Shown here piece by piece: positions 1-64,000 of a stretch of 64,000 nucleotides of DNA; position 1 is the first letter of the stretch; every line of letters begins with the position of its first letter. The stretch covers positions 162,475 through 226,474 of the forward strand of contig NZ_JARJHU010000003.1 in NCBI RefSeq assembly GCF_029269825.1, in the 5' to 3' direction. The DNA comes from Pedobacter sp. JY14-1 (GTDB taxonomy: Bacteria; Bacteroidota; Bacteroidia; Sphingobacteriales; Sphingobacteriaceae). The translations under genes and the position numbers were made by a program. The notes beneath the pieces are model-generated. The model was not told the origin of the DNA. It was given only the letters and a program-made list of their open reading frames with translations, and did not search any database.

Positions 1-1
1 A

Positions 2-1042
2 AGGACCGTCCTGATTAACGATGGCGCGATCACTGCTGTCAATGCATTGCAAGTTCCTGAGAATTGTGAAGTTGTGGACGCTGCGGGCGCTTACCTTGTA
101 CCTGCGTTTATTGACTTGCAGGTTTATGGCGGCGGCGGCCGGTTGTTCTCTGCTTATCCTGAACCAGATAGCCTTAGATTAATGGACGAGGACCTGTCAT
201 CGCAGGGGGTTGCCGGTTTTCTTGCCTGCATAGCGACAAATACGGATGAAGTCTTATGGCAGTCGATTTCGGCAGCGAAGGCATACCGGTCTGAGGCGAA
301 AGCACTCTGGGGACTGCACCTGGAGGGACCTTATTTAAATGTGAAGCGCCGGGGCGCCCATGTTGCGGAATACATCAGAAAGGCACAGTTAGATGAGTTG
401 AAGCGTTTAATAGATCACGCTGATGGTGTCGTAAAAATGATGACTGTGGCTGCTGAAGAACAGGATGACGATGTCATTGATTATTTGCTGGATACAGGTA
501 TTATACTTTCACTTGGCCATAGTGATGCCGGGTTCGACCAAGCCACCGCTGCGTACGATCGCGGGTTCAGAACGACTACACACCTTTTTAATGCAATGTC
601 TCCCATACACCATCGTGCTCCTGGAATTCCTGTGGCGTTATTTGGTCATCACTCTGCAATGTCAAGCATTATAGCGGATGGCTTTCATATTGATTTCGAG
701 GTAGTACGTATGGCCCACCGGCTATTGGGGGAGCGCCTGTTCCTGATTACTGATGCCGTTGTCCCGTGCGATGAAGGGCCTTACCGGCACCGCCTGGAAA
801 ATGGGCGGTATGTTACCCCGGATGGTACAATGTCTGGGTCTTCGATCAGTATGCTCGACGCAGTAAGAAACTGTGTGATGCATTGTGGAATTACATTAGC
901 CGAGGCATTAAGAATGGCCTCGCTTTATCCTGCGAAGCTAATGAATATGGCAGATCACTACGGGCGAATAGATGTCGGAGCGAATGCCGGCCTGATGTTG
1001 TTGTCCGAAGACCTTCGAACTGTACATGTTTTCAGGGCTTAG
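2..1042 (+). CDS. nagA: N-acetylglucosamine-6-phosphate deacetylase, 5'-truncated by window edge
   Basis: The reading frame is open from base 2, so the start lies upstream of the window; the first visible residues (TVLINDGAITAV) match the N-terminal beta-sandwich of NagA. The enzyme removes acetate from GlcNAc-6-phosphate in the cytoplasm, in amino-sugar catabolism and cell-wall recycling. Family motifs are present: FIDLQVYGGGG, HLEGPYLN (metal-ligand Glu), LGHSDAG, TTHLFNAM and the catalytic Asp in ITDAV. As in E. coli NagA, the first metal motif is Q-x-aromatic/Asn rather than H-x-H, which suggests a single-metal active site. The stop is about 50 bases before pyrH, which has its own promoter. 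Identification is firm; only the 5' end is missing. Confidence 0.93.
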   Translation, partial: RTVLINDGAITAVNALQVPENCEVVDAAGAYLVPAFIDLQVYGGGGRLFSAYPEPDSLRLMDEDLSSQGVAGFLACIATNTDEVLWQSISAAKAYRSEAKALWGLHLEGPYLNVKRRGAHVAEYIRKAQLDELKRLIDHADGVVKMMTVAAEEQDDDVIDYLLDTGIILSLGHSDAGFDQATAAYDRGFRTTTHLFNAMSPIHHRAPGIPVALFGHHSAMSSIIADGFHIDFEVVRMAHRLLGERLFLITDAVVPCDEGPYRHRLENGRYVTPDGTMSGSSISMLDAVRNCVMHCGITLAEALRMASLYPAKLMNMADHYGRIDVGANAGLMLLSEDLRTVHVFRA

Positions 1043-1059
1043 TGTAAAAGGAACAATAA

Positions 1060-1090
1060 TTGCTTTTTTTTCCAATTTTAGCTAAGTTTG
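1060..1090 (+). promoter_or_regulatory. Predicted promoter of pyrH
   Basis: TTG at 1060-1062 is followed after 20 bases by TAAGTTTG (1083-1090), matching the Bacteroidetes -33/-7 pattern TTTG...TAnnTTTG. The box ends five bases before the pyrH ATG, so the transcript would have almost no leader. Confidence 0.55.
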
Positions 1091-1095
1091 GGGCC

Positions 1096-1800
1096 ATGAA
1101 ATATAAACGTATCCTACTGAAGCTAAGCGGCGAATCGCTGATGGGCGAAAAGCAATATGGCATTGATAATGAAGTTGTAAGACAATACGCGGAAGACATT
1201 AAAGCAGTTCACGAACAAGGACTTCAGATTGCTATAGTTATCGGTGGGGGGAATATTTTCAGAGGTTTAAGCGCGGAGAAGTCCGGCATGGACCGCGCAC
1301 AGGCTGATTACATGGGGATGCTGGCTACGGTGATCAATAGTATGGCCTTACAGGATGCCCTGGAGAAGGTTGGCCTGAAGACCCGTTTGCTGACTGCGAT
1401 CAAAATGGAGCAGATCTGTGAACCTTTTATCAGAAGGAGAGCGATGCGCCACCTGGAAAAGGGAAGAGTGGTAATCTTTGGTGCGGGTACTGGAAACCCT
1501 TATTTTACTACCGATTCTGCTGCTGCGTTAAGGGCTATAGAGATCAAGGCAGACGTAGTGCTGAAGGGAACAAGGGTAGATGGCATCTATACTGCTGATC
1601 CGGAGAAGGACCCTGCAGCAACAAAATATGCAGAGATTTCCTTTAAGGAGGTCTATGCCAAAGGGCTGAATGTGATGGACATGACGGCCTTTACGCTTTG
1701 TGAGGAGAACAAATTGCCGATCATCGTGTTTGACATGAACAAGGCCGGTAATTTCATGAAGATCGCAAGCGGGGATGCTATAGGTACGTTGGTTAGCTAA
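1096..1800 (+). CDS. pyrH: UMP kinase
   Basis: Cytoplasmic amino-acid-kinase-fold enzyme that phosphorylates UMP to UDP in pyrimidine synthesis. The 234-residue length is normal. Motifs: LKLSGESL at the N-terminus, [10 protein letters not shown], the [17 protein letters not shown] helix and [16 protein letters not shown] near the UMP site. I chose the ATG at 1096 because the protein then begins [13 protein letters not shown] like other UMP kinases; an in-frame TTG at 1060 would add twelve unusual residues and lies in the predicted -33 element. frr follows after 52 bases, the common pyrH-frr pair. The usual rpsB-tsf upstream genes are absent; nagA takes their place. Confidence 0.96.
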
Positions 1801-1852
1801 GGCTATCCGGCCAAAAGAAATACTGGGATTAACTTGTTGAAAATATAGATAT

Positions 1853-2416
1853 ATGAACGACCTCATAAAGAAGCAACTTCAGGACGCACAGGCTTCAATG
1901 GATAGGGCCATTCTGCACTGTGAATCTGAACTGACCAAGATTCGCGCGGGGAAGGCGTCTGCCGGAATGCTGGATGGAATTATGGTTGACTATTACGGAA
2001 GCCCTACTCCGCTAAGCCAGGTAGGAAGTATCAATACGCCAGATGCGCGTACGCTGCTCATCCAGCCCTGGGAAAAGGCTTTGCTGGTACCTATCGAGCG
2101 GGCGATCATGGAGGCGAATATTGGCATCAATCCTCAGAACGACGGTACGATCATCCGCCTGGTGGTGCCGCCGCTGACAGAGGAGCGCCGTAAGGACCTG
2201 GTGAAGAAGGTGAAGGAAGAAGCAGAGCGAGGCAAGATCACGGTCAGGAATATCCGGAAAGACGCTAACGAGAAGATCAAGAAGCTGAAGGGCGAAGGTG
2301 TTTCCGATGATGAGATCAAAACCGGAGAGGCTGAAGTACAAAAGATCACAGATGCCTATATCGTGAAAGTGGATAAGCATGCAGAAGCTAAGGAGAAAGA
2401 TATTATGACTGTTTAA
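1853..2416 (+). CDS. frr: Ribosome recycling factor
   Basis: Works with EF-G to split post-termination ribosomes. The 187-residue length fits the family, and the motifs are clear: an N-terminal helix with the KIRAGKAS segment, the hinge YYGSPTPLSQ, and RLVVPPLTEERRKDLVKKVK followed by the long C-terminal helices. It lies 52 bases after pyrH and is probably co-transcribed. A hairpin followed by a T-rich stretch (2445-2486) ends the unit. Confidence 0.97.
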   Translation: MNDLIKKQLQDAQASMDRAILHCESELTKIRAGKASAGMLDGIMVDYYGSPTPLSQVGSINTPDARTLLIQPWEKALLVPIERAIMEANIGINPQNDGTIIRLVVPPLTEERRKDLVKKVKEEAERGKITVRNIRKDANEKIKKLKGEGVSDDEIKTGEAEVQKITDAYIVKVDKHAEAKEKDIMTV

Positions 2417-2444
2417 GTCAGAATTTATAATCTGCAAGTAATAT

Positions 2445-2486
2445 AAAGGGAATGAGGCGAATGCTTTGTTCCCTTTGTTTATTTTT
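2445..2486 (+). terminator. Intrinsic terminator after frr
   Basis: AAAGGGAA (2445-2452) and TTCCCTTT (2469-2476) form an 8-bp perfect stem followed by GTTTATTTTT. The T tract overlaps the -7 box of the next gene. Confidence 0.6.
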
Positions 2487-2508
2487 GGACGCTGCTTTTT
2501 TAAGCGGT
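2480..2508 (+). promoter_or_regulatory. Predicted -7 box and 5'-end hairpin of the ABC exporter gene
   Basis: TATTTTTG (2480-2487) matches TAnnTTTG; no good -33 element is visible at the right spacing. Four bases downstream CTGCTT (2492-2497) can pair with AAGCGG (2502-2507) around a TTTT loop, placing a small stem-loop at the predicted transcript 5' end. Confidence 0.4.
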
Positions 2509-2528
2509 CAGACAAGACTTAGTATTTT

Positions 2529-4268
2529 ATGAAGATTTTATATAGTTATTTGCGGAACTATAAAGGGCTGATTGTGCTGGCCCTTTTTTTAGCGGCTGTA
2601 AACCAGATATTTTCATTTCTGGACCCTTATGTGTTCCGGCTGATCATTGACAAGTACGTAACGAATTACAAGGAGTATACGACCCAGGAGTTCATCAGGG
2701 GGGCGGGGGTGCTGATCCTGTTGGCTATGGGTGCGGCGATGGTATCGCGGATCGCGAAGAACTTTCAGGACTATTATGTGAATGTGATTACCCAGCGCCT
2801 GGGTGCGAAGATCTATTCCGATGGCCTTGCTCATTCTCTGGAGCTTCCCTACCAGGTTTTTGAGGACCAGCGGAGCGGTGAGACGCTGGGTATCCTGCAA
2901 AAGGTAAGGATCGATACTGAGAAGCTGGTACAGGCCGTGATCAATGTGCTCTTTACCAGCATTATCGGGATTATCTTCGTGACAGTGTACGCCATATCGG
3001 TATATTGGGTAATTGCGGTCGTCTACTTCTCTGCAATCCCTTTGCTGGGCTTTTTAAGTTCTTTCTTAAGCAAGCGGATTAAGCGGGTGCAGAAGAATAT
3101 TGTGGCGGAGACCACTGCCCTGGCCGGGTCTACAACGGAATCGTTGAGGAACATTGAACTGGTGAAAAGTCTGGGATTGGCCAATCAGGAGATCAACAGG
3201 CTGAATACGACGACGACGAAGATACTGGGGCTTGAGCTGAAGAAGATCAAATACATCAGGAGCCTGAGTTTTATCCAGGGTACGTTTGTGAACTTGTTAC
3301 GGAACGGATTATTGTTCCTGATGATGTACCTGATCTTTGCGGGCCGGATCACCGTGGGTGAGTTTTTCTCATTGTTCATTTATTCCTTTTTCATTTTCGG
3401 ACCTTTGCAGGAGCTGGGTAATATCATTAATATCTACCGGGAAACGGAAGTCTCCCTGAATAATTTCGAGCGGATCATGTCGATCCCGAGAGACAAAAAG
3501 CCGGAACATCCGAAAAGTATAGATAAAATCAGGAAACTGGATTTTGAAGCAGTAAGTTTTAAGCATCAGTCTGCTACCAATAATGCGCTTAACGGGATCA
3601 GCTTTGAGACGGAGATCGGTGAGACGATCGCTTTCGTAGGGCCTTCAGGATCCGGTAAAACGACCCTAGTGAAATTGCTGGTCGGGCTTTACCAGCCAAA
3701 GATCGGCAGCATCCGCTACAATGGGATTTCGGAATCGGAGCTTGACCTGGATGTGCTGAGGGAAAAGATTGGTTTTGTAACTCAGGATACGCAGTTGTTT
3801 TCAGGAACGATACGGGAGAACCTGCAATTTGTAAGACCGGGTGCTACTGATGAGGAATGTATGCAGGTATTGCAACAGGCGGCTTGTCAGAACTTGCTGG
3901 CCAGGGCAGATAAGGGGTTGGATACGCTGATCGGTGAAGGCGGGGTGAAGGTATCGGGCGGAGAGAAGCAGCGTTTGTCGATTGCACGTGCATTGCTGAG
4001 GAAGCCCGATATCCTTGTGTTTGACGAGGCGACTTCGTCACTGGATTCCCTTACCGAGGAAGAGATCACCGCAACGATACGGGATGTTTCGGACATAGCT
4101 AACCACATTACCATACTGATTGCCCACCGGCTGAGCACGATCCGTCATGCAGACAGGATCTATGTACTCGAAAAGGGCAATGTCATTGAGCAGGGTACCC
4201 ATGATGAACTGTTAAAGCAAAATGGACTGTACTATGCCATGTGGAGACAGCAAGTTGGCGAAAGATGA
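2529..4268 (+). CDS. ABC exporter, fused membrane and ATPase domains (MsbA/MDR-like)
   Basis: Half-transporter of 579 residues that should work as a homodimer in the inner membrane. The N-terminal ~300 residues contain hydrophobic segments typical of a six-helix exporter domain; the C-terminal half is a complete ATPase: Walker A GPSGSGKTT, Q-loop VTQDTQLF, signature VSGGEKQR, Walker B ILVFDEATSSLD and the switch histidine in IAHRLST. The substrate cannot be read from sequence; lipid or drug export are the usual roles. Its stop codon abuts that of the convergent MFS gene within the palindrome TGATCA. Confidence 0.9.
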   Translation: MKILYSYLRNYKGLIVLALFLAAVNQIFSFLDPYVFRLIIDKYVTNYKEYTTQEFIRGAGVLILLAMGAAMVSRIAKNFQDYYVNVITQRLGAKIYSDGLAHSLELPYQVFEDQRSGETLGILQKVRIDTEKLVQAVINVLFTSIIGIIFVTVYAISVYWVIAVVYFSAIPLLGFLSSFLSKRIKRVQKNIVAETTALAGSTTESLRNIELVKSLGLANQEINRLNTTTTKILGLELKKIKYIRSLSFIQGTFVNLLRNGLLFLMMYLIFAGRITVGEFFSLFIYSFFIFGPLQELGNIINIYRETEVSLNNFERIMSIPRDKKPEHPKSIDKIRKLDFEAVSFKHQSATNNALNGISFETEIGETIAFVGPSGSGKTTLVKLLVGLYQPKIGSIRYNGISESELDLDVLREKIGFVTQDTQLFSGTIRENLQFVRPGATDEECMQVLQQAACQNLLARADKGLDTLIGEGGVKVSGGEKQRLSIARALLRKPDILVFDEATSSLDSLTEEEITATIRDVSDIANHITILIAHRLSTIRHADRIYVLEKGNVIEQGTHDELLKQNGLYYAMWRQQVGER

Positions 4269-5543
4269 TCAGACCTTCTGCTCGTTGATGTCCTGGAGAC
4301 TTAGCCTGGTAAGACCTTTGGTCTTCAGATAAGTGATGCCGGCGACAAGAATGGTCATGCTGCCGCCGAATACTACCGCAGGTACGGTCCGCATGAGTTT
4401 AGCAGTAAGTCCGGATTCGAAGGCACCAATCTCGTTGGAAGAGCCGATGAACATACTGTTTACCGCAGAAACACGCCCCCTCATGTCATCTGGTGTAAGC
4501 AATTGCATAATGGTGGAACGGATGATAACACTGATGCTGTCAAATGAACCTTCCATAAAGAGCAGGAAAAGCGTCAGGTAAAAGTTTTTGGACAAGCCAT
4601 AACAAATGATGCTGGTGCCGAAACCGGTTACGGCGATCAGCAAGTTTCTCCAGGGTCTGTTCATGGGCGAGAAGCGGGTCATGAGCAGCATGGTCACTAC
4701 CGCTCCGCCGGAAGCTGCCGCACGCATCAGGCCCAGCCCTTCAGAACCGACCTTCAGAATGTCGTTGGCAAATACGGGAAGCAAGGCCACGGCTCCGCCG
4801 AAGAATACCGAGAACAGGTCGAGGCTCATGGCGCCGAGCATCATCTTGCTTTTGAACACGAAGCGTACTCCTTCTGTCAGGCTTTTGACAATGTCTTGTC
4901 CCGGGATGAAAGTAGGCGGATGTGGTTTAAGAAAGAAAATACAGACCAGTGCGGTGGCTATAAAGATGATGATAACGATATAGGTCACCGTGATGCCATA
5001 GAACCCGTAAATGAGCCCGCCTGTGGCTGGACCGAGTATAGATGCCGCCTGCCAGCTGGAACTGTTCCAGGTACTGGAATTTGGATAGAGCTTTTTGGGG
5101 ATGATCTGTGCCATGAGTGAAAAGGTGGCCGGAGCAAAGAAGCCGCGCGCGATGCCGATACCGAATACCATAAGGTACATGATGTTCACGATATATTTTG
5201 AGGGTACGTAGACATGCATTTGCCCGGAAGTGGAGATAAGCATGACCAGGGTGCACAGGAAGACTCCCGAAAAGATCTTCAGTAGTAAACCTCTTTTTTC
5301 CGACTTATCTGCCACATAGCCGCCATAGAGAGCGATACCGATAGCCGGGATGGCCTCGCAAAGGCCTACAAAGCCTAAAGCAAGCGGATCCTTTGTAAGG
5401 TGATAAATGTGAAAGCCGATGATCACAGCCTGCATCTGGTAGGCAAAGGTGAAGAAAAACCTCATGCCGAGATAAGACCTGAATTCCCTGTATCTTAAGG
5501 CGGCAAAGGGATCAGGTTTTTCTATAATTTCTGTACGGTCCAA
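4269..5543 (-). CDS. MFS permease, EntS/MFS_3-like
   Basis: Polytopic inner-membrane protein of 424 residues with about a dozen hydrophobic segments. The FAALRYREFRSYLGMRF start, the YGGYVADKSEKRGLL loop between helices 2 and 3, and the central MRAAASGGAV segment resemble the MFS_3 group, which includes the enterobactin exporter EntS and putative drug exporters. No siderophore gene is nearby, so the substrate is unknown. The start is TTG at 5541-5543, since no ATG occurs until inside the first membrane helix. A TAACTTTG box lies 17 bases upstream. The gene converges on the ABC exporter with no bases between the stops. Confidence 0.85.
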   Translation of the reverse strand: MDRTEIIEKPDPFAALRYREFRSYLGMRFFFTFAYQMQAVIIGFHIYHLTKDPLALGFVGLCEAIPAIGIALYGGYVADKSEKRGLLLKIFSGVFLCTLVMLISTSGQMHVYVPSKYIVNIMYLMVFGIGIARGFFAPATFSLMAQIIPKKLYPNSSTWNSSSWQAASILGPATGGLIYGFYGITVTYIVIIIFIATALVCIFFLKPHPPTFIPGQDIVKSLTEGVRFVFKSKMMLGAMSLDLFSVFFGGAVALLPVFANDILKVGSEGLGLMRAAASGGAVVTMLLMTRFSPMNRPWRNLLIAVTGFGTSIICYGLSKNFYLTLFLLFMEGSFDSISVIIRSTIMQLLTPDDMRGRVSAVNSMFIGSSNEIGAFESGLTAKLMRTVPAVVFGGSMTILVAGITYLKTKGLTRLSLQDINEQKV

Positions 5544-5559
5544 AGGGAGAAATTTTGGA

Positions 5560-5567
5560 CAAAGTTA
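5560..5567 (-). promoter_or_regulatory. Predicted -7 box of the MFS gene
   Basis: On the minus strand the bases read TAACTTTG, an exact TAnnTTTG match, about 17 bases before the TTG start. No clear -33 TTG was found; the hairpin at 5586-5604 occupies that region. Confidence 0.45.
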
Positions 5568-5585
5568 GGGCTTTTCTGAAAAGGT

Positions 5586-5604
5586 CCGGGTAAAAAGTAC
5601 CCGG
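5586..5604 (-). terminator. Hairpin after thiE, possible terminator
   Basis: CCGGGTA (5586-5592) and TACCCGG (5598-5604) form a 7-bp perfect stem with a 5-base loop just downstream of the thiE stop. On the minus strand it is followed by ACCTTTTC, a weak T tract. Confidence 0.4.
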
Positions 5605-5608
5605 GTAC

Positions 5609-6241
5609 TTACACGATCTTGTCATAAAATGCCCTGTAAGCCGCAGCGCTGTCAGGAGCGAGGTTGATTGCAGCCGAAACTGCGATGCCATGGACACCTG
5701 TGGACATCAGCAGGTCTATGTCTTTTTCGGTAACCCCGCCCACTGCAAGTATGGGAAGTTGAAGTCCCAGGTCCTGCAACTGTTCAACAGCCTTACGGTA
5801 CCCTTCAGCAGAGATGTGAGGATAATCGTTGGGCTTGGTAGCGGTTTCTGAAAAAGGGCCGTAGCCTGCGTAATCTGCACCTTCGGCAGCCAGCCTGAGG
5901 AGCCCTTCCAGAGTATTTGAGGAACCGCCCAGCGTGATGTCTTCACCGACCTGCCTGCGTATGGCCTTAAAGTCTGCCTGCATATCTTCAATATGAAAGC
6001 CCTGGATGTCTGCCTGGCCCAGCAGGTGTATATGATCTGTGACGATCAGGGTCGTACCCCAATCGTCACAAATGTCTGCGATTTGCCTGATGTCTTCCAG
6101 TAAGGCTTCATCTGTCTTGCTGAGACAACGGTATTGTATCCACTTGGCCCCCGCCTGGCAGGCCGTGCCGGCCTGCTGGATATGGCTCAGTCCCGGCAGG
6201 TCATGAGTAATGAAGTGGAGTTTTTCAATGAATTTTCTCAT
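5609..6241 (-). CDS. thiE: Thiamine phosphate synthase
   Basis: TIM-barrel enzyme joining the pyrimidine (HMP-PP) and thiazole phosphates to give thiamine monophosphate. The 210-residue length is usual. Recognisable parts are IQYRCLSKTD near the N-terminus, the LIVTDHIHLLGQADIQGFHI substrate loop, TLGGSSNT, YAGYGPFSETATKPN (phosphate-binding) and LAVGGV near the end. It is somewhat divergent: GCSVH-type segments are altered to TLGGSS. Its ATG follows the stop of the TonB receptor gene directly, so the two are co-translated downstream of a TPP riboswitch. No thiC, thiG or thiD lies in the window, so it may serve salvage or work with genes elsewhere. Confidence 0.88.
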   Translation of the reverse strand: MRKFIEKLHFITHDLPGLSHIQQAGTACQAGAKWIQYRCLSKTDEALLEDIRQIADICDDWGTTLIVTDHIHLLGQADIQGFHIEDMQADFKAIRRQVGEDITLGGSSNTLEGLLRLAAEGADYAGYGPFSETATKPNDYPHISAEGYRKAVEQLQDLGLQLPILAVGGVTEKDIDLLMSTGVHGIAVSAAINLAPDSAAAYRAFYDKIV

Positions 6242-8728
6242 TCAGAATTTCAGGTTAAGAGACAGCAGAAAATTGGTGCCCGCTTGTGTAAAATAGAAAT
6301 TTTCAGTGGTTGTAGCACCCTGATAGATGGAGCTGTAGGTGTAGCCATTGCTTTCATACTTTTCGTTAAGGATGTTGTTGACCAGCAGGGCAAGATTGAT
6401 GTTCCTGATCCCGGCAATGCTGAAATCATAACCCAGTCTGATATTGTTGACGAAATAAGCGTCCAGTCGCCTGCTGTTATTCTGGGTATTGTCCAGGTAT
6501 TGCGCGCTGACAAATTTTGCCTGCCATGCAGCAGCCAGGCCTTTAAGCGGTTTATACACCAGTTCGCCGAAAAGCACCGTGTTCGGAGAAAAGGCAATGT
6601 CGGGGCTTTTGTAGGTAGTGGCTACCAGCCGGGCGATGTCAAAGTTGTCATCGTATTCTGGAACGTAATCTACATAGTTCCGGATCTTGTTGCGGCTGAA
6701 GGCGGCATTGGCATTAAGTGCAAATTGCCTGCTGAGCACGACCGAAGCATCCAGTTCCAGGCCCAGCCTGTAGCTTTTATCTACGTTTTGACGATAAGCG
6801 TCGGAAAATTCGTTGATCTCCCCGGTAAAGATGAGCTGGTCTTTATAAAACATACCGTAGATATTTGCCCCGGCGTTTATATTGTTGTTTTTAAAGCGGT
6901 AACCGGCCTCAATGTCCTGCATTTTCTCGGGCCTTGGAACCGGGAGCCCGGTTTTGAGGTTGGTAAAATCATCGCGGTTGGGTTCTTTACCAGCGACACT
7001 GTAGGAAGCATAAACATTGCTTTGCGCATCCAGCAGCAGAGTTGCACCTACCTTCGGGTTGAAGAAGTTGTAATTGTTGTCAAAATTCAGCGATTTCAGG
7101 TTTTTGTCGGTCCCGCTGATCTGATAACCTACGTTCCGGTATTGCAGGTCGGCAAAAAGGCTGAGTTTCTCAGCAAGTGTATAGTTGATTTTACCGAAAA
7201 TATTGAAGTCGTCTTTGCTGCCCTTACCGTCATAATAGTGGTAGTTTTCAGGTATGCTGCCGGCAAATTGCGCCCAGGTGATCTCTCCGAAATGTTTGCC
7301 CCGGTATTGGTTATAGGCTCCGCCAAGGGTAAAACTAAGGTTGGCCTGTGGCTGATAGTTAAATGCATAAGTGAGCCCATAAAAATCATTGTCCAGCCAG
7401 CGGCGCCGTACCAGGTCGGTTGACTTGATGTCTGTTCCGTTTACCGGTACGTTGGGCAGGCCATATTTAGAGAACTTTGCTCCGGATTTGAACTCTTCAA
7501 AATAACCTCTGCCATCGGTGTAGTGTAATGCACCGTTAAAAGAGAACTTATCACTGATCTGCCTTGCATAGAGTGCCTGATAGTGGTTCTGCCAGTAGTT
7601 GTCATTCTGGTCTTTGTAGGTAAAGGAATTATAGGTCCTGCTGCCGGAACTGAGCATGTTGGCGGCATCGGCTTCGCTCAGGTAATTGCGGTCAATGTAG
7701 GCTTGCATGCCCGCCTGATCGCCATTTAACCTGGATTCGGGGATGCCGTTCCAGGCCTGGTAGGTTTTTTCGTTGCCGGCAAAGACGTTTACACGTAATA
7801 AGTCTTTGTTTCCCTGGTAAGCCCCCGATAGGAAATAGGACTTGAGGTCTGAGGCTGCCCGGTCGATAAAACCGTCAGATTTGATCCTTGACAGGCGGCC
7901 GTCAAAGGAAAACCCGCCCCCGATGTGCCCGGTACCTACGCGGACCGTATTTTTCAGGGTATTGAAGGAGCCATAAGTGTTGTTCAGTTCCGCATAGGGC
8001 GCGGTCTGCGGTGGCGCGGTCTGCAGGTTAAGGCTTCCGCCGAATGCGCCTGCACCGTTGGTAGAGGTGCCTATGCCGCGCTGAATCTGGATGTTGTCTA
8101 CCGAGGAAGCAAAATCGGGCATATTCACCCAAAACGTGCCCTGGCTTTCACTGTCATTGTAGGGAATGCCATTGATGGTCACATTGACCCTGCTGGCATC
8201 ACTTCCCCTGATGCGGATGCCGGTATAACCAACTCCTGCCCCCGCATCTGAGGTAACCACTACACCGGGTGTATTGCTGAGGATGAAGGGCAGGTCCTGA
8301 CCAAAGTTGTTCGCTTCGATCTCTTCCCTGCTGATGTTCTTATAGGTGGTTGCTGAGCGTTCACCGGCCCTGGTGGCTTTCACGATCACCTCATCGGCAA
8401 GGAACGTATTGGCAGACAGTTGGAAATCAACAGTCTTGTCAGCATCCAGGCTGATCGTTTTTTCAACACTTTGATAACCGACAAAGCTTACGGTGATGAC
8501 ATGGCGGCCATTATTGAGGCCGGTGATCCGGTATTGACCGTTGTTATCGGTGTTGGCACCCCGGGCCTGGTTTCTGAGCAGTACAGTTGCCCCGGCAAGG
8601 GGTTTTCCTGAAGGATCGGATACGGTACCAGAGAGGACAGATTGTGCCATAGACAGCAATGGCGATAGCAGTACAGCTAAAGCTGCGAAGATTGATCTTT
8701 TCAATTTTCTGTAATTTAAATTTCCCAT
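6242..8728 (-). CDS. TonB-dependent outer-membrane receptor, predicted thiamin uptake
   Basis: An 828-residue outer-membrane receptor. Residues 1-29 form a signal peptide ending SMAQ; residues ~30-110 are a carboxypeptidase-D regulatory-like domain (SGTVSDPSGKPLAGATV, NNGQYRITGL), usual in Bacteroidota receptors; the plug follows (GQDLPFILSNTPGV, GIRIRGSDASRVNVTINGIP) and then a long beta-barrel ending in FLLSLNLKF with terminal Phe. There is no SusD partner, unlike glycan systems. The gene starts a few bases after a TPP riboswitch and is directly followed by thiE, so import of thiamin or a precursor is the best prediction. Substrate is inferred from regulation and context only. Confidence 0.88.
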   Translation of the reverse strand: MGNLNYRKLKRSIFAALAVLLSPLLSMAQSVLSGTVSDPSGKPLAGATVLLRNQARGANTDNNGQYRITGLNNGRHVITVSFVGYQSVEKTISLDADKTVDFQLSANTFLADEVIVKATRAGERSATTYKNISREEIEANNFGQDLPFILSNTPGVVVTSDAGAGVGYTGIRIRGSDASRVNVTINGIPYNDSESQGTFWVNMPDFASSVDNIQIQRGIGTSTNGAGAFGGSLNLQTAPPQTAPYAELNNTYGSFNTLKNTVRVGTGHIGGGFSFDGRLSRIKSDGFIDRAASDLKSYFLSGAYQGNKDLLRVNVFAGNEKTYQAWNGIPESRLNGDQAGMQAYIDRNYLSEADAANMLSSGSRTYNSFTYKDQNDNYWQNHYQALYARQISDKFSFNGALHYTDGRGYFEEFKSGAKFSKYGLPNVPVNGTDIKSTDLVRRRWLDNDFYGLTYAFNYQPQANLSFTLGGAYNQYRGKHFGEITWAQFAGSIPENYHYYDGKGSKDDFNIFGKINYTLAEKLSLFADLQYRNVGYQISGTDKNLKSLNFDNNYNFFNPKVGATLLLDAQSNVYASYSVAGKEPNRDDFTNLKTGLPVPRPEKMQDIEAGYRFKNNNINAGANIYGMFYKDQLIFTGEINEFSDAYRQNVDKSYRLGLELDASVVLSRQFALNANAAFSRNKIRNYVDYVPEYDDNFDIARLVATTYKSPDIAFSPNTVLFGELVYKPLKGLAAAWQAKFVSAQYLDNTQNNSRRLDAYFVNNIRLGYDFSIAGIRNINLALLVNNILNEKYESNGYTYSSIYQGATTTENFYFTQAGTNFLLSLNLKF

Positions 8729-8734
8729 AATGTT

Positions 8735-8840
8735 AATCCCTACGCCGGCATTATCCGGATCAGGTGCTCATACCTGGAGGTATGACGGGTATACTCTCAG
8801 CCTGATTTTGTGTTTTTGTGCAAAACAAGGCACCCCGTGT
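8735..8840 (-). ncRNA. TPP (THI-element) riboswitch
   Basis: Read on the minus strand, the conserved THI-box elements occur in order: GGGGTGCC near 8836-8829, GGCTGAGA at 8802-8795, then ACCTGATCCGGATAATGC and GGCGTAGGGA across 8765-8737. Variable arms lie between them. The aptamer's 3' strand ends about eight bases before the TonB receptor ATG (8728) and there is no room for a terminator, so ligand binding most likely blocks translation initiation. High TPP should repress the receptor-thiE unit. Confidence 0.95.
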
Positions 8841-8848
8841 TGATGAGG

Positions 8849-8878
8849 CAAATATAGGAAACAATGTTGGATTGCAAA
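8849..8878 (-). promoter_or_regulatory. Promoter driving the TPP riboswitch transcript
   Basis: On the minus strand TTTG (8878-8875), 18 bases, then TATATTTG (8856-8849): a full match to the Bacteroidetes -33/-7 consensus. The predicted start falls just before the aptamer and downstream of the NadR-like gene stop at 8912. Confidence 0.7.
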
Positions 8879-8911
8879 AAAACCTGCAGTCAGGCCTTCG
8901 CTGACGTGTGT

Positions 8912-9442
8912 TTAAGCCCTGCTAAGGAAGGCGCCGACTGCCTGGAGTGCATTCTGAAAGCGGTTTTCTATACCCCCGATCACCTGGTAATCTGCGTTCA
9001 GTGCCTGGAGCTCCCGATGCCATATGTCCATAAAATACTCCCTTTTGTGCGGAAAGTCGCGGAGCGGGTCTTCTTCCCAGGGCAGGTCGATGTCCATCAG
9101 CAGGTAAAAGTCGTAGTGGTAGAGCGGCAGTGCTTCAAGTACGGCCTCCGGAGTTTCACCCAGCATTTCGTCACTCCAGATTTTTACGGTCAGAAAAGTC
9201 GTATCGCAAAAAACGAGGTCCTTTTCAAGTATGGAAAGGATGGAACTTTCCAGGGCGACCTGGCCGTGGAACATATTGGCCTCGTCCTGTAAAGTACAGT
9301 CACCTTTCAGCGCGGCGCAGTAATAGCGCGCATATTCGGGTACCCAAAGTGTATGGTAGTGTCTGGCCAGCTGCGCCGTGATGGTCGATTTTCCTGTGCT
9401 CTCGGGGCCTACAATGGCTATTTTCTTAATGGGCTTGTTCAC
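8912..9442 (-). CDS. AAA-type ATPase, NadR nucleoside-kinase-like
   Basis: A 176-residue cytoplasmic P-loop protein with Walker A GPESTGKST, the VPEYARYYCAAL segment and a DIDLPWEEDPLRDFPHKRE lid region, as in the ribosylnicotinamide kinase domain of NadR. The NMN adenylyltransferase domain and DNA-binding domain of full NadR are absent. Its start overlaps the 3' end of pnuC by 17 bases, so the two are translationally coupled: a transporter with a kinase that traps the imported vitamin. The substrate could be nicotinamide riboside, the default for this pair, or thiamin, given the adjacent riboswitch operon. Confidence 0.8.
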   Translation of the reverse strand: MNKPIKKIAIVGPESTGKSTITAQLARHYHTLWVPEYARYYCAALKGDCTLQDEANMFHGQVALESSILSILEKDLVFCDTTFLTVKIWSDEMLGETPEAVLEALPLYHYDFYLLMDIDLPWEEDPLRDFPHKREYFMDIWHRELQALNADYQVIGGIENRFQNALQAVGAFLSRA

Positions 9443-10046
9443 GATAGGTCTTTTTCCAGTCCAGATAGCCTTTCAGCGCAATGACAACTAAAAATGCATA
9501 AAAGACGGCACTCAAATTAAGGTTTTTATAAATATAGAGTGGTACGTAACAGATGTCTACAAAGATCCAGAGCAGCCAGTTTTGCAGGATCTTTCTGGTG
9601 AGCAGTACCTGGGCCACGAAGCTGACGGCTGTACAGAAACCATCCGCATAAGGCACATCGGAATCGGTAAACCTGTCAAGGAAAAGTCCCAGTATGCCGG
9701 AAAGCAGCAATATAGCCATGATGACCACGACCCACTGAGAACCCCTGAGTGCGGATACCGGCTCCTGGTGTTCCGCTTTTTTAAGGACCCAGAAATACCA
9801 GCCATAGAAGGCCGTGAAGAGAAAGTAAAACTGCAGGGCCATGTCACCATACATCCGGGCATCGAAAAATACCCAGGCATAACAGAGTACGCTGATGATG
9901 GAAACCGGCCAGCTGAGCACCGCTTCTCTGGCCGCAAGGTAAATGCAGGCGAAACCTGTGATCACCCCAAGCCATTCCGGCCATGTGGTATGGTGGAATT
10001 GGTCAGACAGGAGTTCCAGAAACGAGTGGAGCAACGGCATGCCCAA
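9426..10046 (-). CDS. pnuC: PnuC-family vitamin transporter (PnuC or PnuT)
   Basis: Inner-membrane protein of 206 residues with about seven hydrophobic segments. The family hallmarks are EWLGVITGFACIYLAA near the N-terminus, the aromatic cluster AFYGWYFW and the NWLLWIFVDICYVPLYIYK segment. PnuC proteins move nicotinamide riboside by facilitated diffusion coupled to intracellular phosphorylation; the related PnuT proteins of Bacteroidota are predicted thiamin transporters. The following kinase-like ATPase overlaps this gene. A lipoprotein gene lies 11 bases upstream and probably shares its promoter. No second THI element is seen before this group, so thiamin specificity is not proven. Confidence 0.85.
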   Translation of the reverse strand: MGMPLLHSFLELLSDQFHHTTWPEWLGVITGFACIYLAAREAVLSWPVSIISVLCYAWVFFDARMYGDMALQFYFLFTAFYGWYFWVLKKAEHQEPVSALRGSQWVVVIMAILLLSGILGLFLDRFTDSDVPYADGFCTAVSFVAQVLLTRKILQNWLLWIFVDICYVPLYIYKNLNLSAVFYAFLVVIALKGYLDWKKTYREQAH

Positions 10047-10057
10047 AAGTATAAAAA

Positions 10058-10579
10058 TTATTTGGGGTCAGGGGCCGCGGTGAAACTCAGCGCGGTGCGG
10101 AGGCTGATGTCTGAAGTGGTGTTATTCCGGAGTACATATTCCATGCGTACCTTCAGGTTACTCCCCCTGATATAGTTGTCAAGGAATTTGGAGTTGTCAA
10201 TGTCAAGTACGAGACTATTGCCTATATTCTCCTGAACATCGCTGCGGGAAGCCACCATGATCTCCCCGCTGCTTCCGCTGGAGATGAAGAGTTTCACCGA
10301 TTTGAATATTCCCAGACTTTGGTTTGCCGGGTTATTCGCGGTAACTTTTGCCGCTGCGATCCGCACTTCTTTGATGTAGCTGGTACCGTTCTGATTGCCG
10401 AATATTTCGTCGAAGCTGGAAGCAGAAGAAGTCGCAGTAGCCGTTGTACCAGCCTTGGTTGCTGCAGGAACGATCAGTGTTGCGGTGTAAGGGAAGGTAG
10501 ATTTGATGATTGACTGCATGGTTGCACAGCCGGTCAGTATCGCCGCAAAGGCTGCTGTAAGAAATAGGAGCTTTTTCAT
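10058..10579 (-). CDS. Hypothetical lipoprotein
   Basis: A 173-residue protein starting MKKLLFLTAAFAAILTGCATMQ, a lipoprotein signal with lipobox LTGC, so it should be membrane-anchored outside the cytoplasm. The rest is Ser/Thr/Ala-rich with beta-type alternation (VKLFISSG, LVLDIDNS, VRMEYVLRNN). I do not recognise a family. It is first in an apparent operon with pnuC and the NadR-like gene, 11 bases before pnuC, which may be chance co-transcription. A TACCTTTG box is 25 bases upstream of its ATG. Confidence 0.75.
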   Translation of the reverse strand: MKKLLFLTAAFAAILTGCATMQSIIKSTFPYTATLIVPAATKAGTTATATSSASSFDEIFGNQNGTSYIKEVRIAAAKVTANNPANQSLGIFKSVKLFISSGSSGEIMVASRSDVQENIGNSLVLDIDNSKFLDNYIRGSNLKVRMEYVLRNNTTSDISLRTALSFTAAPDPK

Positions 10580-10604
10580 ACAGAACCGGGTGCAAATCTT
10601 GTTC

Positions 10605-10612
10605 CAAAGGTA
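10605..10612 (-). promoter_or_regulatory. Predicted -7 box of lipoprotein-pnuC unit
   Basis: The minus strand reads TACCTTTG, an exact TAnnTTTG match, about 25 bases before the ATG at 10579. A TTTG at 10626-10623 is too close (10 bases) to be a normal -33 element. Confidence 0.5.
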
Positions 10613-10671
10613 CGTGGGGCCTCAAACAATTGGGGGCTCCACTTGTCTATAGAAGGAACAGCGTAAAGATT

Positions 10672-10992
10672 ATGAATAAGAAAAGATCTTTTTTCCTGGC
10701 GGTAGTAACCTTATTCAGCGTCGCACTGCCTGGATTTATCCCGGTAAGACAGGGCGGCATCAGGGGAACGGTAGCTCCGGCAGAAAGTGCGGTGCAGGTA
10801 TTTGCCATTACAGGAAAGGATACCCTGCAAGCGGAAATCAGCAATGGAAAGTTTGCTTTTAATCAGGTAAAGAAGGCAACCTATACACTCCGGGTAAAGG
10901 CCAGGCCGCCGTATAAAGATACTTCTTTAGAGAATGTCGCCGTCATTGACAGCGCAATAACAGACGTTGGCGAGATCAGGCTCTACAACTGA
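10672..10992 (+). CDS. Small secreted protein with carboxypeptidase regulatory-like fold
   Basis: A 106-residue protein with a signal peptide (MNKKRSFFLAVVTLFSVALPGFIP) and one short domain, GIRGTVAPAESAVQVFAI to YTLRVKARPPY, whose pattern resembles the carboxypeptidase regulatory-like fold seen at the N-terminus of Bacteroidota surface proteins. No catalytic domain follows. I chose the ATG at 10672 so that the signal peptide starts the protein. It is divergent from the lipoprotein-pnuC unit and upstream of carB, which has its own promoter. Function unknown. Confidence 0.7.
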   Translation: MNKKRSFFLAVVTLFSVALPGFIPVRQGGIRGTVAPAESAVQVFAITGKDTLQAEISNGKFAFNQVKKATYTLRVKARPPYKDTSLENVAVIDSAITDVGEIRLYN

Positions 10993-11035
10993 CAGCCTTT
11001 TTAAAAAAAGACGGTATTTTTATGTGGTAAAAGCG

Positions 11036-11064
11036 TAACTTTGCATCCCGACAGAAGAGTCGGG
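11036..11064 (+). promoter_or_regulatory. carB promoter -7 box with 5'-terminal hairpin
   Basis: TAACTTTG (11036-11043) matches TAnnTTTG. Four bases later CCCGAC (11047-11052) pairs with GTCGGG (11059-11064) around AGAAGA, so the predicted mRNA begins with a stem-loop. The leader to the carB ATG is then about 100 bases. Confidence 0.5.
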
Positions 11065-11144
11065 GTCGTTTACGGTTTATCTTGCTTCTCTTAGGCCTTC
11101 CTGTCTGAAAATACACTATAAAACTTTAGACTTTTAAAAGCCTT

Positions 11145-13961
11145 ATGCCTAAAGACACCTCCATACGCTCAGTATTAATCATCGGATCAGGACCTATCAT
11201 TATCGGCCAGGCCTGCGAGTTTGACTATTCGGGATCGCAAGCTGCATTGTCCCTTAAAGATGAAGGGATCGAAGTATCCATCATCAATTCCAACCCCGCA
11301 ACGATCATGACAGATAAAGTGATCGCGGACCATGTTTACCTGAGACCACTTACCGTAGACTCGATCGAGCAGATTCTTTCAGAACGCAAGATCGACGCCG
11401 TGCTGCCTACTATGGGTGGCCAGACCGCGCTGAACCTTTGCAAGGAGGCGGAAGAACGCGGGGTATGGGAAAAACATGGCGTAAGGGTGATCGGAGTGGA
11501 CGTGGACGCTATCGAGAAGACCGAGAACAGGGAAGCTTTCCGTCAGCTGATGGTAGACATCGGTGTGGGTGTAGCGAAATCCAAGATTGCCAATTCTTTC
11601 CTTGAAGGCAAGGAGGCTGCACAGGAGATCGGCTATCCGCTGGTGATCCGGCCTTCCTATACACTGGGGGGTACAGGCGGGGGCTTTGTCCATAAGAAGG
11701 AAGATTTCGATGCTGCACTTAAGCGCGGGCTTGAAGCTTCTCCTACCCATGAGGTACTGGTAGAACAGGCTGTGCTGGGCTGGAAGGAGTATGAGCTGGA
11801 ACTTTTGAGGGACGGCAATGACAACGTCATCATCATCTGTTCGATCGAGAACTTTGATCCGATGGGTATCCATACCGGAGACTCGATCACAGTTGCCCCT
11901 GCAATGACCCTTTCCGACAGGTGTTATCAGAATATGCGCAACCAGGCGATCCGCATGATGCGCGCCATCGGTAATTTTGCCGGCGGATGTAATGTGCAGT
12001 TCTCTGTAAACCCTGAAAATGAAGATATCATTGCCATCGAGATCAACCCCCGTGTGTCAAGGTCTTCTGCACTGGCAAGTAAGGCCACAGGATATCCGAT
12101 CGCAAAGATCGCCTCTAAACTGGCCATTGGCTATAACTTAGATGAAATTGAAAACCAGATCACCAAAACGACATCGGCTTATTTCGAGCCAACGCTTGAT
12201 TATGTGATCGTGAAAGTGCCACGCTGGAACTTCGACAAGTTCAAGGGTGCCAATATGGAGCTTGGACTGCAGATGAAGTCTGTGGGAGAGGTTATGGCCA
12301 TCGGGCGTACCTTTATCGAAGCACTGCAAAAGGCTTGTCAGAGTCTGGAGATCGGCCGTTCGGGCCTTGGCGCAGACGGCAGGCATAACCGCAGCATCGA
12401 CGAGATCATGTATGGCCTGGAGCATGCCAGCTGGAACCGCCTGTTCCTGATCAAGGATGCCATGAGTATGGGTGTGCCGCTGGAATCTATCCGTAAGGTG
12501 ACCCGCATTGACAAATGGTTCCTTGCGCAGATACAGGAGCTGGTAAACCTGGAAGTAGAGCTCAAGCGCTATTCGCTGAACAATATCCCTAGGGATTTCT
12601 TCTTTACACTGAAACAGAAAGGCTTCTCTGATGTACAGATTGCTTATCTGCTGGGTAATGTTACGGAGGACGAGGTTTATGACCGCAGAAAGGAACTTGG
12701 TATCCGCCGTGTTTACAAGATGGTAGATACTTGTGCAGCTGAGTTCGCCGCGCAGACGCCATATTATTACTCCACATTTGAGGAAGAAAATGAATCGTTG
12801 CCGTCAGACCGGCAAAAGGTGATCGTACTGGGTTCAGGGCCTAACCGTATCGGACAGGGTATCGAATTTGATTACTCTTGTGTGCACGGCTTGCTGGCTG
12901 CGAAAGAGAGCGGGTTTGAGGCGATCATGATCAACTGTAACCCTGAGACGGTATCCACCGATTTCAATATGGCCGACAAGCTGTACTTCGAACCGGTGTT
13001 CTGGGAGCATGTGCGCGAGATCATCGAACTGGAAAAGCCATTGGGTGTCATCGTACAGCTTGGCGGCCAGACAGCGCTGAAAATGGCGGAAAAGCTGCAT
13101 GAACATGGTATCAGGATCATTGGTACCGCTTACCAGGATATGGACGTTGCGGAAGACAGGGGCCGTTTCTCTGACCTGCTGAAGGAACTGGATATTCCAT
13201 ATCCGAAATATGGTGTCGCTGAAAATGCTGAAGAAGCGATCAAAGTGGCTAACGAAGTAGGTTACCCTGTTCTGGTAAGACCAAGTTATGTACTTGGTGG
13301 ACAGGGAATGAGTATCGTGATCAACGATGAGGACCTGGAAAAAGCAGTGGTAAAACTACTGGGAGATCTTCCGGGCAACAGGGTACTGATCGACCACTTC
13401 CTGGACAGGGCCGAGGAAAGTGAATCAGATTCCATCTGTGACGGCGAAGACGTACATATCGTCGGTTTAATGGAGCATATTGAGCCGGCGGGTATTCACT
13501 CCGGAGATTCCAGCGCGGTATTGCCACCATTTGGCTTGTCTGATAAGGTGATCCAGGATATGGAGGCTTATTCTAAAAAGATTGCAAAAGCACTGAATGT
13601 AATCGGTCTGCTAAACATCCAGTTTGCAGTAAAAGACGATAAGGTTTATGTGATAGAAGCCAATCCAAGGGCATCGAGGACCGTTCCTTTCATTGCAAAG
13701 GCCTACGATGTGCCGTATATCAATATCGCTGCTAAGGTCATGCTGGGAGTAAACAAGCTGAAGGATTTCAAGATCGAGCGTAAGCTGGAAGGGTATGCCA
13801 TTAAAGAACCGGTATTCTCTTTTGAAAAATTCCCTGAGGTCAACAAAGAACTTGGTCCGGAAATGAAATCAACCGGAGAAGCGATCAGGTTTATCAAGTC
13901 ATTGGAAGACCCGTATTTCAGGAAGCTGATCAAGGACAAGTCTATGTATCTGTCAAAATAA
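11145..13961 (+). CDS. carB: Carbamoyl-phosphate synthase large subunit, lacking the C-terminal allosteric domain
   Basis: Makes carbamoyl phosphate from bicarbonate, glutamine-derived ammonia and two ATP, for pyrimidine and arginine synthesis; the small subunit is not in the window. Two homologous ATP-grasp synthetase halves are visible: SGPIIIGQACEFDYSG with ATIMTDK and RPSYTLGGTGGG in the first, GSGPNRIGQGIEFDYSC with PETVSTDF and RPSYVLGGQGM in the second. The protein ends at residue 938, just after GEAIRFIKS; the E. coli enzyme continues to about 1073 with an MGS-like domain binding UMP and ornithine. That domain is absent and the stop is followed by a terminator, so this is not a frameshift. 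Shorter CarB proteins are, as I recall, known in some Bacteroidota. Confidence 0.96.
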   Translation: MPKDTSIRSVLIIGSGPIIIGQACEFDYSGSQAALSLKDEGIEVSIINSNPATIMTDKVIADHVYLRPLTVDSIEQILSERKIDAVLPTMGGQTALNLCKEAEERGVWEKHGVRVIGVDVDAIEKTENREAFRQLMVDIGVGVAKSKIANSFLEGKEAAQEIGYPLVIRPSYTLGGTGGGFVHKKEDFDAALKRGLEASPTHEVLVEQAVLGWKEYELELLRDGNDNVIIICSIENFDPMGIHTGDSITVAPAMTLSDRCYQNMRNQAIRMMRAIGNFAGGCNVQFSVNPENEDIIAIEINPRVSRSSALASKATGYPIAKIASKLAIGYNLDEIENQITKTTSAYFEPTLDYVIVKVPRWNFDKFKGANMELGLQMKSVGEVMAIGRTFIEALQKACQSLEIGRSGLGADGRHNRSIDEIMYGLEHASWNRLFLIKDAMSMGVPLESIRKVTRIDKWFLAQIQELVNLEVELKRYSLNNIPRDFFFTLKQKGFSDVQIAYLLGNVTEDEVYDRRKELGIRRVYKMVDTCAAEFAAQTPYYYSTFEEENESLPSDRQKVIVLGSGPNRIGQGIEFDYSCVHGLLAAKESGFEAIMINCNPETVSTDFNMADKLYFEPVFWEHVREIIELEKPLGVIVQLGGQTALKMAEKLHEHGIRIIGTAYQDMDVAEDRGRFSDLLKELDIPYPKYGVAENAEEAIKVANEVGYPVLVRPSYVLGGQGMSIVINDEDLEKAVVKLLGDLPGNRVLIDHFLDRAEESESDSICDGEDVHIVGLMEHIEPAGIHSGDSSAVLPPFGLSDKVIQDMEAYSKKIAKALNVIGLLNIQFAVKDDKVYVIEANPRASRTVPFIAKAYDVPYINIAAKVMLGVNKLKDFKIERKLEGYAIKEPVFSFEKFPEVNKELGPEMKSTGEAIRFIKSLEDPYFRKLIKDKSMYLSK

Positions 13962-13982
13962 AAGGTATTCTTCAAAATATCT

Positions 13983-14010
13983 AAAGGTCCTTTCACAGGG
14001 CCTTTTTTAT
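13983..14010 (+). terminator. Intrinsic terminator after carB
   Basis: AAAGGTCC (13983-13990) pairs with GGGCCTTT (13998-14005) with one G-U pair, followed by a T tract, 22 bases after the carB stop. Confidence 0.75.
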
Positions 14011-14033
14011 TAGAAGACCATCAGACTTTAAAT

Positions 14034-14070
14034 CAAAAAAAATCCCCGCCACTTTTTCAGTGACGGGGAT
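14034..14070 (-). terminator. Strong intrinsic terminator, minus strand
   Basis: The arms ATCCCCG and CGGGGAT plus inner CACT/AGTG form a long hairpin (14042-14070) which, on the minus strand, runs into eight T residues (14041-14034). It lies 214 bases beyond the radA stop. Confidence 0.8.
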
Positions 14071-14224
14071 AATCATCCCTATTGTTATATCAGGAATTGC
14101 ACCTGATGTTTCATTTATTGCAATATCAGGGCCAAGTCTTAGAACTGCATGTTTCAATATGCAATTTGGTGTATTACAGGTTTTTATAAAGTCCGTGTCT
14201 GTTCCTTGGTAAATTCGGCTGTGA

Positions 14225-14253
14225 AAATATTTCTACAAAACGTAGAAATATTT
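14225..14253. repeat. Perfect 12-bp inverted repeat downstream of radA
   Basis: AAATATTTCTAC (14225-14236) and GTAGAAATATTT (14242-14253) are exact complements separated by five bases. The element starts about 30 bases beyond the radA stop and has no long T run, so it may stabilise the radA 3' end rather than terminate. Confidence 0.8.
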
Positions 14254-14283
14254 GTGGGGATCTACACACCACACTTTGATGAG

Positions 14284-15660
14284 CTATCCGAATAAAGCGG
14301 AAAAAACGTCTTCTATTTTACCCACAGCTACGATTTCGATCTTATATTTATCTCGTAAGATACCTTTCAAATTATAACTGGAAATAAAAATCTTTTCAAA
14401 TCCCAGTTTCTCTGCCTCGGAAATTCGTTGTTCCACGCGGTTGACAGCCCTGATCTCTCCCGAAAGCCCCACCTCTGCTGCGAAACAGGTCTTTGCCGGA
14501 ACGGCGATATCTTCATGAGAGGAAATAATGGCAACCACTATAGCCAGGTCTATGGCAGGATCTTCTACCTTAATGCCGCCGGCAATATTGAGAAAAACGT
14601 CCCTGCTGCTCAATCTGAATCCGCAGCGTTTCTCCAGTACTGCAAGTAACATATTCATTCTTTTGGTATCAAAGCCATTTGCAGAGCGCTGAGGTGTTCC
14701 GTAGGCAGCTGCACTGACCAAGGCCTGGGTTTCAATCAGCATCGGTCTGGCGCCTTCCAATGTCGCAGCGATGGCAATGCCACTCAGGTTGTCTTCGCGT
14801 TGGAGCAGCAATATCTCTGAAGGGTTTGTCACTTGCCGCAGTCCGTTGCCATGCATGGCATATATTCCCATTTCTGCAGCGGCACCGAAACGGTTCTTAA
14901 CGGACCTCAGTATACGGTATACATGATGCCTGTCCCCTTCAAATTGGAGCACGGTATCTACCATATGCTCCAATATCTTTGGTCCCGCGATAGCGCCGTC
15001 CTTGGTAATATGGCCGATAAGGAAGACCGGGGTATCTGTTTCTTTTGCAAATCTCAGTAATTCCGCGGCGCATTCCCTTACTTGTGAAACACTGCCCGGC
15101 GTAGCATCAACATGAGAGGAATGGAGTGTTTGTATAGAATCGACAATGACCAGCTGGGGTGCCAACGGCTCTATTTGCTTGAAGATATTCTGAGTAAGCG
15201 TTTCAGTAAGGATATAACAGTCTGTAACCGCACTGCTCGTGATCCGCTCTGCGCGCATCCTGATCTGTTGTTCGCTCTCTTCGCCTGAAACGTACAATAC
15301 TTTTTTTGCCTGTATGGTCAGTGCCAGCTGTAGCATCAGCGTCGATTTTCCAATGCCTGGCTCACCTCCGATGAGGATTACCGATCCAGGTACAAGACCA
15401 CCGCCCAATACCCTGTCCAGTTCCTGGTCACCCGTAGTTATCCGCTCCTCCCTTATCGTCCTGATCTCATCCACGCGGGTCGGTTTATTTTGTCTTTGCA
15501 ATGCCGAAGCGGACTTCCAGGCAGGTACTTTTGAAGGAGTACGGTCCAGAACCTCTTCTATAAAGGTATTCCATTCGTTACAGGAAGGGCACTTGCCCAT
15601 CCATTTTGCAGATTCATACCCGCAATTCTGACAGAAATAAGCAGATTTTGTCTTAGCCAA
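14284..15660 (-). CDS. radA: DNA repair protein RadA (Sms)
   Basis: RecA-related hexameric ATPase that extends strands during recombination. The N-terminus has the zinc finger CQNCGYESAKWMGKCPSC, then Walker A GGEPGIGKST, the RadA signature KNRFG and a C-terminal Lon-protease-like domain (residues ~270-458) that lacks a protease active site. I chose the TTG at 15658-15660, giving (M)AKTKSAYFCQNCG as in other RadA proteins; an earlier in-frame TTG at 15684 lies inside the predicted -7 box. The product is 458 residues. It is separated from rng by a terminator, so it is transcribed on its own. Confidence 0.95.
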   Translation of the reverse strand: MAKTKSAYFCQNCGYESAKWMGKCPSCNEWNTFIEEVLDRTPSKVPAWKSASALQRQNKPTRVDEIRTIREERITTGDQELDRVLGGGLVPGSVILIGGEPGIGKSTLMLQLALTIQAKKVLYVSGEESEQQIRMRAERITSSAVTDCYILTETLTQNIFKQIEPLAPQLVIVDSIQTLHSSHVDATPGSVSQVRECAAELLRFAKETDTPVFLIGHITKDGAIAGPKILEHMVDTVLQFEGDRHHVYRILRSVKNRFGAAAEMGIYAMHGNGLRQVTNPSEILLLQREDNLSGIAIAATLEGARPMLIETQALVSAAAYGTPQRSANGFDTKRMNMLLAVLEKRCGFRLSSRDVFLNIAGGIKVEDPAIDLAIVVAIISSHEDIAVPAKTCFAAEVGLSGEIRAVNRVEQRISEAEKLGFEKIFISSYNLKGILRDKYKIEIVAVGKIEDVFSALFG

Positions 15661-15680
15661 TTTGTGGATTTTTAGGGTCA

Positions 15681-15710
15681 GCAATTTACGGTTTAATTCC
15701 TTTGCTTCAA
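15681..15710 (-). promoter_or_regulatory. Candidate radA promoter
   Basis: On the minus strand TTG (15710-15708), 19 bases, then TAAATTGC (15688-15681), an imperfect TAnnTTTG. Its position between the rng terminator and the TTG at 15660 is what recommends it. An inverted repeat TTCCGG/CCGGAA (15712-15729) lies just upstream. Confidence 0.35.
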
Positions 15711-15740
15711 CTTCCGGCGACGACCGGAAAATAAAGAATA

Positions 15741-15775
15741 AAAAAAAAGGCGGTAGCTTAAACTACCGCCTTTTT
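15741..15775. terminator. Bidirectional intrinsic terminator between radA and rng
   Basis: GGCGGTAG (15749-15756) and CTACCGCC (15763-15770) form an 8-bp perfect stem with loop CTTAAA, flanked by eight A on the left and five T on the right. On the minus strand it ends rng transcription. Confidence 0.85.
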
Positions 15776-15792
15776 AATACATAACGACTACA

Positions 15793-17343
15793 TTATAACT
15801 TAATCTCTTCGTCCTTTGCCGAAAGGAAGTGGAATTCCGTCAGATGATGCGATGACACCGGCTTTACTTTAATCCACTGTCCGAATTTGAAGAACCATCT
15901 CCACTGAAGTGATACCAGTCCCTTTTTAATGAAAGCTGCGACATAGGGGTGTACCCGCAGCGTAATATTTTTTTCGTTTTGCTCCTGCAAAATATAGGTC
16001 AGATTATTCTCGATGTCATCCATCAAAACGATACTGGCCTTAATTTCTCCCGTACCATCACAGGTAGGGCATTTTTCGCTGGTTACGATATTCATTTCCG
16101 GTCGTACACGCTGCCGGGTAATCTGTACCAGGCCGAACTTACTCGGCGGGAGGATCGTATGCTTGGCACGGTCATGCGCCATCATATCCCTCAAGTGATC
16201 AAACAGCACCTTCCGGTTGGCGGGCTTGTGCATGTCGATGAAATCGATGACCACAATTCCCCCCATATCACGTAAACGAAGCTGGCGCGCGATTTCCTTC
16301 GCTGCCTCCTTGTTCACCTGGAGCGCATTGTCCTCCTGGTTTTCTTTGCTCGCAGTACGGTTACCACTGTTCACATCTATTACGTGCAAAGCTTCTGTAT
16401 GCTCTATTACGAGATAAGCCCCACCAGCAAGGTTCACCGTTTTCCCAAAGGAGTTTTTAATTTGCTTCTCAATTCCGAAATGCTCAAAGATCGGCTCCTT
16501 ATGCCGGTACAGTTTTACAATCTTTTCCATCTCCGGAGAGATCTCGTGTACATACGATTTAATATCTTCAAAAAGACGTGGGTCGCTGACATGCACATTG
16601 GTGAAATCGGTACTGAGGATGTCACGGATTAACGTCGAAGTCCTGTCCATTTCTCCCCAGACCCTTCTGGAAGGTTCCGCTTCCGGTAATTTCTTAATGA
16701 AATTCTCCCATTTCGCTATAGAGTCCAGCAGGTCTTTTTGAAGTTCGGCTACACCTTTGCTTTCAGATACCGTTCTGATAATCACACCGAAATTTTTCGG
16801 CTTAATACTTTCAATGATCTTTTTCAGCCTGTTCCGCTCGGTGTTGCTCTTGATCTTTTTTGAAATAGAAATTACATTGGAAAAAGGCACCAGCACAGTG
16901 TACCGGCCGGCAATGGAAAGGTCCGAGCTTAATCTTGGCCCTTTAGTAGAAATAGGCTCCTTGGCAATCTGGACCGGCAGCAGTAAATTCTTGCTGACCA
17001 CTTCAGAAATCTTCCCGGCTTTATTAATGTCGGTTTCGAGTTTGAAGTTATCCAGTAGCGTACCGTTCACAGAGCCATTACGCTTGATTTTTGTAAGCTT
17101 TATCAAAGACTGCACCTGGGGGCCCAGATCAAAATAATGCAGGAAAGCATCTTTTTCATAACCAACATCTACAAACGCAGCATTCAGGCCGGGCATGATT
17201 TTCTTTATGCGGCCTAGATAAATGTCGCCTACAGCGTAATTATTATTGATCTGCTCCTTGTGAAGTTCAACAAGTTGCTTGTCTTCGATTAAAGCTATGG
17301 TCACTCCCAAAGGAGAGGAATCTATAATGAGTTCTTTTACCAA
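15793..17343 (-). CDS. rng: Ribonuclease G/E family endoribonuclease
   Basis: Endoribonuclease for rRNA maturation and mRNA decay. The N-terminus has the S1 domain (VGDIYLGRIKKIMPGLNAAFVDVGYEKDAFLH), then the RNase-H-like and DNase-I-like catalytic parts with DVNSGNRT and VVIDFIDM (metal-binding Asp), and the zinc-link motif CPTCDGTG. It lacks the long C-terminal scaffold of RNase E. I chose the TTG at 17341-17343, so the product begins (M)VKELIIDSSPLGV (516 residues), as in relatives; a GTG at 17382 would add 13 residues. It follows the HU, TPR and bS22-like genes on the same strand and ends at a strong terminator. Confidence 0.94.
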   Translation of the reverse strand: MVKELIIDSSPLGVTIALIEDKQLVELHKEQINNNYAVGDIYLGRIKKIMPGLNAAFVDVGYEKDAFLHYFDLGPQVQSLIKLTKIKRNGSVNGTLLDNFKLETDINKAGKISEVVSKNLLLPVQIAKEPISTKGPRLSSDLSIAGRYTVLVPFSNVISISKKIKSNTERNRLKKIIESIKPKNFGVIIRTVSESKGVAELQKDLLDSIAKWENFIKKLPEAEPSRRVWGEMDRTSTLIRDILSTDFTNVHVSDPRLFEDIKSYVHEISPEMEKIVKLYRHKEPIFEHFGIEKQIKNSFGKTVNLAGGAYLVIEHTEALHVIDVNSGNRTASKENQEDNALQVNKEAAKEIARQLRLRDMGGIVVIDFIDMHKPANRKVLFDHLRDMMAHDRAKHTILPPSKFGLVQITRQRVRPEMNIVTSEKCPTCDGTGEIKASIVLMDDIENNLTYILQEQNEKNITLRVHPYVAAFIKKGLVSLQWRWFFKFGQWIKVKPVSSHHLTEFHFLSAKDEEIKL

Positions 17344-17410
17344 AGCTACAGATTTTAAGGCCCTATCAGGCCCTATTAACACATGGACAATAAAAACAGC
17401 ACATTAGCAA

Positions 17411-17440
17411 ATAAGGCTATGATCTTTACCCTAGCCTTAT
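17411..17440. repeat. 9-bp inverted repeat upstream of rng
   Basis: ATAAGGCTA (17411-17419) and TAGCCTTAT (17432-17440) are exact complements around a 12-base loop, between the bS22-like gene and rng. No T run follows on the minus strand, so it could be a processing site or a weak attenuator within the operon. Confidence 0.6.
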
Positions 17441-17464
17441 CTGCATGTGGAACAATAAAAGGAA

Positions 17465-17554
17465 TTACTTCTTCTTATGTCTGTTTTTTCTTAAACGCTT
17501 CTTGCGTTTGTGTGTAGCCATCTTATGTCTTTTTCTTTTTTTACCGCTTGGCAT
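17465..17554 (-). CDS. AURKAIP1/COX24-domain mini ribosomal protein (bS22-like)
   Basis: A 29-codon gene on the minus strand, beginning MPSGKKRKRHKMATHKRKK and ending NRHKKK. More than half of the residues are Lys, Arg or His. The KRKRHKM...HKRKKRLRK pattern is that of the AURKAIP1/COX24 domain, found in mitochondrial mS38 and in tiny bacterial small-subunit proteins of the bS22 type, which lie in rRNA grooves. It sits between the TPR gene and rng. The gene is easily missed because of its size, but the motif makes it convincing. Confidence 0.85.
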   Translation of the reverse strand: MPSGKKRKRHKMATHKRKKRLRKNRHKKK

Positions 17555-17597
17555 AATTTTAAAGTTTAAATTTTTTTAAAAATCTGTTTATTAACTA

Positions 17598-18461
17598 CTA
17601 TTTCTTAAGGGCCTCCACACGCTCATCAATGAATTTGGACAAGGTGGGGTTTCCGGCCAGTCTTTTACTTTCTTCATAGGCTGTGATTGCCTCGGAATTT
17701 CTGCCCAGGTTCTCATAAGCCGTTGCCAGGTAGAAATAAGCATCTGGTGTAGGTTTGATTGCAATCGCATCCTTAAATCTGCCGATAGCTTTATCGAACT
17801 GACCTGATTTGATCGCAAAAGTACCAAGGCTCATGATCGCTCTGAGGTTCCTTGGATCTTTCTTTATTACATCCATCAGCATTGCGATCCCCTGCATCGG
17901 CATGCCCATTCCATTCACGATGGTAATGCCCATTCCGGTTTTCGCATCGTTGCTTGAGGAATCAATACGGAGCGCGTTATTAAAGGCACTGTTTGCCTTC
18001 TGTAGCAAAGCGGGCTGCAGCAAACTATCCCGGGTATTGTCGAAGCCTTTCAGGAACTGGTCCCCGGCAGCAAGCCAGTTATTCAGTGAAGGTTCGTATC
18101 CGGCTACTGCTTCCAGATAAAGTGCACTTGGTACTGCCTGCTCCAGGTCATTCCATTTTTGGGCCAGTACCTTTGCCGTTTTTGCCTTATCCTGCTCAGC
18201 AGCACTGTTGTAGGTGTTTTCAAGCGCAGTAATCTCAGCAGCAACGCTTGCACCGATCAAGTTTTTGGCAGCAGCGGAAACTTCGGTCAGGCTAATCTCA
18301 GGAGCTCCGGAAGGCTGGCCCATCTGGGCAGCAGGATTGCCTTTCCCATTCTCTGCTTTAGGTTTTACCAAACCCTTAATGTCGCGGGTAAACAAAAAGG
18401 CCACCAGCAGCACTATAGCTGTGACGATACCGATTTGCTGATTTCTCACCCGTCCTGCCAT
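17598..18461 (-). CDS. Membrane-anchored TPR protein
   Basis: A 287-residue protein with one N-terminal membrane segment (about residues 10-25, IGIVTAIVLLVAFLF), a linker rich in Gly, Pro and Ala, a helical middle region and TPR repeats from about residue 150 to the end (AFNNALRID, AIGRFKDAIAIKPTPDAYFYLATAYENLGRNSEAITAYEE). TPRs mediate protein contacts; the partner is unknown. The gene lies seven bases downstream of the HU-type gene and upstream of the bS22-like and rng genes, so it likely belongs to one transcript with them. Confidence 0.8.
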   Translation of the reverse strand: MAGRVRNQQIGIVTAIVLLVAFLFTRDIKGLVKPKAENGKGNPAAQMGQPSGAPEISLTEVSAAAKNLIGASVAAEITALENTYNSAAEQDKAKTAKVLAQKWNDLEQAVPSALYLEAVAGYEPSLNNWLAAGDQFLKGFDNTRDSLLQPALLQKANSAFNNALRIDSSSNDAKTGMGITIVNGMGMPMQGIAMLMDVIKKDPRNLRAIMSLGTFAIKSGQFDKAIGRFKDAIAIKPTPDAYFYLATAYENLGRNSEAITAYEESKRLAGNPTLSKFIDERVEALKK

Positions 18462-18468
18462 TACCTGA

Positions 18469-18771
18469 TTAAGCTTCTACGCTGATTTTTTTGGAGTTAT
18501 TTTTTACTTTATCTACAAAGACCTTGGCAGGTTTGAAGCTGGGAACGAAGTGTTCCGGTATAATGATTGCAGTATTCTTTGAGATATTCCTTGCAGTTTT
18601 CTGGGCCCTTTTCTTTACAACAAAGCTGCCGAAACCTCTTACGTAAACATTCTCTCCTCCGATCATGCTGTTCTTGATCACTTTGAAAAACGCCTCAACG
18701 GTCTCTTGCACATCTACTTTTTCAATTCCTGTTTTCGTCGATATTTCTGAAATAATATCTGCCTTAGTCAT
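18469..18771 (-). CDS. HU/IHF-family DNA-binding protein
   Basis: A 100-residue nucleoid protein: MTKADIISEISTKTGI starts the dimerisation helices, and VYVRGFGSFVVKKRAQKTARN is the family signature leading into the DNA-binding arm, although the usual RNP tip motif is replaced by NISKNT-AIIIPEHFVPSF. It binds and bends DNA; HU or IHF type cannot be decided. A GGAG sequence lies before the ATG, one of few Shine-Dalgarno-like sites here. It is the first gene of the HU-TPR-bS22-rng series and diverges from mutY. Confidence 0.92.
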   Translation of the reverse strand: MTKADIISEISTKTGIEKVDVQETVEAFFKVIKNSMIGGENVYVRGFGSFVVKKRAQKTARNISKNTAIIIPEHFVPSFKPAKVFVDKVKNNSKKISVEA

Positions 18772-18827
18772 AACTCTCCTTTATTTATTTAATAATGTAC
18801 TTTAACTTTATCACTGTTTTGGGGTTG

Positions 18828-18835
18828 CAAAAGTA
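18828..18835 (-). promoter_or_regulatory. Predicted -7 box of the HU gene
   Basis: The minus strand reads TACTTTTG, an exact TAnnTTTG match, about 57 bases before the ATG. It probably drives the HU-TPR-bS22-rng unit. Confidence 0.5.
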
Positions 18836-18871
18836 TTGCTTTTTAGTGAGATAGGAAAATAAAAAGAAGAG

Positions 18872-18879
18872 TATTTTTG
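18872..18879 (+). promoter_or_regulatory. Predicted -7 box of mutY
   Basis: TATTTTTG ends six bases before the mutY ATG at 18886, implying a nearly leaderless message for mutY-ssb. Confidence 0.45.
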
Positions 18880-18885
18880 TAAAAT

Positions 18886-19935
18886 ATGTCATTTCAATCC
18901 AAGATAGTAGAGTGGTACCATCAGCATAAACGAGACCTTCCCTGGCGCAATACGACCGATGCCTATACCATCTGGCTATCCGAGATCATCCTGCAGCAAA
19001 CCCGTGTAGAACAGGGGCTTCCCTATTTCAACCGCTTTCTGGCGCAATACCCTACTGTCGGTCATTTTGCCTCGGCTTCCGAAACCGAAGTCCTGAAACT
19101 ATGGCAGGGCCTGGGTTATTATTCGCGCGGAAGGAATATGCTCAAGACTGCAGTGCAGGTCCACCAGGAATATGGAGGTAAGTTTCCCGTTAGCTATGCA
19201 GAGCTCATCCGGCTCAAAGGCATCGGCGACTATACGGCTGCCGCCATTTCTTCTTTTTCCTCCGGAGAGGCGAGGGCCGTGGTAGACGGAAATGTATTCC
19301 GTGTGCTGTCCAGGTATTTCGGTATCCATACGCCTATCAACAGTACCAGGGGCAAGCAGGAATTTACCGCGCTCGCCGCTTCGCTGCTGCAAGGGCAGCA
19401 ACCAGCGGTGTACAACCAGGCCATCATGGAGTTCGGAGCGCTCTGGTGCAGACCCAGGTCACCCCGGTGTGCCGGATGCCCCGTGGCTGAAGGCTGTTTT
19501 GCCCGCCAGCATAAGGTTACTGAAAGTCTTCCTGTCAAAGAAAGGAAACTCAAAAAGCGTACGCGCTATTTCAATTATTTCTTCTGTGTCAACCCGGAAA
19601 CAAAGGAAATACTCGTGAAGAGGAGAATGCCAGGTGATATCTGGCAGGAGCTTTACGATTTCCCGCTCCTGGAGACTGAGGGGAGCCCTGAACAGGGCGA
19701 TGCAGCGTTTAGTAATGCCCTTAAAGCGCACTTTGGCGAAGACTACCGCATGATGCTGCTTTCCCATAGAAAGCACCTGTTGACCCACCAAACTATATAT
19801 ATTCAATTTTTTGCTTTAGACAATTATATCGTTAACTTTAATCAACATGCAAACATAAAGTGGGTTTCGCTAAACGATTTTGAGGCGCTTCCTCAACCCA
19901 AAGTGATCGCCGATTTTATCAAAGCATACACCTAA
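18886..19935 (+). CDS. mutY: A/G-specific adenine glycosylase
   Basis: Base-excision repair enzyme removing adenine opposite 8-oxoguanine. At 349 residues it has all family parts: RDLPWRNT near the start, catalytic Glu33 in SEIILQQTRV, the helix-hairpin-helix LKGIGDYTAAAI with catalytic Asp134 in VVDGNVFRVLSRY, the iron-sulfur cysteines in WCRPRSPRCAGCPVAEGC, and a C-terminal NUDIX-like domain that reads the oxidised base (ILVKRRMPGDIWQELYDFP). ssb follows after 19 bases and is likely co-transcribed. It is divergent from the HU gene. Confidence 0.96.
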   Translation: MSFQSKIVEWYHQHKRDLPWRNTTDAYTIWLSEIILQQTRVEQGLPYFNRFLAQYPTVGHFASASETEVLKLWQGLGYYSRGRNMLKTAVQVHQEYGGKFPVSYAELIRLKGIGDYTAAAISSFSSGEARAVVDGNVFRVLSRYFGIHTPINSTRGKQEFTALAASLLQGQQPAVYNQAIMEFGALWCRPRSPRCAGCPVAEGCFARQHKVTESLPVKERKLKKRTRYFNYFFCVNPETKEILVKRRMPGDIWQELYDFPLLETEGSPEQGDAAFSNALKAHFGEDYRMMLLSHRKHLLTHQTIYIQFFALDNYIVNFNQHANIKWVSLNDFEALPQPKVIADFIKAYT

Positions 19936-19954
19936 CCAAATAACAGAGATATAC

Positions 19955-20380
19955 ATGTCAGGCATTAACAAAGTGATTTTAGTCGGACACCTGGGGAAAG
20001 ACCCGGAAGTCAGACATTTGGACGGAGGCGTAACCGTGGCCAGTTTCCCCCTGGCAACATCGGAGACTTACAACAAAGAAGGTAAGCGTGTCGAACAGAC
20101 CGAATGGCACAACATTGTATTGTGGCGCGGACTGGCCGAAGTTGCGTCAAAATATCTGCAAAAAGGTAAGCTGGTCTACATTGAAGGGAAGTTGCGTACC
20201 CGTTCTTTCGAAGACCGTGAAAAAATCAAGAAATATGTGACAGAGGTGGTAGCTGAGAATTTCACCATACTGGGACGCAAAAGTGATTTTGAGGCTCCAT
20301 CTGAACGTGAAAATACGTCCCATAAGGTAGAAAATGAATACACAGATCACGAAGACCCGTCCGGAGATCTTCCGTTTTGA
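19955..20380 (+). CDS. ssb: Single-stranded DNA-binding protein
   Basis: A 141-residue protein with one OB fold (INKVILVGHLGKDPEVRHLDGG, FPLATSETY, EWHNIVLWRGLAEVASKYLQKGKLVYIEGKLRTRSFED) and an acidic tail ending DPSGDLPF, the tip that recruits replication and repair proteins. It coats single-stranded DNA during replication and recombination. It is paired with mutY upstream and followed by a strong bidirectional terminator. Confidence 0.96.
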   Translation: MSGINKVILVGHLGKDPEVRHLDGGVTVASFPLATSETYNKEGKRVEQTEWHNIVLWRGLAEVASKYLQKGKLVYIEGKLRTRSFEDREKIKKYVTEVVAENFTILGRKSDFEAPSERENTSHKVENEYTDHEDPSGDLPF

Positions 20381-20413
20381 GATGCCCGTAACCAAACCAG
20401 CCGGTTATTCCAC

Positions 20414-20447
20414 AAAAAAAGGGCTGCTTTCATAAGCAGCCCTTTTT
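20414..20447. terminator. Bidirectional terminator between ssb and glmS
   Basis: GGGCTGCTT (20421-20429) and AAGCAGCCC (20434-20442) form a 9-bp perfect stem with loop TCAT, flanked by seven A and five T. It serves the convergent ssb and glmS genes. Confidence 0.9.
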
Positions 20448-20450
20448 AGT

Positions 20451-22289
20451 TTATTCTACTGTAACCGATTTGGCCAGGTTCCTGGGTTGATCTACATTGC
20501 AGCCACGTAAAACGGCGATATGGTAGGAAAGCAACTGCAGAGGAATGGTTGCCAGAAGCGGCAGAAAAGCCTCGTTAGCATCAGGTATCTCAATACAATA
20601 GTCCACCATCCTGCGTACCTCAGTGTCTCCTTCGGTAACAATTGCCAGGACAATGCCTTTTCTTGCCTTTACTTCCTGGATATTGCTGATCACTTTTTCA
20701 TAAGAAGAATTCTTTGTTGCGATCACGACCACAGGCATTTCTTCATCGATCAGGGCAATAGGTCCGTGCTTCATTTCCGCCGCCGGATAGCCTTCAGCAT
20801 GAATATAAGAAATCTCCTTCAGCTTCAACGCACCTTCAAGAGCAACAGGGAAACCGGTCCCGCGTCCCAGGAACAGGCAGTTCCGGGAGTCCTTGAATTT
20901 TTCTGAGATCTCCCTGATGAGGGTATCCGATTTCAGCGCCTGCTCTATTTTCTCCGGAATATGGTCCAGTTCGGTCAGGAGTTCGGTCAGTTTAGAGCTG
21001 CCAACCGTTCCTTTCTGCTGTGCCAGGTGCAGGGCAATCAGCGTCAGCACAGTTACCTGTGCGGTAAAGGCCTTGGTAGATGCCACGCCAATCTCAGGCC
21101 CGGCGTGCGTATAGGCGCCCGCATGTGTAATGCGGGGTATGGAAGCGCCTACCACATTACATACGCCAAAAATCGTTGCGCCCTTTTCCTTAGCCATTTC
21201 TATCGCCGCCATTGTATCCGCCGTCTCGCCCGATTGCGAGATGGCAATGACCACATCCTTTTCCGTAATGATCGGGTTGCGGTAACGGAATTCAGAAGCA
21301 TATTCCACCTCAACAGGTATACGGGCAAATTCTTCAATCAGATATTCCCCCACCAACCCGGCATGCCATGAAGTACCGCAGGCCACGATAATGATCCGGT
21401 CAATATTTTTTAGCTTGTGCGCATACTCATTGATACCACCCAATTGTACCCTGCCTTCATTTGGGTAAATACGGCCCCTCAGGCAATCCCTCACCGAACG
21501 TGGCTGCTCATAGATTTCCTTCAGCATAAAGTGCTCATAGCCGCTTTTTTCCAGCATTTCCAGCTTTAATTCCAGTTCCTGTACATAAGGCGTCTGTATC
21601 ACATTGTCCAGGCGTTTAATCAGCAGCTCATCACGTTTTACATACGCAATTTCATTGTCGTTCATGTAGATCACATTTTTTGTGTACTCCACAATGGGCG
21701 TGGCGTCAGAAGCAATGAAATATTCTCCCTGTCCTACACCGATTACCATAGGGCTGCCCTTCCTGGCAGCGATCAGCTGGTCAGGCTGCTGGCTGTCCAT
21801 TACGACAATCGCATAGGCGCCGCTCACCTCATGCAATGCCAGTCTTACCGCTTCAAGTAAATCTGTTTTTTCGTTCTTGTAAATTTCCTCGATCAGGTGA
21901 ATGAGCACCTCGGTATCTGTATCACTGTTAAATTGGTGGCCCCGCCTCAGCAGCTCCTCTTTTAATGTGGCATAGTTTTCAATGATCCCGTTATGTATAA
22001 TGGCCAGTCTTCCGTCATTCGAAGTATGAGGATGAGAATTTCGGTCTGATGGTGCCCCGTGTGTTGCCCATCGGGTATGCCCTATAGCTACAGGGCCGCT
22101 GCGGTCCTTATTTTCAGCGAAAGCCTCCAGCTCGGAAACCTTTCCGGCCTTTTTATAGATATTCATGCCGCTTTTATTGATCAGTGCAATGCCCGCACTG
22201 TCATAGCCACGGTACTCCAGTCTTTTCAATCCTTTAAGTACAACCGGCCACGCTTCACGATAACCAATATAACCCACGATTCCGCACAT
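20451..22289 (-). CDS. glmS: Glutamine-fructose-6-phosphate aminotransferase
   Basis: First step of the hexosamine pathway: fructose-6-phosphate plus glutamine gives glucosamine-6-phosphate for peptidoglycan and LPS. At 612 residues it has the full layout: nucleophile Cys2 in MCGIVGYIG, the glutaminase domain with GHTRWATHG and HNGIIENY, and two SIS domains (SQSGETADT, GIEVASTKAFTAQ, LGRGTGFPVALEGALKLKE), ending PRNLAKSVTVE. No glmS ribozyme is recognisable in the short upstream region. The stop is only a few bases from the shared terminator with ssb. Confidence 0.97.
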   Translation of the reverse strand: MCGIVGYIGYREAWPVVLKGLKRLEYRGYDSAGIALINKSGMNIYKKAGKVSELEAFAENKDRSGPVAIGHTRWATHGAPSDRNSHPHTSNDGRLAIIHNGIIENYATLKEELLRRGHQFNSDTDTEVLIHLIEEIYKNEKTDLLEAVRLALHEVSGAYAIVVMDSQQPDQLIAARKGSPMVIGVGQGEYFIASDATPIVEYTKNVIYMNDNEIAYVKRDELLIKRLDNVIQTPYVQELELKLEMLEKSGYEHFMLKEIYEQPRSVRDCLRGRIYPNEGRVQLGGINEYAHKLKNIDRIIIVACGTSWHAGLVGEYLIEEFARIPVEVEYASEFRYRNPIITEKDVVIAISQSGETADTMAAIEMAKEKGATIFGVCNVVGASIPRITHAGAYTHAGPEIGVASTKAFTAQVTVLTLIALHLAQQKGTVGSSKLTELLTELDHIPEKIEQALKSDTLIREISEKFKDSRNCLFLGRGTGFPVALEGALKLKEISYIHAEGYPAAEMKHGPIALIDEEMPVVVIATKNSSYEKVISNIQEVKARKGIVLAIVTEGDTEVRRMVDYCIEIPDANEAFLPLLATIPLQLLSYHIAVLRGCNVDQPRNLAKSVTVE

Positions 22290-22320
22290 AGTTAGTAGAT
22301 TTGAATAAGTAGAAATGAAA

Positions 22321-22357
22321 TAAAAAATTCCCCGAAAATAGTGATTCCCGGAGAATT
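22321..22357 (-). terminator. Terminator after the DUF4270 gene
   Basis: On the minus strand AATTCTCCG (22357-22349) pairs with CGGGGAATT (22334-22326) including one G-U pair, followed by a T-rich run. It lies 22 bases past the DUF4270 stop and before the glmS start. Confidence 0.65.
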
Positions 22358-22378
22358 AATTAATCGGTAATTTTTATA

Positions 22379-23860
22379 TTATTTCTGCGCTGCCAGCGTA
22401 TAATAAATGTTGAGCTTGGTGGCCGTATTTCCTGAAGCAGCCGAGCCCGTAACGATCACACTCCGCTCCGCAGTGTTAATCGCAGGCGTCAGGCTGAATG
22501 CAGCATAGGGAGCCGGCGCCAGGTAGGTTCCATAATCCTTGGTGGTACCGTCAACCAGTTGCTGAATATAACCGGTTACTATAAAAATATAGCGTTTCCG
22601 GCTCTTGCTGTAATTTCCTCCGAATGCCCCCTCATAATAAGGGTTCGAAGTACCAGATGCCGGTGCGGCATTATCCACGAGATTGGCACGCTGCCCCGCA
22701 ATATCCAGCCTGTATAACGAAAGCCGTTCCGCAGGTGTCCATGGTGCTACGTCAGTACCGCCCTCTACATTCACTACCAGTTCAGCGCGGTTGATTACTA
22801 CTCTGACCTTTTTATTTCCACCAGTGGCCGTAGTCACAAAATCATCCAGTTTCGGAAAGGAGATCCTGTTCCTCAAACCACCCATGCCCTGCAGGTATGT
22901 CCGCTGATAAGGAGTCGCGGGATTCGGCACATTCAGCTGGTTCTCTACATCCGTCCCGGTATAATCATGGCTTACCTTCGCAGCTATCGGCCCGCTGGTC
23001 GCTGATATTGGAAAGTAAACCACTGCGGTATCCCTGTTGATAAGTGAGTTCGACTGGAGTTTTTTATAGTAGATCGCCACGCAAGCTTGGGCAAGCTGAT
23101 CTGTAGAGGTAAAGTTCAGGAAGGCAAAGCCACCGGGGCCACTCATGTTTTCTTTGTTTACACTCACCTTCAAGCCCTTAAACGACGAAGTAAACCTCGA
23201 ATTCCGGGTCATGTAGGTAGCAGAATCCAGGTTGACAATGTTATTCTGTATGAAAGTCGGGTTCAGTCTGATCCTGATCTGCGGTGTGGGGACCTGGCGT
23301 ACAGTGTCCGCGGCCCCTGCAACGATATCCACAATCTTGGGCCGGGTATTCGGACGCAGTTTAGCCTTAAAACTGCCAACGACCTCATCTTTTGCAGGCC
23401 AGTCCTTATTGCTCGGAAAGGTGGTTTCCAGGGAAAGATCATTTTTTAACTGGCGTACATCAAAGGCATATACCGTCGTTGCAGTATCCCCATAGAAATG
23501 TGAGGACACCGAAGAGTCCACAGGAAGCGAATAAGGCAGTACCAATACCGCGGAATCCACCAGGGGATCATCGCCGAAACTGTAATTGTTGGCTGCCAGT
23601 GCCACCGAAAACGAAAGGCTCGATTCTGAGCTTCCGAATACCGGATCGGCAGATACCCAGCCCAGCGGATATTTGGTCAGTCCTACTGTATTTGTAGCCT
23701 CTTCAGGAACTGTTGTCAGCCCGACTTCAGTTACCGCCAAATCACCCTTGATCGAATAACCATCTTCGGGCTCAATGCCGATAGTGTTCGAACTCTTACA
23801 GGCCGGGAAAAGAAAAAGACCTATCAACAGCGTCAATAAGTCTTGTTTTATTAATTTCAT
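22379..23860 (-). CDS. DUF4270 family lipoprotein
   Basis: A 493-residue exported protein with a lipoprotein signal ending FPACKSSNTIGIEP. The body matches the Bacteroidota DUF4270 family: beta-rich, with SVALAANNYSFGDDPLVDSAVLVLPY near the N-terminus, VYFPIS, and VVINRAELVVNVE late in the chain. Function is unknown; a surface or periplasmic location is expected. I chose the ATG at 23858-23860 so that the signal begins MKLIKQDLLTLL; a longer in-frame start overlaps the preceding gene. It sits 19 bases after the GT5-like gene, an arrangement (GT5-like, DUF4270, glmS) I recall as common in the phylum. Confidence 0.85.
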   Translation of the reverse strand: MKLIKQDLLTLLIGLFLFPACKSSNTIGIEPEDGYSIKGDLAVTEVGLTTVPEEATNTVGLTKYPLGWVSADPVFGSSESSLSFSVALAANNYSFGDDPLVDSAVLVLPYSLPVDSSVSSHFYGDTATTVYAFDVRQLKNDLSLETTFPSNKDWPAKDEVVGSFKAKLRPNTRPKIVDIVAGAADTVRQVPTPQIRIRLNPTFIQNNIVNLDSATYMTRNSRFTSSFKGLKVSVNKENMSGPGGFAFLNFTSTDQLAQACVAIYYKKLQSNSLINRDTAVVYFPISATSGPIAAKVSHDYTGTDVENQLNVPNPATPYQRTYLQGMGGLRNRISFPKLDDFVTTATGGNKKVRVVINRAELVVNVEGGTDVAPWTPAERLSLYRLDIAGQRANLVDNAAPASGTSNPYYEGAFGGNYSKSRKRYIFIVTGYIQQLVDGTTKDYGTYLAPAPYAAFSLTPAINTAERSVIVTGSAASGNTATKLNIYYTLAAQK

Positions 23861-23879
23861 ATAATGATATGCCTCAGTT

Positions 23880-24710
23880 TTATGCAATAGTAACCAAATC
23901 CTCATTCGAAATCTCTTCATACAAACTGTAGAAGTTGTCGAAATTCTCGGTTAAGTTATAGGCTAAAGTTGGCTTATTGGAATCTTTAACAAATTTTAAC
24001 ACATCCGCTTCCAGTTTTTCGTCGGCTAAAACCACTGCGTCAGAATAAGTTACCGCGCCGATATGCATGGCACTGCAATCCGCGTTCTCAAATACCTTCG
24101 TATCTGCTGAGGACATGCCGTTCATTACGGCTTTTCTGTGCAGGTCTGCATTCAGTTTTTCGCCAAAGCACTGCTCATAAATAGAATAAACTACTTTTGA
24201 GTTCTTGAAAGTAGGATCGTTCTTATATACAGTTTTGATGTATGCAGGCACCAGTGCAGTCATCCATCCATGACAGTGCACAATGTCAGGAGACCAGCCC
24301 AGTTTCTTTACGGTTTCCAGGGCGCCCTTGCAGAAGAAGATGGTACGTTCATCATTGTCTGCATAAAACTTCTGTTCCTTGTCCCTGAAGACATGCTTAC
24401 GCTGAAAATAATCTTCGTTATCCAGGAAATAGACCTGCATGCGTGCCGCGGGAATCGAAGCCACTTTAATGATGAGCGGGTTGTCGTTATCGTCGATGAT
24501 GATGTTCATGCCCGAAAGGCGGATCACCTCGTGTAATCTGTTCCTTCTTTCATTGATGTTGCCAAAGCGCGGCATCAGGATCCGGATTTCAAATCCTTTT
24601 TCCTGCATGGCCTGTGGCAACTGGCGGGTAATTTCTGAAATCTTAGTTAGTTCAAGGAAAGGCGACATCTCGTGGGTAACAATCAGTAGCTTCGTTTTAG
24701 CCATCTCCAT
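23880..24710 (-). CDS. Half-length starch/glycogen synthase-like protein (GT5 catalytic domain only)
   Basis: A 276-residue protein matching the N-terminal Rossmann domain of glycogen synthases: KTKLLIVTHEMSPFLELTKISEITRQLPQAMQEKGFEIRILMPRFG, then DIVHCHGWMTALVPAYIK. In full enzymes a second Rossmann domain of about 200 residues carries the ADP-glucose site; here the protein stops after the first and runs into DUF4270. The ADP-glucose-binding K-x-G-G motif near the start is replaced by ELTKIS. So glycogen synthesis is doubtful and a regulatory or envelope role is possible. I chose the ATG at 24708-24710 (a second ATG follows two codons later). It diverges from panC. Confidence 0.8.
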   Translation of the reverse strand: MEMAKTKLLIVTHEMSPFLELTKISEITRQLPQAMQEKGFEIRILMPRFGNINERRNRLHEVIRLSGMNIIIDDNDNPLIIKVASIPAARMQVYFLDNEDYFQRKHVFRDKEQKFYADNDERTIFFCKGALETVKKLGWSPDIVHCHGWMTALVPAYIKTVYKNDPTFKNSKVVYSIYEQCFGEKLNADLHRKAVMNGMSSADTKVFENADCSAMHIGAVTYSDAVVLADEKLEADVLKFVKDSNKPTLAYNLTENFDNFYSLYEEISNEDLVTIA

Positions 24711-24755
24711 ATTCGTAAATAAAATATTTATGTTAAAGAAAAGATTATCAAGGTG

Positions 24756-24786
24756 CAAAGGTAATCAAAATAATCACATTTATCAA
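24756..24786 (-). promoter_or_regulatory. Predicted promoter of GT5-like/DUF4270 unit
   Basis: On the minus strand TTG (24786-24784), 20 bases, then TACCTTTG (24763-24756), a full -33/-7 match about 46 bases before the ATG. Confidence 0.6.
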
Positions 24787-24803
24787 GATATCGGGCCAGA
24801 TGT

Positions 24804-24834
24804 TTTGTTCCCAATGGATAAAACACCAACTTTG
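24804..24834 (+). promoter_or_regulatory. Predicted promoter of panC
   Basis: TTTG (24804-24807), 19 bases, then CAACTTTG (24827-24834), one mismatch from TAnnTTTG. It supports a panC start downstream at TTG 24860. Confidence 0.5.
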
Positions 24835-24859
24835 CCAGCTGAAATTTTTACAAGCAGTT

Positions 24860-25729
24860 TTGGAACTTATCAACACGATAGCGGCGCTCGGAGCGCTGCT
24901 CCGCCCGCTCAGGGAAGCCGGAAAGAAAATTGCGCTGGTACCCACCATGGGTGCCCTGCACAAAGGCCATCTTTCGCTCATCTCCCGGGCACAGGAAGAA
25001 GCAGATATCGTCGTATGCAGCATCTTCGTCAACCCCACACAGTTTACCGATCCCAGGGACCTGGAAAAATACCCCCGGCCGCTGGAACATGACCTGGGCA
25101 TGCTGAGTGAGGCCAGCTGCGATGTCGTCTTTATGCCCGCCGTGCAGGAAATGTACCCAGGACCCGAACAATGGCACATTGATCTGGGTCCTGCGGAGTT
25201 TGTCCTTGAGGGTGAATTCCGCAAGGGGCACTATCAGGGTGTTACCCAGATCGTCAAGAAACTGTTTGATGCCGTCGAGCCCCACATCGCCCTGTTCGGG
25301 CAGAAGGATTTTCAGCAGGTGCTGATGATCGAGCAGATGGTCGCCCGTTTCAGACTTCCTGTACGCATCATTACCTGTCCTATCGTCCGGGAAGAGGATG
25401 GCCTGGCCATGAGCTCCCGAAACATTCACCTGATGCCCGAAGACCGCAGGCACGCTGCTGTGCTTAGCAAAGCGCTTTACGACACCAAAGCCAGCTTTGA
25501 GCAGGCCCGCAGTAATCCGGACGGCCTCAGCCGCCTGATGCTCGAAACCCTGGAGGCGGAAGCCCGCCGGCAGATCTCCGCAACCCCCGGTGTCGAACTT
25601 GACTATTTTATCATCGCCGACGGCAAGACCCTCATGCCTCCCCCGGAGGGGCTCGAAACAGGGCTCGTCGCCCTCGTCGCCGCCAAAGTCGGCAGTACGA
25701 GGCTTATCGATAATATGATATTGAGCTGA
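24860..25729 (+). CDS. panC: Pantothenate synthetase
   Basis: Condenses pantoate with beta-alanine using ATP to make pantothenate (vitamin B5). The signature [24 protein letters not shown], the FGQKDFQQ motif and [11 protein letters not shown] are all present. I chose the TTG at 24860, giving (M)[13 protein letters not shown] and 289 residues, close to the family length; an ATG at 24800 would precede the predicted promoter and add 20 unrelated residues. panD, making the beta-alanine, follows after 46 bases with its own -7 box. The DNA of panC looks richer in G and C than its neighbours. Confidence 0.95.
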
Positions 25730-25762
25730 ACATCACCGACTTATTCATTCATTTAAATTAAC

Positions 25763-25770
25763 TAACTTTG
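25763..25770 (+). promoter_or_regulatory. Predicted -7 box of panD
   Basis: TAACTTTG ends five bases before the panD ATG at 25776, so a message from it would be leaderless or nearly so. Confidence 0.5.
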
Positions 25771-25775
25771 CCTTC

Positions 25776-26126
25776 ATGATAATCGAGATACTGAAATCGA
25801 AGATCCACCGTGTCAAGGTCACCCAGGCCGAACTCAATTACGTCGGCAGCATCACCATAGATGAAGACCTGATGGATGCCGCACAGATCATCGCCAACGA
25901 AAAAGTACAGATCGTCAACAACAACAATGGTGAGCGGTTTGAAACCTATGTCATCAAAGGCGAACGCGGAACCGGGATGGTCTGTCTCAATGGTGCCACA
26001 GCCCGCAAGGTGCAGGTCGGAGATATCCTGATCATTATGTCCTACGGTTCCCTTCCCGTTGAAGAAGCACGCACTTATAAGCCTGTTCTGGTCTTTCCGG
26101 ACGACAACAACCGCCTGCTGAAATAA
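25776..26126 (+). CDS. panD: Aspartate 1-decarboxylase
   Basis: Makes beta-alanine from aspartate for pantothenate. It is made as a 116-residue proenzyme that cleaves itself between Gly24 and Ser25 in [10 protein letters not shown] to create the pyruvoyl cofactor; this site and the [19 protein letters not shown] segment are clearly seen. It directly follows panC, the enzyme using its product. Confidence 0.97.
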
Positions 26127-26175
26127 CCGCCGGTGAATATTATTATGGCAGCATAGTAATTTGCTCCGTATTCGT

Positions 26176-26183
26176 TACATTTG
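26176..26183 (+). promoter_or_regulatory. Predicted -7 box of acyl-CoA dehydrogenase
   Basis: TACATTTG matches TAnnTTTG about 30 bases before the ATG at 26213. A well-spaced -33 element is not evident. Confidence 0.4.
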
Positions 26184-26212
26184 AAATACAGACTTTTTAT
26201 TCATAAAAACTT

Positions 26213-27352
26213 ATGCGATTTCAACTTAGCGAAGAACAGCTACTCATACGTCAGGCTGCCAGAGACTTTGCCCAGCAGGAGCTCAGGCCGGGCGTCATTG
26301 AACGCGACGAACATCAGAAATTTCCGGCCGAGCAGGTAAGAAAGCTTGGAGAACTTGGCTTCCTCGGCATGATGGTGGCACCTGAATACAATGGCGGCGG
26401 GCTTGACACCCTGTCTTATGTCCTGGTAATGGAAGAGCTCTCTAAAATAGACGCATCTGCGTCAGTGGTCGTCTCCGTCAACAATTCGCTGGTCTGTTAC
26501 GGACTCGAGAAATATGGGAGCCCGGAACAGAAAGAGAAATACCTGAAGCCCCTCGCGGCGGGCACACAGATCGGTGCCTTCTGCCTTTCGGAACCCGAGG
26601 CGGGTTCCGACGCTACGTCGCAGCATACTTCTGCTACGGATATGGGAGACTATTACCTCCTCAACGGAACAAAGAACTGGATCACCAATGGAAGCACCGC
26701 CTCCACTTATCTCGTCATCGCCCAGACCCACAGGGAACTGGGCCACAAAGGCATCAATGTCTTTATCGTGGAAAAGGGGATGGAAGGCTTTACCGTAGGA
26801 CCTAAGGAAAATAAAATGGGTATCCGTGGTTCCGATACCCATTCCCTGATGTTCAGCGATGTAAAGGTGCCCAGGCAGAACCGTATCGGCGAAGATGGCT
26901 TCGGGTTCAGGTTCGCGATGAAAACCCTCGAAGGCGGCCGTATCGGCATTGCAGCCCAAGCCCTGGGCATTGCTGCCGGAGCTTACGAACTCGCACTTGC
27001 TTATGCCAGGGAACGCAGATCTTTTGACAAACCCATTGCGGACCACCAGGCCATTGCCTTCAAGCTTGCTGACATGGCCACTCAGATCGAAGCTGCCCGT
27101 TTACTGGTTTATAAAGCCGCATGGCTCAAAGACCAGGGGCAGCCTTACACCCTCGCAGGTTCTATGGCCAAACTATACGCTTCCAGGGTAGCGATGGAAG
27201 TGACAACCGAAGCCGTTCAGATCCACGGAGGATACGGCTATGTGAGAGAATACCATGTTGAGCGCCTGATGCGCGATGCCAAAATTACGCAGATATACGA
27301 GGGGACCTCTGAGATACAAAAGCTGGTCATTTCCCGGGAAGTCCTGAGGTAG
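26213..27352 (+). CDS. Acyl-CoA dehydrogenase
   Basis: FAD enzyme of fatty-acid or branched-chain acyl-CoA oxidation, 379 residues. The three family segments are clear: an N-terminal helical domain (EEQLLIRQAARDFAQQEL), the middle beta domain with CLSEPEAGSDA and NGTKNWITNGS, and the C-terminal helices with RRSFDKPIADHQAI and the catalytic-base region QIHGGYGYVREYHVERLMRDAKITQIYEGTSEIQ. The E in YEGTSE is the likely catalytic Glu of short-chain type enzymes. The exact substrate chain length cannot be told. It stands alone; a strong inverted repeat lies downstream. Confidence 0.94.
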   Translation: MRFQLSEEQLLIRQAARDFAQQELRPGVIERDEHQKFPAEQVRKLGELGFLGMMVAPEYNGGGLDTLSYVLVMEELSKIDASASVVVSVNNSLVCYGLEKYGSPEQKEKYLKPLAAGTQIGAFCLSEPEAGSDATSQHTSATDMGDYYLLNGTKNWITNGSTASTYLVIAQTHRELGHKGINVFIVEKGMEGFTVGPKENKMGIRGSDTHSLMFSDVKVPRQNRIGEDGFGFRFAMKTLEGGRIGIAAQALGIAAGAYELALAYARERRSFDKPIADHQAIAFKLADMATQIEAARLLVYKAAWLKDQGQPYTLAGSMAKLYASRVAMEVTTEAVQIHGGYGYVREYHVERLMRDAKITQIYEGTSEIQKLVISREVLR

Positions 27353-27398
27353 TACTGAGACTGACTTCCGGCTGTACTTAATTGCTACTCCCTCCATG

Positions 27399-27463
27399 TT
27401 GAGTCCATATTGAGTCCACGTTGAGTCCACGTTTTTACACATAAAACGTGGACTCAACGTGGA
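27399..27463. repeat. 11-bp tandem array joined to a 20-bp perfect inverted repeat
   Basis: TTGAGTCCA occurs three times with an 11-bp period (27399, 27410, 27421). The last copies form the left arm of an inverted repeat, 27416-27435, exactly complementary to 27443-27462 with a 7-base loop TACACAT; G-U pairs could extend it. The inverse TGGACTCAA is in the right arm. It sits between the acyl-CoA dehydrogenase stop and the rimP promoter. No T run follows, so it is not a typical terminator. Confidence 0.85.
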
Positions 27464-27548
27464 TTTGTCTTCCTCTGAAGACGGAGTCAGGTCAGCCGCA
27501 GAACAGGCCCTAATCGATACAGGGCAAAACGGATGAGAACATGAGGAT

Positions 27549-27578
27549 TTTGATTTTCAAAAATTATCTTTACCTTTG
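27549..27578 (+). promoter_or_regulatory. Predicted promoter of rimP-nusA-infB
   Basis: TTTG (27549-27552), 18 bases, then TACCTTTG (27571-27578): a full -33/-7 match. The predicted start is immediately before the hairpin at 27586. Confidence 0.65.
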
Positions 27579-27585
27579 TAACACA

Positions 27586-27622
27586 AACAGAAAGAGGGGG
27601 CAATAGTCCCCTCTTTTCTGTT
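27586..27622 (+). promoter_or_regulatory. Leader hairpin of rimP operon, possible attenuator
   Basis: AACAGAAAGAGGGG (27586-27599) pairs with CCCCTCTTTTCTGTT (27608-27622) with one bulged T. The inner GAGGGG/CCCCTC stem followed by TTTTCTGTT resembles an intrinsic terminator, yet it lies only eight bases after the -7 box and 14 before the rimP ATG. Confidence 0.55.
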
Positions 27623-27636
27623 AAATCAGATCGGGT

Positions 27637-28101
27637 ATGCAGGTAGAAAACAGAGTAAAAGAACTGGTTGAAGAAAAGATCGCGGACCGGCCGGAATTGT
27701 TTCTGGTCGATGTTAAGATGCTCCCGGGCAATAAGCTGGTGATCCATGTGGATGGAGATCAGGGGATTAATATTCAGGATTGTGCGGCCATCAGCAGGCA
27801 TGTGGGCTTTCATCTGGAAGAAGAAAATGTGATCGAAAAAGCATATAACCTGGAGGTTTCCTCTCCGGGCATCGGGGAACCGCTGAAGCTGAAACGTCAG
27901 TATGACAAGAATGTTGGGCGGGAACTGGGCCTGAAGCTGGCCGACGGCACGCAAAAGGAAGGGGAATTACTGGAGGTCAGTGAAGAAGGCATCCGCATAG
28001 CGGCTAAGATAAAGGAAAAAGGAAAGAAGGCTACGGTGGCCGAAACAGCCATCGCTTTTAAAGATATAACAGAAACAAAGGTTTTAATTTCATTTAAATA
28101 A
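27637..28101 (+). CDS. rimP: Ribosome maturation factor RimP
   Basis: Needed for 30S subunit maturation. The 154-residue protein has the N-terminal alpha/beta domain (VDVKMLPGNKLVIHVDGDQGINIQDCAAISRHV) with the EVSSPGIGEPL motif, and the C-terminal SH3-like domain. It precedes nusA by one base, the near-universal rimP-nusA-infB arrangement that supports the call. Confidence 0.93.
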   Translation: MQVENRVKELVEEKIADRPELFLVDVKMLPGNKLVIHVDGDQGINIQDCAAISRHVGFHLEEENVIEKAYNLEVSSPGIGEPLKLKRQYDKNVGRELGLKLADGTQKEGELLEVSEEGIRIAAKIKEKGKKATVAETAIAFKDITETKVLISFK

Positions 28102-28102
28102 A

Positions 28103-29341
28103 ATGAGCAATATTAACTTAATTGATTCCTTTCAGGAGTTTAAGGATTTCAAGAACATCGACCGTCCTACGGTGATCAGTGTGCTGGAAGAGGTGTTCCG
28201 CAGCATGTTGCGCAAGAAGTATGGTACGGATGAAAACTGTGATGTGATCGTAAACCCGGACAACGGGGATCTGGAGATCTGGCGTACGCGCAAGGTGATG
28301 GAAGATGGTTTCTCTGAAGACGACGATCTGGAGATCGAACTGGCGGAAGCCAAGCAACTGGACCCTGATCTGGAAGTAGGCGACGATTACATTGAACAGA
28401 TCACCCTTGAAAGCTTTGGGCGCAGGGCAATCCTGGCGGCACGTCAGACGCTGGTGTCCAAAGTCCTGGAACTGGAAAAAGACGAGATCTTCAAGAAATA
28501 CAAGGACCGTGTGGGAGAGATCGTAACGGGAGAAGTATACCAGGTATGGAAGAAGGAGACGCTGGTACTGGACGATGAGGGCAATGAGCTGCTGATGCCG
28601 AAGTCGGAGCAGATACCTGCGGATTATTTCAAGAAGGGTGATTCTGTAAGGGCTGTGATCCTGAAGGTGGATATGGTGAACGCGACGCCTAAGATCATTA
28701 TTTCGAGGATCGCTCCGGAATTCCTGCAGCGCCTGTTCGAGATTGAGGTACCTGAGATCTTTGACGGGCTGATCACGATCCGCAAGATTGTGCGTGAACC
28801 AGGTGAGCGTGCCAAGGTGGCTGTTGAGTCCTATGACGACAGGATCGATCCTGTAGGAGCCTGCGTGGGTATGAAAGGTTCACGTATACATGGTATCGTT
28901 CGGGAACTTAAGAATGAGAATATTGACGTGATCAATTTCACCAACAATATTTCACTGTACATTACCCGTGCGCTGAGCCCTGCAAAGATCACTTCGATCA
29001 AGCTCGATGAGGACCGCAAACATGCGGCGGTATACCTGAAGCCTGACCAGGTGTCTCTGGCGATAGGACGTGGTGGGCATAACATTAAACTTGCAGGTAA
29101 ACTGACCGGATACGAGATTGATGTATACCGCGAGACTGCCGGAGAGGAAGATGAGGATGTAGACATCGAAGAATTTTCTGATGAGATCGACAGCTGGATC
29201 ATCGACGAACTGAAGGGGATCGGCCTGGATACTGCGAAGAGCGTGCTTGCACTTTCAATCGATGAACTGGTAAAGCGTACCGATCTCGAAGAGGAGACCA
29301 TCAAAGAGGTAATGAGCATCTTAAAGTCAGAGTTTGAATAA
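28103..29341 (+). CDS. nusA: Transcription termination/antitermination factor NusA
   Basis: RNA-polymerase-binding factor controlling pausing and termination. In 412 residues it has the N-terminal polymerase-binding domain, an S1 domain (VGEIVTGEVYQVWKKETLVLDDEGNELLMPKSEQ), KH1 with VGACVGMKGSRI and KH2 with SLAIGRGGHNIKLA. After KH2 comes an acidic linker and one helix-hairpin-helix-like segment (IDELKGIGLDTAKSVLALS), not the two acidic repeats of E. coli NusA. It is one base after rimP and 99 bases before infB. Confidence 0.96.
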   Translation: MSNINLIDSFQEFKDFKNIDRPTVISVLEEVFRSMLRKKYGTDENCDVIVNPDNGDLEIWRTRKVMEDGFSEDDDLEIELAEAKQLDPDLEVGDDYIEQITLESFGRRAILAARQTLVSKVLELEKDEIFKKYKDRVGEIVTGEVYQVWKKETLVLDDEGNELLMPKSEQIPADYFKKGDSVRAVILKVDMVNATPKIIISRIAPEFLQRLFEIEVPEIFDGLITIRKIVREPGERAKVAVESYDDRIDPVGACVGMKGSRIHGIVRELKNENIDVINFTNNISLYITRALSPAKITSIKLDEDRKHAAVYLKPDQVSLAIGRGGHNIKLAGKLTGYEIDVYRETAGEEDEDVDIEEFSDEIDSWIIDELKGIGLDTAKSVLALSIDELVKRTDLEEETIKEVMSILKSEFE

Positions 29342-29406
29342 GCCGGGTGCAGAAAATACTGACAAAACTAAATTGTCATGCGCATGAAATAAACGAGAAT
29401 AAACGT

Positions 29407-29414
29407 TACTTTTG
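29407..29414 (+). promoter_or_regulatory. Possible internal promoter before infB
   Basis: TACTTTTG matches the -7 box 27 bases before the infB ATG, in the 99-base nusA-infB gap. An AAGGAG Shine-Dalgarno-like sequence also precedes the ATG. No well-spaced -33 TTG was found. Confidence 0.4.
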
Positions 29415-29440
29415 TATAAGATTAAAAGATAAGGAGATCA

Positions 29441-32371
29441 ATGTCAGACGACAAACCAATTATTTTATTCAAGGCAGTTAAGGAACTTAACGTAGGCATC
29501 GCTACGGCTGTGGAGTTCCTGGAAAAGAAAGGCTATTCTGTTGAGAATAAACCCACTACTAAGCTTACGCGCGATATGTACAATGCGCTGCTGAAGGAGT
29601 TTCAGGGCGATAAGATCATGAAGGAAGAGGCCAATCAGATTGTCATTGGTAAAATACGTCGTGATGAACCTGAAGTGCCCGAAAAGGCTCCGGAACCACC
29701 GAGAAAGAATGTTGAATTCGAAAATGAAGGCATCCTGATCAAAAACCTGAGTTCTTATACACCTCCGGCTGAAAAGGCGCGGGAAGAAGCTCCGGCAAAG
29801 CCGGCGGCTCCTGTACAGGAGGAGAAGGCCGACGAACAATCCTTACCTGGTGTAAAGGTAGTAGGCAAGATTAACCTGGATGACCTGAACAGGCCAAGAC
29901 AGGTTAAAAAGGAAGAACCTGCAGCGGAAGTTCCGGTAAGACCTGCGGCTCCGGAGGCAAGGCCTGAGCCTGCTGCTGAACGTCCGGCCGCGGTACCTGC
30001 AGCAGAGCAGCCTAAGTCTGAGCCTAAACCTGAGCAGCCAAAGCAGGAGGAAACTCCCGCAGCGAAGACGCCTGCTGCTGCCCCGGCAACCCCTGCGGCT
30101 GATAAGCCTGAAGATGAGGTGATTAAGGCTCGGTCAGTGAAGTTGTCGGGTCCAAATATTGTGGGCAAGATCACGCTTCCGGTGACTCCTGAGCGGAGAT
30201 CGCAGCCTGTGGCTTCTTCAGCGGACAGTGCAGATGCCAGGAAGAAGCGGAAGCGTAAAAAGACTCCGGGAACACCTGGACAGCCCGGACAGGGAGGTTA
30301 TCAGGGACAAGGCGGCACGCCAGGGCAGCAAAGGCCAGGGCAGCCAGGAGGTCGTCCCGATTTCAGGGGCGGTCAGGGAAATGCCGGTGGCCGGCCTAAT
30401 TTCCGTGGTAATAACAACAGGCCGGGCGGACCTGCCGGAGCTCCTAAAGAGGAACCTTCAGAGAAAGAAATACAAGACCAGATTAAGGCTACGCTGGCCC
30501 GGTTGAGCGGCGCCGGTAAGTCTGGCAAATTTGCACAGCGTGCAAAACTGCGCAGACAGAAACGTGATGATGTGGCCATGTCGGCAGATGAAGCGGCGCT
30601 GGAACAGGAACTTCAGTCTAAGGTACTGAAGGTCTCAGAATTTGTGACGGCCAATGAACTGGCGGCTATGATGAACGAACCGGTGACCAAGATCATCGGT
30701 ACCTGCATGAGCCTGGGTATGTTCGTTTCAATCAACCAGCGCCTGGATGCGGAAACGCTGACGATCGTAGCCGATGAGTTCGGTTATGAGATACAGTTTG
30801 TAAAACCTGACGAAGAGGCTGATGTAGTGATTGAGGAGGAAGATGCTGAGGAGGACCTGCTGCCAAGGGCACCGGTGGTGACCATTATGGGCCACGTCGA
30901 CCATGGTAAGACGTCCTTGCTGGATTATATCCGTAAGGCGAACGTGGTTGCCGGTGAAGCAGGCGGTATCACGCAGCATATCGGTGCCTATATGGTAACG
31001 ACTTCTACAGGTAAAAAGGTAACCTTCCTGGATACACCTGGCCACGAGGCCTTTACAGCGATGCGTGCGCGTGGTGCGAAGGTAGCGGATATCGCGATCA
31101 TCGTGGTGGCTGCGGACGATGCAGTGATGCCGCAGACGAAGGAGGCGATCAACCATGCGCAGGCCGCCGGTGTGCCGTTGGTATTTGCCTTTACAAAAAT
31201 TGACAAACCGGGAGCGAATTCGGACAAGATCCGTGAGCAGCTCTCGATCATGAATATCCTTGTAGAGGACTGGGGTGGTAAGTACCAGAGCCAGGAGATT
31301 TCGGCAAAGAGCGGTCTGAACGTAGACCTGCTGCTGGAAAAAGTACTGCTGGAAGCGGAATTGCTGGACCTTAAAGCAAATCCGAACAAGCGGGCAACTG
31401 GTAGTGTGATCGAAGCGACCCTGGACAAGGGACGTGGTATCGTGACTACGGTGCTGGTGCAGGGCGGTACGCTGAAGATCGGTGACCCGATCCTTGCGGG
31501 AAGCTATAGCGGCCGTGTTAAAGCCCTTTTCAATGAGCGTGGACAGAAGGTAGACAAGGCTGGCCCTTCAGTACCGGTACAGGTGCTGGGTATGAGCGGG
31601 GCCCCTACGGCGGGCGACCGTTTCAATGCGATGGAAAGTGAGCCGGAAGCCAGGGATATTGCCAATAAGCGTTTACAGCTGATGCGTGAGCAGGGCTTGC
31701 GTACGCAGAAACATATTACACTTGATGAGATTGGTCGTCGTCTGGCGATTGGTAACTTCAAGGAACTGAACCTGATCATTAAAGGTGATGTGGACGGTTC
31801 GATTGAAGCCCTTTCTGATTCCCTGCTGAAACTATCTACTCCTGAGATCCAGGTAAATATTGTCAGCAAGGGTGTAGGACAGATATCTGAATCGGATGTA
31901 TTGCTGGCTTCGGCATCAGATGCGATCATTATCGGTTTCCAGGTACGTCCGTCATCGGGAGCCCGTAAACTGGCAGAGGCAGAGCAGATTGATATCAGGC
32001 TGTACTCGATCATCTATGATGCGATCAACGAGATCAAGGCTGCGATGGAAGGCATGCTTGCCCCTGAGTTTGAGGAGAAGATCACTGCGAACGTAGAGAT
32101 CAGGGAGACTTTCAAAATCAGCAAGGTGGGTACGATTGCAGGTTGTATGGTACTTGACGGTACGATCAACCGGAACAGCAAGGTGCGCATCATCCGTGAC
32201 GGGGTGGTGATCTATACCGGTGAACTGGCTTCATTGAAGCGTTACAAGGATGATGTAAAAGAAGTATCCCGTGGTTATGAATGCGGTCTGAATATTAATA
32301 ACTTCAACAATATTGAGGTAGGTGACATTGTAGAAGCCTACGAACAGGTAGAAGTGAAACGGAAGCTGTAA
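29441..32371 (+). CDS. infB: Translation initiation factor IF-2
   Basis: GTPase that brings initiator tRNA to the 30S subunit. At 976 residues it has a long N-terminal extension rich in Pro, Ala, Glu and Gln, followed by a Gly/Arg-rich stretch (about residues 275-330), typical of Bacteroidota IF-2. The GTPase domain follows with GHVDHGKTS (near residue 485), DTPGHEAF and FTKIDKP, then the beta-barrel and C-terminal fMet-tRNA-binding domains. The last four codons and the stop lie partly in a palindrome shared with the convergent glycosyltransferase gene. Confidence 0.97.
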
Positions 32372-32388
32372 TTAATTTTACAGCTTCC
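32361..32388. terminator. Palindromic hairpin joining the ends of infB and a glycosyltransferase gene
   Basis: GGAAGCTGTAA (32361-32371) and TTACAGCTTCC (32378-32388) are exact complements around TTAATT. Each arm carries the stop codon TAA and the final Lys-Leu codons of the gene entering from its side. There is no good T run, so intrinsic termination is plausible but unproven. Confidence 0.6.
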
Positions 32389-33652
32389 TCAATTTCCAAA
32401 GCAGTTTTTTGAGCCATTTTGGTCTACCGAAAATATCGGTACATCTTCTGTTGTAGCTGCTAATCATTTCACTTGAAAACTCTTTAACGGCGCCGGTGTT
32501 ATCTGTATAACCAGCGACTGGGTTTCCTAGCGCTTTGAGGATAAGCCCTTCCAGGCTTCGCGTAATGTATTGAGCTTTATAGTTTTCTTCTATTTTGGAG
32601 ACTGAAGCAGTAGCGATTTGCTTGACTGTTTCTTTGTTTTGATAGAGGTGCGCTAAAGCTGAGGCGATGTCTTTGGCGTTGCGCCTGGTAACGATTCCTG
32701 ACCTTTGGTTATCTACGAGTTCTATCTGTGCGTTATCCCGGTCTTCAGTGCTGATGGTTACTACTGGTGTACCCATGGTCATTGCCTCTGCGATAACCAT
32801 TCCGAAGCTTTCACCGATGTTGCTGGCAGCAAGGAAGACATTCATTACTTTGTAATACAATAGCAGACTTTGTAGGTCAGCGGTATTTTCAAAAATGATG
32901 AGCTTTTCTGCGATGCCAAGTTTATCCGCATGAGCCTTCATTTCCGGAGTTGCACCAACAAGCAGGAACCTGGCTTTGTTGTTCTTCCTGGAAAATACGG
33001 CAAAGCCATCCAGGGTGATGAGGTCAAATTTGTTGTTGTCTGCCCGGCCGATCCTGCCGACAAGGAACTGGTTTTCCAGCTGATTCTGCTTTTTGAATTC
33101 GCATATTTGTTCATCTGTCGGCTCCAGGTTATGTAAAAGATCCGTATCTACCGGATAGGGCAGGACTTTTCTTTTGGGGGCATAAGTGTTGGCTAAGGCT
33201 TTGTCCTGTTTCATCCTGCGGATCAGGATCATTTCGGAAATGTACAGATCATAATCGATGAGGTCATAGTAGGGAGAACGGTCGTAGGCACCGAAGACAT
33301 TAGTTTGTATGACCAGCCGGGGCCTGTTTGCTTTGACCATTTCAAAAAACGCAGCATCTCCATAGCAGTTTCCGCTGCCATGCCAATGCAGCACATCTGC
33401 TTCACGGAGCAATTCCGGCAATCTGGAGAGATCACCGTCGAGAACGATCACTTTCGTGCCTTCGGCTTCGATCAGTTGTACTCTTTCGCCACCTTTAAGC
33501 AGGCTGACGACAGTAACATCGAAGATCTCCCTGTTCAAGTATTTGCAGTAGAGCTGAAGTGCGTATTCTGTACCGCCCAGGCCAAGCTGGTTGACGGCTT
33601 CGAGTATCCTGATTTTTTTACCATTAAAGTGTAAGTCTGTTGGTTGTGGCAT
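32378..33652 (-). CDS. Glycosyltransferase, GT4 family
   Basis: GT-B fold enzyme of 424 residues. The N-terminal domain has NQLGLGGTEYALQLYCKYL, typical of GT4 acceptor domains; the C-terminal domain has VGRIGRADNNKFDLI, FLLVGAT, and the nucleotide-sugar motif around SFGMVIAEAMTMGTPVVT with catalytic Glu. Sugar donor and acceptor are unknown. I chose the ATG at 33650-33652 (MPQPTDLHFNGKK); an in-frame ATG 17 codons earlier is possible. It converges on infB and marks one border of the glycan locus. Confidence 0.85.
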   Translation of the reverse strand: MPQPTDLHFNGKKIRILEAVNQLGLGGTEYALQLYCKYLNREIFDVTVVSLLKGGERVQLIEAEGTKVIVLDGDLSRLPELLREADVLHWHGSGNCYGDAAFFEMVKANRPRLVIQTNVFGAYDRSPYYDLIDYDLYISEMILIRRMKQDKALANTYAPKRKVLPYPVDTDLLHNLEPTDEQICEFKKQNQLENQFLVGRIGRADNNKFDLITLDGFAVFSRKNNKARFLLVGATPEMKAHADKLGIAEKLIIFENTADLQSLLLYYKVMNVFLAASNIGESFGMVIAEAMTMGTPVVTISTEDRDNAQIELVDNQRSGIVTRRNAKDIASALAHLYQNKETVKQIATASVSKIEENYKAQYITRSLEGLILKALGNPVAGYTDNTGAVKEFSSEMISSYNRRCTDIFGRPKWLKKLLWKLRKL

Positions 33653-33737
33653 GTTTGGAAATCTGCGTTTGCGAAGATATAGAGGAATGATGCAGGAATT
33701 CAAGTTTTAGCTTAATTTAGCGACAGATAAATGTGCT

Positions 33738-34598
33738 ATGGTAGTTATTAAAGTTGGTTTCCTGGTTTCATATGATTATGAATTTATAAAGGTGTCTTTG
33801 CCTAGGATATATGATCATGTTTCAGAAATTTTCCTTGCTGTGGACGCCGAAGGACTCACTTGGTCCGGGGAACCATTACACATAGCTGTTGAGTTTTGGG
33901 AATGGTTAAAAGATTTTGATACCGAAAAGAAAATCTGTATTTACAGGGACCGATTTTATATATCAGGAATGTCTCCTATGGAATGCGATACGAGAGAAAG
34001 AAATATGCTGTCTAAGGAGATGGGAACAGCTGATTGGTATATTCAGATCGATTCGGATGAATATTTTGTCGATTTCGGGGCATTCATTGGAAAGCTTAAA
34101 CGCTTTAAATCCGAAAGTCCTACTACTGTAACCTGCAGGGTACTTACCTTATTTAAGGTATTGCCGGACGGTTTTCTTTACATTGACGATTCTGTGGAAA
34201 GTCTAAATTTCGCAACGAACGCTCCTGTTTATCATGTAGCCAGAAACAATGCGCCCGAGTATACTTATGTAAATTGGGACGATGTGGTATTGCACCAAAG
34301 CTGGGCAAGAAGTCCTGAAGCTATTTATACTAAACTAAACAACTGGAGCCATAAGAACGATTTTAATGTGATGAGTTTTTATCGGCTTTGGGATGCTGTC
34401 GATCAGAATAATTACTATGCCCTTAGTAATTTTCATCCATTAAATCCCCTTCTCTGGCCGAAACTAGGATTTTTACCGGGCGATATCAAGGATATCCTTG
34501 GATCTGAGCTTATTAAGACTGTCGGGCTTCCGAAAAGTCCTGTAGAAAGGAATAAACCGTTGCTTTCCAGGATGTGGAAGCGGATTAGGGGCAGATGA
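33738..34598 (+). CDS. Glycosyltransferase-like protein (GT-A fold)
   Basis: A 286-residue protein whose centre has TADWYIQIDSDEYFVDF, a DxD-type metal and nucleotide-sugar site of GT-A enzymes, preceded by the strand EIFLAVDAEGLTWSG. The N-terminus VVIKVGFLVSYDYEFIKVSLPRIYDHV fits the GT2-like superfamily. I cannot name a closer family. The gene is monocistronic on the plus strand and overlaps the end of the convergent DUF5672 gene by 14 bases. Its base composition looks more AT-rich than the core genes, common for surface glycan genes. Confidence 0.65.
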   Translation: MVVIKVGFLVSYDYEFIKVSLPRIYDHVSEIFLAVDAEGLTWSGEPLHIAVEFWEWLKDFDTEKKICIYRDRFYISGMSPMECDTRERNMLSKEMGTADWYIQIDSDEYFVDFGAFIGKLKRFKSESPTTVTCRVLTLFKVLPDGFLYIDDSVESLNFATNAPVYHVARNNAPEYTYVNWDDVVLHQSWARSPEAIYTKLNNWSHKNDFNVMSFYRLWDAVDQNNYYALSNFHPLNPLLWPKLGFLPGDIKDILGSELIKTVGLPKSPVERNKPLLSRMWKRIRGR

Positions 34599-35373
34599 AG
34601 CGTTTCCAATATTCCGGGTACCGGTCCCAGGCATGGCAACCGAAAGGAAGCTGGCCTTTGGTAATCTGGAAAGCATGATCAAGCTGAGTCTCCATCGCAA
34701 AGTATACGGCCTTCCTGTAATCCGGTATACGAAGCCGGCGCTGTTTCCTGTTTACCTCCAGGCTCCAGAAAACGTCTTCATTGAAGCGATGATGTATTTC
34801 CTGCACATACTTTTGAATTTCGTCCTGGTGGGTCAGGCAGATGTTATAAAATTTGTTTGTGTTTCTGAGTGAAAGCCCTCCGTTACCCACCCGGTTTTCT
34901 AATTGTTTATCAGTCGGTAGTGATGAATGTGGTTGCTTGATGTTTCGATAGACATGGATATAATTAACAATCCTACTTTTTATCTTTTTGACCAAGTCAG
35001 GATATGGCGTTTCTCTTAACCAGGGTGCTCCTATATAATCATATCCCATGGAGCACCATTTGATGAGCTCGTCTTTGAAAACATAAGCATCGGGCTGGTA
35101 AATCAGAATGTATTGGTAATTGAGAAACTTTCCATAGAATTCTGAGGAAAGCATGAGTTTATTGTACCCGGAGATGCTGGCGAAGAAGCTGTTTTCAAAG
35201 GAGATGACATCAGTGAAATCCGCATGATTGACGAGGTCCAGATGATGCGGTTTAACCGCAATAATATCATGATCGGAAAGTATACGGAAGCACTGGTTGA
35301 GGGATATTTCTTCAGTTGCAGTGAGCTTGGATTTATATAAGGGCACGACAACTGCGACGGTTTTCATATTCAT
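34585..35373 (-). CDS. DUF5672 family protein, putative glycosyltransferase
   Basis: A 262-residue protein with the DUF5672 pattern: VAVVVPLYKSKLTATEEISLNQC at the N-terminus, FENSFFASISGYNKLMLSSEFYGKF, YILIYQPDAYVFKDELIKWC, and YDYIGAPWL, then VGNGGLSLRN. The family is found in glycan loci and looks like a GT-A type transferase, though its activity is not established to my knowledge. The ATG overlaps the stop of the upstream GT4 gene (TAATG at 35375-35371), so the two are translationally coupled. A second ATG two codons on is also possible. Confidence 0.8.
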   Translation of the reverse strand: MNMKTVAVVVPLYKSKLTATEEISLNQCFRILSDHDIIAVKPHHLDLVNHADFTDVISFENSFFASISGYNKLMLSSEFYGKFLNYQYILIYQPDAYVFKDELIKWCSMGYDYIGAPWLRETPYPDLVKKIKSRIVNYIHVYRNIKQPHSSLPTDKQLENRVGNGGLSLRNTNKFYNICLTHQDEIQKYVQEIHHRFNEDVFWSLEVNRKQRRLRIPDYRKAVYFAMETQLDHAFQITKGQLPFGCHAWDRYPEYWKRFICP

Positions 35374-36473
35374 TAAATAAGTTCCTGATAGCAAGCAATG
35401 GTTTTATTCAGGCTGTTTTCGAAACTGAAGTTGCGGAGTTGTCCGAGTCCTGATTTCTTTAGCGTTTGTCTTATTTCTGGTGCAGACAAAAGAAGGCTGA
35501 GGGTTTCCCGCATAGAGTTTTGATCTGTGGGATCGAAGTAGACAACTGCACTGCCACCTACTTCAGGCAGGCACGAGGTGTTGCTACAGGCTACAGGGCA
35601 TTGGTTTTCAAAGGCTTCAAGAATCGGAAGGCCAAATCCTTCTTCGATGGAGGGATAGACGAGTGCTATCGCGTTCTGATACAATTGTTTCAATACGGAA
35701 TCTGTTGCACTGACCTGCATAATGCGTTCTTGCAACTGAAGTGAGCTGAAATGCGATATTTCCTGTTGATTGAACCTTCCACCTCCTGCACATACCAGGT
35801 GTAATCCGGGGGTTTTCAGTAAAAGTGGCGCCACGGCTACTGTAAATCGTTCAAAGTTTTTATACGCTGCATTCCGGTCTCCAATATATAGGAGAAATTT
35901 TTCGGGCAGCGAATTTTTCGCAGCTATTATTGAAGATGATGGGATGCCGTGATGGACTACCCGGATTTTACGTTCAAACTGTGGGTGCCATTTTATGATC
36001 TGTTGCCGTGTGAAGTCCGAAATTGCTATGATAAGCGTTGCCCTGTCCATTAGGTTTTTCTTATTTTCAATGGTATGCTCTGCATCAGGAAAAAGATCAG
36101 GAAAGTTTTCATAGATCATGTCGTGAACTGTAATGATCAAAGGCTTCTTCAGTACATCAAGAAAATAAGGGTCATAATACGAAGGGTGAAAGAGGTCATA
36201 TTTATCTGTTTTTAGTTGCCGGAGCAGGTACTGTTTATTCCAATTACTTTTTTTGGCTGTTTTCTTTAACAACAGTTTTCCAAAAGATCTGTTCATGATC
36301 TGGGGAAGATTCTGAATGTAATGGTTTGTGGTATATAGTAAAGGAAGCCTGACATGAAAACTTCCGCTTTCTTTTACGCCTGACATTAGATTTGAAAAGT
36401 ACCGAGATATTCCTCCAAAATCCTGAATGTCAAATATTTGTGGGTCATAGAAAATGGTTTTCAAATTGTTCAT
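35373..36473 (-). CDS. Glycosyltransferase, GT4 family
   Basis: A 366-residue GT-B enzyme. It begins NNLKTIFYDPQIFDIQDFGGISRYFSNLM, which resembles mannosyltransferase-type GT4 proteins; later LLYIGDRNAAYKNFERF and VYPSIEEGFGLPILEAFENQCPVACSN give the donor-binding domain with its E-x7-E element. Acceptor unknown. I chose the ATG at 36471-36473; a longer in-frame start would place the predicted promoter inside the gene. It is the first gene of a two-gene unit with DUF5672 and is divergent from a GT2 gene. Confidence 0.85.
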   Translation of the reverse strand: MNNLKTIFYDPQIFDIQDFGGISRYFSNLMSGVKESGSFHVRLPLLYTTNHYIQNLPQIMNRSFGKLLLKKTAKKSNWNKQYLLRQLKTDKYDLFHPSYYDPYFLDVLKKPLIITVHDMIYENFPDLFPDAEHTIENKKNLMDRATLIIAISDFTRQQIIKWHPQFERKIRVVHHGIPSSSIIAAKNSLPEKFLLYIGDRNAAYKNFERFTVAVAPLLLKTPGLHLVCAGGGRFNQQEISHFSSLQLQERIMQVSATDSVLKQLYQNAIALVYPSIEEGFGLPILEAFENQCPVACSNTSCLPEVGGSAVVYFDPTDQNSMRETLSLLLSAPEIRQTLKKSGLGQLRNFSFENSLNKTIACYQELI

Positions 36474-36503
36474 GTATAGTCGGAAGAGCTGCGAGCAAAT
36501 ATC

Positions 36504-36544
36504 TATCTTTGCCAAAGGTAACATAGATCTGTGAATACTTCAAA
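36504..36544. promoter_or_regulatory. Back-to-back divergent promoters in one near palindrome
   Basis: TATCTTTG (36504-36511, plus strand) and, one base later, TACCTTTG on the minus strand (36520-36513) are both exact TAnnTTTG boxes. The minus-strand box has TTTG at 36544-36541, 20 bases upstream; the plus-strand box lacks a clear -33 element. Each predicted start lies inside the other box, so polymerase could probably use only one at a time. Confidence 0.6.
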
Positions 36545-36560
36545 GAACGAGAACAAAGCA

Positions 36561-37430
36561 ATGCTTAAAAGTTACCCCAGAATCAGTATTGTAACGCCAT
36601 CTTTTAATCAAGGTGCCTTTCTTGAGGATACGATCCTGTCTGTGCTTGGACAGGGATATCCGAATCTTGAGTACATCATTATTGATGGAGGAAGTACGGA
36701 TAATTCTCCGGACATCATCAGGAAATACGCCGGCCAGCTTGCCTATTGGGTAAGTGAGCCGGACGGAGGGCTTTACGACGGACTTCAAAAAGGTTTCAGT
36801 AAGGCTACGGGAGAAATCATGGCTTGGATCAATTCCGATGATATGTACCACCGCATGTCACTATTTACAGTAGCCGGATTATTCCATGCTTTTCCGCAGG
36901 TGAGCTGGATTATGGGCCGCAATTCTTATTTTGACGAAGAAGGAAGGATCTTTTTGAATGATCCGGATCTGTTCCAGGAACGATGGTCAAAATGGCGGAT
37001 GTACGGATATGACGGACAGTTCATTCAACAGGAATCGGTTTTCTGGAAGCGACAGCTTTGGGAAAAGGCAGGCGGGTATATTGACGGCAGTTTATCTTAC
37101 GCAGGGGATGCGGACCTTTGGGTGCGGTTTTTCAGGCACGAGCTGCTGTATTCTACTACGTTTCTTTTATCCGGGTTCAGGATAAGGACGCGTGACCAGA
37201 AAAGCAAAGATCATCTGAGGGAGTATTTTGAAGAATATCATACACTACTAATGCGTGAAAAGAAGCAAGGGCGAGTAGGGTCATACCTACTCTGGATTAA
37301 GTTGCTAAAATTGCTCCTTATGCTACTTCCTTTGGGCAGGTTACGGCAGAAGTTGCTTTTCCGCATTATGTTAGTTCCACCTAAACTGGCTTACGAACCC
37401 GGACGAGGCTATTACTTAAAAAAGAAGTAA
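36561..37430 (+). CDS. Glycosyltransferase, GT2 family
   Basis: A GT-A enzyme of 289 residues: RISIVTPSFNQGAFLEDTILSVLGQGYPN is the classic GT2 N-terminus, followed by IIIDGGSTDNSPDIIRKYA, VSEPDGGLYDGLQKGFSKATGEIMAWINSDD (metal-binding Asp) and a membrane-associated helical C-terminus. Donor and acceptor unknown. I chose the ATG at 36561; a GTG at 36531 is in frame and would add ten polar residues. It shares a divergent promoter region with the GT4 gene on the minus strand and converges on another GT4 gene. Confidence 0.87.
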   Translation: MLKSYPRISIVTPSFNQGAFLEDTILSVLGQGYPNLEYIIIDGGSTDNSPDIIRKYAGQLAYWVSEPDGGLYDGLQKGFSKATGEIMAWINSDDMYHRMSLFTVAGLFHAFPQVSWIMGRNSYFDEEGRIFLNDPDLFQERWSKWRMYGYDGQFIQQESVFWKRQLWEKAGGYIDGSLSYAGDADLWVRFFRHELLYSTTFLLSGFRIRTRDQKSKDHLREYFEEYHTLLMREKKQGRVGSYLLWIKLLKLLLMLLPLGRLRQKLLFRIMLVPPKLAYEPGRGYYLKKK

Positions 37431-37439
37431 CGGCTGTAT

Positions 37440-38534
37440 TTAATTAACTGATTTCTTCACCGCCCTTCGGAATTCTGCTTCCAAAAGGCTTGTAGAGCTT
37501 TTCCAACTGAAGCTTTGTATGTGCTTTCTTGCAGTGTCAGCAAGTTGCCATCGGAGCTGATCGTTAGTGATGAGTTCTATTACAGCTTTTGAAATTTCCA
37601 AGGGCTTCCCGGGCTGAACCAGGAGCGCATTTTCTCCATTCGTCATAAAGTCAAGATGGCCTTCAACTTCAGTGCAAACGCAGGCGCAGCCGCAGGCCAT
37701 CGCTTCCATCGCGGGTAGTCCCCAACCTTCATGGAGGCTCGGTGAAATGAAGATCGCGGCACTGTTGAAGAGTTCGCGCAGGTTTCCGGGCAGGTGGTGG
37801 AAACTGAATTTGAAGCCGGGATTTTCGGGCGGGATGTTTTCAGCGCAGAAAAGAATGACTTCAATATCAGGAAATACTTTGGCCACTTCTCTCAGGCTTC
37901 TAAGCCCATATTTACTGCCTTTTCTTGAACCACGCGAATAAAACATGATAATCTTTTTCGGGTTGCGCTCCTGCACTGGCGTCTCAGTAAAAAAATCCTG
38001 ATGTGAAACTGCATTCGGGATAACAGCGGGTATTTTGCTGGAATATTTTTGAAGAATGGGCTTCAAATAGGTGGCAATAACGATATGATTGACCAACGGG
38101 CTGTAAGATTCGTGAACAAGTTCCTTTTTGTCGGTCATAACCACCTCATAATCCTGGACAAGATTGAACTTAGCTCCTTTGGATGGATGTAACTGAGCAA
38201 TCTCGATGGCGGTCGCCCACCATGTGCAGAAAACAATGTCTGCGTCGCGGATGTAGCGGTCCCTTACCTTCGGAATTTCAACACTTTTGACACGCGGTGA
38301 AAGGACAAACCATGTAGGTTGTATCTCCTGTGCCTCGTCGAATACAAAATGACGCAAGCTAGCGAGCAGGTAGAGAAAATATTTAGGTGCCCGTTGCGTC
38401 CATTTTGTCCTGGAGGAATGATAAATGCAAACGTCATGTCCGTTTTCGCTCAGCTGATTTGCATATTGATACATTACTTTCAGACCACCGCCGGGACGTT
38501 TCGAAAGATAAGGCAATATGATATTGATTTTCAT
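37440..38534 (-). CDS. Glycosyltransferase, GT4 family
   Basis: A 364-residue GT-B enzyme starting KINIILPYLSKRPGGGLKVMYQYANQL, with IPNAVSHQDFF, IIMFYSRGSRKGSKYGLRSL, and SPSLHEGWGLPAMEAMACGCACVCT as the donor site. The ATG at 38532-38534 follows the stop of the preceding GT2 gene by 13 bases. It is the last gene of the unit that starts with the ABC exporter at 41099, so it probably acts on the same glycan that the exporter moves. Confidence 0.86.
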   Translation of the reverse strand: MKINIILPYLSKRPGGGLKVMYQYANQLSENGHDVCIYHSSRTKWTQRAPKYFLYLLASLRHFVFDEAQEIQPTWFVLSPRVKSVEIPKVRDRYIRDADIVFCTWWATAIEIAQLHPSKGAKFNLVQDYEVVMTDKKELVHESYSPLVNHIVIATYLKPILQKYSSKIPAVIPNAVSHQDFFTETPVQERNPKKIIMFYSRGSRKGSKYGLRSLREVAKVFPDIEVILFCAENIPPENPGFKFSFHHLPGNLRELFNSAAIFISPSLHEGWGLPAMEAMACGCACVCTEVEGHLDFMTNGENALLVQPGKPLEISKAVIELITNDQLRWQLADTARKHIQSFSWKSSTSLLEAEFRRAVKKSVN

Positions 38535-38547
38535 GCGCGAATAAAGT

Positions 38548-39270
38548 TTATCTGGAGTTTTTGCCCTTGATCCGGTGCCTGATGATGCGCAGTTTGTACC
38601 GTAATAAGGTCCAGTAACCAAAATTTTCCCTGATGATATGTTCCAGGTCGTTATCGAATGCGGGATCAGCTGTTGCGCTGGAAAATCCTCCGGGATGGTA
38701 ATCGCAGATCGTGTAAGGATAGAATTGTAATTTCAATTCCCGGTCCGCAAAACAAAGCATATTGAGATAGTGGTCTGCCCTTACTTTATACTTCGTTTCG
38801 TAACGGTACTTGTCGAAAACCAGCCGCGGATAGAAGATGGTTTGATGGCACAAATTCAGGCTCGCTACCTGATATGCATCGTATGATGATCTGCCAATCA
38901 TGGAATCTCCGCATAGTGCGGTCCCGTGATAAAGCGTATGCGTGTCCCTGAGCATTGGAAGCATCTGAGTAAATCCCTCTTTCAGCCTGTCGTCGGCTCC
39001 CAGAAAGTAAATCCACGCCCCTTTTGCATAGCGAAGGGCCTTATTCATGGCGTCATAAATTCCTTCATCAGGTCCGCTTTCCCAGTAAGTGATATGTGCA
39101 GCGTTGTTCCTGATGATATCCAAAGTATTGTCGGTACTGCTGCCGTCGATGATAATATATTCTGTTCCGGCCGGGGCATGTGCGGTTATACTGTTAATGC
39201 ATCGTTGCAGGTAATCGCCGGCATTATAAGTGACGGTAATGATTGAAACGAGGGGACTGCCTGTATTCAT
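38548..39270 (-). CDS. Glycosyltransferase, GT2 family
   Basis: A 240-residue GT-A enzyme: SPLVSIITVTYNAGDYLQRCINSI, IIIDGSSTDNTLDIIRNN, WESGPDEGIYDAMNKALRYAKGAWIYFLGADD. This resembles WfgS/WfeV-type GT2 proteins of polysaccharide loci. The ATG comes two bases after the ABC exporter stop, so it should be translated with it. Confidence 0.87.
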   Translation of the reverse strand: MNTGSPLVSIITVTYNAGDYLQRCINSITAHAPAGTEYIIIDGSSTDNTLDIIRNNAAHITYWESGPDEGIYDAMNKALRYAKGAWIYFLGADDRLKEGFTQMLPMLRDTHTLYHGTALCGDSMIGRSSYDAYQVASLNLCHQTIFYPRLVFDKYRYETKYKVRADHYLNMLCFADRELKLQFYPYTICDYHPGGFSSATADPAFDNDLEHIIRENFGYWTLLRYKLRIIRHRIKGKNSR

Positions 39271-39272
39271 GC

Positions 39273-41099
39273 CTAAGTAAAGGTTTGCATATCTATCAAA
39301 CGCTTGTAAAGACCGTTATGTTGTAATAGTTCGGCATGGCTGCCCTGCTCTATAATCCTGCCCTTGTCAATGACCACGATAACGTCTGCGTGCTGAATCG
39401 TGCTGAGCCGGTGTGCGATCACGACAGAAGTTCTGTTTCTCATCAGGTTATTAAGCGCTTCCTGTACAAGCCTTTCTGATTCTGTGTCGAGTGCAGAGGT
39501 GGCTTCATCGAGGAGCATAATGGGTGGGTTGGCCAGAACAGCGCGGGCAATGCATATACGCTGCTTTTGACCGCCTGAAAGGCGATTGCCGCGGTCGCCG
39601 ACATAAGTTTCGTATCCTTGTTCGGTTTCCCCGATAAAATCGTGTGCATTTGCAATTTTTGCTGCGGCAATAACTTCATCCATGCTGGCTTCCGGCTTGG
39701 CGAAGGCAATGTTGTTATAGATCGTATCGTTGAAAAGGAACGATTCCTGGTTAACAATGCCCATCTGTACCCTCAGCTGGTCAGTGTCCAGTGTTTTATA
39801 GTCCAGCCCGTCTATCGTGATGTTTCCGGATTTCGGATCATGAAACCGCGGGATGAGGTCCATAAGCGTACTTTTTCCACCACCTGAAGGGCCTACCAGG
39901 GCAACGATTGAACCCTTTTTAATCGACAGGTCGATGTTTTTTAGAATCTCCATGTTGCCATAACTGAAACAAACCTGGTTGAACCGGATTTCATCCTGGA
40001 ACCCGGACAGTGGCTGTGGTTTTTCAGGACTTGTGATTTCGGGCTTTGAATCGATAAGGGACAGCACCCTTTCACCGGCGGCGATTCCGGAATGAATGCC
40101 GCTGAAGGAATCTGTAAGGGCTTTTGCAGGGCGCATCACCTGCGAAAAAATAGCGATATAGGCCACAAACTGGGCGGCAGAAAGTGTGCCGGGGGCTTTG
40201 CTGATGATGAGTGTTCCGCCGTACCAGACAATAAAGGATATCATGAGAATACCCAGGAATTCCGAGACGGGAGAACCGAGCTGCTGCCTGCGGACCATTT
40301 TTCGGTTGATGTTTGAGTAGAAAACATTTTCGCTATGGAACTTTGCTTTAACCCTTTCCGTTGCATTGAAGGCTTTGATGATTTTGATTCCGCCCAGTGC
40401 CTCGTCGAGAAAGCCGATCATTTTTGCGAAAGATTCATGGGCTTCCTTGGCCTGCTGTTTCAGCCTTTTTACTATGCGGCTGATGATAAATGCAGAAATC
40501 GGGATGACCATCAATGAAAAAAGCGTAAGCTTTACGGAAATTGTAAGCAGGGCGAATATGTAAAAGATCAGTGTCACAGGTTCTTTGAAAATGACCTGCA
40601 GTGTATTGGTCACTGTAAACTGCACTACCTGTACATCGGAGGCGACCTTGGAGATGATGTCGCCTTTGCGTTCGTTGCTGAAAAAGCTAACGTGCATATT
40701 CATGACATTGTTAAACACGGCCTTCCGCATGTTCAGCAGGGTATGTACGCGCAGGTCCTCCATAAACCGCTGCGAAAAGTAACGGAATATATTGGACAAG
40801 AGTACGGAGACGACGATAATGATACAGATATAGGTAAGGGTTTTCTGCTGGCCGTTTTCGATCATAGAGGTATTCACGAATTCACGGAAGTGCCCGGTAA
40901 TGTCGAGCGAAGAAGAGGTTGTTGCATTGAGGAGCTGGCGGTCCCTGGGCCCGTCTGCATTCAATGTCTCAAACAGAGGAGCCAGTAAAGTCAGGTTGAG
41001 AACGCCGAACAATACAGAAAGCAGGGTAGCAACAATATATGGGATGGCAAATTTTTCAATCGGTCGTGCAAAAGCAAGCAGTCTGAAATAAATCTTCAT
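39273..41099 (-). CDS. ABC exporter, fused membrane and ATPase domains (lipid/glycolipid flippase-like)
   Basis: A 608-residue half-transporter: hydrophobic exporter domain in the first ~330 residues, then ATPase with Walker A GPSGGGKST, NQESFLFNDT, signature LSGGQKQR, Walker B IMLLDEATSALD and IAHRLST. The ADLRVHTLLNMRKAVFNNVMNM region fits MsbA-like lipid flippases. Its place inside a glycosyltransferase locus, directly coupled to a GT2 and a GT4 gene, suggests it flips a lipid-linked saccharide across the inner membrane. I chose the ATG at 41097-41099, downstream of a TACCTTTG box. Confidence 0.88.
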   Translation of the reverse strand: MKIYFRLLAFARPIEKFAIPYIVATLLSVLFGVLNLTLLAPLFETLNADGPRDRQLLNATTSSSLDITGHFREFVNTSMIENGQQKTLTYICIIIVVSVLLSNIFRYFSQRFMEDLRVHTLLNMRKAVFNNVMNMHVSFFSNERKGDIISKVASDVQVVQFTVTNTLQVIFKEPVTLIFYIFALLTISVKLTLFSLMVIPISAFIISRIVKRLKQQAKEAHESFAKMIGFLDEALGGIKIIKAFNATERVKAKFHSENVFYSNINRKMVRRQQLGSPVSEFLGILMISFIVWYGGTLIISKAPGTLSAAQFVAYIAIFSQVMRPAKALTDSFSGIHSGIAAGERVLSLIDSKPEITSPEKPQPLSGFQDEIRFNQVCFSYGNMEILKNIDLSIKKGSIVALVGPSGGGKSTLMDLIPRFHDPKSGNITIDGLDYKTLDTDQLRVQMGIVNQESFLFNDTIYNNIAFAKPEASMDEVIAAAKIANAHDFIGETEQGYETYVGDRGNRLSGGQKQRICIARAVLANPPIMLLDEATSALDTESERLVQEALNNLMRNRTSVVIAHRLSTIQHADVIVVIDKGRIIEQGSHAELLQHNGLYKRLIDMQTFT

Positions 41100-41119
41100 T
41101 AAGAAAAGAGTTTTAACGG

Positions 41120-41127
41120 CAAAGGTA
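41120..41127 (-). promoter_or_regulatory. Predicted -7 box of the ABC exporter-GT2-GT4 unit
   Basis: The minus strand reads TACCTTTG, an exact match, 21 bases before the ATG. A TTTG at 41142-41139 is too close (11 bases) to be the -33 element. Confidence 0.45.
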
Positions 41128-41168
41128 CGGTTTATCTGCAAATACCGGGAGCAGGCTTTCCGTAACGG

Positions 41169-42167
41169 TTACAGTCTCTTGATCGATTTTGATGATATGG
41201 ACATGTTGATGGTGTTCATGATGTCGCTGATGCGCAGATTGGAATGATATTTTTGCTTCATGGACTTAAACAGAGATTTCGATGATTTGACGGCATCACC
41301 GAGCTTAAGATAGTCGGTATAGCTTTCAAGTACCCAGAAGTTGCCACTGAGCAGCTTAGGTAACACTTCGAGCAGCAGGAGATAAAATGGCCAGATGAAT
41401 GCCCGGAAGCCTTCCAGGTGTATACGATGGAAAACAAAACGGTTACGATAATAGATTTTTTTGATGAAGTCGGATTTGATTTGTGTCTTGGTACTGCCAC
41501 TGACCTGATGATAGCATACGGATCGGTGCTCGTAGTAGCATTTCCAGCCCAGTAGCCAGGCGCGGGTACTGAGATCAGAATCTTCCGAAGAGAAAGGAGA
41601 ATATATCTCATCAAAGCCGCCAAGCTCCCGAAGTTTTTTGGTGCTGATCAGGGCATTGGCACCGGAAAGGTACGCGGTGTAGACTTGGTCATCGCCCGGG
41701 GCGGTACTGTAGTAAAATCTATTGGCTTTGAGGCGACAGCCCTGATAAAAAAGTATGCGGGCAGCATCTTCTATGCGGCTCCCGTCTGCACTCATGATGC
41801 GGCCCATCACTCCGAATGTATCGTCTTTGTCAAAGTAGGCAAACTGATGGCTGAAGTAGTCGGGATCAAGCTTTACGTCAGAATTCAGCAAGAGGCATAG
41901 TTCATACCGGGCTATGGCAATACCCTTGTTACAGGTGTAGGAAAAACCTTTGTTTTCAGGATTGGCCTGTAACAGAATTCCGGGATAGTGCTCCTCCAGG
42001 AATGTTATGCTTCCGTCTTTTGAACAGTCATCAACGATGATGATTTCGTAAACGGACCCGGATTGCTGTAGCGCGGTGATCACCGAAGGAAGGTAGGCTT
42101 CCAGCAGATGTCTGCCATTGTAATTGGGAATGATCACGGACAAACTGTGCATCGTTTGGTTGGTCAT
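41169..42167 (-). CDS. Glycosyltransferase, GT2 family (rhamnosyltransferase-like)
   Basis: A 332-residue GT-A enzyme: SLSVIIPNYNGRHLLEAYLPSVI, EIIIVDDCSKDGSITFLEEHYP, NKGFSYTCNKGIAIARYELCLLLNSDVKLDPDYF, GANALISTKKLRELGGFDEIYSPFSSEDSDLSTRAW. The last segment is typical of dTDP-rhamnosyltransferase-like GT2 proteins, but the donor is not proven. The ATG overlaps the stop of the upstream gene (ATGA at 42167-42164). It ends the three-gene unit that starts at 43689. Confidence 0.87.
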   Translation of the reverse strand: MTNQTMHSLSVIIPNYNGRHLLEAYLPSVITALQQSGSVYEIIIVDDCSKDGSITFLEEHYPGILLQANPENKGFSYTCNKGIAIARYELCLLLNSDVKLDPDYFSHQFAYFDKDDTFGVMGRIMSADGSRIEDAARILFYQGCRLKANRFYYSTAPGDDQVYTAYLSGANALISTKKLRELGGFDEIYSPFSSEDSDLSTRAWLLGWKCYYEHRSVCYHQVSGSTKTQIKSDFIKKIYYRNRFVFHRIHLEGFRAFIWPFYLLLLEVLPKLLSGNFWVLESYTDYLKLGDAVKSSKSLFKSMKQKYHSNLRISDIMNTINMSISSKSIKRL

Positions 42168-43039
42168 TTGATCAGCTTGTAGTTTTTGTATTCACTTACC
42201 CGGATACCGGTCAGTTCATAGATTTTTTCCAGGACACGCCTTCGGAGACTAAGTCTGCGTTTCAGGGTGGTCGGGTCGAAGCGGAATTTCCAGTTAACTG
42301 CATTGATGCGCTTTTGCATAACGGCCGGATGTGATCCTTTAAAATGCACCAGCTTATCGGCATTATCATAGTCAAAGGTCGCAGCCTCCGGAATATGCTG
42401 CAGAGTGGCATCTTTATCGTAGAAGAGGTTAAAGTTTTGCTTTTTATGGAGCAGGCCCTTCGGAGGCTTTACCCAGCCGTAGTGGTTGATATAAGCATCA
42501 ATAAGTTTTACACGGATTTTTCTGCCGTCTATGCGGAAGCCCTGTGCATCTTTGTAGGACTGTACGCTAAGATTTCTGCGGACAATCCGGATTTCCCTTC
42601 TGTACCAGCGCCTGGATTCGGCGATGTAGTCATAAGAACCATAAAAATGCCGGTAATTGAACAGCAGGCCCTCTACTGCCTGATTGTTGAGATTCTGTTC
42701 CATTTCCCGTTGAATCAGGGGTAAGTCATCTTCATGCACGCATTCATCACCCTGTATGTAAAAGGCCCAGTCGGCCTCCGGAGAGATTTGCGCGAAAGCT
42801 TTGTCTGTTTCCCGGGCAAAGACGGCTCCGCCTTCGCGAAGCTGCTCGTCCCAAGTCGTGTCGATGATCTTTATTTTGGGAGAACCAATATCTTCGATGA
42901 GTTTCCGGGTGTCATCCGTTGAGTTACCTGCTGCGACAATAAATTCGTCACATATGGGCAGGATAGAGATAATGGCTTCGACAACGGGATAATCGTTGAT
43001 GATGGCATTCCGGACAAAGGTGAAACCTGCGACTTTCAT
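42164..43039 (-). CDS. Glycosyltransferase-like protein, GT2-type
   Basis: A 291-residue protein starting KVAGFTFVRNAIINDYPVVEAIISILPICDEFIVAAGNSTDDT, with DWAFYIQGDECVHEDDL as the probable metal site (the DxD is replaced by QGDE, seen in a known GT2 subgroup). The basic C-terminus RRLSLRRRVLEK may contact membrane lipid. Both ends overlap neighbours by four bases (ATGA), so three enzymes are translated in a tight series. Confidence 0.8.
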   Translation of the reverse strand: MKVAGFTFVRNAIINDYPVVEAIISILPICDEFIVAAGNSTDDTRKLIEDIGSPKIKIIDTTWDEQLREGGAVFARETDKAFAQISPEADWAFYIQGDECVHEDDLPLIQREMEQNLNNQAVEGLLFNYRHFYGSYDYIAESRRWYRREIRIVRRNLSVQSYKDAQGFRIDGRKIRVKLIDAYINHYGWVKPPKGLLHKKQNFNLFYDKDATLQHIPEAATFDYDNADKLVHFKGSHPAVMQKRINAVNWKFRFDPTTLKRRLSLRRRVLEKIYELTGIRVSEYKNYKLIK

Positions 43040-43689
43040 GGCTTGAGTACAGGGGTGTGGCGTTGTTGTTGTTTCCAGTGGCCACCCTTCTGGTAAAGAA
43101 GAAGCTTGCCTAAGGGGTATTTGAATTTGAAGTGGCCTTCATAATCGGTGCCGAGCTTACGGTAGGAAACACTGGGGTCGGCAGCAATACATTCGCTGAC
43201 CGCATGGGTAAAGACACTCGGTCCGGTCATCTGGTGTACGTCGTTCGGATAGCGGTTATGGCTTATGTTATCCATAATGAGCGCCATCGTTTTTTCCAGG
43301 AAGGGATGTTTGGGCTCAAAGACCAGGGCCCACTGGACCAGCAGACCAGGATTACGCTCCGCAGAGATAATGGCATGGTCATCTGGTCGAATGAAGTCAT
43401 CCAGGCTACCGCATATATCACTATCGATGTCGAGATAAACACCACCTTTTTTATAAAGTACAGCATAACGGAAAAAATCCGCCTTGGCAGCACCGATGTT
43501 GAGCTTCAGATAGCCGGACAGGATGTCTCTTCCAAAGGATTCCCGGAGAAAGTCCTCGATCCTGTTATCATCATAAAATTCATACATGTAATCCGGGTTG
43601 CGTTTCCGGAACCGGGAGATGTGCCATCGGGTCAGTAGCGGAAGATCTGAGGTGCGGAAGGTCTGGTGTATGATCTTAGGTATCGGCAT
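43036..43689 (-). CDS. Glycosyltransferase, GT32 family (DXD sugar transferase)
   Basis: A 217-residue enzyme: IPKIIHQTFRTSDLPLLTRWHISRF at the N-terminus and AKADFFRYAVLYKKGGVYLDIDSDICGSLDD in the middle, the signature of the glycosyltransferase sugar-binding region with its DXD (DID). Such enzymes add a single hexose or hexosamine. It is the first gene of the unit and faces ompA divergently. A near-match TACTTTTA box lies 16-23 bases upstream. Confidence 0.88.
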   Translation of the reverse strand: MPIPKIIHQTFRTSDLPLLTRWHISRFRKRNPDYMYEFYDDNRIEDFLRESFGRDILSGYLKLNIGAAKADFFRYAVLYKKGGVYLDIDSDICGSLDDFIRPDDHAIISAERNPGLLVQWALVFEPKHPFLEKTMALIMDNISHNRYPNDVHQMTGPSVFTHAVSECIAADPSVSYRKLGTDYEGHFKFKYPLGKLLLYQKGGHWKQQQRHTPVLKP

Positions 43690-43774
43690 TCCGGGTAGTT
43701 TCGGTAAAAGTATTGTTTTTCACGCGGTATGGCAAGAATGGCAGCTGTCTTAAAAACAGGACTTCCACGGTTGG

Positions 43775-43802
43775 GCCTTTTTTTTGCGATAGAAAAAAAG
43801 GC
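43775..43802. repeat. T/A-rich inverted repeat in the ompA upstream region
   Basis: GCCTTTTTTT (43775-43784) and AAAAAAAGGC (43793-43802) are exact complements with an 8-base loop, followed by TTTTTT. Two more GGCTTTTTT-like blocks follow up to about 43840. It looks like a plus-strand terminator, yet no plus-strand gene precedes it; it may block read-through into ompA or act as a bendable A/T-rich upstream element. Confidence 0.55.
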
Positions 43803-43868
43803 TTTTTTAGGTTAATTAAAGGCTTTTTTTGCGGTTTTTTTAGTTTGGAACAGAGTTTGCAGAAGTGT

Positions 43869-43898
43869 TTTGAGAAATTAAAAATTTGTTTAATTTTG
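43869..43898 (+). promoter_or_regulatory. Predicted strong promoter of ompA
   Basis: TTTG (43869-43872), 18 bases, then TAATTTTG (43891-43898), a full -33/-7 match in very A/T-rich DNA. The leader to the ATG at 43952 is about 50 bases, A-rich, and has no Shine-Dalgarno sequence. Confidence 0.7.
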
Positions 43899-43951
43899 CT
43901 ACACAAAAAAAATTATACAATTAAAATTTGTTTAACCTTAAAAAAGAAAAC

Positions 43952-45265
43952 ATGGATTATTCTACTTTAAAAAAGGGTCTTGCGGTTTCTTTTGCTGCTT
44001 TGGTGGGGGCTACTTCCATTGCAAGCGCACAGGAAGCTTCTTCCGCCAAGGTATTTGGCGGAGCGGGACAGTACAGAACATGGTCTCTGGGCGTAAACGG
44101 CGGTGTATTGTCTCCGTTTGCGGTGATCGGCGGATCTAACGATTTTACCAACTGGAAGGCAGAGTTGGGCTACGGCATCTCATTGAGAAAGCAGATCAGC
44201 CACGCTTTTGGTCTGGAAGGTAATTTGTTCCGCGGAAAAGTTTCCGGAGACAACAAAGATGCAAACGCAGCCGGAACTGTAAACGGTATCTCTAACTTTG
44301 AGACTGATATCGCTTATGCAACTGACCTTAGGGGTGTTGTTAACATCGGTAGTGTTGACTTCCTGCACCGTGAAAACTCTGTTAACTTCTTCGTAACTGC
44401 TGGTTACGGTGTTGTTGCTTACAACCCGAAAGTTAATGGTGTTGACAAAAAAGGTACTTGGGGTGATGACGGAGACAAGGATTACATCAAAGAAGCTTAC
44501 ATCCCTGTAGGTGCTGGTGTGAAATTCAAAGTTTCTGACCGCGTATCTTTCAACCTGGGTTATACCCTTCACTTCATTGACAGTGATAACTTTGACGGAG
44601 TATACGCTAAAGGAACTACTAAAGACAAGTTCTCTTACGGATATGCTGGTCTTGAGTTCTCTCTGGGTTCTAAAGCAAAACAAAACCTGGATTGGGCAAA
44701 CCCAGTTGCTTTGATGTATGACGAATTGAAGGATCCTTCACTGCGTCAGGAAGTTGAAGCGTTGAAAAACCGTGTTGCTAACGTTGAGAAAGCTGTTGAA
44801 GACCTGAAGAAAGATTCTGACGGTGATGGTGTTTCTGATCAGTTTGACAAATGCCCAGGTACGCCTGCAGGAACTGCTGTTGACGGATCTGGCTGCCCGC
44901 TGCCAAAAGCTCCTGAGCCTACTGCAGTAAGCAATGCATCTGGTTTCGAAAACATTCAGTTCGATTTCAATTCTTCAGTTCTGAAAACTGATTCTTACCC
45001 AACTTTAGATAAATTGTCTTCAATCTTGCGTGAAAACGGTGGTAAAGTAACCTTGAAAGGTTACGCTTCTAGCGAAGGTACTGCTGCATACAACATGAAG
45101 CTTTCTAAAGACAGGGCTAATTCTGTTAAAACTTACCTGGTTAATACTGGTGTAAACTCTAGCCAAGTAGGTATCAAAGCATACGGAGAAGCTAACCCAA
45201 TTGCTTCTAACGACACTGAAGAGGGTCGTATCCAAAACCGTCGCGTTGAAACAGCAAGGAACTAA
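43952..45265 (+). CDS. OmpA-family outer-membrane protein
   Basis: A 437-residue abundant surface protein. Residues 1-27 form a signal peptide (ATSIASAQ); an eight-stranded-type beta-barrel follows (YRTWSLGVNGGVLSPF to YAGLEFSLG); then a coiled-coil-like linker (EVEALKNRVANVEKAVEDLKK), a thrombospondin-type-3 calcium-like repeat (DSDGDGVSDQFDKCPGTPAGTAVDGSGCP), and a C-terminal OmpA domain binding peptidoglycan (IQFDFNSSVLK, GYASSEGTAAYNMKLSKDRANSVKTYL, GRIQNRRVE). Codon use shifts to T-ending codons (GTT, GCT, TCT, ACT), unlike its neighbours, as in highly expressed genes. Confidence 0.94.
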   Translation: MDYSTLKKGLAVSFAALVGATSIASAQEASSAKVFGGAGQYRTWSLGVNGGVLSPFAVIGGSNDFTNWKAELGYGISLRKQISHAFGLEGNLFRGKVSGDNKDANAAGTVNGISNFETDIAYATDLRGVVNIGSVDFLHRENSVNFFVTAGYGVVAYNPKVNGVDKKGTWGDDGDKDYIKEAYIPVGAGVKFKVSDRVSFNLGYTLHFIDSDNFDGVYAKGTTKDKFSYGYAGLEFSLGSKAKQNLDWANPVALMYDELKDPSLRQEVEALKNRVANVEKAVEDLKKDSDGDGVSDQFDKCPGTPAGTAVDGSGCPLPKAPEPTAVSNASGFENIQFDFNSSVLKTDSYPTLDKLSSILRENGGKVTLKGYASSEGTAAYNMKLSKDRANSVKTYLVNTGVNSSQVGIKAYGEANPIASNDTEEGRIQNRRVETARN

Positions 45266-45282
45266 TAATTCCTTAGGATTAT

Positions 45283-45318
45283 AAAAAAAGCGGGCCTTGC
45301 GAAAGGCCCGCTTTTTTT
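45283..45318 (+). terminator. Strong intrinsic terminator after ompA
   Basis: GCGGGCCTT (45290-45298) and AAGGCCCGC (45303-45311) form a 9-bp stem with a 4-base loop, flanked by seven A and seven T. Confidence 0.92.
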
Positions 45319-45329
45319 ATGTGGTCTTT

Positions 45330-45357
45330 TTTGTTGGCCCGAATTTATCTAAGTTTG
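45330..45357 (+). promoter_or_regulatory. Predicted promoter of DUF6728-ridA-recG
   Basis: TTTG (45330-45333), 16 bases, then TAAGTTTG (45350-45357). The box ends six bases before the ATG at 45364, so the message is nearly leaderless. Confidence 0.5.
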
Positions 45358-45363
45358 CAGCAT

Positions 45364-45504
45364 ATGTATTTCTTCAGGAAAAAGGATCCGGCAAGACCGG
45401 ATAATATCAATATCAGGATAATGCATGTCATCAATGCGATTGCGATAACGGTATTTTTACTGGGGATTATCTGGAAATTAATCGATTGGTTTTTACTGAA
45501 ATGA
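45364..45504 (+). CDS. DUF6728 family small membrane protein
   Basis: A 46-residue protein, YFFRKKDPARPDNINIRIMHVINAIAIT followed by one hydrophobic segment to the end. The FFRKKDP-RP-N-N-R-MH-IN pattern is that of DUF6728, a small single-helix family of Bacteroidota. Function unknown. I chose the ATG at 45364; longer in-frame starts lie upstream of the predicted promoter. Its stop overlaps the ridA ATG (ATGA, 45501-45504). Confidence 0.72.
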   Translation: MYFFRKKDPARPDNINIRIMHVINAIAITVFLLGIIWKLIDWFLLK

Positions 45505-45881
45505 ACAAGATCATCAATACTTCGAATGCCCCGGCGCCAATCGGGCCATACAACCAGGCTGTTATTGCCGGTGGTTTTTTATTTATGTCCGGTCAGGTGG
45601 CCATCAATCCGGCTACTGGAGAATTGACGCAGTCTTCCCTGTCGGAAGAGACTCACCAGGTGATGCGTAATCTGAAAGCCGTATTGCTGGAAGCAGGGTA
45701 CGGTTTTGAACATGTAGTAAAGACGACCATCTTTCTTTCGGACATGGGCCTGTTTACTGAGGTGAATGAGATTTACGGGAGTTACTTTGAGGATCACTTT
45801 CCGGCCCGGGAAACCGTCGCTGTGAAGGGACTTCCCAAAGGAGTAAATGTGGAAATTTCGATGACTGCTTATAAAGATTAA
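45501..45881 (+). CDS. ridA: RidA family reactive imine deaminase
   Basis: A 126-residue trimeric enzyme that hydrolyses reactive enamines and imines such as 2-aminoacrylate. Family hallmarks are NAPAPIGPYNQAV, LFMSGQVAINPATGEL, VVKTTIFLSDM and the catalytic Arg/Glu region FPARETVAVKGLPKGVNVEISMTAY. The ATG overlaps the DUF6728 stop by four bases, and recG follows after two bases, so all three are in one transcript. Confidence 0.95.
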   Translation: MNKIINTSNAPAPIGPYNQAVIAGGFLFMSGQVAINPATGELTQSSLSEETHQVMRNLKAVLLEAGYGFEHVVKTTIFLSDMGLFTEVNEIYGSYFEDHFPARETVAVKGLPKGVNVEISMTAYKD

Positions 45882-45883
45882 GG

Positions 45884-47989
45884 TTGTTTGCGGCTACGCT
45901 CGATACAGGCATAGAGTATTTGAAAGGGGTTGGGCCTAAGCGGGCCGAGCTACTGCAAAAAGAACTGGGTATTTTTACCTGTGAGGATTTGCTGAACCAT
46001 TTTCCTTTTCGGTATATCGACCGTACCCGGTTTTATAAGATCAGAGAACTTGACCCGGAACTACCCTATGTGCAGTTGCTGGGCAGGATTACCGAAAAAA
46101 AAATTGTAGGCGACAAGTACAAGCGCCGGTTGGTTGCCCAGCTGACTGATGACACGGGAGCTGTAGAGTTGGTTTGGTTCCAGGGCCTGAAATGGGTAGA
46201 CGATAACCTGCTCCTGGGAAAGGTATATGTTGTCTTTGGTAAACCTTCCGTTTTTAACGGTGGATTCAGCTTTTCTCACCCCGAACTGGAAAACTATCCA
46301 AGGCCGGCTACGATAACCGGAAATCTCAGCCTGCAGCCGGTATACCATTCGACGGAGAAGCTAAAAAAGGCTTTTCTTGATAGTAAGGGCTTGCAGAAAC
46401 TACAAATGCTGGTTCTGGAACAGTTGCTAAAGGAGATCCGTGAGACCATGCCCCCGTATATTCTCGACCGGTATAAACTGCCAGGCAAACGGGAGGCGAT
46501 ATTGAACATTCATTTCCCGCAGGATATTGAGGCTTTGAAGCAAGCGGAACGGCGGCTCAAATTCGAGGAACTTTTTTTTCTTCAGCTGCAGATGCTCTAT
46601 ACCAAGCAGCAGCGTGAACGAAAGTTTAAAGGACATTTATTCAATCTTGTAGGTGAACGTGTAAATGCTTTTTATAACGACATTCTGCCTTTTGAACTAA
46701 CAGGAGCCCAGAAACGGGTAGTCAGGGAGATCAGGGCGGACACACAGCGGGGTGCTCAGATGAACAGGCTGGTGCAGGGTGATGTCGGCAGTGGTAAAAC
46801 AGCCGTAGCATTGATGAGCATGCTGCTCGCGGCGGACAATGGTTACCAGGCCTGTATGATGGCCCCCACAGAGATACTGGCCCGGCAGCATTATGAGTCG
46901 GTGACTGGCTTACTGAAGGGAAGACTGGCAAGAGTAGAGGTATTAACCGGAAGTACGTCAAAAAAGGAGCGTACGCTGTTGCATAGGGACCTGGAGTCGG
47001 GAGCGGTCGATATGCTGATCGGTACGCATGCGTTGATAGAGGACAAAGTGAAATTCAGGAATCTGGGCATGGTAATCATTGACGAACAGCATCGTTTTGG
47101 TGTAGAGCAACGCGCAAGGCTCTGGAGGAAGAATGTGGTGCCGCCGCATATCCTGGTCATGACAGCTACTCCTATCCCAAGGACGCTGGCAATGACACTT
47201 TATGGCGATCTGGATGTTTCTGTAATCGATGAATTGCCGGCAGGACGAAAGCCGGTTGAGACGAGACATCTTTATGAAGGACAGCGTCTGAGAATGTTCG
47301 GTTTTATGAGGGAGGAAATCGCTAAGGGCAGGCAGGTTTACATTGTTTATCCTTTGATCAGGGAAAGTGAAAAACTGGATTTACTGCACCTTGAGGCAGG
47401 GATAGAGCAGTTGAGCTACCAGTTTCCACGCCCTGAGTATCAGATCAGTATTGTACACGGGAAGATGAGCAATGCGGACAAGCAGTATGAAATGCAGCGC
47501 TTTGTGGAGGGCAGGAGCCAGATCATGGTGGCGACGACTGTAATCGAGGTGGGTGTAAACGTGCCTAATGCTTCGGTGATGATCATTGAAAATGCGGAGC
47601 GGTTTGGCTTGTCACAATTGCATCAGCTGCGGGGACGTGTGGGACGCGGCGCGGAGCAATCGTTTTGTATACTGATGTCCGGTAACAACCTGACCCGGGA
47701 GGGCAGGCTGCGCCTGGAAACCATGGTGCGGACCAATAACGGCTTTGAAATCTCTGAGATCGATCTGCAGCTTCGTGGCCCTGGCGATATTTCCGGCACA
47801 CAGCAGAGTGGCGTGCTGGAGCTTAAAGTGGCTGACCTGGCCAAAGATCAGCTGATCCTTCAGGAAGCCAGGAATATGGTCCTTGGGTTACTAAAAGAGG
47901 ACCCTTCACTGGAGCTTCCCCAACACAGTCTGCTCAGGACCTATCTGTCCAAAAGACACTCGGGTATTGCCTTTGATAAAATTTCCTGA
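45884..47989 (+). CDS. recG: ATP-dependent DNA helicase RecG
   Basis: Reverses stalled replication forks and processes Holliday junctions. At 701 residues it has the N-terminal wedge/OB domain (LGRITEKKIVG, DTGAVELVWFQG), the helicase motif I GDVGSGKTAVALM, TEILARQH, motif II DEQHRFGVEQR, TATPIPRTLAMT, then the second helicase half (VATTVIEVGVNVPNASVMII, LHQLRGRVGRG) and the RecG-specific TRG region (LQLRGPGDISGTQQSG). The start is TTG at 45884, two bases after the ridA stop; there is no closer ATG. Confidence 0.95.
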   Translation: MFAATLDTGIEYLKGVGPKRAELLQKELGIFTCEDLLNHFPFRYIDRTRFYKIRELDPELPYVQLLGRITEKKIVGDKYKRRLVAQLTDDTGAVELVWFQGLKWVDDNLLLGKVYVVFGKPSVFNGGFSFSHPELENYPRPATITGNLSLQPVYHSTEKLKKAFLDSKGLQKLQMLVLEQLLKEIRETMPPYILDRYKLPGKREAILNIHFPQDIEALKQAERRLKFEELFFLQLQMLYTKQQRERKFKGHLFNLVGERVNAFYNDILPFELTGAQKRVVREIRADTQRGAQMNRLVQGDVGSGKTAVALMSMLLAADNGYQACMMAPTEILARQHYESVTGLLKGRLARVEVLTGSTSKKERTLLHRDLESGAVDMLIGTHALIEDKVKFRNLGMVIIDEQHRFGVEQRARLWRKNVVPPHILVMTATPIPRTLAMTLYGDLDVSVIDELPAGRKPVETRHLYEGQRLRMFGFMREEIAKGRQVYIVYPLIRESEKLDLLHLEAGIEQLSYQFPRPEYQISIVHGKMSNADKQYEMQRFVEGRSQIMVATTVIEVGVNVPNASVMIIENAERFGLSQLHQLRGRVGRGAEQSFCILMSGNNLTREGRLRLETMVRTNNGFEISEIDLQLRGPGDISGTQQSGVLELKVADLAKDQLILQEARNMVLGLLKEDPSLELPQHSLLRTYLSKRHSGIAFDKIS

Positions 47990-47993
47990 AAGA

Positions 47994-49211
47994 TCAGTCT
48001 TCATCGCTTCCGGGCAGTGAACCGTTTCCGGAATAGGCCCCTTTACGGATGATCGGCGTCTTCATGTACTTATAAAGCTCATCCAGGTGCAACAGACTCC
48101 CATTGGTGAGATTGCCCAGGAAAATGATCACGATGTTCTTTTTAATATCACGGACATAAATGTGCCTGAAGCCATGCCACCAGCCGGTATGATATACTAC
48201 CTTTTCGCCTTTGTCGCCATCGAATATTCTCCAGCCATAACCATAGTTGAAATGGCCGTTGACTGCTTTATTGTGGCCTGTATAGGCAGAATCAAGGCTT
48301 TTCTGGGTAAGGAGCCGCCCATTTTTAAGGGCTTTGTCGAAGAGGACGAGATCGTGTATGGTACTGTAAATGCCCTTGTCACCAACCGGCCCGTCGAGAA
48401 AGTTCTGGACGACAGAATATCGCCAGGTACGGTCATGGCCAACAACATCGACCGGTATCTTCGGATAAACTGTAGTAGAATAAACATGGGTATGCTTCAT
48501 GCCTGCCGGCTTAAAGATATTGTCCATCATATAGTCGGCATAGGTCTTTCCGGTCACTTTTTCAATGATCGCACCAAGGACCATGTAGTTGGAGTTGTTA
48601 TAATGGAAGCGCGTATCCGGCTTGGCATAGCGTGCAGGCTTGTGCTCGGCGATGAGCCGCATGACATCCATATTGCTCATGGGCTTTTTCTTGTCTTTCC
48701 AGATGCCGTCTGTGAAGTAGACATAGTTCATCATCCCGCTGCGGTGGGTAAGCAGAAGCCGGATATTAATGCCATCGTAAGGAAAATCGGGAAAGAATTT
48801 CTTTACATCATCATTCAGATTAAGCTTGTCCTGTTCGATAAGTTGCATGATGGCCGTGCCGGTAAAGGTCTTGGTAACGGAGGCCAGTTCAAATTCGGAA
48901 TTGATCTTCAGACTGTCCCGATGCAGATAGTCAGCCCAGCCGATGGCTTTCTCATAGAGAATCCTGCCATCTTTTGCAACAAGCATATTGCCGTTAAAGC
49001 CGTATTTCTTATGAAGGTTATAAACAAAGTCAGCGATCCATTTATCGCCATTTGCCGGATTATAAGATAAAAGGACACTGTCAGCCTTGTCGTCTTCTGC
49101 TGTCCTTTCTTTGGAGGGTGTTTTCAAATGGTCTCCCTTTTGGCCATTAGAGCAGGAAAAAAGAATAAAAGCAGCCAGTACGGCTACGATTAGGGCATTA
49201 CAGTATCTCAT
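47994..49211 (-). CDS. Serine hydrolase lipoprotein (class C beta-lactamase/DD-peptidase-like)
   Basis: A 405-residue exported enzyme with a lipoprotein signal (FILFSCSNG). The penicillin-binding fold motifs are present: SVTK (catalytic Ser and Lys, in ELASVTKTFTGTAI), YNN in HYNNSNYMVLGAII, and the HTGWWHGF region in place of KTG. Such proteins cleave peptides, esters or beta-lactams; function here is not determined. It converges on recG with four bases between stops and is divergent from fumC. Confidence 0.85.
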   Translation of the reverse strand: MRYCNALIVAVLAAFILFSCSNGQKGDHLKTPSKERTAEDDKADSVLLSYNPANGDKWIADFVYNLHKKYGFNGNMLVAKDGRILYEKAIGWADYLHRDSLKINSEFELASVTKTFTGTAIMQLIEQDKLNLNDDVKKFFPDFPYDGINIRLLLTHRSGMMNYVYFTDGIWKDKKKPMSNMDVMRLIAEHKPARYAKPDTRFHYNNSNYMVLGAIIEKVTGKTYADYMMDNIFKPAGMKHTHVYSTTVYPKIPVDVVGHDRTWRYSVVQNFLDGPVGDKGIYSTIHDLVLFDKALKNGRLLTQKSLDSAYTGHNKAVNGHFNYGYGWRIFDGDKGEKVVYHTGWWHGFRHIYVRDIKKNIVIIFLGNLTNGSLLHLDELYKYMKTPIIRKGAYSGNGSLPGSDED

Positions 49212-49330
49212 TTGTATGATGTGCGGTTTAAAAAGCTGGAAAAATAAGGATTATCATGCGCTTTAGCTTAAAAGAGTTTTAAACATTGATCCTGACCCGG
49301 TGATTCCGCAATTGTAACGATTGAAATATC

Positions 49331-49373
49331 TTGGCAAAAGGAGAGTTTTGAGTTGCCAAAAAAGCTAAATTTG
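49331..49373 (+). promoter_or_regulatory. fumC -7 box and overlapping inverted repeat
   Basis: TAAATTTG (49366-49373) matches the -7 box. Upstream TTGGCAA (49331-49337) and TTGCCAA (49353-49359) form an exact 7-bp inverted repeat with a 15-base spacer, covering the -33 area where a TTTG (49347-49350) sits. It could be an operator for a dimeric regulator. Confidence 0.4.
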
Positions 49374-49440
49374 CCTGGGTGGCGGGCGCATGCACGCTTT
49401 ATACTATTTTACTAGGAATTATTAATCAAAGATAACAGTA

Positions 49441-50838
49441 ATGGATTTCAGATTAGAACATGATACGATGGGCGAGGTGAAGGTGCCCGCAGACAAATAC
49501 TGGGGTGCCCAGACGGAAAGATCGAGAAATAATTTCCGGATAGGCCCTGAGGCTTCTATGCCCAAGGAGATCATCCATGCCTTCGGCTACCTGAAGAAGG
49601 CAGCGGCACTCGCTAATCATGAACTTGGTGTATTGCCGGAGGAAAAGGCGATTTTGATCTCCAGGGCCTGCGATGAAGTAATTTCCGGCCAGCTTGATGA
49701 CGAATTCCCGCTGGTGATCTGGCAGACAGGATCGGGTACGCAGAGCAACATGAACGGGAACGAAGTGATCGCGAACCGGGCACATGTCCTGAACGGGGGT
49801 AAACTGAGCGACGATCAGAAAATACTGCACCCGAATGATGATGTGAACAAATCCCAGTCTTCTAACGATACGTATCCTACTGCGATGCATATCGCTGCTT
49901 ATAAGCAGGCCGTGGAAGTGACCATTCCGGGCCTGGAAAAACTGAGGGAAACGCTGCATGCCAAGGCGGCCTTGTTTGCGGATATCGTAAAAACAGGAAG
50001 GACACATCTTATGGACGCGACGCCGCTGACACTGGGGCAAGAATTTTCCGGATATGTACAGCAGATCGATAATGGTATCCGTGCGGTAAGGAATGCGCTG
50101 GTGATGATCACTGAACTGGCTCTGGGGGGTACGGCCGTCGGAACAGGGTTAAATACGCCAAAGGGATATGACTTGCTGGTGGCAAAAAAGATTGCCGAAT
50201 TGACGGGACTGCCATTTGTCTCTGCCCCTAATAAATTTGAGGCGCTTGCGGCACATGATGCGATGGTAGAACTGAGTTCGGCCTATAAACGGGTGGCGGT
50301 TTCACTGATGAAGGTGGCCAACGACATCAGGATGCTGAGCTCGGGACCTCGCTGTGGTATTGGGGAAATCATCATTCCGGATAACGAACCTGGTTCTTCG
50401 ATCATGCCCGGCAAGGTAAATCCTACGCAGCCCGAGGCAATGACAATGGTCTGCGCCCAGGTCATCGGCAACGATGTGGCAGTAAGTATAGGCGGCAGTA
50501 ACGGGCACTTCGAGCTGAATGTGTTTAAGCCATTAATCGCTGCAAATGTACTGCAGTCGGGCAGGCTGATCGGTGATGCATGTGTGTCATTTAATGACAA
50601 ATGTGCTGTGGGTATCGAGCCCAACCTTCCGGAAATTAAGAAACACCTGCAAAATTCACTGATGCTGGTGACGTCACTGAACCCACATGTAGGCTACGAA
50701 AATGCGGCTAAGATTGCAAAGAAAGCACATAAGGAAAATAAGACGCTTAAGGAGGCGGCGGTAGAACTGGGCTTGCTGACCGCAGAGCAGTTCGATCAAT
50801 GGGTACGTCCTGAAGATATGGTAGGAAGTTTAAAATAA
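49441..50838 (+). CDS. fumC: Fumarate hydratase, class II
   Basis: Iron-independent fumarase of the citric acid cycle, converting fumarate to malate. The 465-residue length and motifs are standard: [27 protein letters not shown] at the N-terminus, [32 protein letters not shown], and the fumarase/aspartase signature [12 protein letters not shown] lipoprotein gene follows after nine bases and is probably co-transcribed. Confidence 0.97.
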
Positions 50839-50847
50839 ACTGCAGCT

Positions 50848-51342
50848 GTGCGGGGTTCTTTGTTTCTTTTGCTTGCGGCTTTATTGATGTCCTCGGCCTG
50901 CAGAAGGCTGCCGGATGTCCAGGGTAGTGGCGCGCCTTTTTTACAAGGGGTTTGGAAGCAGGACAGTATCGCACATGCAGACCGGCTGCTGAACTATACC
51001 GAACATATGTTCAAATTCACCTGTGATTCGTTTTATATTGAGATGACGACGCATTCCAAAGTGAACTATTATGAGGACTCTTGTTATCATAACGGTTTAT
51101 GGCGCGAATATGCCAAGGGCACTTACAGGGTAAGGTCAGATACCATTTTTCTGCTGGGCACTTATACCAAGGCTAATTACAAGCAAAAGATATCCGGATG
51201 CTACCAGATCGGACAATATATAAAGGGATTTAAGATACTGGAATCCAGAAAGGACAGCCTGATACTTGAAAGCACCGAAAACCAGCGGGAACTCCGGTTA
51301 TTACTGAAAACTCCGATCAAATGTGTGCCGCAGCCATTATAG
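50848..51342 (+). CDS. Hypothetical lipoprotein
   Basis: A 164-residue exported protein starting at GTG 50848, nine bases after fumC. The lipoprotein signal MRGSLFLLLAALLMSSAC is clear. The rest has a repetitive beta pattern (FTCDSFYIEMTT, CYHNGLWREYAKGTYRVRSDTIFLLG, ESRKDSLILEST), like small lipocalin-type envelope proteins, but I do not recognise a family. Four cysteines after the lipobox could form disulfides in the periplasm. Confidence 0.72.
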   Translation: MRGSLFLLLAALLMSSACRRLPDVQGSGAPFLQGVWKQDSIAHADRLLNYTEHMFKFTCDSFYIEMTTHSKVNYYEDSCYHNGLWREYAKGTYRVRSDTIFLLGTYTKANYKQKISGCYQIGQYIKGFKILESRKDSLILESTENQRELRLLLKTPIKCVPQPL

Positions 51343-51363
51343 CATATTGAAACAGGGAATAAT

Positions 51364-52173
51364 ATGAGAAGTAGCAGAAACCAATTTTTAAAAGTTATGC
51401 CGCTAGTAGTGGCATTGCTGATTTATTTTCCGGTAGAAGCAAGTGCCTGGGGGATGCTGGGGCACAGAATTGTCGGGCAGATTGCAGAAAACCACCTGAC
51501 GGCGCGGGCCAAGAAGGCCGTTCGGGCAATATTGGGCACAGAAAGCCTGGCTTTGGCCAGTAACTGGGGCGACTTTATAAAGTCTGATCCTGACTATGAC
51601 TACCTGTACAACTGGCACTTCGTCAATCTTCCAGAGGGATTGGACCAGCAGGGAGTTTACCGGTTTCTGGATGAAGAACAATCACCTAACGTTTACAATA
51701 AGACACGGGAGATGGTTTCGGTATTAAAGGATACTAAAAGCAGGCCTGAGCAAAAGAAGCTGGCTATACGTATGCTGATCCACATGGTAGGAGACCTTAA
51801 TCAGCCGATGCACACTGCCCGTAAGGAAGATCTTGGTGGCAATAAAGTCTATGTAACCTGGTTTGGTGAAAAATCGAACCTGCACCGGGTTTGGGACGAA
51901 TCCCTGATTGATTACCAGCAGCTGAGCTATACGGAATATGCAGCGGCAATTGATCACGTAACCGCGCTGCAGATGAAGGAATGGTCAGCTATGTCGCTGA
52001 AGGATTATGTATATGGCTCTTATCAGGCTTGTAACAAAATCTATGCAGCGACCAGGCCGGATGACAAATTGAGCTACAAGTATAATTTTGACTTCGTCGA
52101 TCTGCTGAATAGTCAACTGGTGAAAGGAGGAATTTGCCTTGCTGGTATCTTAAACAATATCTACAGGAACTAA
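51364..52173 (+). CDS. S1/P1 family nuclease
   Basis: Secreted zinc-dependent nuclease (3'-nucleotidase type), 269 residues. After the signal peptide the mature protein begins WGMLGHRIVGQIAENHL: in this family the N-terminal Trp (Trp29 here) itself is a zinc ligand and forms at cleavage. Other ligands are in NWGDFIK, WHFVNLP, LIHMVGDLNQPMHTARKEDLGGN and LHRVWDE. It degrades single-stranded nucleic acids or nucleotides outside the cytoplasm, perhaps for phosphate or nucleoside supply. It follows the lipoprotein gene by 21 bases. Confidence 0.92.
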   Translation: MRSSRNQFLKVMPLVVALLIYFPVEASAWGMLGHRIVGQIAENHLTARAKKAVRAILGTESLALASNWGDFIKSDPDYDYLYNWHFVNLPEGLDQQGVYRFLDEEQSPNVYNKTREMVSVLKDTKSRPEQKKLAIRMLIHMVGDLNQPMHTARKEDLGGNKVYVTWFGEKSNLHRVWDESLIDYQQLSYTEYAAAIDHVTALQMKEWSAMSLKDYVYGSYQACNKIYAATRPDDKLSYKYNFDFVDLLNSQLVKGGICLAGILNNIYRN

Positions 52174-52292
52174 GACAGGTTTCCTTCCTCCCGGAAGTTC
52201 TGGTCCGGAAGCTATGAAAAGGCTGGGGTCCCGGGTATAATTGTGTAATACCTTAATTATGAGGGGAAAGTGATTGTTTGGTAATTTTCTCC

Positions 52293-52300
52293 TATCTTTA
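52293..52300 (+). promoter_or_regulatory. Possible -7 box of the TPR gene
   Basis: TATCTTTA is one mismatch from TAnnTTTG and ends four bases before the ATG at 52305. TTG at 52274-52276 is 16 bases upstream. Confidence 0.35.
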
Positions 52301-52304
52301 CATT

Positions 52305-52982
52305 ATGATTAGGTCCCTGGCTTTGATCTTTTTGATGCACTTATGCTGGCATTCCAGTGCTCAGGTGCCCCATCATCCTGACGATCCCTATTATGTATCG
52401 GGTGGGGCTATCAACATAGCAGTATCCGCCCTGGATGCCAGTGAAGGGAATGCTTTTTTTTCCGCTGCTGAGCAAAATGAAAAAGATGGAGATTATAACG
52501 AAGCAGTTATGCTTTTCAGTAAGGCCGCCTTTGAATATAACAGCGCAAAGCAGTTGTCGAGATATGGCTCAGCATTAATGCGGCTTAGTAATGTACATTA
52601 TTTGCTTAATAATTATACCGAAGCCGAGCAGGTTGTGCTGAATGTAGCTTTGAAAAACTACACTAAGCTGGGCAGCAGGTCAGGGCAGATGGAGTCTTAC
52701 GGTCAGTTGGGGAAAATCTATCTCGCAGCCAATAAACTGACCCAATCTCTTTGGTTTTATACACAACAGGGAATACTGGCGCGCCAGCTTGGAAGCAGCA
52801 GCGGAAACATTGAATCTGTATTGGGTATTGCGAAGGTGAAGGTAAAGAAGAAGGAATATGTAATGGCCTCCAGGGATGTTAATCATGCTGAGCTGCTGGC
52901 AAAGGCGGCCAATATCCGCCAGTTCAGCGACCAGATCAGGGAGGTCAGGTCACAGATCTCAGTTTCGAGGAAAAAGTCCTGA
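52305..52982 (+). CDS. Exported TPR-repeat protein
   Basis: A 225-residue protein with a signal peptide ending HSSAQ and helical repeats of the TPR type from about residue 50 (NAFFSAAEQNEKDGDYNEAVMLFSKAAFEYNSAK, YGSALMRLSNVHYLLNNYTEAEQVV, GQLGKIYLAANKLTQSLWFY). There is no enzyme domain. I chose the ATG at 52305 so that the signal starts MIRSLALIFLMH. The partner is unknown; the next gene is the protease prc, but a hairpin lies between them. Confidence 0.72.
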   Translation: MIRSLALIFLMHLCWHSSAQVPHHPDDPYYVSGGAINIAVSALDASEGNAFFSAAEQNEKDGDYNEAVMLFSKAAFEYNSAKQLSRYGSALMRLSNVHYLLNNYTEAEQVVLNVALKNYTKLGSRSGQMESYGQLGKIYLAANKLTQSLWFYTQQGILARQLGSSSGNIESVLGIAKVKVKKKEYVMASRDVNHAELLAKAANIRQFSDQIREVRSQISVSRKKS

Positions 52983-53009
52983 TACCAAATTTTCTAAGTT
53001 TACAGTTGG

Positions 53010-53040
53010 GAGACAGTAATAATGCTGTCTCTTTTGTGTT
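53010..53040 (+). terminator. Hairpin with T-rich tail between TPR gene and prc
   Basis: GAGACAG (53010-53016) and CTGTCTC (53025-53031) form a 7-bp perfect stem, followed by TTTTGTGTTT. It fits a terminator for the TPR gene. However, TAAGTTTA (52995-53002), one mismatch from a -7 box, ends seven bases earlier, so it could instead be the 5' end of the prc message. Confidence 0.55.
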
Positions 53041-53104
53041 TATTTGTGAAATTGGTATCATATTAGTGTGGATCACAAAAATGGAGTTTAAAATTTTTAA
53101 AGAA

Positions 53105-55222
53105 ATGTTGAAGAGAATATTATTGGTAACCTTTACGGCAGCAGTACTTGCTTGTCAGGCCTCTCCGAAGCCCCAGGCACTGGTGCAGGGTGTAACTAAT
53201 ATTGTGCCGGATGAAAAGCAGGCCCTGGTTTGCAGGGAGATTGTGACGCTAATAGAAAAATACAATTATAAGCGTGAAAAGGTAAATGATTCTATTTCTT
53301 CACTGGTGCTGGATAAATACATTAAGGACCTGGATCCCTATCGTTATTATTTCCAGGCACAGGATATAAAGGAGTTCGAAAAGTACAGATATCGGCTGGA
53401 TGATGATTTCAGGGCCGGAGACCTTAACGCTGCTTTTTATATCTTTAATGTTTATCTCAAGCGTTATAATGAGTTTATTGGCTATGCACTTGGCGAGGTA
53501 AAGACCAAGTTTGACTTTAATCAGAATGACACCTATACTTTTGACCGGGAAAAAAAGCCATGGGCCAGTTCTGTTTCCGAGCTTAATGATATATGGAAGA
53601 AGAGGGTTAAGTATGAACTGGTAAACCTGAAAATTGCAGGTACAGCAGATGATAAGAATGTAGAAACACTCACCAAACGTTACACAAATCTGAAGTCTCA
53701 GGCGGCCAAGATCAACAACCAGGATGTTTTCCAGATGGTCATGGATGCGTTTACGGAAACGATAGATCCGCATACCAACTATTTTAACCCGGTGAATGCA
53801 CAGGCCTTTAATGAGGACATGGCCAGGTCGTTCGAGGGGATCGGTGCTAGGTTACAACTTGAAAATGAAGTATTGAAGATCTCTGAGATCATCCCCGGCG
53901 GCCCTGCATTTAAGAGCAAGCAGTTAAGCGCGGGTGACAGGATTGTCGCTGTAGCCCAGGGCAGTTCAGAATTTGAAGACATTATTGGCTGGAGGATTGA
54001 GAGTTCCGTAGCTAAGATCAAGGGTCCGAAGGGTACTAAGGTCCGGCTAAAGATCATACCTGTAGGCCAGGAAATGTCTGCCAAGCCTGTCATCGTCGAA
54101 CTGGTCAGAGAGCGTATCGTAATGGAAGACCAGTCCGCGAAGAAGAAGGTCAAGACGGTGACGTCAGACGGAAAGACTTATAAGGTCGGTGTTATTACAG
54201 TTCCGGGATTCTACGCGGACTTTAAAGCTGCAAGAGCCGGAGATCCAAATTATAAGAGTACGACGAGGGATGTTAAGTTACTGATCGATACCCTGAAGAA
54301 CCGCGATAAAGTGGATGCGATCGTGATGGACTTAAGAGCGAACGGCGGGGGCTCCCTTGTTGAGGCCATCGATCTGACGGGATTGTTTATCGATCGCGGG
54401 CCGGTGGTACAGGTAAAGGATATTAAAGGGAATATTGATGTGCAGGAGGACAATAATAGCGGGGTAGCCTGGAGCGGGCCTTTTGGTGTCATGGTTGACC
54501 GGTTAAGTGCCTCGGCTTCCGAAATCTTTGCGGGGGCCATACAGGATTATGGAAGAGGGATAGTGATGGGTACGCAGACCTTCGGAAAGGGTACGGTACA
54601 GTCGTCAATTGATATGAGCCAGTTGGTGAATCCTTCCATATTGCAGAGACTGGCTTCCCTGGTCGGTAAGGATGCGACAAGTGTGAGCCTTGGAAGCAGT
54701 GCGCCTGCCCAGCTTGGACAGATCAACCTGACGATGGCGAAGTTTTACAGGGTTACCGGAAGCAGTACGCAGCATAAGGGCGTGATGCCGGACATTCAGT
54801 TCCCTTCTCTCTATCCTATGGACAAGATCGGAGAAGACACAGAGAAATCCGCGCTGCCCTGGGACGTGATCCAAAAATCGAACTTTACACCTGTAGCCGA
54901 CCTGGCCCCGTTAAAGCAGGAATTGCTGAAACGTCACAATGAACGTATGACGAAGTCTCTCGACTATAAATTGCTGCAGCAGGATATCGCAGATCTTCAG
55001 AAGCGCGATAAGGAGACGGCCGTTTCGCTCAATATGGCAAAGTTAAAGGCGGAGCGTGACAGCCTGGAAGCAAAGAACCTTGAGCGAACGAATCTGCTGC
55101 GTGCAGAGCGGGGCTTGCCGGCAGTTAAGAAAGGCGAGAAGATTACCAAGGAGGAGAGCTTTGACTTTGTAGAGGACGAGAGTCTGCATGTTATGGCTGA
55201 TTTTATGCAGCTTAAGCAATAA
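53105..55222 (+). CDS. prc: Tail-specific carboxy-terminal protease (S41 family, Prc-like)
   Basis: Periplasmic Ser/Lys protease of 705 residues that trims or degrades envelope proteins from the C-terminus. After an N-terminal signal (LLVTFTAAVLAC) comes the long helical domain, a PDZ domain (FEGIGARLQLENEVLKISEIIPGGPA to KGTKVRLKII) and the S41 catalytic domain with SASASEIFAGAIQDYGRG (Ser near residue 470) and TFGKGTVQS (Lys about 25 residues later), the spacing of E. coli Prc. The C-terminal helical tail follows. I chose the ATG at 53105; one eight codons earlier (53081) is equally in frame. Confidence 0.93.
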   Translation: MLKRILLVTFTAAVLACQASPKPQALVQGVTNIVPDEKQALVCREIVTLIEKYNYKREKVNDSISSLVLDKYIKDLDPYRYYFQAQDIKEFEKYRYRLDDDFRAGDLNAAFYIFNVYLKRYNEFIGYALGEVKTKFDFNQNDTYTFDREKKPWASSVSELNDIWKKRVKYELVNLKIAGTADDKNVETLTKRYTNLKSQAAKINNQDVFQMVMDAFTETIDPHTNYFNPVNAQAFNEDMARSFEGIGARLQLENEVLKISEIIPGGPAFKSKQLSAGDRIVAVAQGSSEFEDIIGWRIESSVAKIKGPKGTKVRLKIIPVGQEMSAKPVIVELVRERIVMEDQSAKKKVKTVTSDGKTYKVGVITVPGFYADFKAARAGDPNYKSTTRDVKLLIDTLKNRDKVDAIVMDLRANGGGSLVEAIDLTGLFIDRGPVVQVKDIKGNIDVQEDNNSGVAWSGPFGVMVDRLSASASEIFAGAIQDYGRGIVMGTQTFGKGTVQSSIDMSQLVNPSILQRLASLVGKDATSVSLGSSAPAQLGQINLTMAKFYRVTGSSTQHKGVMPDIQFPSLYPMDKIGEDTEKSALPWDVIQKSNFTPVADLAPLKQELLKRHNERMTKSLDYKLLQQDIADLQKRDKETAVSLNMAKLKAERDSLEAKNLERTNLLRAERGLPAVKKGEKITKEESFDFVEDESLHVMADFMQLKQ

Positions 55223-55254
55223 AGCAGCGGCAGGCCGCCTTTAAGGATTTACTG

Positions 55255-55290
55255 AAGTCCTGGTCTTATTGACCAGGACTTTTCTTTTGC
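55255..55290. terminator. Shared terminator whose loop holds a stop codon
   Basis: AAGTCCTGGTC (55255-55265) and GACCAGGACTT (55271-55281) form an 11-bp perfect stem with loop TTATT, followed by TTCTTTT on the plus strand. The loop contains the TAA stop of the minus-strand SPFH gene and the right arm encodes its last residues, so the terminator is built into the coding end. Confidence 0.85.
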
Positions 55291-56189
55291 GTCTGCATAG
55301 CCATCATTTCTTTCATGGTCTTGTTCATTCCTTCTGTAGACCCATCCAAAAAGATGACATTACCTTCACTGTTTTCTGCAAACTGCTTGATGGATTCTGT
55401 CCACATCGTGAAGAGGATGACAGAAATGTCAAGGTTTGCCTGTTCCATTTCCTGTGCAGCTTTGGTCATGCCGTGTGCAACTTCTGACCTGAAAAGTGCG
55501 ATGCCCTGACCCCTGAGCTGAGCGGCTTCCCGCTCTGCTGCTGCAGCAATCTTGATGGCGTTACCATCTGCTTCTGCAGCTTTGGTCTTCGTAATAAGCA
55601 AGGCTTGCCCCTCGTTCTCAGCCGCTGCTTTCAGGTTGTGTGAGGCGACGACCCGGCTCATTGAACGCATGATCTCTTCGTCAAAGGTGATGTCGTTAAG
55701 CTGAAGGTCCTGTAAGTGATATCCCCAGCTCTCCAGTACCTGGTCTATCTGGTGCTTGACATGTTCCACGATCTCATTTCTTTGTGCAAGTACGTTTGCC
55801 TGTTTTTGCGTTGCAACATAAGCCCGGATTGAGCCTTCAATCGTCCGGATCAGCGCCTGCATCAGGTTAGTTGCGTCAACAAATTTAAAAGCGACGTTTT
55901 TAATGGTTTCCTCATCATGGTTGATCACCGAATAAAGAAGCATGGCTTTGAAGTAAACATTGGCCTGGTCCTGGGTTACAGCCTGAAAAGAAAGTTCTAC
56001 GGAGCGGTTCTGTATAGATATCCGGGAGTGGATCACTTCGATAAGCGGTACTCTCAGGCTTAATCCTGGCCGGAGTAACCTGCGGTATTTTCCAAATACG
56101 GTAATGACTGCGATGGTACCCTGTTTTACCGTTACGAAGGAACTAAGCAAAATAACGAGTACAATAAAGAGAAAAATGTAGAATGCCAT
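55266..56189 (-). CDS. SPFH/Band 7 (stomatin-like) membrane protein
   Basis: A 307-residue protein with one N-terminal membrane helix (residues 3-20) and an SPFH domain (VKQGTIAVITVFGKYRRLLRPGLSLRVPLIEVI, DQANVYFKAMLLYSV), then a long Ala/Glu-rich coiled region (AAAENEGQALLITKTKAAEADGNAIKIAAAAEREAAQLRGQG). Such proteins form large oligomers on the membrane and may organise microdomains or control proteases. Its neighbour prc is a protease, but the genes converge, so a link is not shown. No NfeD partner is adjacent. Confidence 0.88.
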   Translation of the reverse strand: MAFYIFLFIVLVILLSSFVTVKQGTIAVITVFGKYRRLLRPGLSLRVPLIEVIHSRISIQNRSVELSFQAVTQDQANVYFKAMLLYSVINHDEETIKNVAFKFVDATNLMQALIRTIEGSIRAYVATQKQANVLAQRNEIVEHVKHQIDQVLESWGYHLQDLQLNDITFDEEIMRSMSRVVASHNLKAAAENEGQALLITKTKAAEADGNAIKIAAAAEREAAQLRGQGIALFRSEVAHGMTKAAQEMEQANLDISVILFTMWTESIKQFAENSEGNVIFLDGSTEGMNKTMKEMMAMQTQKKSPGQ

Positions 56190-56316
56190 AAATTGATGTT
56201 TTTTAGGTGAGCTTGTTTGTCCCCCTGAATATACAAAGATTCACATGGATAATGGTTAACACCGGATTAAATAAGTGCAGGCATACTTATTGCATTGGTC
56301 TTTTAAATCTATAACT

Positions 56317-56502
56317 ATGAATGTTAAACGGACTTTTGGGACAATCCTGACTATTTTAGGAATTGTCGGACTAATTTATGCTGGCTACAGCTTTGTAAGC
56401 CAGTCGGTACAGACCAGGGAACTGCTGGTAATTGGTATCATCGGCATTATTTTCTTCTTCTCGGGAATAGGCCTGGTCAAGAATACAAGGGACGCGGAAT
56501 GA
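56317..56502 (+). CDS. Small two-helix membrane protein
   Basis: A 61-residue protein, NVKRTFGTILTILGIVGLIYAGYSFV followed by a short polar loop and a second hydrophobic stretch ELLVIGIIGIIFFFSGIGLV. Two predicted membrane helices, no known motif; similar short proteins are common in Bacteroidota. I chose the ATG at 56317. The stop is part of TGATCA shared with the convergent CapA-like gene. Function unknown. Confidence 0.65.
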   Translation: MNVKRTFGTILTILGIVGLIYAGYSFVSQSVQTRELLVIGIIGIIFFFSGIGLVKNTRDAE

Positions 56503-57609
56503 TCAGTCTGCCAGCAGGCGGATGCGTCCTCCCGGCTCAAACCGGAGCCTGTGGCCGGGGAAATCTGTATCCGTCAGGAACCTGAGTTTCTTGAAAGCCT
56601 GCATCTCCGGATCAGGGCGCAGACCAGCTGTTTTTGTTTGTTTCACAGAGACAACATCGGCACAGATAAATTCTCCCCGGCGGTTTATTTTTAACTGAAG
56701 TAAAGGTGCTATACCGCTGGGGCCCGAGAGATTGAACATGCCGTAAGTACAGAAGTTGCCAAGACTATAGGCGATAAAGCGGTTTTTGTAAACTTCGACA
56801 GCCCTGGTTACATGAGGCCCATGCCCGAGGACTACATCTGCGCCGGCGTCAATGACACTGTGCGCGAAGGCATAGACGTTGCCCCGGTTCTCCTTGAAAA
56901 AGAGTTCGTCTTGCCTGGGTACGTGTTCATATTTCGATCCTTCGGCACCACCGTGGAAAGAAACGATGACAATATCCGCCTGCTCCTTCAAACGAGCGAC
57001 CAGTGCCCTGGCACTATCGGGCTGGTTGATGGAAAGAGTATTTTCATTGGGTGCGAAGGCACAGAAGGCATAACGGATGCTGTCTTTTTCAAAAAGCGCA
57101 TACGGAGAGGAAACTTGTCCGGCGTACTTGATCCCAAGGGAATCCAGCAGTTGCGCTGTGCGTCGTCTTCCGGCGTTTTCGAAATCGCCGACATGGTTGT
57201 TGGCAATACTCAGGAGATTGAAACCAGCGTCTTTAATGATGGATGCATATCGTTCGGGCATCCTGAACGCAAAACAGCTTTTACCGGTTGTGTCTTTGCA
57301 TTTGGATGACTTGCCTGTGTCCAGAAAACAACCTTCAAGATTTCCGAACAGGATGTCGCCGCTTAAAAATTCAGCCACATGTTTGAAACTGTTCCTGCCA
57401 TCATGTGGGGGTAGATTCGTTTTTGAGGGATATGCAGAACCAATCATGATGTCACCTGCTGCGGTGATTGTGACGGTATCTGTATCGTTTAAAGAAGTGT
57501 CCGCCAGAAAAGACGGTCTGCTGATACTTAAAGTGCTTCCGGTAGTTGTGCAGCTAAAAGCCGGTAAGACAAGAAAAAGGCAATAAAAAATGCCCTTGAA
57601 GGCGTTCAT
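56503..57609 (-). CDS. CapA-family metallophosphatase-like lipoprotein
   Basis: A 368-residue exported protein with lipoprotein signal (LVLPAFSC) and the PGA_cap/CapA fold: TITAAGDIMIGSAYP, LFGNLEGCFLD, LSIANNHVGDFENAG, IVSFHGGAEGSKYEHVPR, and VLGHGPHVTRAVEVYKNRFIAYSLGNF. These carry the metal-binding Asp, Asn and His residues of calcineurin-like phosphoesterases. Family members are linked to poly-gamma-glutamate capsule, but no capBC genes are here, so polymer synthesis cannot be inferred. It follows the NlpC/P60 gene by four bases. Confidence 0.87.
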   Translation of the reverse strand: MNAFKGIFYCLFLVLPAFSCTTTGSTLSISRPSFLADTSLNDTDTVTITAAGDIMIGSAYPSKTNLPPHDGRNSFKHVAEFLSGDILFGNLEGCFLDTGKSSKCKDTTGKSCFAFRMPERYASIIKDAGFNLLSIANNHVGDFENAGRRRTAQLLDSLGIKYAGQVSSPYALFEKDSIRYAFCAFAPNENTLSINQPDSARALVARLKEQADIVIVSFHGGAEGSKYEHVPRQDELFFKENRGNVYAFAHSVIDAGADVVLGHGPHVTRAVEVYKNRFIAYSLGNFCTYGMFNLSGPSGIAPLLQLKINRRGEFICADVVSVKQTKTAGLRPDPEMQAFKKLRFLTDTDFPGHRLRFEPGGRIRLLAD

Positions 57610-57613
57610 GGTT

Positions 57614-58168
57614 TTATTCTTCTACCAGTTCGTTCTTTATGCCTTCTATAATCCGGCCACCCTTGTAGAAATAGCGGGAATAGTAAGGCTCATTGAGGTT
57701 GCTGATCACTACGCCCCGGGTCGAAGAGGCATGTGCAAACCTGTTATCTCCCAGGTAAATGCCAATATGCGTAATGCTCCTGCTTTTGATTTTAAAGAAT
57801 ACCAGGTCTCCTTCTTTCAGTTCGTCCTTTGGAAGCGGATCTACCATACTGAAGATATCACGGGAATTACGAAGGATAGTCGTGTTGAAAACTTTATCGT
57901 AAATCGCCTTAGTAAAGGCTGAACAGTCGATCCCCCGCTCCGTGTTGCCCCCGAAACGGTAAGGTGTCCCTATCCATTCGTAAATGAATTTGTAAAGTTT
58001 GATGTTGGAGGTCGCGTCCACAGCGACACCCATTACCTGTGAAAAGTACTGGGAAGCTAAATTATCCGGATCTTCGAGTTTAGTGGTTTCTTTTGTTTTT
58101 GTCTGCGCGTTCAGGGTGATAACGGCGCACATTGCGATGAAAGAAGACAACAAAAACTTTTTTATCAT
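57614..58168 (-). CDS. NlpC/P60 (C40) cell-wall peptidase
   Basis: A 184-residue exported cysteine peptidase that cuts peptidoglycan stem peptides. A signal peptide (IAMCAVITLNAQ) is followed by the catalytic domain with Cys82 in GIDCSAFTK, His134 in SITHIGIYLG and His146 in RFAHASS as a likely third residue. No SH3 substrate-binding domain is present. It is the first gene of a two-gene unit with the CapA-like gene; both act on the envelope. Confidence 0.9.
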   Translation of the reverse strand: MIKKFLLSSFIAMCAVITLNAQTKTKETTKLEDPDNLASQYFSQVMGVAVDATSNIKLYKFIYEWIGTPYRFGGNTERGIDCSAFTKAIYDKVFNTTILRNSRDIFSMVDPLPKDELKEGDLVFFKIKSRSITHIGIYLGDNRFAHASSTRGVVISNLNEPYYSRYFYKGGRIIEGIKNELVEE

Positions 58169-58237
58169 TTTACTGTTAAGTTTGGGTAATGGAACTTACA
58201 CTTAAACGCAATCCCTTTGGGCTTATTGTTTGAGCAG

Positions 58238-58269
58238 CAAACTTATATATTTTGCAAATGTTATCCAAA
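58238..58269 (-). promoter_or_regulatory. Predicted promoter of NlpC/P60-capA unit
   Basis: On the minus strand TTTG (58269-58266), 20 bases, then TAAGTTTG (58245-58238), a full -33/-7 match with a leader of about 65 bases. Confidence 0.6.
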
Positions 58270-58361
58270 TGTCACGGAATATTTGCAGGAAGTTTTCCAC
58301 ATTTCCACCGTCTTAGTGTTCATTTTACAATCATTTTCTTCCTTATGTGGCAATAAAAAAT

Positions 58362-58369
58362 TAGATTTG
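58362..58369 (+). promoter_or_regulatory. Predicted -7 box of pdhA
   Basis: TAGATTTG is an exact TAnnTTTG match 28 bases before the pdhA ATG. No clear -33 TTTG is visible. Confidence 0.45.
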
Positions 58370-58397
58370 CTCGCGTAAATCAAATCAACACCTTACA

Positions 58398-59393
58398 ATG
58401 AGTGCAGTAGAAATTAATAAGGATACCTACCTGAAGTGGTTCGAGTCTATGCTGCTGATGAGGAAATTCGAAGAGAAGACCGGTCAGCTTTACGGACAGC
58501 AGAAAATACGCGGCTTTTGTCATTTATACATTGGCCAGGAGGCAGTTGTTGCCGGAACGGTTTCTGCAATGCAGCAGGGGGATTCGATGATTACGGCTTA
58601 CCGTGACCATGCACATGCACTGGCACTGGGTGTCAGCCCGAATGCAATCATGGCTGAAATGTATGGCAAGGCTACCGGATGCTCAAAAGGTAAAGGTGGG
58701 TCTATGCACCTGTTCAGTAAGGAGCATAACTTTTATGGTGGCCACGGTATTGTTGGCGGACAGATCCCGCTGGGTGCGGGCATTGCATTTGCCGAGAAGT
58801 ATAAGGGCACTACGAATGTCAATGTATGTTATATGGGTGACGGAGCAGTCCGTCAGGGCTCGCTGAACGAGACTTTCAACATGGCCATGCTTTGGAAACT
58901 GCCGGTAATTTTTGTTTGTGAAAATAATGGTTATGCGATGGGTACCTCTGTGGAACGTACCACCAATATGACCGATATCTACAAGATAGGGCTTGGTTTT
59001 GATATGCCGTGTGCACCTGTAGACGGCATGGATCCTATCGCAGTGCATACCGCAATGGATGAAGCCTTCCAGCGTGCCCGCAATGGCGAGGGCCCGACGT
59101 TCCTTGAGATGAGGACTTACCGCTACCGCGGACATTCCATGTCAGATCCGGCCAAATACAGGACTAAAGAGGAACTGGAAGATTATAAGGCTAAGGATCC
59201 GATCGAAAGGGTACGGGAAGTGATCCTGGAAGAGAAATATGCTGATCAGTCCTGGATCGCAGAAATAGAAGCCAAGGTTAAGACGCTCGTAGACGAGGCG
59301 GTTAAATTTGCAGAGGAATCTCCGTGGCCTGATCCGGCAGAACTTTACCGGGACGTCTATGTTCAGCAGGATTACCCTTATGTACTCGATTAA
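58398..59393 (+). CDS. pdhA: Pyruvate dehydrogenase E1 component, alpha subunit
   Basis: Thiamine-diphosphate-dependent decarboxylase subunit, 331 residues. Motifs: MRKFEEKTGQLYGQQKIRGFCHLYIGQEA, GGHGIVGGQIPLGAG, and the ThDP/metal motif GDGAVRQGSLNETFNMAMLWKLPVIFVCENNGYAMGT. The regulatory serine-loop region is RYRGHSMSDPAKYR. It works with an E1 beta subunit, which is not adjacent, and with the E2 encoded 31 bases downstream. The enzyme needs the cofactor handled by the thiamin locus at 5.6-10.6 kb. Confidence 0.96.
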   Translation: MSAVEINKDTYLKWFESMLLMRKFEEKTGQLYGQQKIRGFCHLYIGQEAVVAGTVSAMQQGDSMITAYRDHAHALALGVSPNAIMAEMYGKATGCSKGKGGSMHLFSKEHNFYGGHGIVGGQIPLGAGIAFAEKYKGTTNVNVCYMGDGAVRQGSLNETFNMAMLWKLPVIFVCENNGYAMGTSVERTTNMTDIYKIGLGFDMPCAPVDGMDPIAVHTAMDEAFQRARNGEGPTFLEMRTYRYRGHSMSDPAKYRTKEELEDYKAKDPIERVREVILEEKYADQSWIAEIEAKVKTLVDEAVKFAEESPWPDPAELYRDVYVQQDYPYVLD

Positions 59394-59424
59394 TTAAGCA
59401 ACAGTATTCATTTGATATCATAAG

Positions 59425-61065
59425 ATGGCTGAAATTGTTAGAATGCCCAAAATGAGCGATACCATGACCGAAGGAGTTATGGCTAAATGGCACAAGAAAG
59501 TGGGCGATAAAGTAAAGAGCGGCGATGTAATGGCCGAGGTCGAGACAGATAAGGCGACCATGGACCTGGAGTCTTACTGGGACGGGACGGTATTATATAT
59601 CGGTGTGGAAGAGGGTAAAGCCGTACCTGTGGATGCCGTAATCGCCGTTGTCGGCGAGGAGGGTGAAGATTATAAAGCAGCCCTGGAAGCGGAACAAGGT
59701 GCCGCCGCCGGATCTGTGAAGGCGGAGAAACCGGAAGTGCAACCGGCGGAGGAAAAGCAGGCAGCTGCACAAGGTTCCGGATCGGGCCTGTCTGAGGCAG
59801 AACTTGCAGAAAAAGGAGTTACTGTAATCCGGATGCCGCTGCTTAGCGATACCATGACCGAAGGTGTCATTGCCGAATGGCACAAGAAGGTTGGCGATAA
59901 GGTGAAGGATGACGATATCCTTGCCGATGTTGAAACCGATAAGGCAACGATGGAGGTGATGGGATATGCAACAGGGACTTTACTCCATATCGGTGTGGAA
60001 AAGGGACAGGCCGCAAAGGTGAATGGAATAATTGCCATCGTCGGTCCTGAAGGAACGGACATCAGCAGTATTCTGAGCCAGGGCGATGCTCCTGCGCAAG
60101 CTGCTCCCGATCAGAAAAAGGACCAGCCTGTCGCTGCGGAAAAGGCAGAGGACAGAACGGCGGCCGGGGAAGATCAGGAATCAGGCGATCGCGTGAAGGC
60201 CTCTCCGCTTGCCAAAAAGATAGCCAGGGATAAGGGCATTGACCTTGCCCAGGTTTCCGGTAGTGCAGAAGGAGGAAGGATCATCAGGAAGGATGTAGAG
60301 AATTTCAAACCGGCGGAAGCAAAACCTGCTGCTGCGGCTTCCGGTGAAAAACCTGCTGCCGTAATCCCGCAATATATCGGAGAAGAGAAGTTCACAGAGA
60401 AGCCGGTATCACAGATGCGTAAGGTCATTGCCAAGCGCCTGGCCGAAAGCTTATTTACTGCCCCTCATTTCTATCTGACCATCAGTATAGACATGGACAA
60501 TGCGATCACGGCCCGTACCGCCATAAACGCGGTCGCTCCGGTGAAGGTTTCCTTTAATGATATCGTTATTAAGGCAGTAGCAGTGGCACTGAAACAACAC
60601 CCGGCGGTTAATTCTTCCTGGGGTGGCGATAAGATCCGTTTCAATGAACATACAAACATTGGCGTTGCTATGGCTGTGGAAGACGGCTTGCTGGTACCTG
60701 TCGTCCGGTTTGCTGATGGGAAATCGCTGTCGCATATCTCCGCAGAAGTTAAGGAATACGGACAAAAGGCAAAGGCCAAGAAACTGCAACCAAGTGACTG
60801 GGAAGGCTCTACATTTACGGTATCCAACCTGGGTATGTTCGGTATTGACGAATTTACGTCAATTATCAACTCACCTGACGGGGCTATTCTGTCCGTTGGT
60901 GCGATCCAGCAGGTTCCTGTGGTGAAAAACAATGCGGTTGTACCGGGTAATGTAATGAAGCTGACCCTCGGTTGCGATCACAGGGTAGTAGATGGCGCTA
61001 CGGGCGCAGCATTCCTGCAGACGCTGAAAGGCTTGCTGGAAGAGCCCATCAGGCTGCTGGCTTAA
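59425..61065 (+). CDS. pdhC: Dihydrolipoamide acetyltransferase E2 of pyruvate dehydrogenase
   Basis: A 546-residue E2 core protein. Two lipoyl domains lie at residues ~1-80 and ~133-212, each with the lipoylated Lys in ETDKATM; Pro/Ala/Glu-rich linkers follow each. Next is a peripheral-subunit-binding domain (VKASPLAKKIARDKGIDLAQVSGS) and the catalytic domain with HFYLTISIDMD, STFTVSNLGMFGIDEF and active-site DHRVVDGATG. The two lipoyl domains are alike also at DNA level (59457-59518 and 59847-59908), pointing to internal duplication. It directly follows pdhA; pdhB and lpd are elsewhere. Confidence 0.95.
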   Translation: MAEIVRMPKMSDTMTEGVMAKWHKKVGDKVKSGDVMAEVETDKATMDLESYWDGTVLYIGVEEGKAVPVDAVIAVVGEEGEDYKAALEAEQGAAAGSVKAEKPEVQPAEEKQAAAQGSGSGLSEAELAEKGVTVIRMPLLSDTMTEGVIAEWHKKVGDKVKDDDILADVETDKATMEVMGYATGTLLHIGVEKGQAAKVNGIIAIVGPEGTDISSILSQGDAPAQAAPDQKKDQPVAAEKAEDRTAAGEDQESGDRVKASPLAKKIARDKGIDLAQVSGSAEGGRIIRKDVENFKPAEAKPAAAASGEKPAAVIPQYIGEEKFTEKPVSQMRKVIAKRLAESLFTAPHFYLTISIDMDNAITARTAINAVAPVKVSFNDIVIKAVAVALKQHPAVNSSWGGDKIRFNEHTNIGVAMAVEDGLLVPVVRFADGKSLSHISAEVKEYGQKAKAKKLQPSDWEGSTFTVSNLGMFGIDEFTSIINSPDGAILSVGAIQQVPVVKNNAVVPGNVMKLTLGCDHRVVDGATGAAFLQTLKGLLEEPIRLLA

Positions 61066-61086
61066 GTATCTGCTTTATCATATACA

Positions 61087-61122
61087 GGCTGTCCGTCCGT
61101 AAAAGGCGGACGGCCTTTTTTT
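61087..61122 (+). terminator. Intrinsic terminator after pdhC
   Basis: GGCTGTCCGTCC (61087-61098) pairs with GGCGGACGGCC (61105-61115) with G-U pairs, followed by seven T. Confidence 0.85.
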
Positions 61123-61139
61123 ATGCCTTTTAGTTTTTG

Positions 61140-61147
61140 TACTTTTG
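61140..61147 (+). promoter_or_regulatory. Predicted -7 box of hisS
   Basis: TACTTTTG ends five bases before the hisS ATG at 61153, so the transcript should be leaderless or nearly so. Confidence 0.5.
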
Positions 61148-61152
61148 CGCCC

Positions 61153-62535
61153 ATGTCAAACATCAAACCTTCGCTGGTTAAAGGCACCAGGGACTTTTCT
61201 CCGCTTGAAATGGTCAGGCGTAATTACATTTTTGATACGATAAAGACGGTATTCAGAAAGTATGGTTATGCAGAAATACAGACACCATCGATGGAAAATC
61301 TGGCAACGCTTACCGGAAAGTATGGAGATGAGGGTGATAAACTGATTTTCAAAATATTGAACAGTGGCGATTATTTGTCTAAAGTAGGGCCGCAACTGCT
61401 CGCGGAAGCGAGGTCTTCGGAAATCCTTCCAGCAATCAGTGAGAAGGCATTGAGATATGACCTGACAGTTCCTTTTGCAAGATATGTGGTCATGCACCAG
61501 AACGAGATCTCGTTTCCCTTTAAACGTTTTCAGGTTCAGCCGGTATGGCGTGCAGACCGCCCTCAAAAAGGCAGATACAGGGAGTTTTATCAGTGCGATG
61601 CGGATGTTGTAGGTTCGGATACCTTATTGAACGAAGCTGAATTTGTAGGTATTTACCAGGAGGCGCTGACCAACCTGGGCCTTAAGGATTTCACGATTAA
61701 GATCAATAACCGGAAGATACTTTCCGGCATTGCGGAAATCATCGGGAAATCTGAACTGATTGTCGACATGACCGTAGCCATTGACAAGCTGGATAAGATT
61801 GGCCTGGACGGGGTGATCGGCGAACTTCTGGAAAGGGGCTTCACCGATGCAGACATTGACATACTGAAGCCCGTTATCCTTCTGAAAGGTACAACCCTGG
61901 AAAAACTGGAAAGCCTGAAACAGATCCTGAAGACTTCTGAAACAGGATTAAGAGGTATCGCTGAAGTTGAAAAGGTACTTGAATATGTAGCCGCGTTGAA
62001 CGGGGGCAGGCAAGCTGGCAATACAGAACTGGACATTACGCTGGCCCGCGGCCTGAACTACTATACGGGTTGCATCTTCGAAGTGAAGACCAATGAAGTC
62101 GCAATGGGCAGTATCGGAGGCGGTGGAAGATATGATGACCTGACGGGTATGTTTGGGCTGAAGGGCCTGAGCGGAGTAGGTATTTCTTTTGGCGCTGACC
62201 GGATCTATGATGTTCTTCTGGAGCTTGATCTCTTTCCTGCTTCTTCCGCTGTGGGCACAAAGGTACTGATCAGTAACTTTGATGAGAAAGCGGAGCAATA
62301 TGCCCTGCCTTTACTTTCCGGTTTGCGGGACGGAGGAATTGCGGCAGAGCTTTACCCGGTAGCTGCAAAGCTGAAAAAGCAACTGGGTTATGCTGACGAC
62401 AAGCGTATACCTTACGTCATACTGATCGGCAGCGATGAGATGGAGAGCGGCAAGCTGACGCTGAAGAATATGCAGGACGGAGGTCAGGAAAGGCTGTCGG
62501 CTGCGGAGATTATCAGCAAACTGAAGATCAGCTGA
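61153..62535 (+). CDS. hisS: Histidyl-tRNA synthetase
   Basis: Class II synthetase charging tRNA-His, 460 residues. The start KPSLVKGTRDFSPLEMVRRNYI, motif 2 region FQVQPVWRADRPQKGRYREFYQCDADVVG, the histidine-binding LARGLNYYTGCIFEV and GGGRYDDLTGMFG, and a C-terminal anticodon domain (KVLISNFDEKAEQYALPLLSGLRDGGI) are all seen. I chose the ATG at 61153 because it follows the -7 box and gives a normal N-terminus; an ATG ten codons earlier lies within the terminator-promoter gap. Confidence 0.96.
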   Translation: MSNIKPSLVKGTRDFSPLEMVRRNYIFDTIKTVFRKYGYAEIQTPSMENLATLTGKYGDEGDKLIFKILNSGDYLSKVGPQLLAEARSSEILPAISEKALRYDLTVPFARYVVMHQNEISFPFKRFQVQPVWRADRPQKGRYREFYQCDADVVGSDTLLNEAEFVGIYQEALTNLGLKDFTIKINNRKILSGIAEIIGKSELIVDMTVAIDKLDKIGLDGVIGELLERGFTDADIDILKPVILLKGTTLEKLESLKQILKTSETGLRGIAEVEKVLEYVAALNGGRQAGNTELDITLARGLNYYTGCIFEVKTNEVAMGSIGGGGRYDDLTGMFGLKGLSGVGISFGADRIYDVLLELDLFPASSAVGTKVLISNFDEKAEQYALPLLSGLRDGGIAAELYPVAAKLKKQLGYADDKRIPYVILIGSDEMESGKLTLKNMQDGGQERLSAAEIISKLKIS

Positions 62536-62589
62536 GGGCGTCTCAAAACAATAGCTCCAAAGTCTTGTTAATCTGGAAAGTACCCGATT

Positions 62590-63360
62590 ATGAGAGCAAT
62601 CTGGAAAGGCGCTATTGGTTTCGGCCTGGTCAATATTCCCGTAAAACTGTATTCGGCTGTTCAGAGCAGCAGCCTGGACCTGGACATGCTGGACGAACGT
62701 GATCTCGAACGTATACGTTTCAAGCGTGTCAATGAAAAAACCGGTAAAGAGGTTCCTTACGATCGTATTGTAAAGGGATACCAGGTCAATGAACAGTATG
62801 TCATCCTGGATGAAGCTGATTTTGAAGATGCCATGCCGGAAAAGACCAAACTGATCGAGTTGGAGAACTTCGTGAACATTGATGAAATCAGCCCCGTTTA
62901 TTATGAGACTTCCTACTATGCTGAGCCTGAAAATCAGGGGAAGAAGGCATATGTACTACTGCAAAAAGCACTGGAAAAATCGGGAAAGGCCGGTGTGGCC
63001 AGGTTTGTACTGAGGAGTACGGAGAACCTCTGTGTCATCCATCCTATGCACAATTTACTGGTCATTACAAAGATCAGGTTTCCGGAAGAAATCCGTTCCG
63101 CAGAAGATATCAATATACCTTCCGCATCAGCCATCAGTAAAAAGGAGCTGGATGTGGGACTTGCGCTGATCCGGCAATACTCATCCGCATTCGATATCAA
63201 GAGCTTCCATGATGAATACAGCATTGCACTAATGAAGATCATTAAGGCAAAAGCGAAGGGAAAACGTGCGACCGTCAAAAAGCTGAAACCAAAGCAAACA
63301 TCGAACGATGATCTCTATGGCCAGCTGATGAAAAGCCTGAGCGAAAGAAAGGGCGCTTAG
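62590..63360 (+). CDS. ku: Bacterial Ku protein
   Basis: DNA-end-binding homodimer of non-homologous end joining, 256 residues. It matches Ku across the core: MRAIWKGAIGFGLVNIPVKLYSA, LDMLDERDLERIRFKRVNEKTGKEVPYDRIVKGYQ, YYAEPENQGKKAYVLLQKALEKSGKAGVARFVLRSTENLCVI, and HDEYSIALMKIIKAKAKGK. The C-terminal tail is short and basic. Its usual partner, LigD, is not in the window. The stop overlaps the stop of the convergent response regulator by two bases. Confidence 0.94.
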   Translation: MRAIWKGAIGFGLVNIPVKLYSAVQSSSLDLDMLDERDLERIRFKRVNEKTGKEVPYDRIVKGYQVNEQYVILDEADFEDAMPEKTKLIELENFVNIDEISPVYYETSYYAEPENQGKKAYVLLQKALEKSGKAGVARFVLRSTENLCVIHPMHNLLVITKIRFPEEIRSAEDINIPSASAISKKELDVGLALIRQYSSAFDIKSFHDEYSIALMKIIKAKAKGKRATVKKLKPKQTSNDDLYGQLMKSLSERKGA

Positions 63361-63749
63361 TATTGTTTTCCGGCAAGGATACCTTCAATCTTATCCAGCA
63401 ACTCGTCGATGTCAAAGGGTTTGGGAAGAAAGCCATTTGGTATATACTCGCCATGCTGGATATTTTCCGAAGTATAGCGTGCAGAGATCATCAGTACAGG
63501 TATATGGGTAGTCTTTGGCTCAGAACGGATCAGCTTCAGGAGTTCCCGGCCGTCGCCGTCAGGAAGCATAATATCCAGTATAATGAGATCGGGCTTAAAG
63601 GCCTCAATATGCATCATCATATCTGCTCCCTTATTTAAACCTGCTACCTTATATGCTTCACTTTGAAGGATCAATGTGATCACATCAAGGATTGCATGGT
63701 TATCTTCAATAACCAGGACATTTTTATAAAGTGCTGTGCTTTTAGGCAA
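63357..63749 (-). CDS. Single-domain response regulator (receiver only)
   Basis: A 130-residue CheY-like protein: acidic pair Glu15-Asp16 in VLVIEDN, phosphoacceptor Asp59 in LIILDIMLPDGDG, Ser89-Ala90 in MISARY, and Lys110 in FLPKPFD, the full phosphotransfer set. There is no output domain, so it must signal through a protein partner. No histidine kinase is adjacent. The start is TTG at 63747-63749 preceded by a good promoter; no ATG occurs before the conserved N-terminal strand. Confidence 0.9.
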   Translation of the reverse strand: MPKSTALYKNVLVIEDNHAILDVITLILQSEAYKVAGLNKGADMMMHIEAFKPDLIILDIMLPDGDGRELLKLIRSEPKTTHIPVLMISARYTSENIQHGEYIPNGFLPKPFDIDELLDKIEGILAGKQY

Positions 63750-63771
63750 AATGATATCGATTAAATAAGTA

Positions 63772-63804
63772 CAAATATAATTCTGTAATTGATTTGTTCA
63801 TCAA
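63772..63804 (-). promoter_or_regulatory. Predicted promoter of the response regulator
   Basis: On the minus strand TTG (63804-63802), 22 bases, then TATATTTG (63779-63772), an exact -7 match, about 22 bases before the TTG start. Confidence 0.5.
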
Positions 63805-63932
63805 TTTTTTAAAAGAAATAAACAGAAAGTTTTCAATTATCATCTTAGTCTCATATTTAGGCAGATTTGATAGGTTTGATGAAACTTTGGACAGGTGAAC
63901 CCGTCTTATTGGTAGTTTTTAGTTTTAGGTTT

Positions 63933-63970
63933 TAGGGTGCGGCCGGTAACGACTGCACCCTATATATTTG
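63933..63970 (+). repeat. Inverted repeat next to a -7 box at the window edge
   Basis: TAGGGTGC (63933-63940) and GCACCCTA (63955-63962) are exact complements around a 14-base loop; TATATTTG (63963-63970), a -7 box match, follows at once. It may be an operator or a terminator with a weak T tail. The gene it would serve is beyond the window. Confidence 0.45.
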
Positions 63971-64000
63971 TGGCTTCAGATGATTTCAGTAATTTAGTGC

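What the first reader, a model, noticed from the sequence alone, without database searches (positions are those of the whole stretch)
27399..27463. Helically phased TTGAGTCCA array fused to a 20-bp perfect inverted repeat
Three TTGAGTCCA copies at exactly 11-bp spacing merge into a 20-bp perfect inverted repeat with a 7-base loop. The 11-bp period would put the copies on one face of the helix, suggesting protein binding; the long stem could also be a recurring mobile or REP-like element. It matches no feature type I recognise in this phylum.
Basis: seen in the sequence. Interest (0 to 1): 0.6.

Follow-up and report, generated by a model that had tools for sequence, protein, structure and literature searches.

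The report
Dispersed phased palindromes with unknown protein
A short DNA hairpin built from 11-letter repeats in a soil bacterium is one of several scattered copies, and the same kind of repeat sits in front of genes for an uncharacterised protein family that appears to move around the genome with it.

Summary
In detail: three TTGAGTCCA units at 11-bp spacing run into a 21-bp perfect stem with a 7-nt loop. It is no local accident: this Pedobacter genome holds five copies, and related elements occur in Sphingobacterium, Parapedobacter and Mesonia. One copy lies just upstream of a gene for an uncharacterised protein (here 'EAP'; no Pfam, NCBIfam, PHROGs or PADLOC family). Of EAP genes fetched by protein alone, 46 of 52 have an 11-bp array or strong hairpin within 280 nt upstream (controls 5 of 73). 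Units differ between EAP lineages; both EAPs of this genome have matching solo palindromes. Close EAP duplicates share leader plus gene, mostly in unrelated flanks, so the unit looks mobile. EAP shares a basic N-terminus with DUF6266, some of whose genes also carry 11-bp arrays. Best reading: a solo copy of the site of an array-binding protein, in a mobile gene-plus-leader system that resembles REP/RAYT but lacks its transposase. Binding and movement are inferred, not observed.

The parts
27393..27433 (+). 11-bp tandem array, 3.7 copies of TCCACGTTGAG (the clean, unit-bearing arm)
   Evidence: Tandem Repeats Finder; units at 27399, 27410, 27421
27415..27435 (+). 5' arm of the 21-bp perfect inverted repeat
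27436..27442 (+). 7-nt loop
27443..27463 (+). 3' arm of the perfect inverted repeat; holds the inverted fourth unit at 27449-27457
27464..27492 (+). degenerate outer part of the 3' arm in the same 11-bp register (inferred from sister copies)
   Evidence: comparison of five copies; by eye
26213..27352 (+). upstream neighbour: acyl-CoA dehydrogenase (name recalled from the sequence; not searched)
   Evidence: ORF
27637..28101 (+). downstream neighbour: rimP, followed by nusA and infB (names recalled from the sequence; not searched)
   Evidence: ORF

Best explanation
The window feature is a solo (gene-less) copy of a dispersed element: an array of 11-bp units running into an imperfect palindrome. 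The gene-linked version of the element is the leader of a gene for a protein, mostly 240-290 aa, with a strongly basic N-terminus (called EAP here). Most likely EAP binds the 11-bp units cooperatively, one per helical turn. In gene-linked copies this would control EAP's own expression. The leader-plus-gene unit of about 1.0-1.5 kb also disperses as a mobile unit, and EAP acts in trans on leader-only copies such as this one. SHOWN: the array and palindrome, the dispersed copies, the position upstream of most EAP genes examined, different units for different EAPs with matching solo copies in this genome, leader-plus-gene duplicates whose homology ends near both ends of the unit, strong conservation of the unit arm at one orthologous solo site, and N-terminal homology with DUF6266. 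INFERRED: that EAP binds the array, that EAP causes the dispersal, and that solo copies affect neighbouring genes.
For: Five copies in the own genome. 11 of 80 named element loci examined have EAP just downstream. Of EAP genes fetched by protein only, 39 of 52 have a lag-11 array, 30 of 52 a strong hairpin, 46 of 52 either; controls 2, 5 and 5 of 73. Cleaner arm gene-distal in 28 of 32 hairpins, opposite in 1, even in 3. Inner stems: 86.5% Watson-Crick over 33 hairpins chosen for having a stem, all 18 positions with changes on both sides; register-slid control 23-30%, arms re-dealt 32.1% (sd 3.2, max 45.1). Protein distance tracks unit distance, Mantel r 0.249, p<=0.0002, n 33. Own EAP1 has TGAGTCCAC-type solos, own EAP2 has TGAGTMCGC-type solos. 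EAP profile in 35 of 38 Pedobacter genomes with the unit pattern (20 of the 22 with three or more hits) and 47 of 107 without. Leader+gene duplicates: 90.5% over 1.1 kb, 95.6% over 1.0 kb, 87-96% over about 1.4 kb or more. One orthologous solo site in five genomes: unit arm 95% identical, other arm 69%, adjacent gene end 91%, intergenic flanks 55-56%. N-terminal 60 aa mean net charge +9.5.
Against: No binding or movement was observed. No transposase or nuclease family and no confident fold match was found for EAP, so the agent of mobility could be something else. No palindrome was noticed at the right end of the unit and no target-site duplication was seen by eye. Left ends differ somewhat between copies, and some G123/G012 copies (L239, L240, L242) share upstream flanks. 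One solo site is vertically inherited in five genomes, so movement is not frequent there. 3 of 38 genomes with the unit pattern lack a detectable EAP (G119, G145, G033). 6 of 52 protein-fetched EAP genes show neither array nor hairpin. In the 29 homologues taken from the class-wide search the signal is weaker: 8 pass the lag-11 threshold.
Confidence: 0.55

Rival explanations
1. Pure regulator model: EAP is an array-binding transcription factor or nucleoid protein and the solo arrays are its regulon sites. Duplication of EAP genes is ordinary paralogy, and nothing is mobile.
For: The unit arm is conserved at an orthologous solo site (95% against 55-56% in flanks); copies lie outside ORFs of 100 aa or more in 77 of 80 loci, 20 of these between divergent ORFs; basic N-terminus.
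Against: Duplicates share leader plus gene, with homology ending near the stop codon and, for most pairs, about 200-220 bp before the start. The window site has no comparable stem in 23 relatives, and the P. caeni site is short and empty in the two genomes aligned outside its clade. Neighbouring genes show no common pathway in the own genome (names recalled).
Confidence: 0.25
2. RNA model: the hairpin acts in the transcribed leader as an RNA (attenuator or protein-binding RNA hairpin, 11 bp per turn of A-form RNA), and solo copies are RNA elements.
For: The stem folds strongly as RNA; the 11-bp period equals the A-form RNA helical repeat (recalled); where a strong hairpin is found its centre lies a median 114.5 nt upstream of the start codon.
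Against: G-T oppositions are no commoner than A-C oppositions: 471 (0.66 of expected) against 481 (0.65) in 89 elements, so no strand-specific wobble preference. One arm drifts while the other is kept. Some EAP genes have an array but no strong hairpin. No Rfam match in the window.
Confidence: 0.12
3. REP/REPIN moved by a Y1 (RAYT) transposase.
For: Dispersed intergenic imperfect palindromes with a cognate gene-linked copy, as in REP systems. A passage of PMC6006769 says that a mainly Bacteroidetes Y1 subclass (2.6) is flanked by atypical secondary structures with copies elsewhere in the genome.
Against: PF01797 is absent from 12 of 13 element-bearing genomes tested, the own genome included, and present in 6 of 7 genomes without the unit pattern. 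The tandem 11-bp arms and arm length differ from the REPs described in the passages read.
Confidence: 0.03
4. Chance local duplication or an ordinary terminator between acdA and rimP.
For: It lies downstream of one gene and upstream of another.
Against: Five copies, two of them between divergent genes and one antisense to both neighbours; family in several genera; no shuffle reaches the observed counts or fold.
Confidence: 0.02

Closest known systems
REP / REPIN elements with RAYT (TnpA-REP) transposases
   Same: Short dispersed extragenic palindromes, with a matching palindrome beside the gene of a dedicated protein; the palindrome sequence co-varies with that protein
   Different: No Y1 transposase in 12 of 13 element-bearing genomes tested; arms are tandem 11-bp units; palindromes reach about 100-190 bp by eye; the protein has no recognised domain
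MITEs / ERIC-type palindromes (features recalled)
   Same: Non-coding imperfect palindromes dispersed between genes
   Different: No parent transposon with a known transposase found; no target-site duplication seen; internal 11-bp tandem structure; a leader relationship to one gene family
Direct-repeat operators with about 11-bp spacing (PhoB/OmpR-type; recalled)
   Same: 11-bp spaced units that would face one side of the helix
   Different: EAP matches no regulator family in the libraries searched; arrays merge into long palindromes; units change between EAP lineages
DUF6266 (PF19781)
   Same: N-terminal 65 aa homologous to EAP (hhalign Prob 90.9, E 1.1e-6 for this one comparison); strongly basic N-terminus; 6 of 20 own-genome genes examined carry 11-bp arrays upstream
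   Different: The 7 EAPs scanned do not match the Pfam model; only the N-terminus aligned; its function is also unknown

Membership tests
REP/RAYT system | Y1 (HuH) transposase gene, PF01797, in genomes that carry the palindromes | tested here: not met
   absent from 12 of 13 element-bearing genomes tested, own genome included; present in 6 of 7 genomes without the unit pattern
REP/RAYT system | GTAG or CGTC tetranucleotide at the foot of the hairpin | tested here: inconclusive
   no systematic test; not noticed by eye at the foot of the five own-genome copies
REP/RAYT system | dedicated gene beside a cognate palindrome, with dispersed solo copies | tested here: met
   but with a protein unlike RAYT
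MITE | terminal inverted repeats plus target-site duplication | tested here: inconclusive
   at least one copy has perfect outer inverted repeats (L050); no target-site duplication seen in the empty-site comparison, where flanking genes are only about 76-79% alike
MITE | parent transposon with a transposase | tested here: inconclusive
   the associated gene has no transposase match in Pfam, NCBIfam, PHROGs or PADLOC; an unrecognised transposase is not excluded
DUF6266 | match to PF19781 above its cut-off | tested here: not met
   7 EAPs scanned give no PF19781 match; profile comparison supports N-terminal homology only
Intrinsic terminator | position after genes in the direction of transcription, with a 3' T-run after the stem | tested here: not met
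   two of five own copies lie between divergent genes; the long T-run is at the loop, not after the stem
Known structured RNA family | match to an Rfam model | tested here: not met
   no match at the gathering threshold in the window
Direct-repeat operator of an array-binding protein | sequence-specific binding of the protein to the repeats | not testable with these tools
   needs a binding experiment

The most novel reading that the evidence does not exclude
EAP and DUF6266 belong to one large, undescribed superfamily of mobile genes in class Bacteroidia. Many of them carry an 11-bp-phased DNA array as their leader, recognised by the shared basic N-terminal domain. The proteins drive dispersal of their own leader-plus-gene unit, and of leader-only copies such as the window element, by a mechanism that uses none of the known transposase or nuclease folds.
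Probability: 0.35. Interest if true: 0.9.

Novelty: categorically new. Interest (0 to 1): 0.74.

Why it matters
It ties a dispersed DNA element that no tool here names to a protein superfamily of unknown function (EAP in 29 of 196 genera of the class sampled; DUF6266 with 24 hits in this genome alone), and so gives that superfamily a testable biochemical hypothesis: sequence-specific binding of 11-bp-phased arrays. If the mobility reading holds, it would be a selfish element with an agent unlike known transposases, paralleling REP/RAYT with different parts. If only the regulator reading holds, it is still an unusual genome-wide binding-site family whose site sequence changes with its protein.

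Tried and rejected
REP/RAYT: rejected. RNA hairpin: the wobble test gave no asymmetry. Terminator: contexts do not fit. Rfam: nothing in the window. Phage or plasmid cargo: a tblastn of one EAP (own EAP1) found nothing in either collection; one query only, so relatives could be missed; a scan of viral contigs did not run. Solved structures: no sequence match to the EAP profile. The fold searches gave only middling matches, mostly Ig-like or C2-like beta-sandwiches, mainly to residues from about 115 on (best Z 6.2; two Foldseek hits at E below 0.001, both a C2 domain, TM at most 0.41; viral library), and the N-terminus was modelled at low confidence, so no fold or function is claimed. A -7 promoter box TAnnTTTG downstream of the array: 2 of 49, uninformative. 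Target-site duplications: none seen by eye.

Rows dropped before counts: one search printed and clustered 80 of 86 pattern stretches; of the 80 contexts, 18 had an undetermined neighbour. One search used 64 of 79 EAP hits (near full length, at least 250 nt upstream, no N runs, near-duplicates removed); 12 of the 64 lie in loci fetched through the element, hence the 52-member subset. That subset comes from the loci and from places that I picked from its list, multi-copy genomes first. One search used 89 of 115 array-bearing elements (26 had no clear stem). Searches used 33 of the 35 hairpins with score 10 or more (two within 80 nt of the start codon left out); one search used 32 of the 35 (short arms left out). 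One search used 29 loci, the best places of a longer list from 39 genomes; one of them (L336) is again Pedobacter and two (L325, L326) are other genera of its family. One search used 20 of 24 DUF6266 hits. Three pattern hits (labelled Desulfuromusa, Candidatus Colicola, Neobacillus) look like chance or mis-binned contigs and are not counted in the range. In one search the reversed control pattern hits 9 of the 145 genomes (10 hits), so genomes with a single hit may be chance; 22 genomes have three or more. The Fisher test ignores relatedness of genomes. The pair L253/L254 (96% over 1.0 kb) was not examined at its ends.

Full report
OBSERVATION. The sequence is as described, with one correction (the stem is 21 bp). 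Three TTGAGTCCA units are spaced 11 bp apart and a fourth is inverted in the 3' arm; no shuffle gave this many units or so stable a fold. The feature lies in the 284-bp gap between two same-strand genes that I read as acyl-CoA dehydrogenase and rimP (names recalled from the proteins, not searched).

COPIES IN THE SAME GENOME. A BLAST search of the own genome finds five separate copies: the window copy; C8:748780-748852; C5:487997-488071; C1:641847-641921; C3:25630-25706. All five are intergenic. The neighbours are, by my reading of the ORFs, a tandem pair at C8, divergent pairs at C5 and C3, and a tandem pair at C1 with the element antisense to both. The copies share the 11-bp units and the centre, and by eye extend outward as a degenerate palindrome.

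FAMILY. Of 99 genomes searched with the window element, 9 match by DNA, the own genome included, and all 9 are in the same genus. A pattern of two adjacent units with one mismatch allowed matches 38 of 145 genomes of the genus, with up to 39 hits in one; 22 genomes have three or more hits. The reversed control pattern gives 10 hits in 9 of the 145 genomes, so single hits may be chance. An exact pattern in 84,980 species genomes gives 86 stretches, named mainly as Pedobacter, Sphingobacterium, Parapedobacter and Mesonia, with Leeuwenhoekiella, Pustulibacterium and Pararcticibacter. By eye, elements are imperfect palindromes of about 100-190 bp in which, typically, one arm is a clean tandem of 11-bp units and the other is degenerate. 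In 80 loci the element is inside an ORF of at least 100 aa in only 3.

NOT REP/RAYT. PF01797 was sought in 20 Pedobacter genomes: absent from 12 of 13 element-bearing ones and present in 6 of 7 without the unit pattern. Passages of two papers on REPs and their transposases (PMC6006769, PMC3733652) and of a 2025 REP survey (PMC12306157) mention Bacteroidota, but Pedobacter does not occur in the three texts and no 11-bp unit appeared in the passages seen. PMC6006769 does describe a mainly Bacteroidetes Y1 subclass (2.6) flanked by atypical secondary structures with copies elsewhere in the genome.

A PROTEIN PARTNER. Clustering the ORFs around 80 element loci showed one family next to the element in 11 loci, the matched units lying about 120-225 bp upstream of the start codon. 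The own-genome C5 copy has it too (239 aa). I call it EAP (element-associated protein). EAPs have no convincing match in Pfam or NCBIfam (7 scanned), PHROGs (one scanned), PADLOC (3 scanned) or PDB sequences (profile). The EAP profile matches 82 of 145 Pedobacter genomes, and a broader profile 39 of 395 genomes drawn from the class, in 29 of 196 genera. EAP is present in 35 of 38 genomes with the unit pattern (20 of the 22 with three or more hits) and in 47 of 107 others (Fisher p 9e-8, ignoring relatedness).

UPSTREAM ARRAYS ARE A PROPERTY OF THE GENE FAMILY. To avoid circularity I took EAP genes found by protein alone. Of 52, 39 have an 11-bp-lag array, 30 a strong hairpin and 46 either, within 280 nt upstream; for 73 upstream regions of other genes the counts are 2, 5 and 5. 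The cleaner arm is gene-distal in 28 of 32, opposite in 1 and even in 3. The unit differs between lineages (AGTCCAC, AGTCCGC, AGTGCGC, AGTACGC, AGTCCAA and others). In 33 inner hairpins 86.5% of oppositions are Watson-Crick and all 18 positions show changes on both sides, against 23-30% paired with the register slid and 32.1% with arms re-dealt. These hairpins were selected for having a stem, so the paired percentage is inflated; the slid versions also show both-side changes at nearly every position (14-17), so the weight rests on paired percentage and pair types (71 against 40-51). Protein distance correlates with unit distance (Mantel r 0.249, p<=0.0002). The sharpest case is the own genome: EAP2 at C3:325147 carries TGAGTACGC/TGAGTCCGC units and has two solo palindromes of that kind (C3:253910, C8:314607), distinct from the TGAGTCCAC set that matches EAP1.

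WIDER. DUF6266 has 24 hits in the own genome. Of 20 upstream regions examined, 6 have an 11-bp array; of the other eleven lags tested only lag 22, a multiple of 11, gives any (2). None of 45 controls passes at any of these lags. EAP and DUF6266 share the N-terminal 65 aa (hhalign probability 90.9, E 1.1e-6 for this one comparison), and both N-termini are strongly basic (+9.5 and +8.4 over 60 aa). In 29 homologues from the class search (one of them Pedobacter), lag 11 is the best of ten lags in 18 and passes the threshold in 8, while lag 11 is best in 11 of 73 controls.

MOBILITY. Close EAP duplicates inside one genome share the leader (203-219 bp in the four pairs examined) and the gene, and homology stops from just before the stop codon to about 30 bp after it: L257/L258, L225/L246, and pairs among five copies in G123. 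Seven copies from G123 and G012 aligned together agree on the right end, while their left ends differ somewhat. Flanks are otherwise unrelated, except that L239, L240 and L242 share upstream flanks, which I did not resolve. None of the 23 best-matching relatives has a perfect stem of more than 12 bp in the 400 bp or so before rimP where the window copy lies (the own-genome row of that table was searched in a different register and is not informative). A P. caeni solo site is occupied in five genomes and short and empty in the two others aligned.

WHAT IS CONSERVED. At that orthologous site the unit-bearing arm is 95% identical between genomes, the other arm 69%, the adjacent gene end 91% and the intergenic flanks 55-56%. 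So selection or homogenisation acts on the tandem units rather than on perfect pairing; this rests on one site. G-T and A-C oppositions in the arms are equally common relative to expectation (471 at 0.66, 481 at 0.65, 89 elements), which argues against selection for an RNA hairpin.

STRUCTURE. An AlphaFold2 model of one EAP (L097, 11 sequences) has mean pLDDT 78: a low-confidence N-terminus, helices 38-88 and beta strands 126-239. Matches are middling Ig-like or C2-like folds, best Z 6.2; no function follows from this.

VERDICT. The window feature is a member of a dispersed family that I could not file under any known kind. The two-part anatomy behaves like REP/RAYT, but the protein is unlike RAYT, so 'works like' is kept apart from 'is a'. 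Searches for prior description in the open-licence library (listings and abstract starts only, apart from passages of the three papers above) showed nothing on these elements, and DUF6266 occurs in no paper held; subscription papers and preprints were not searched.

Noticed in passing
window 27591-27616: A hairpin (AAAGAGGGG...CCCCTCTTT) just upstream of rimP; similar hairpins appear in that region in several relatives (L274, L277, L285, L286, L290, L291).
   Followed up: no
own genome, 24 hits, e.g. L296-L303: DUF6266 is expanded to about 20 genes in this genome; several have 11-bp arrays upstream and others different repeats (for example tandem GGGATGACGGAACTG units in L314).
   Followed up: partly
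Pedobacter genomes G001, G003, G005, G011, G027, G041: Y1 transposases (PF01797) are found in 6 of 7 Pedobacter genomes without the TGAGTCCAC unit pattern and 1 of 13 with it. Of those 7 genomes, G001, G003, G012 and G027 do have EAP genes, so the exclusion, if real, concerns the unit pattern rather than EAP.
   Followed up: no
L314 and L318 (own genome): A separate inverted sequence (GTCATTGCGAGAATGCG... to ...CTCGCAATGACG) lies upstream of two DUF6266 genes.
   Followed up: no
L165; L228: Some EAP genes are broken: L165 is in two pieces with the upstream element still present; L228 has two internal stops.
   Followed up: no
window 45281-45320: An 18-bp perfect stem with a 4-nt loop, A/T-flanked, probably an ordinary terminator.
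   Followed up: no
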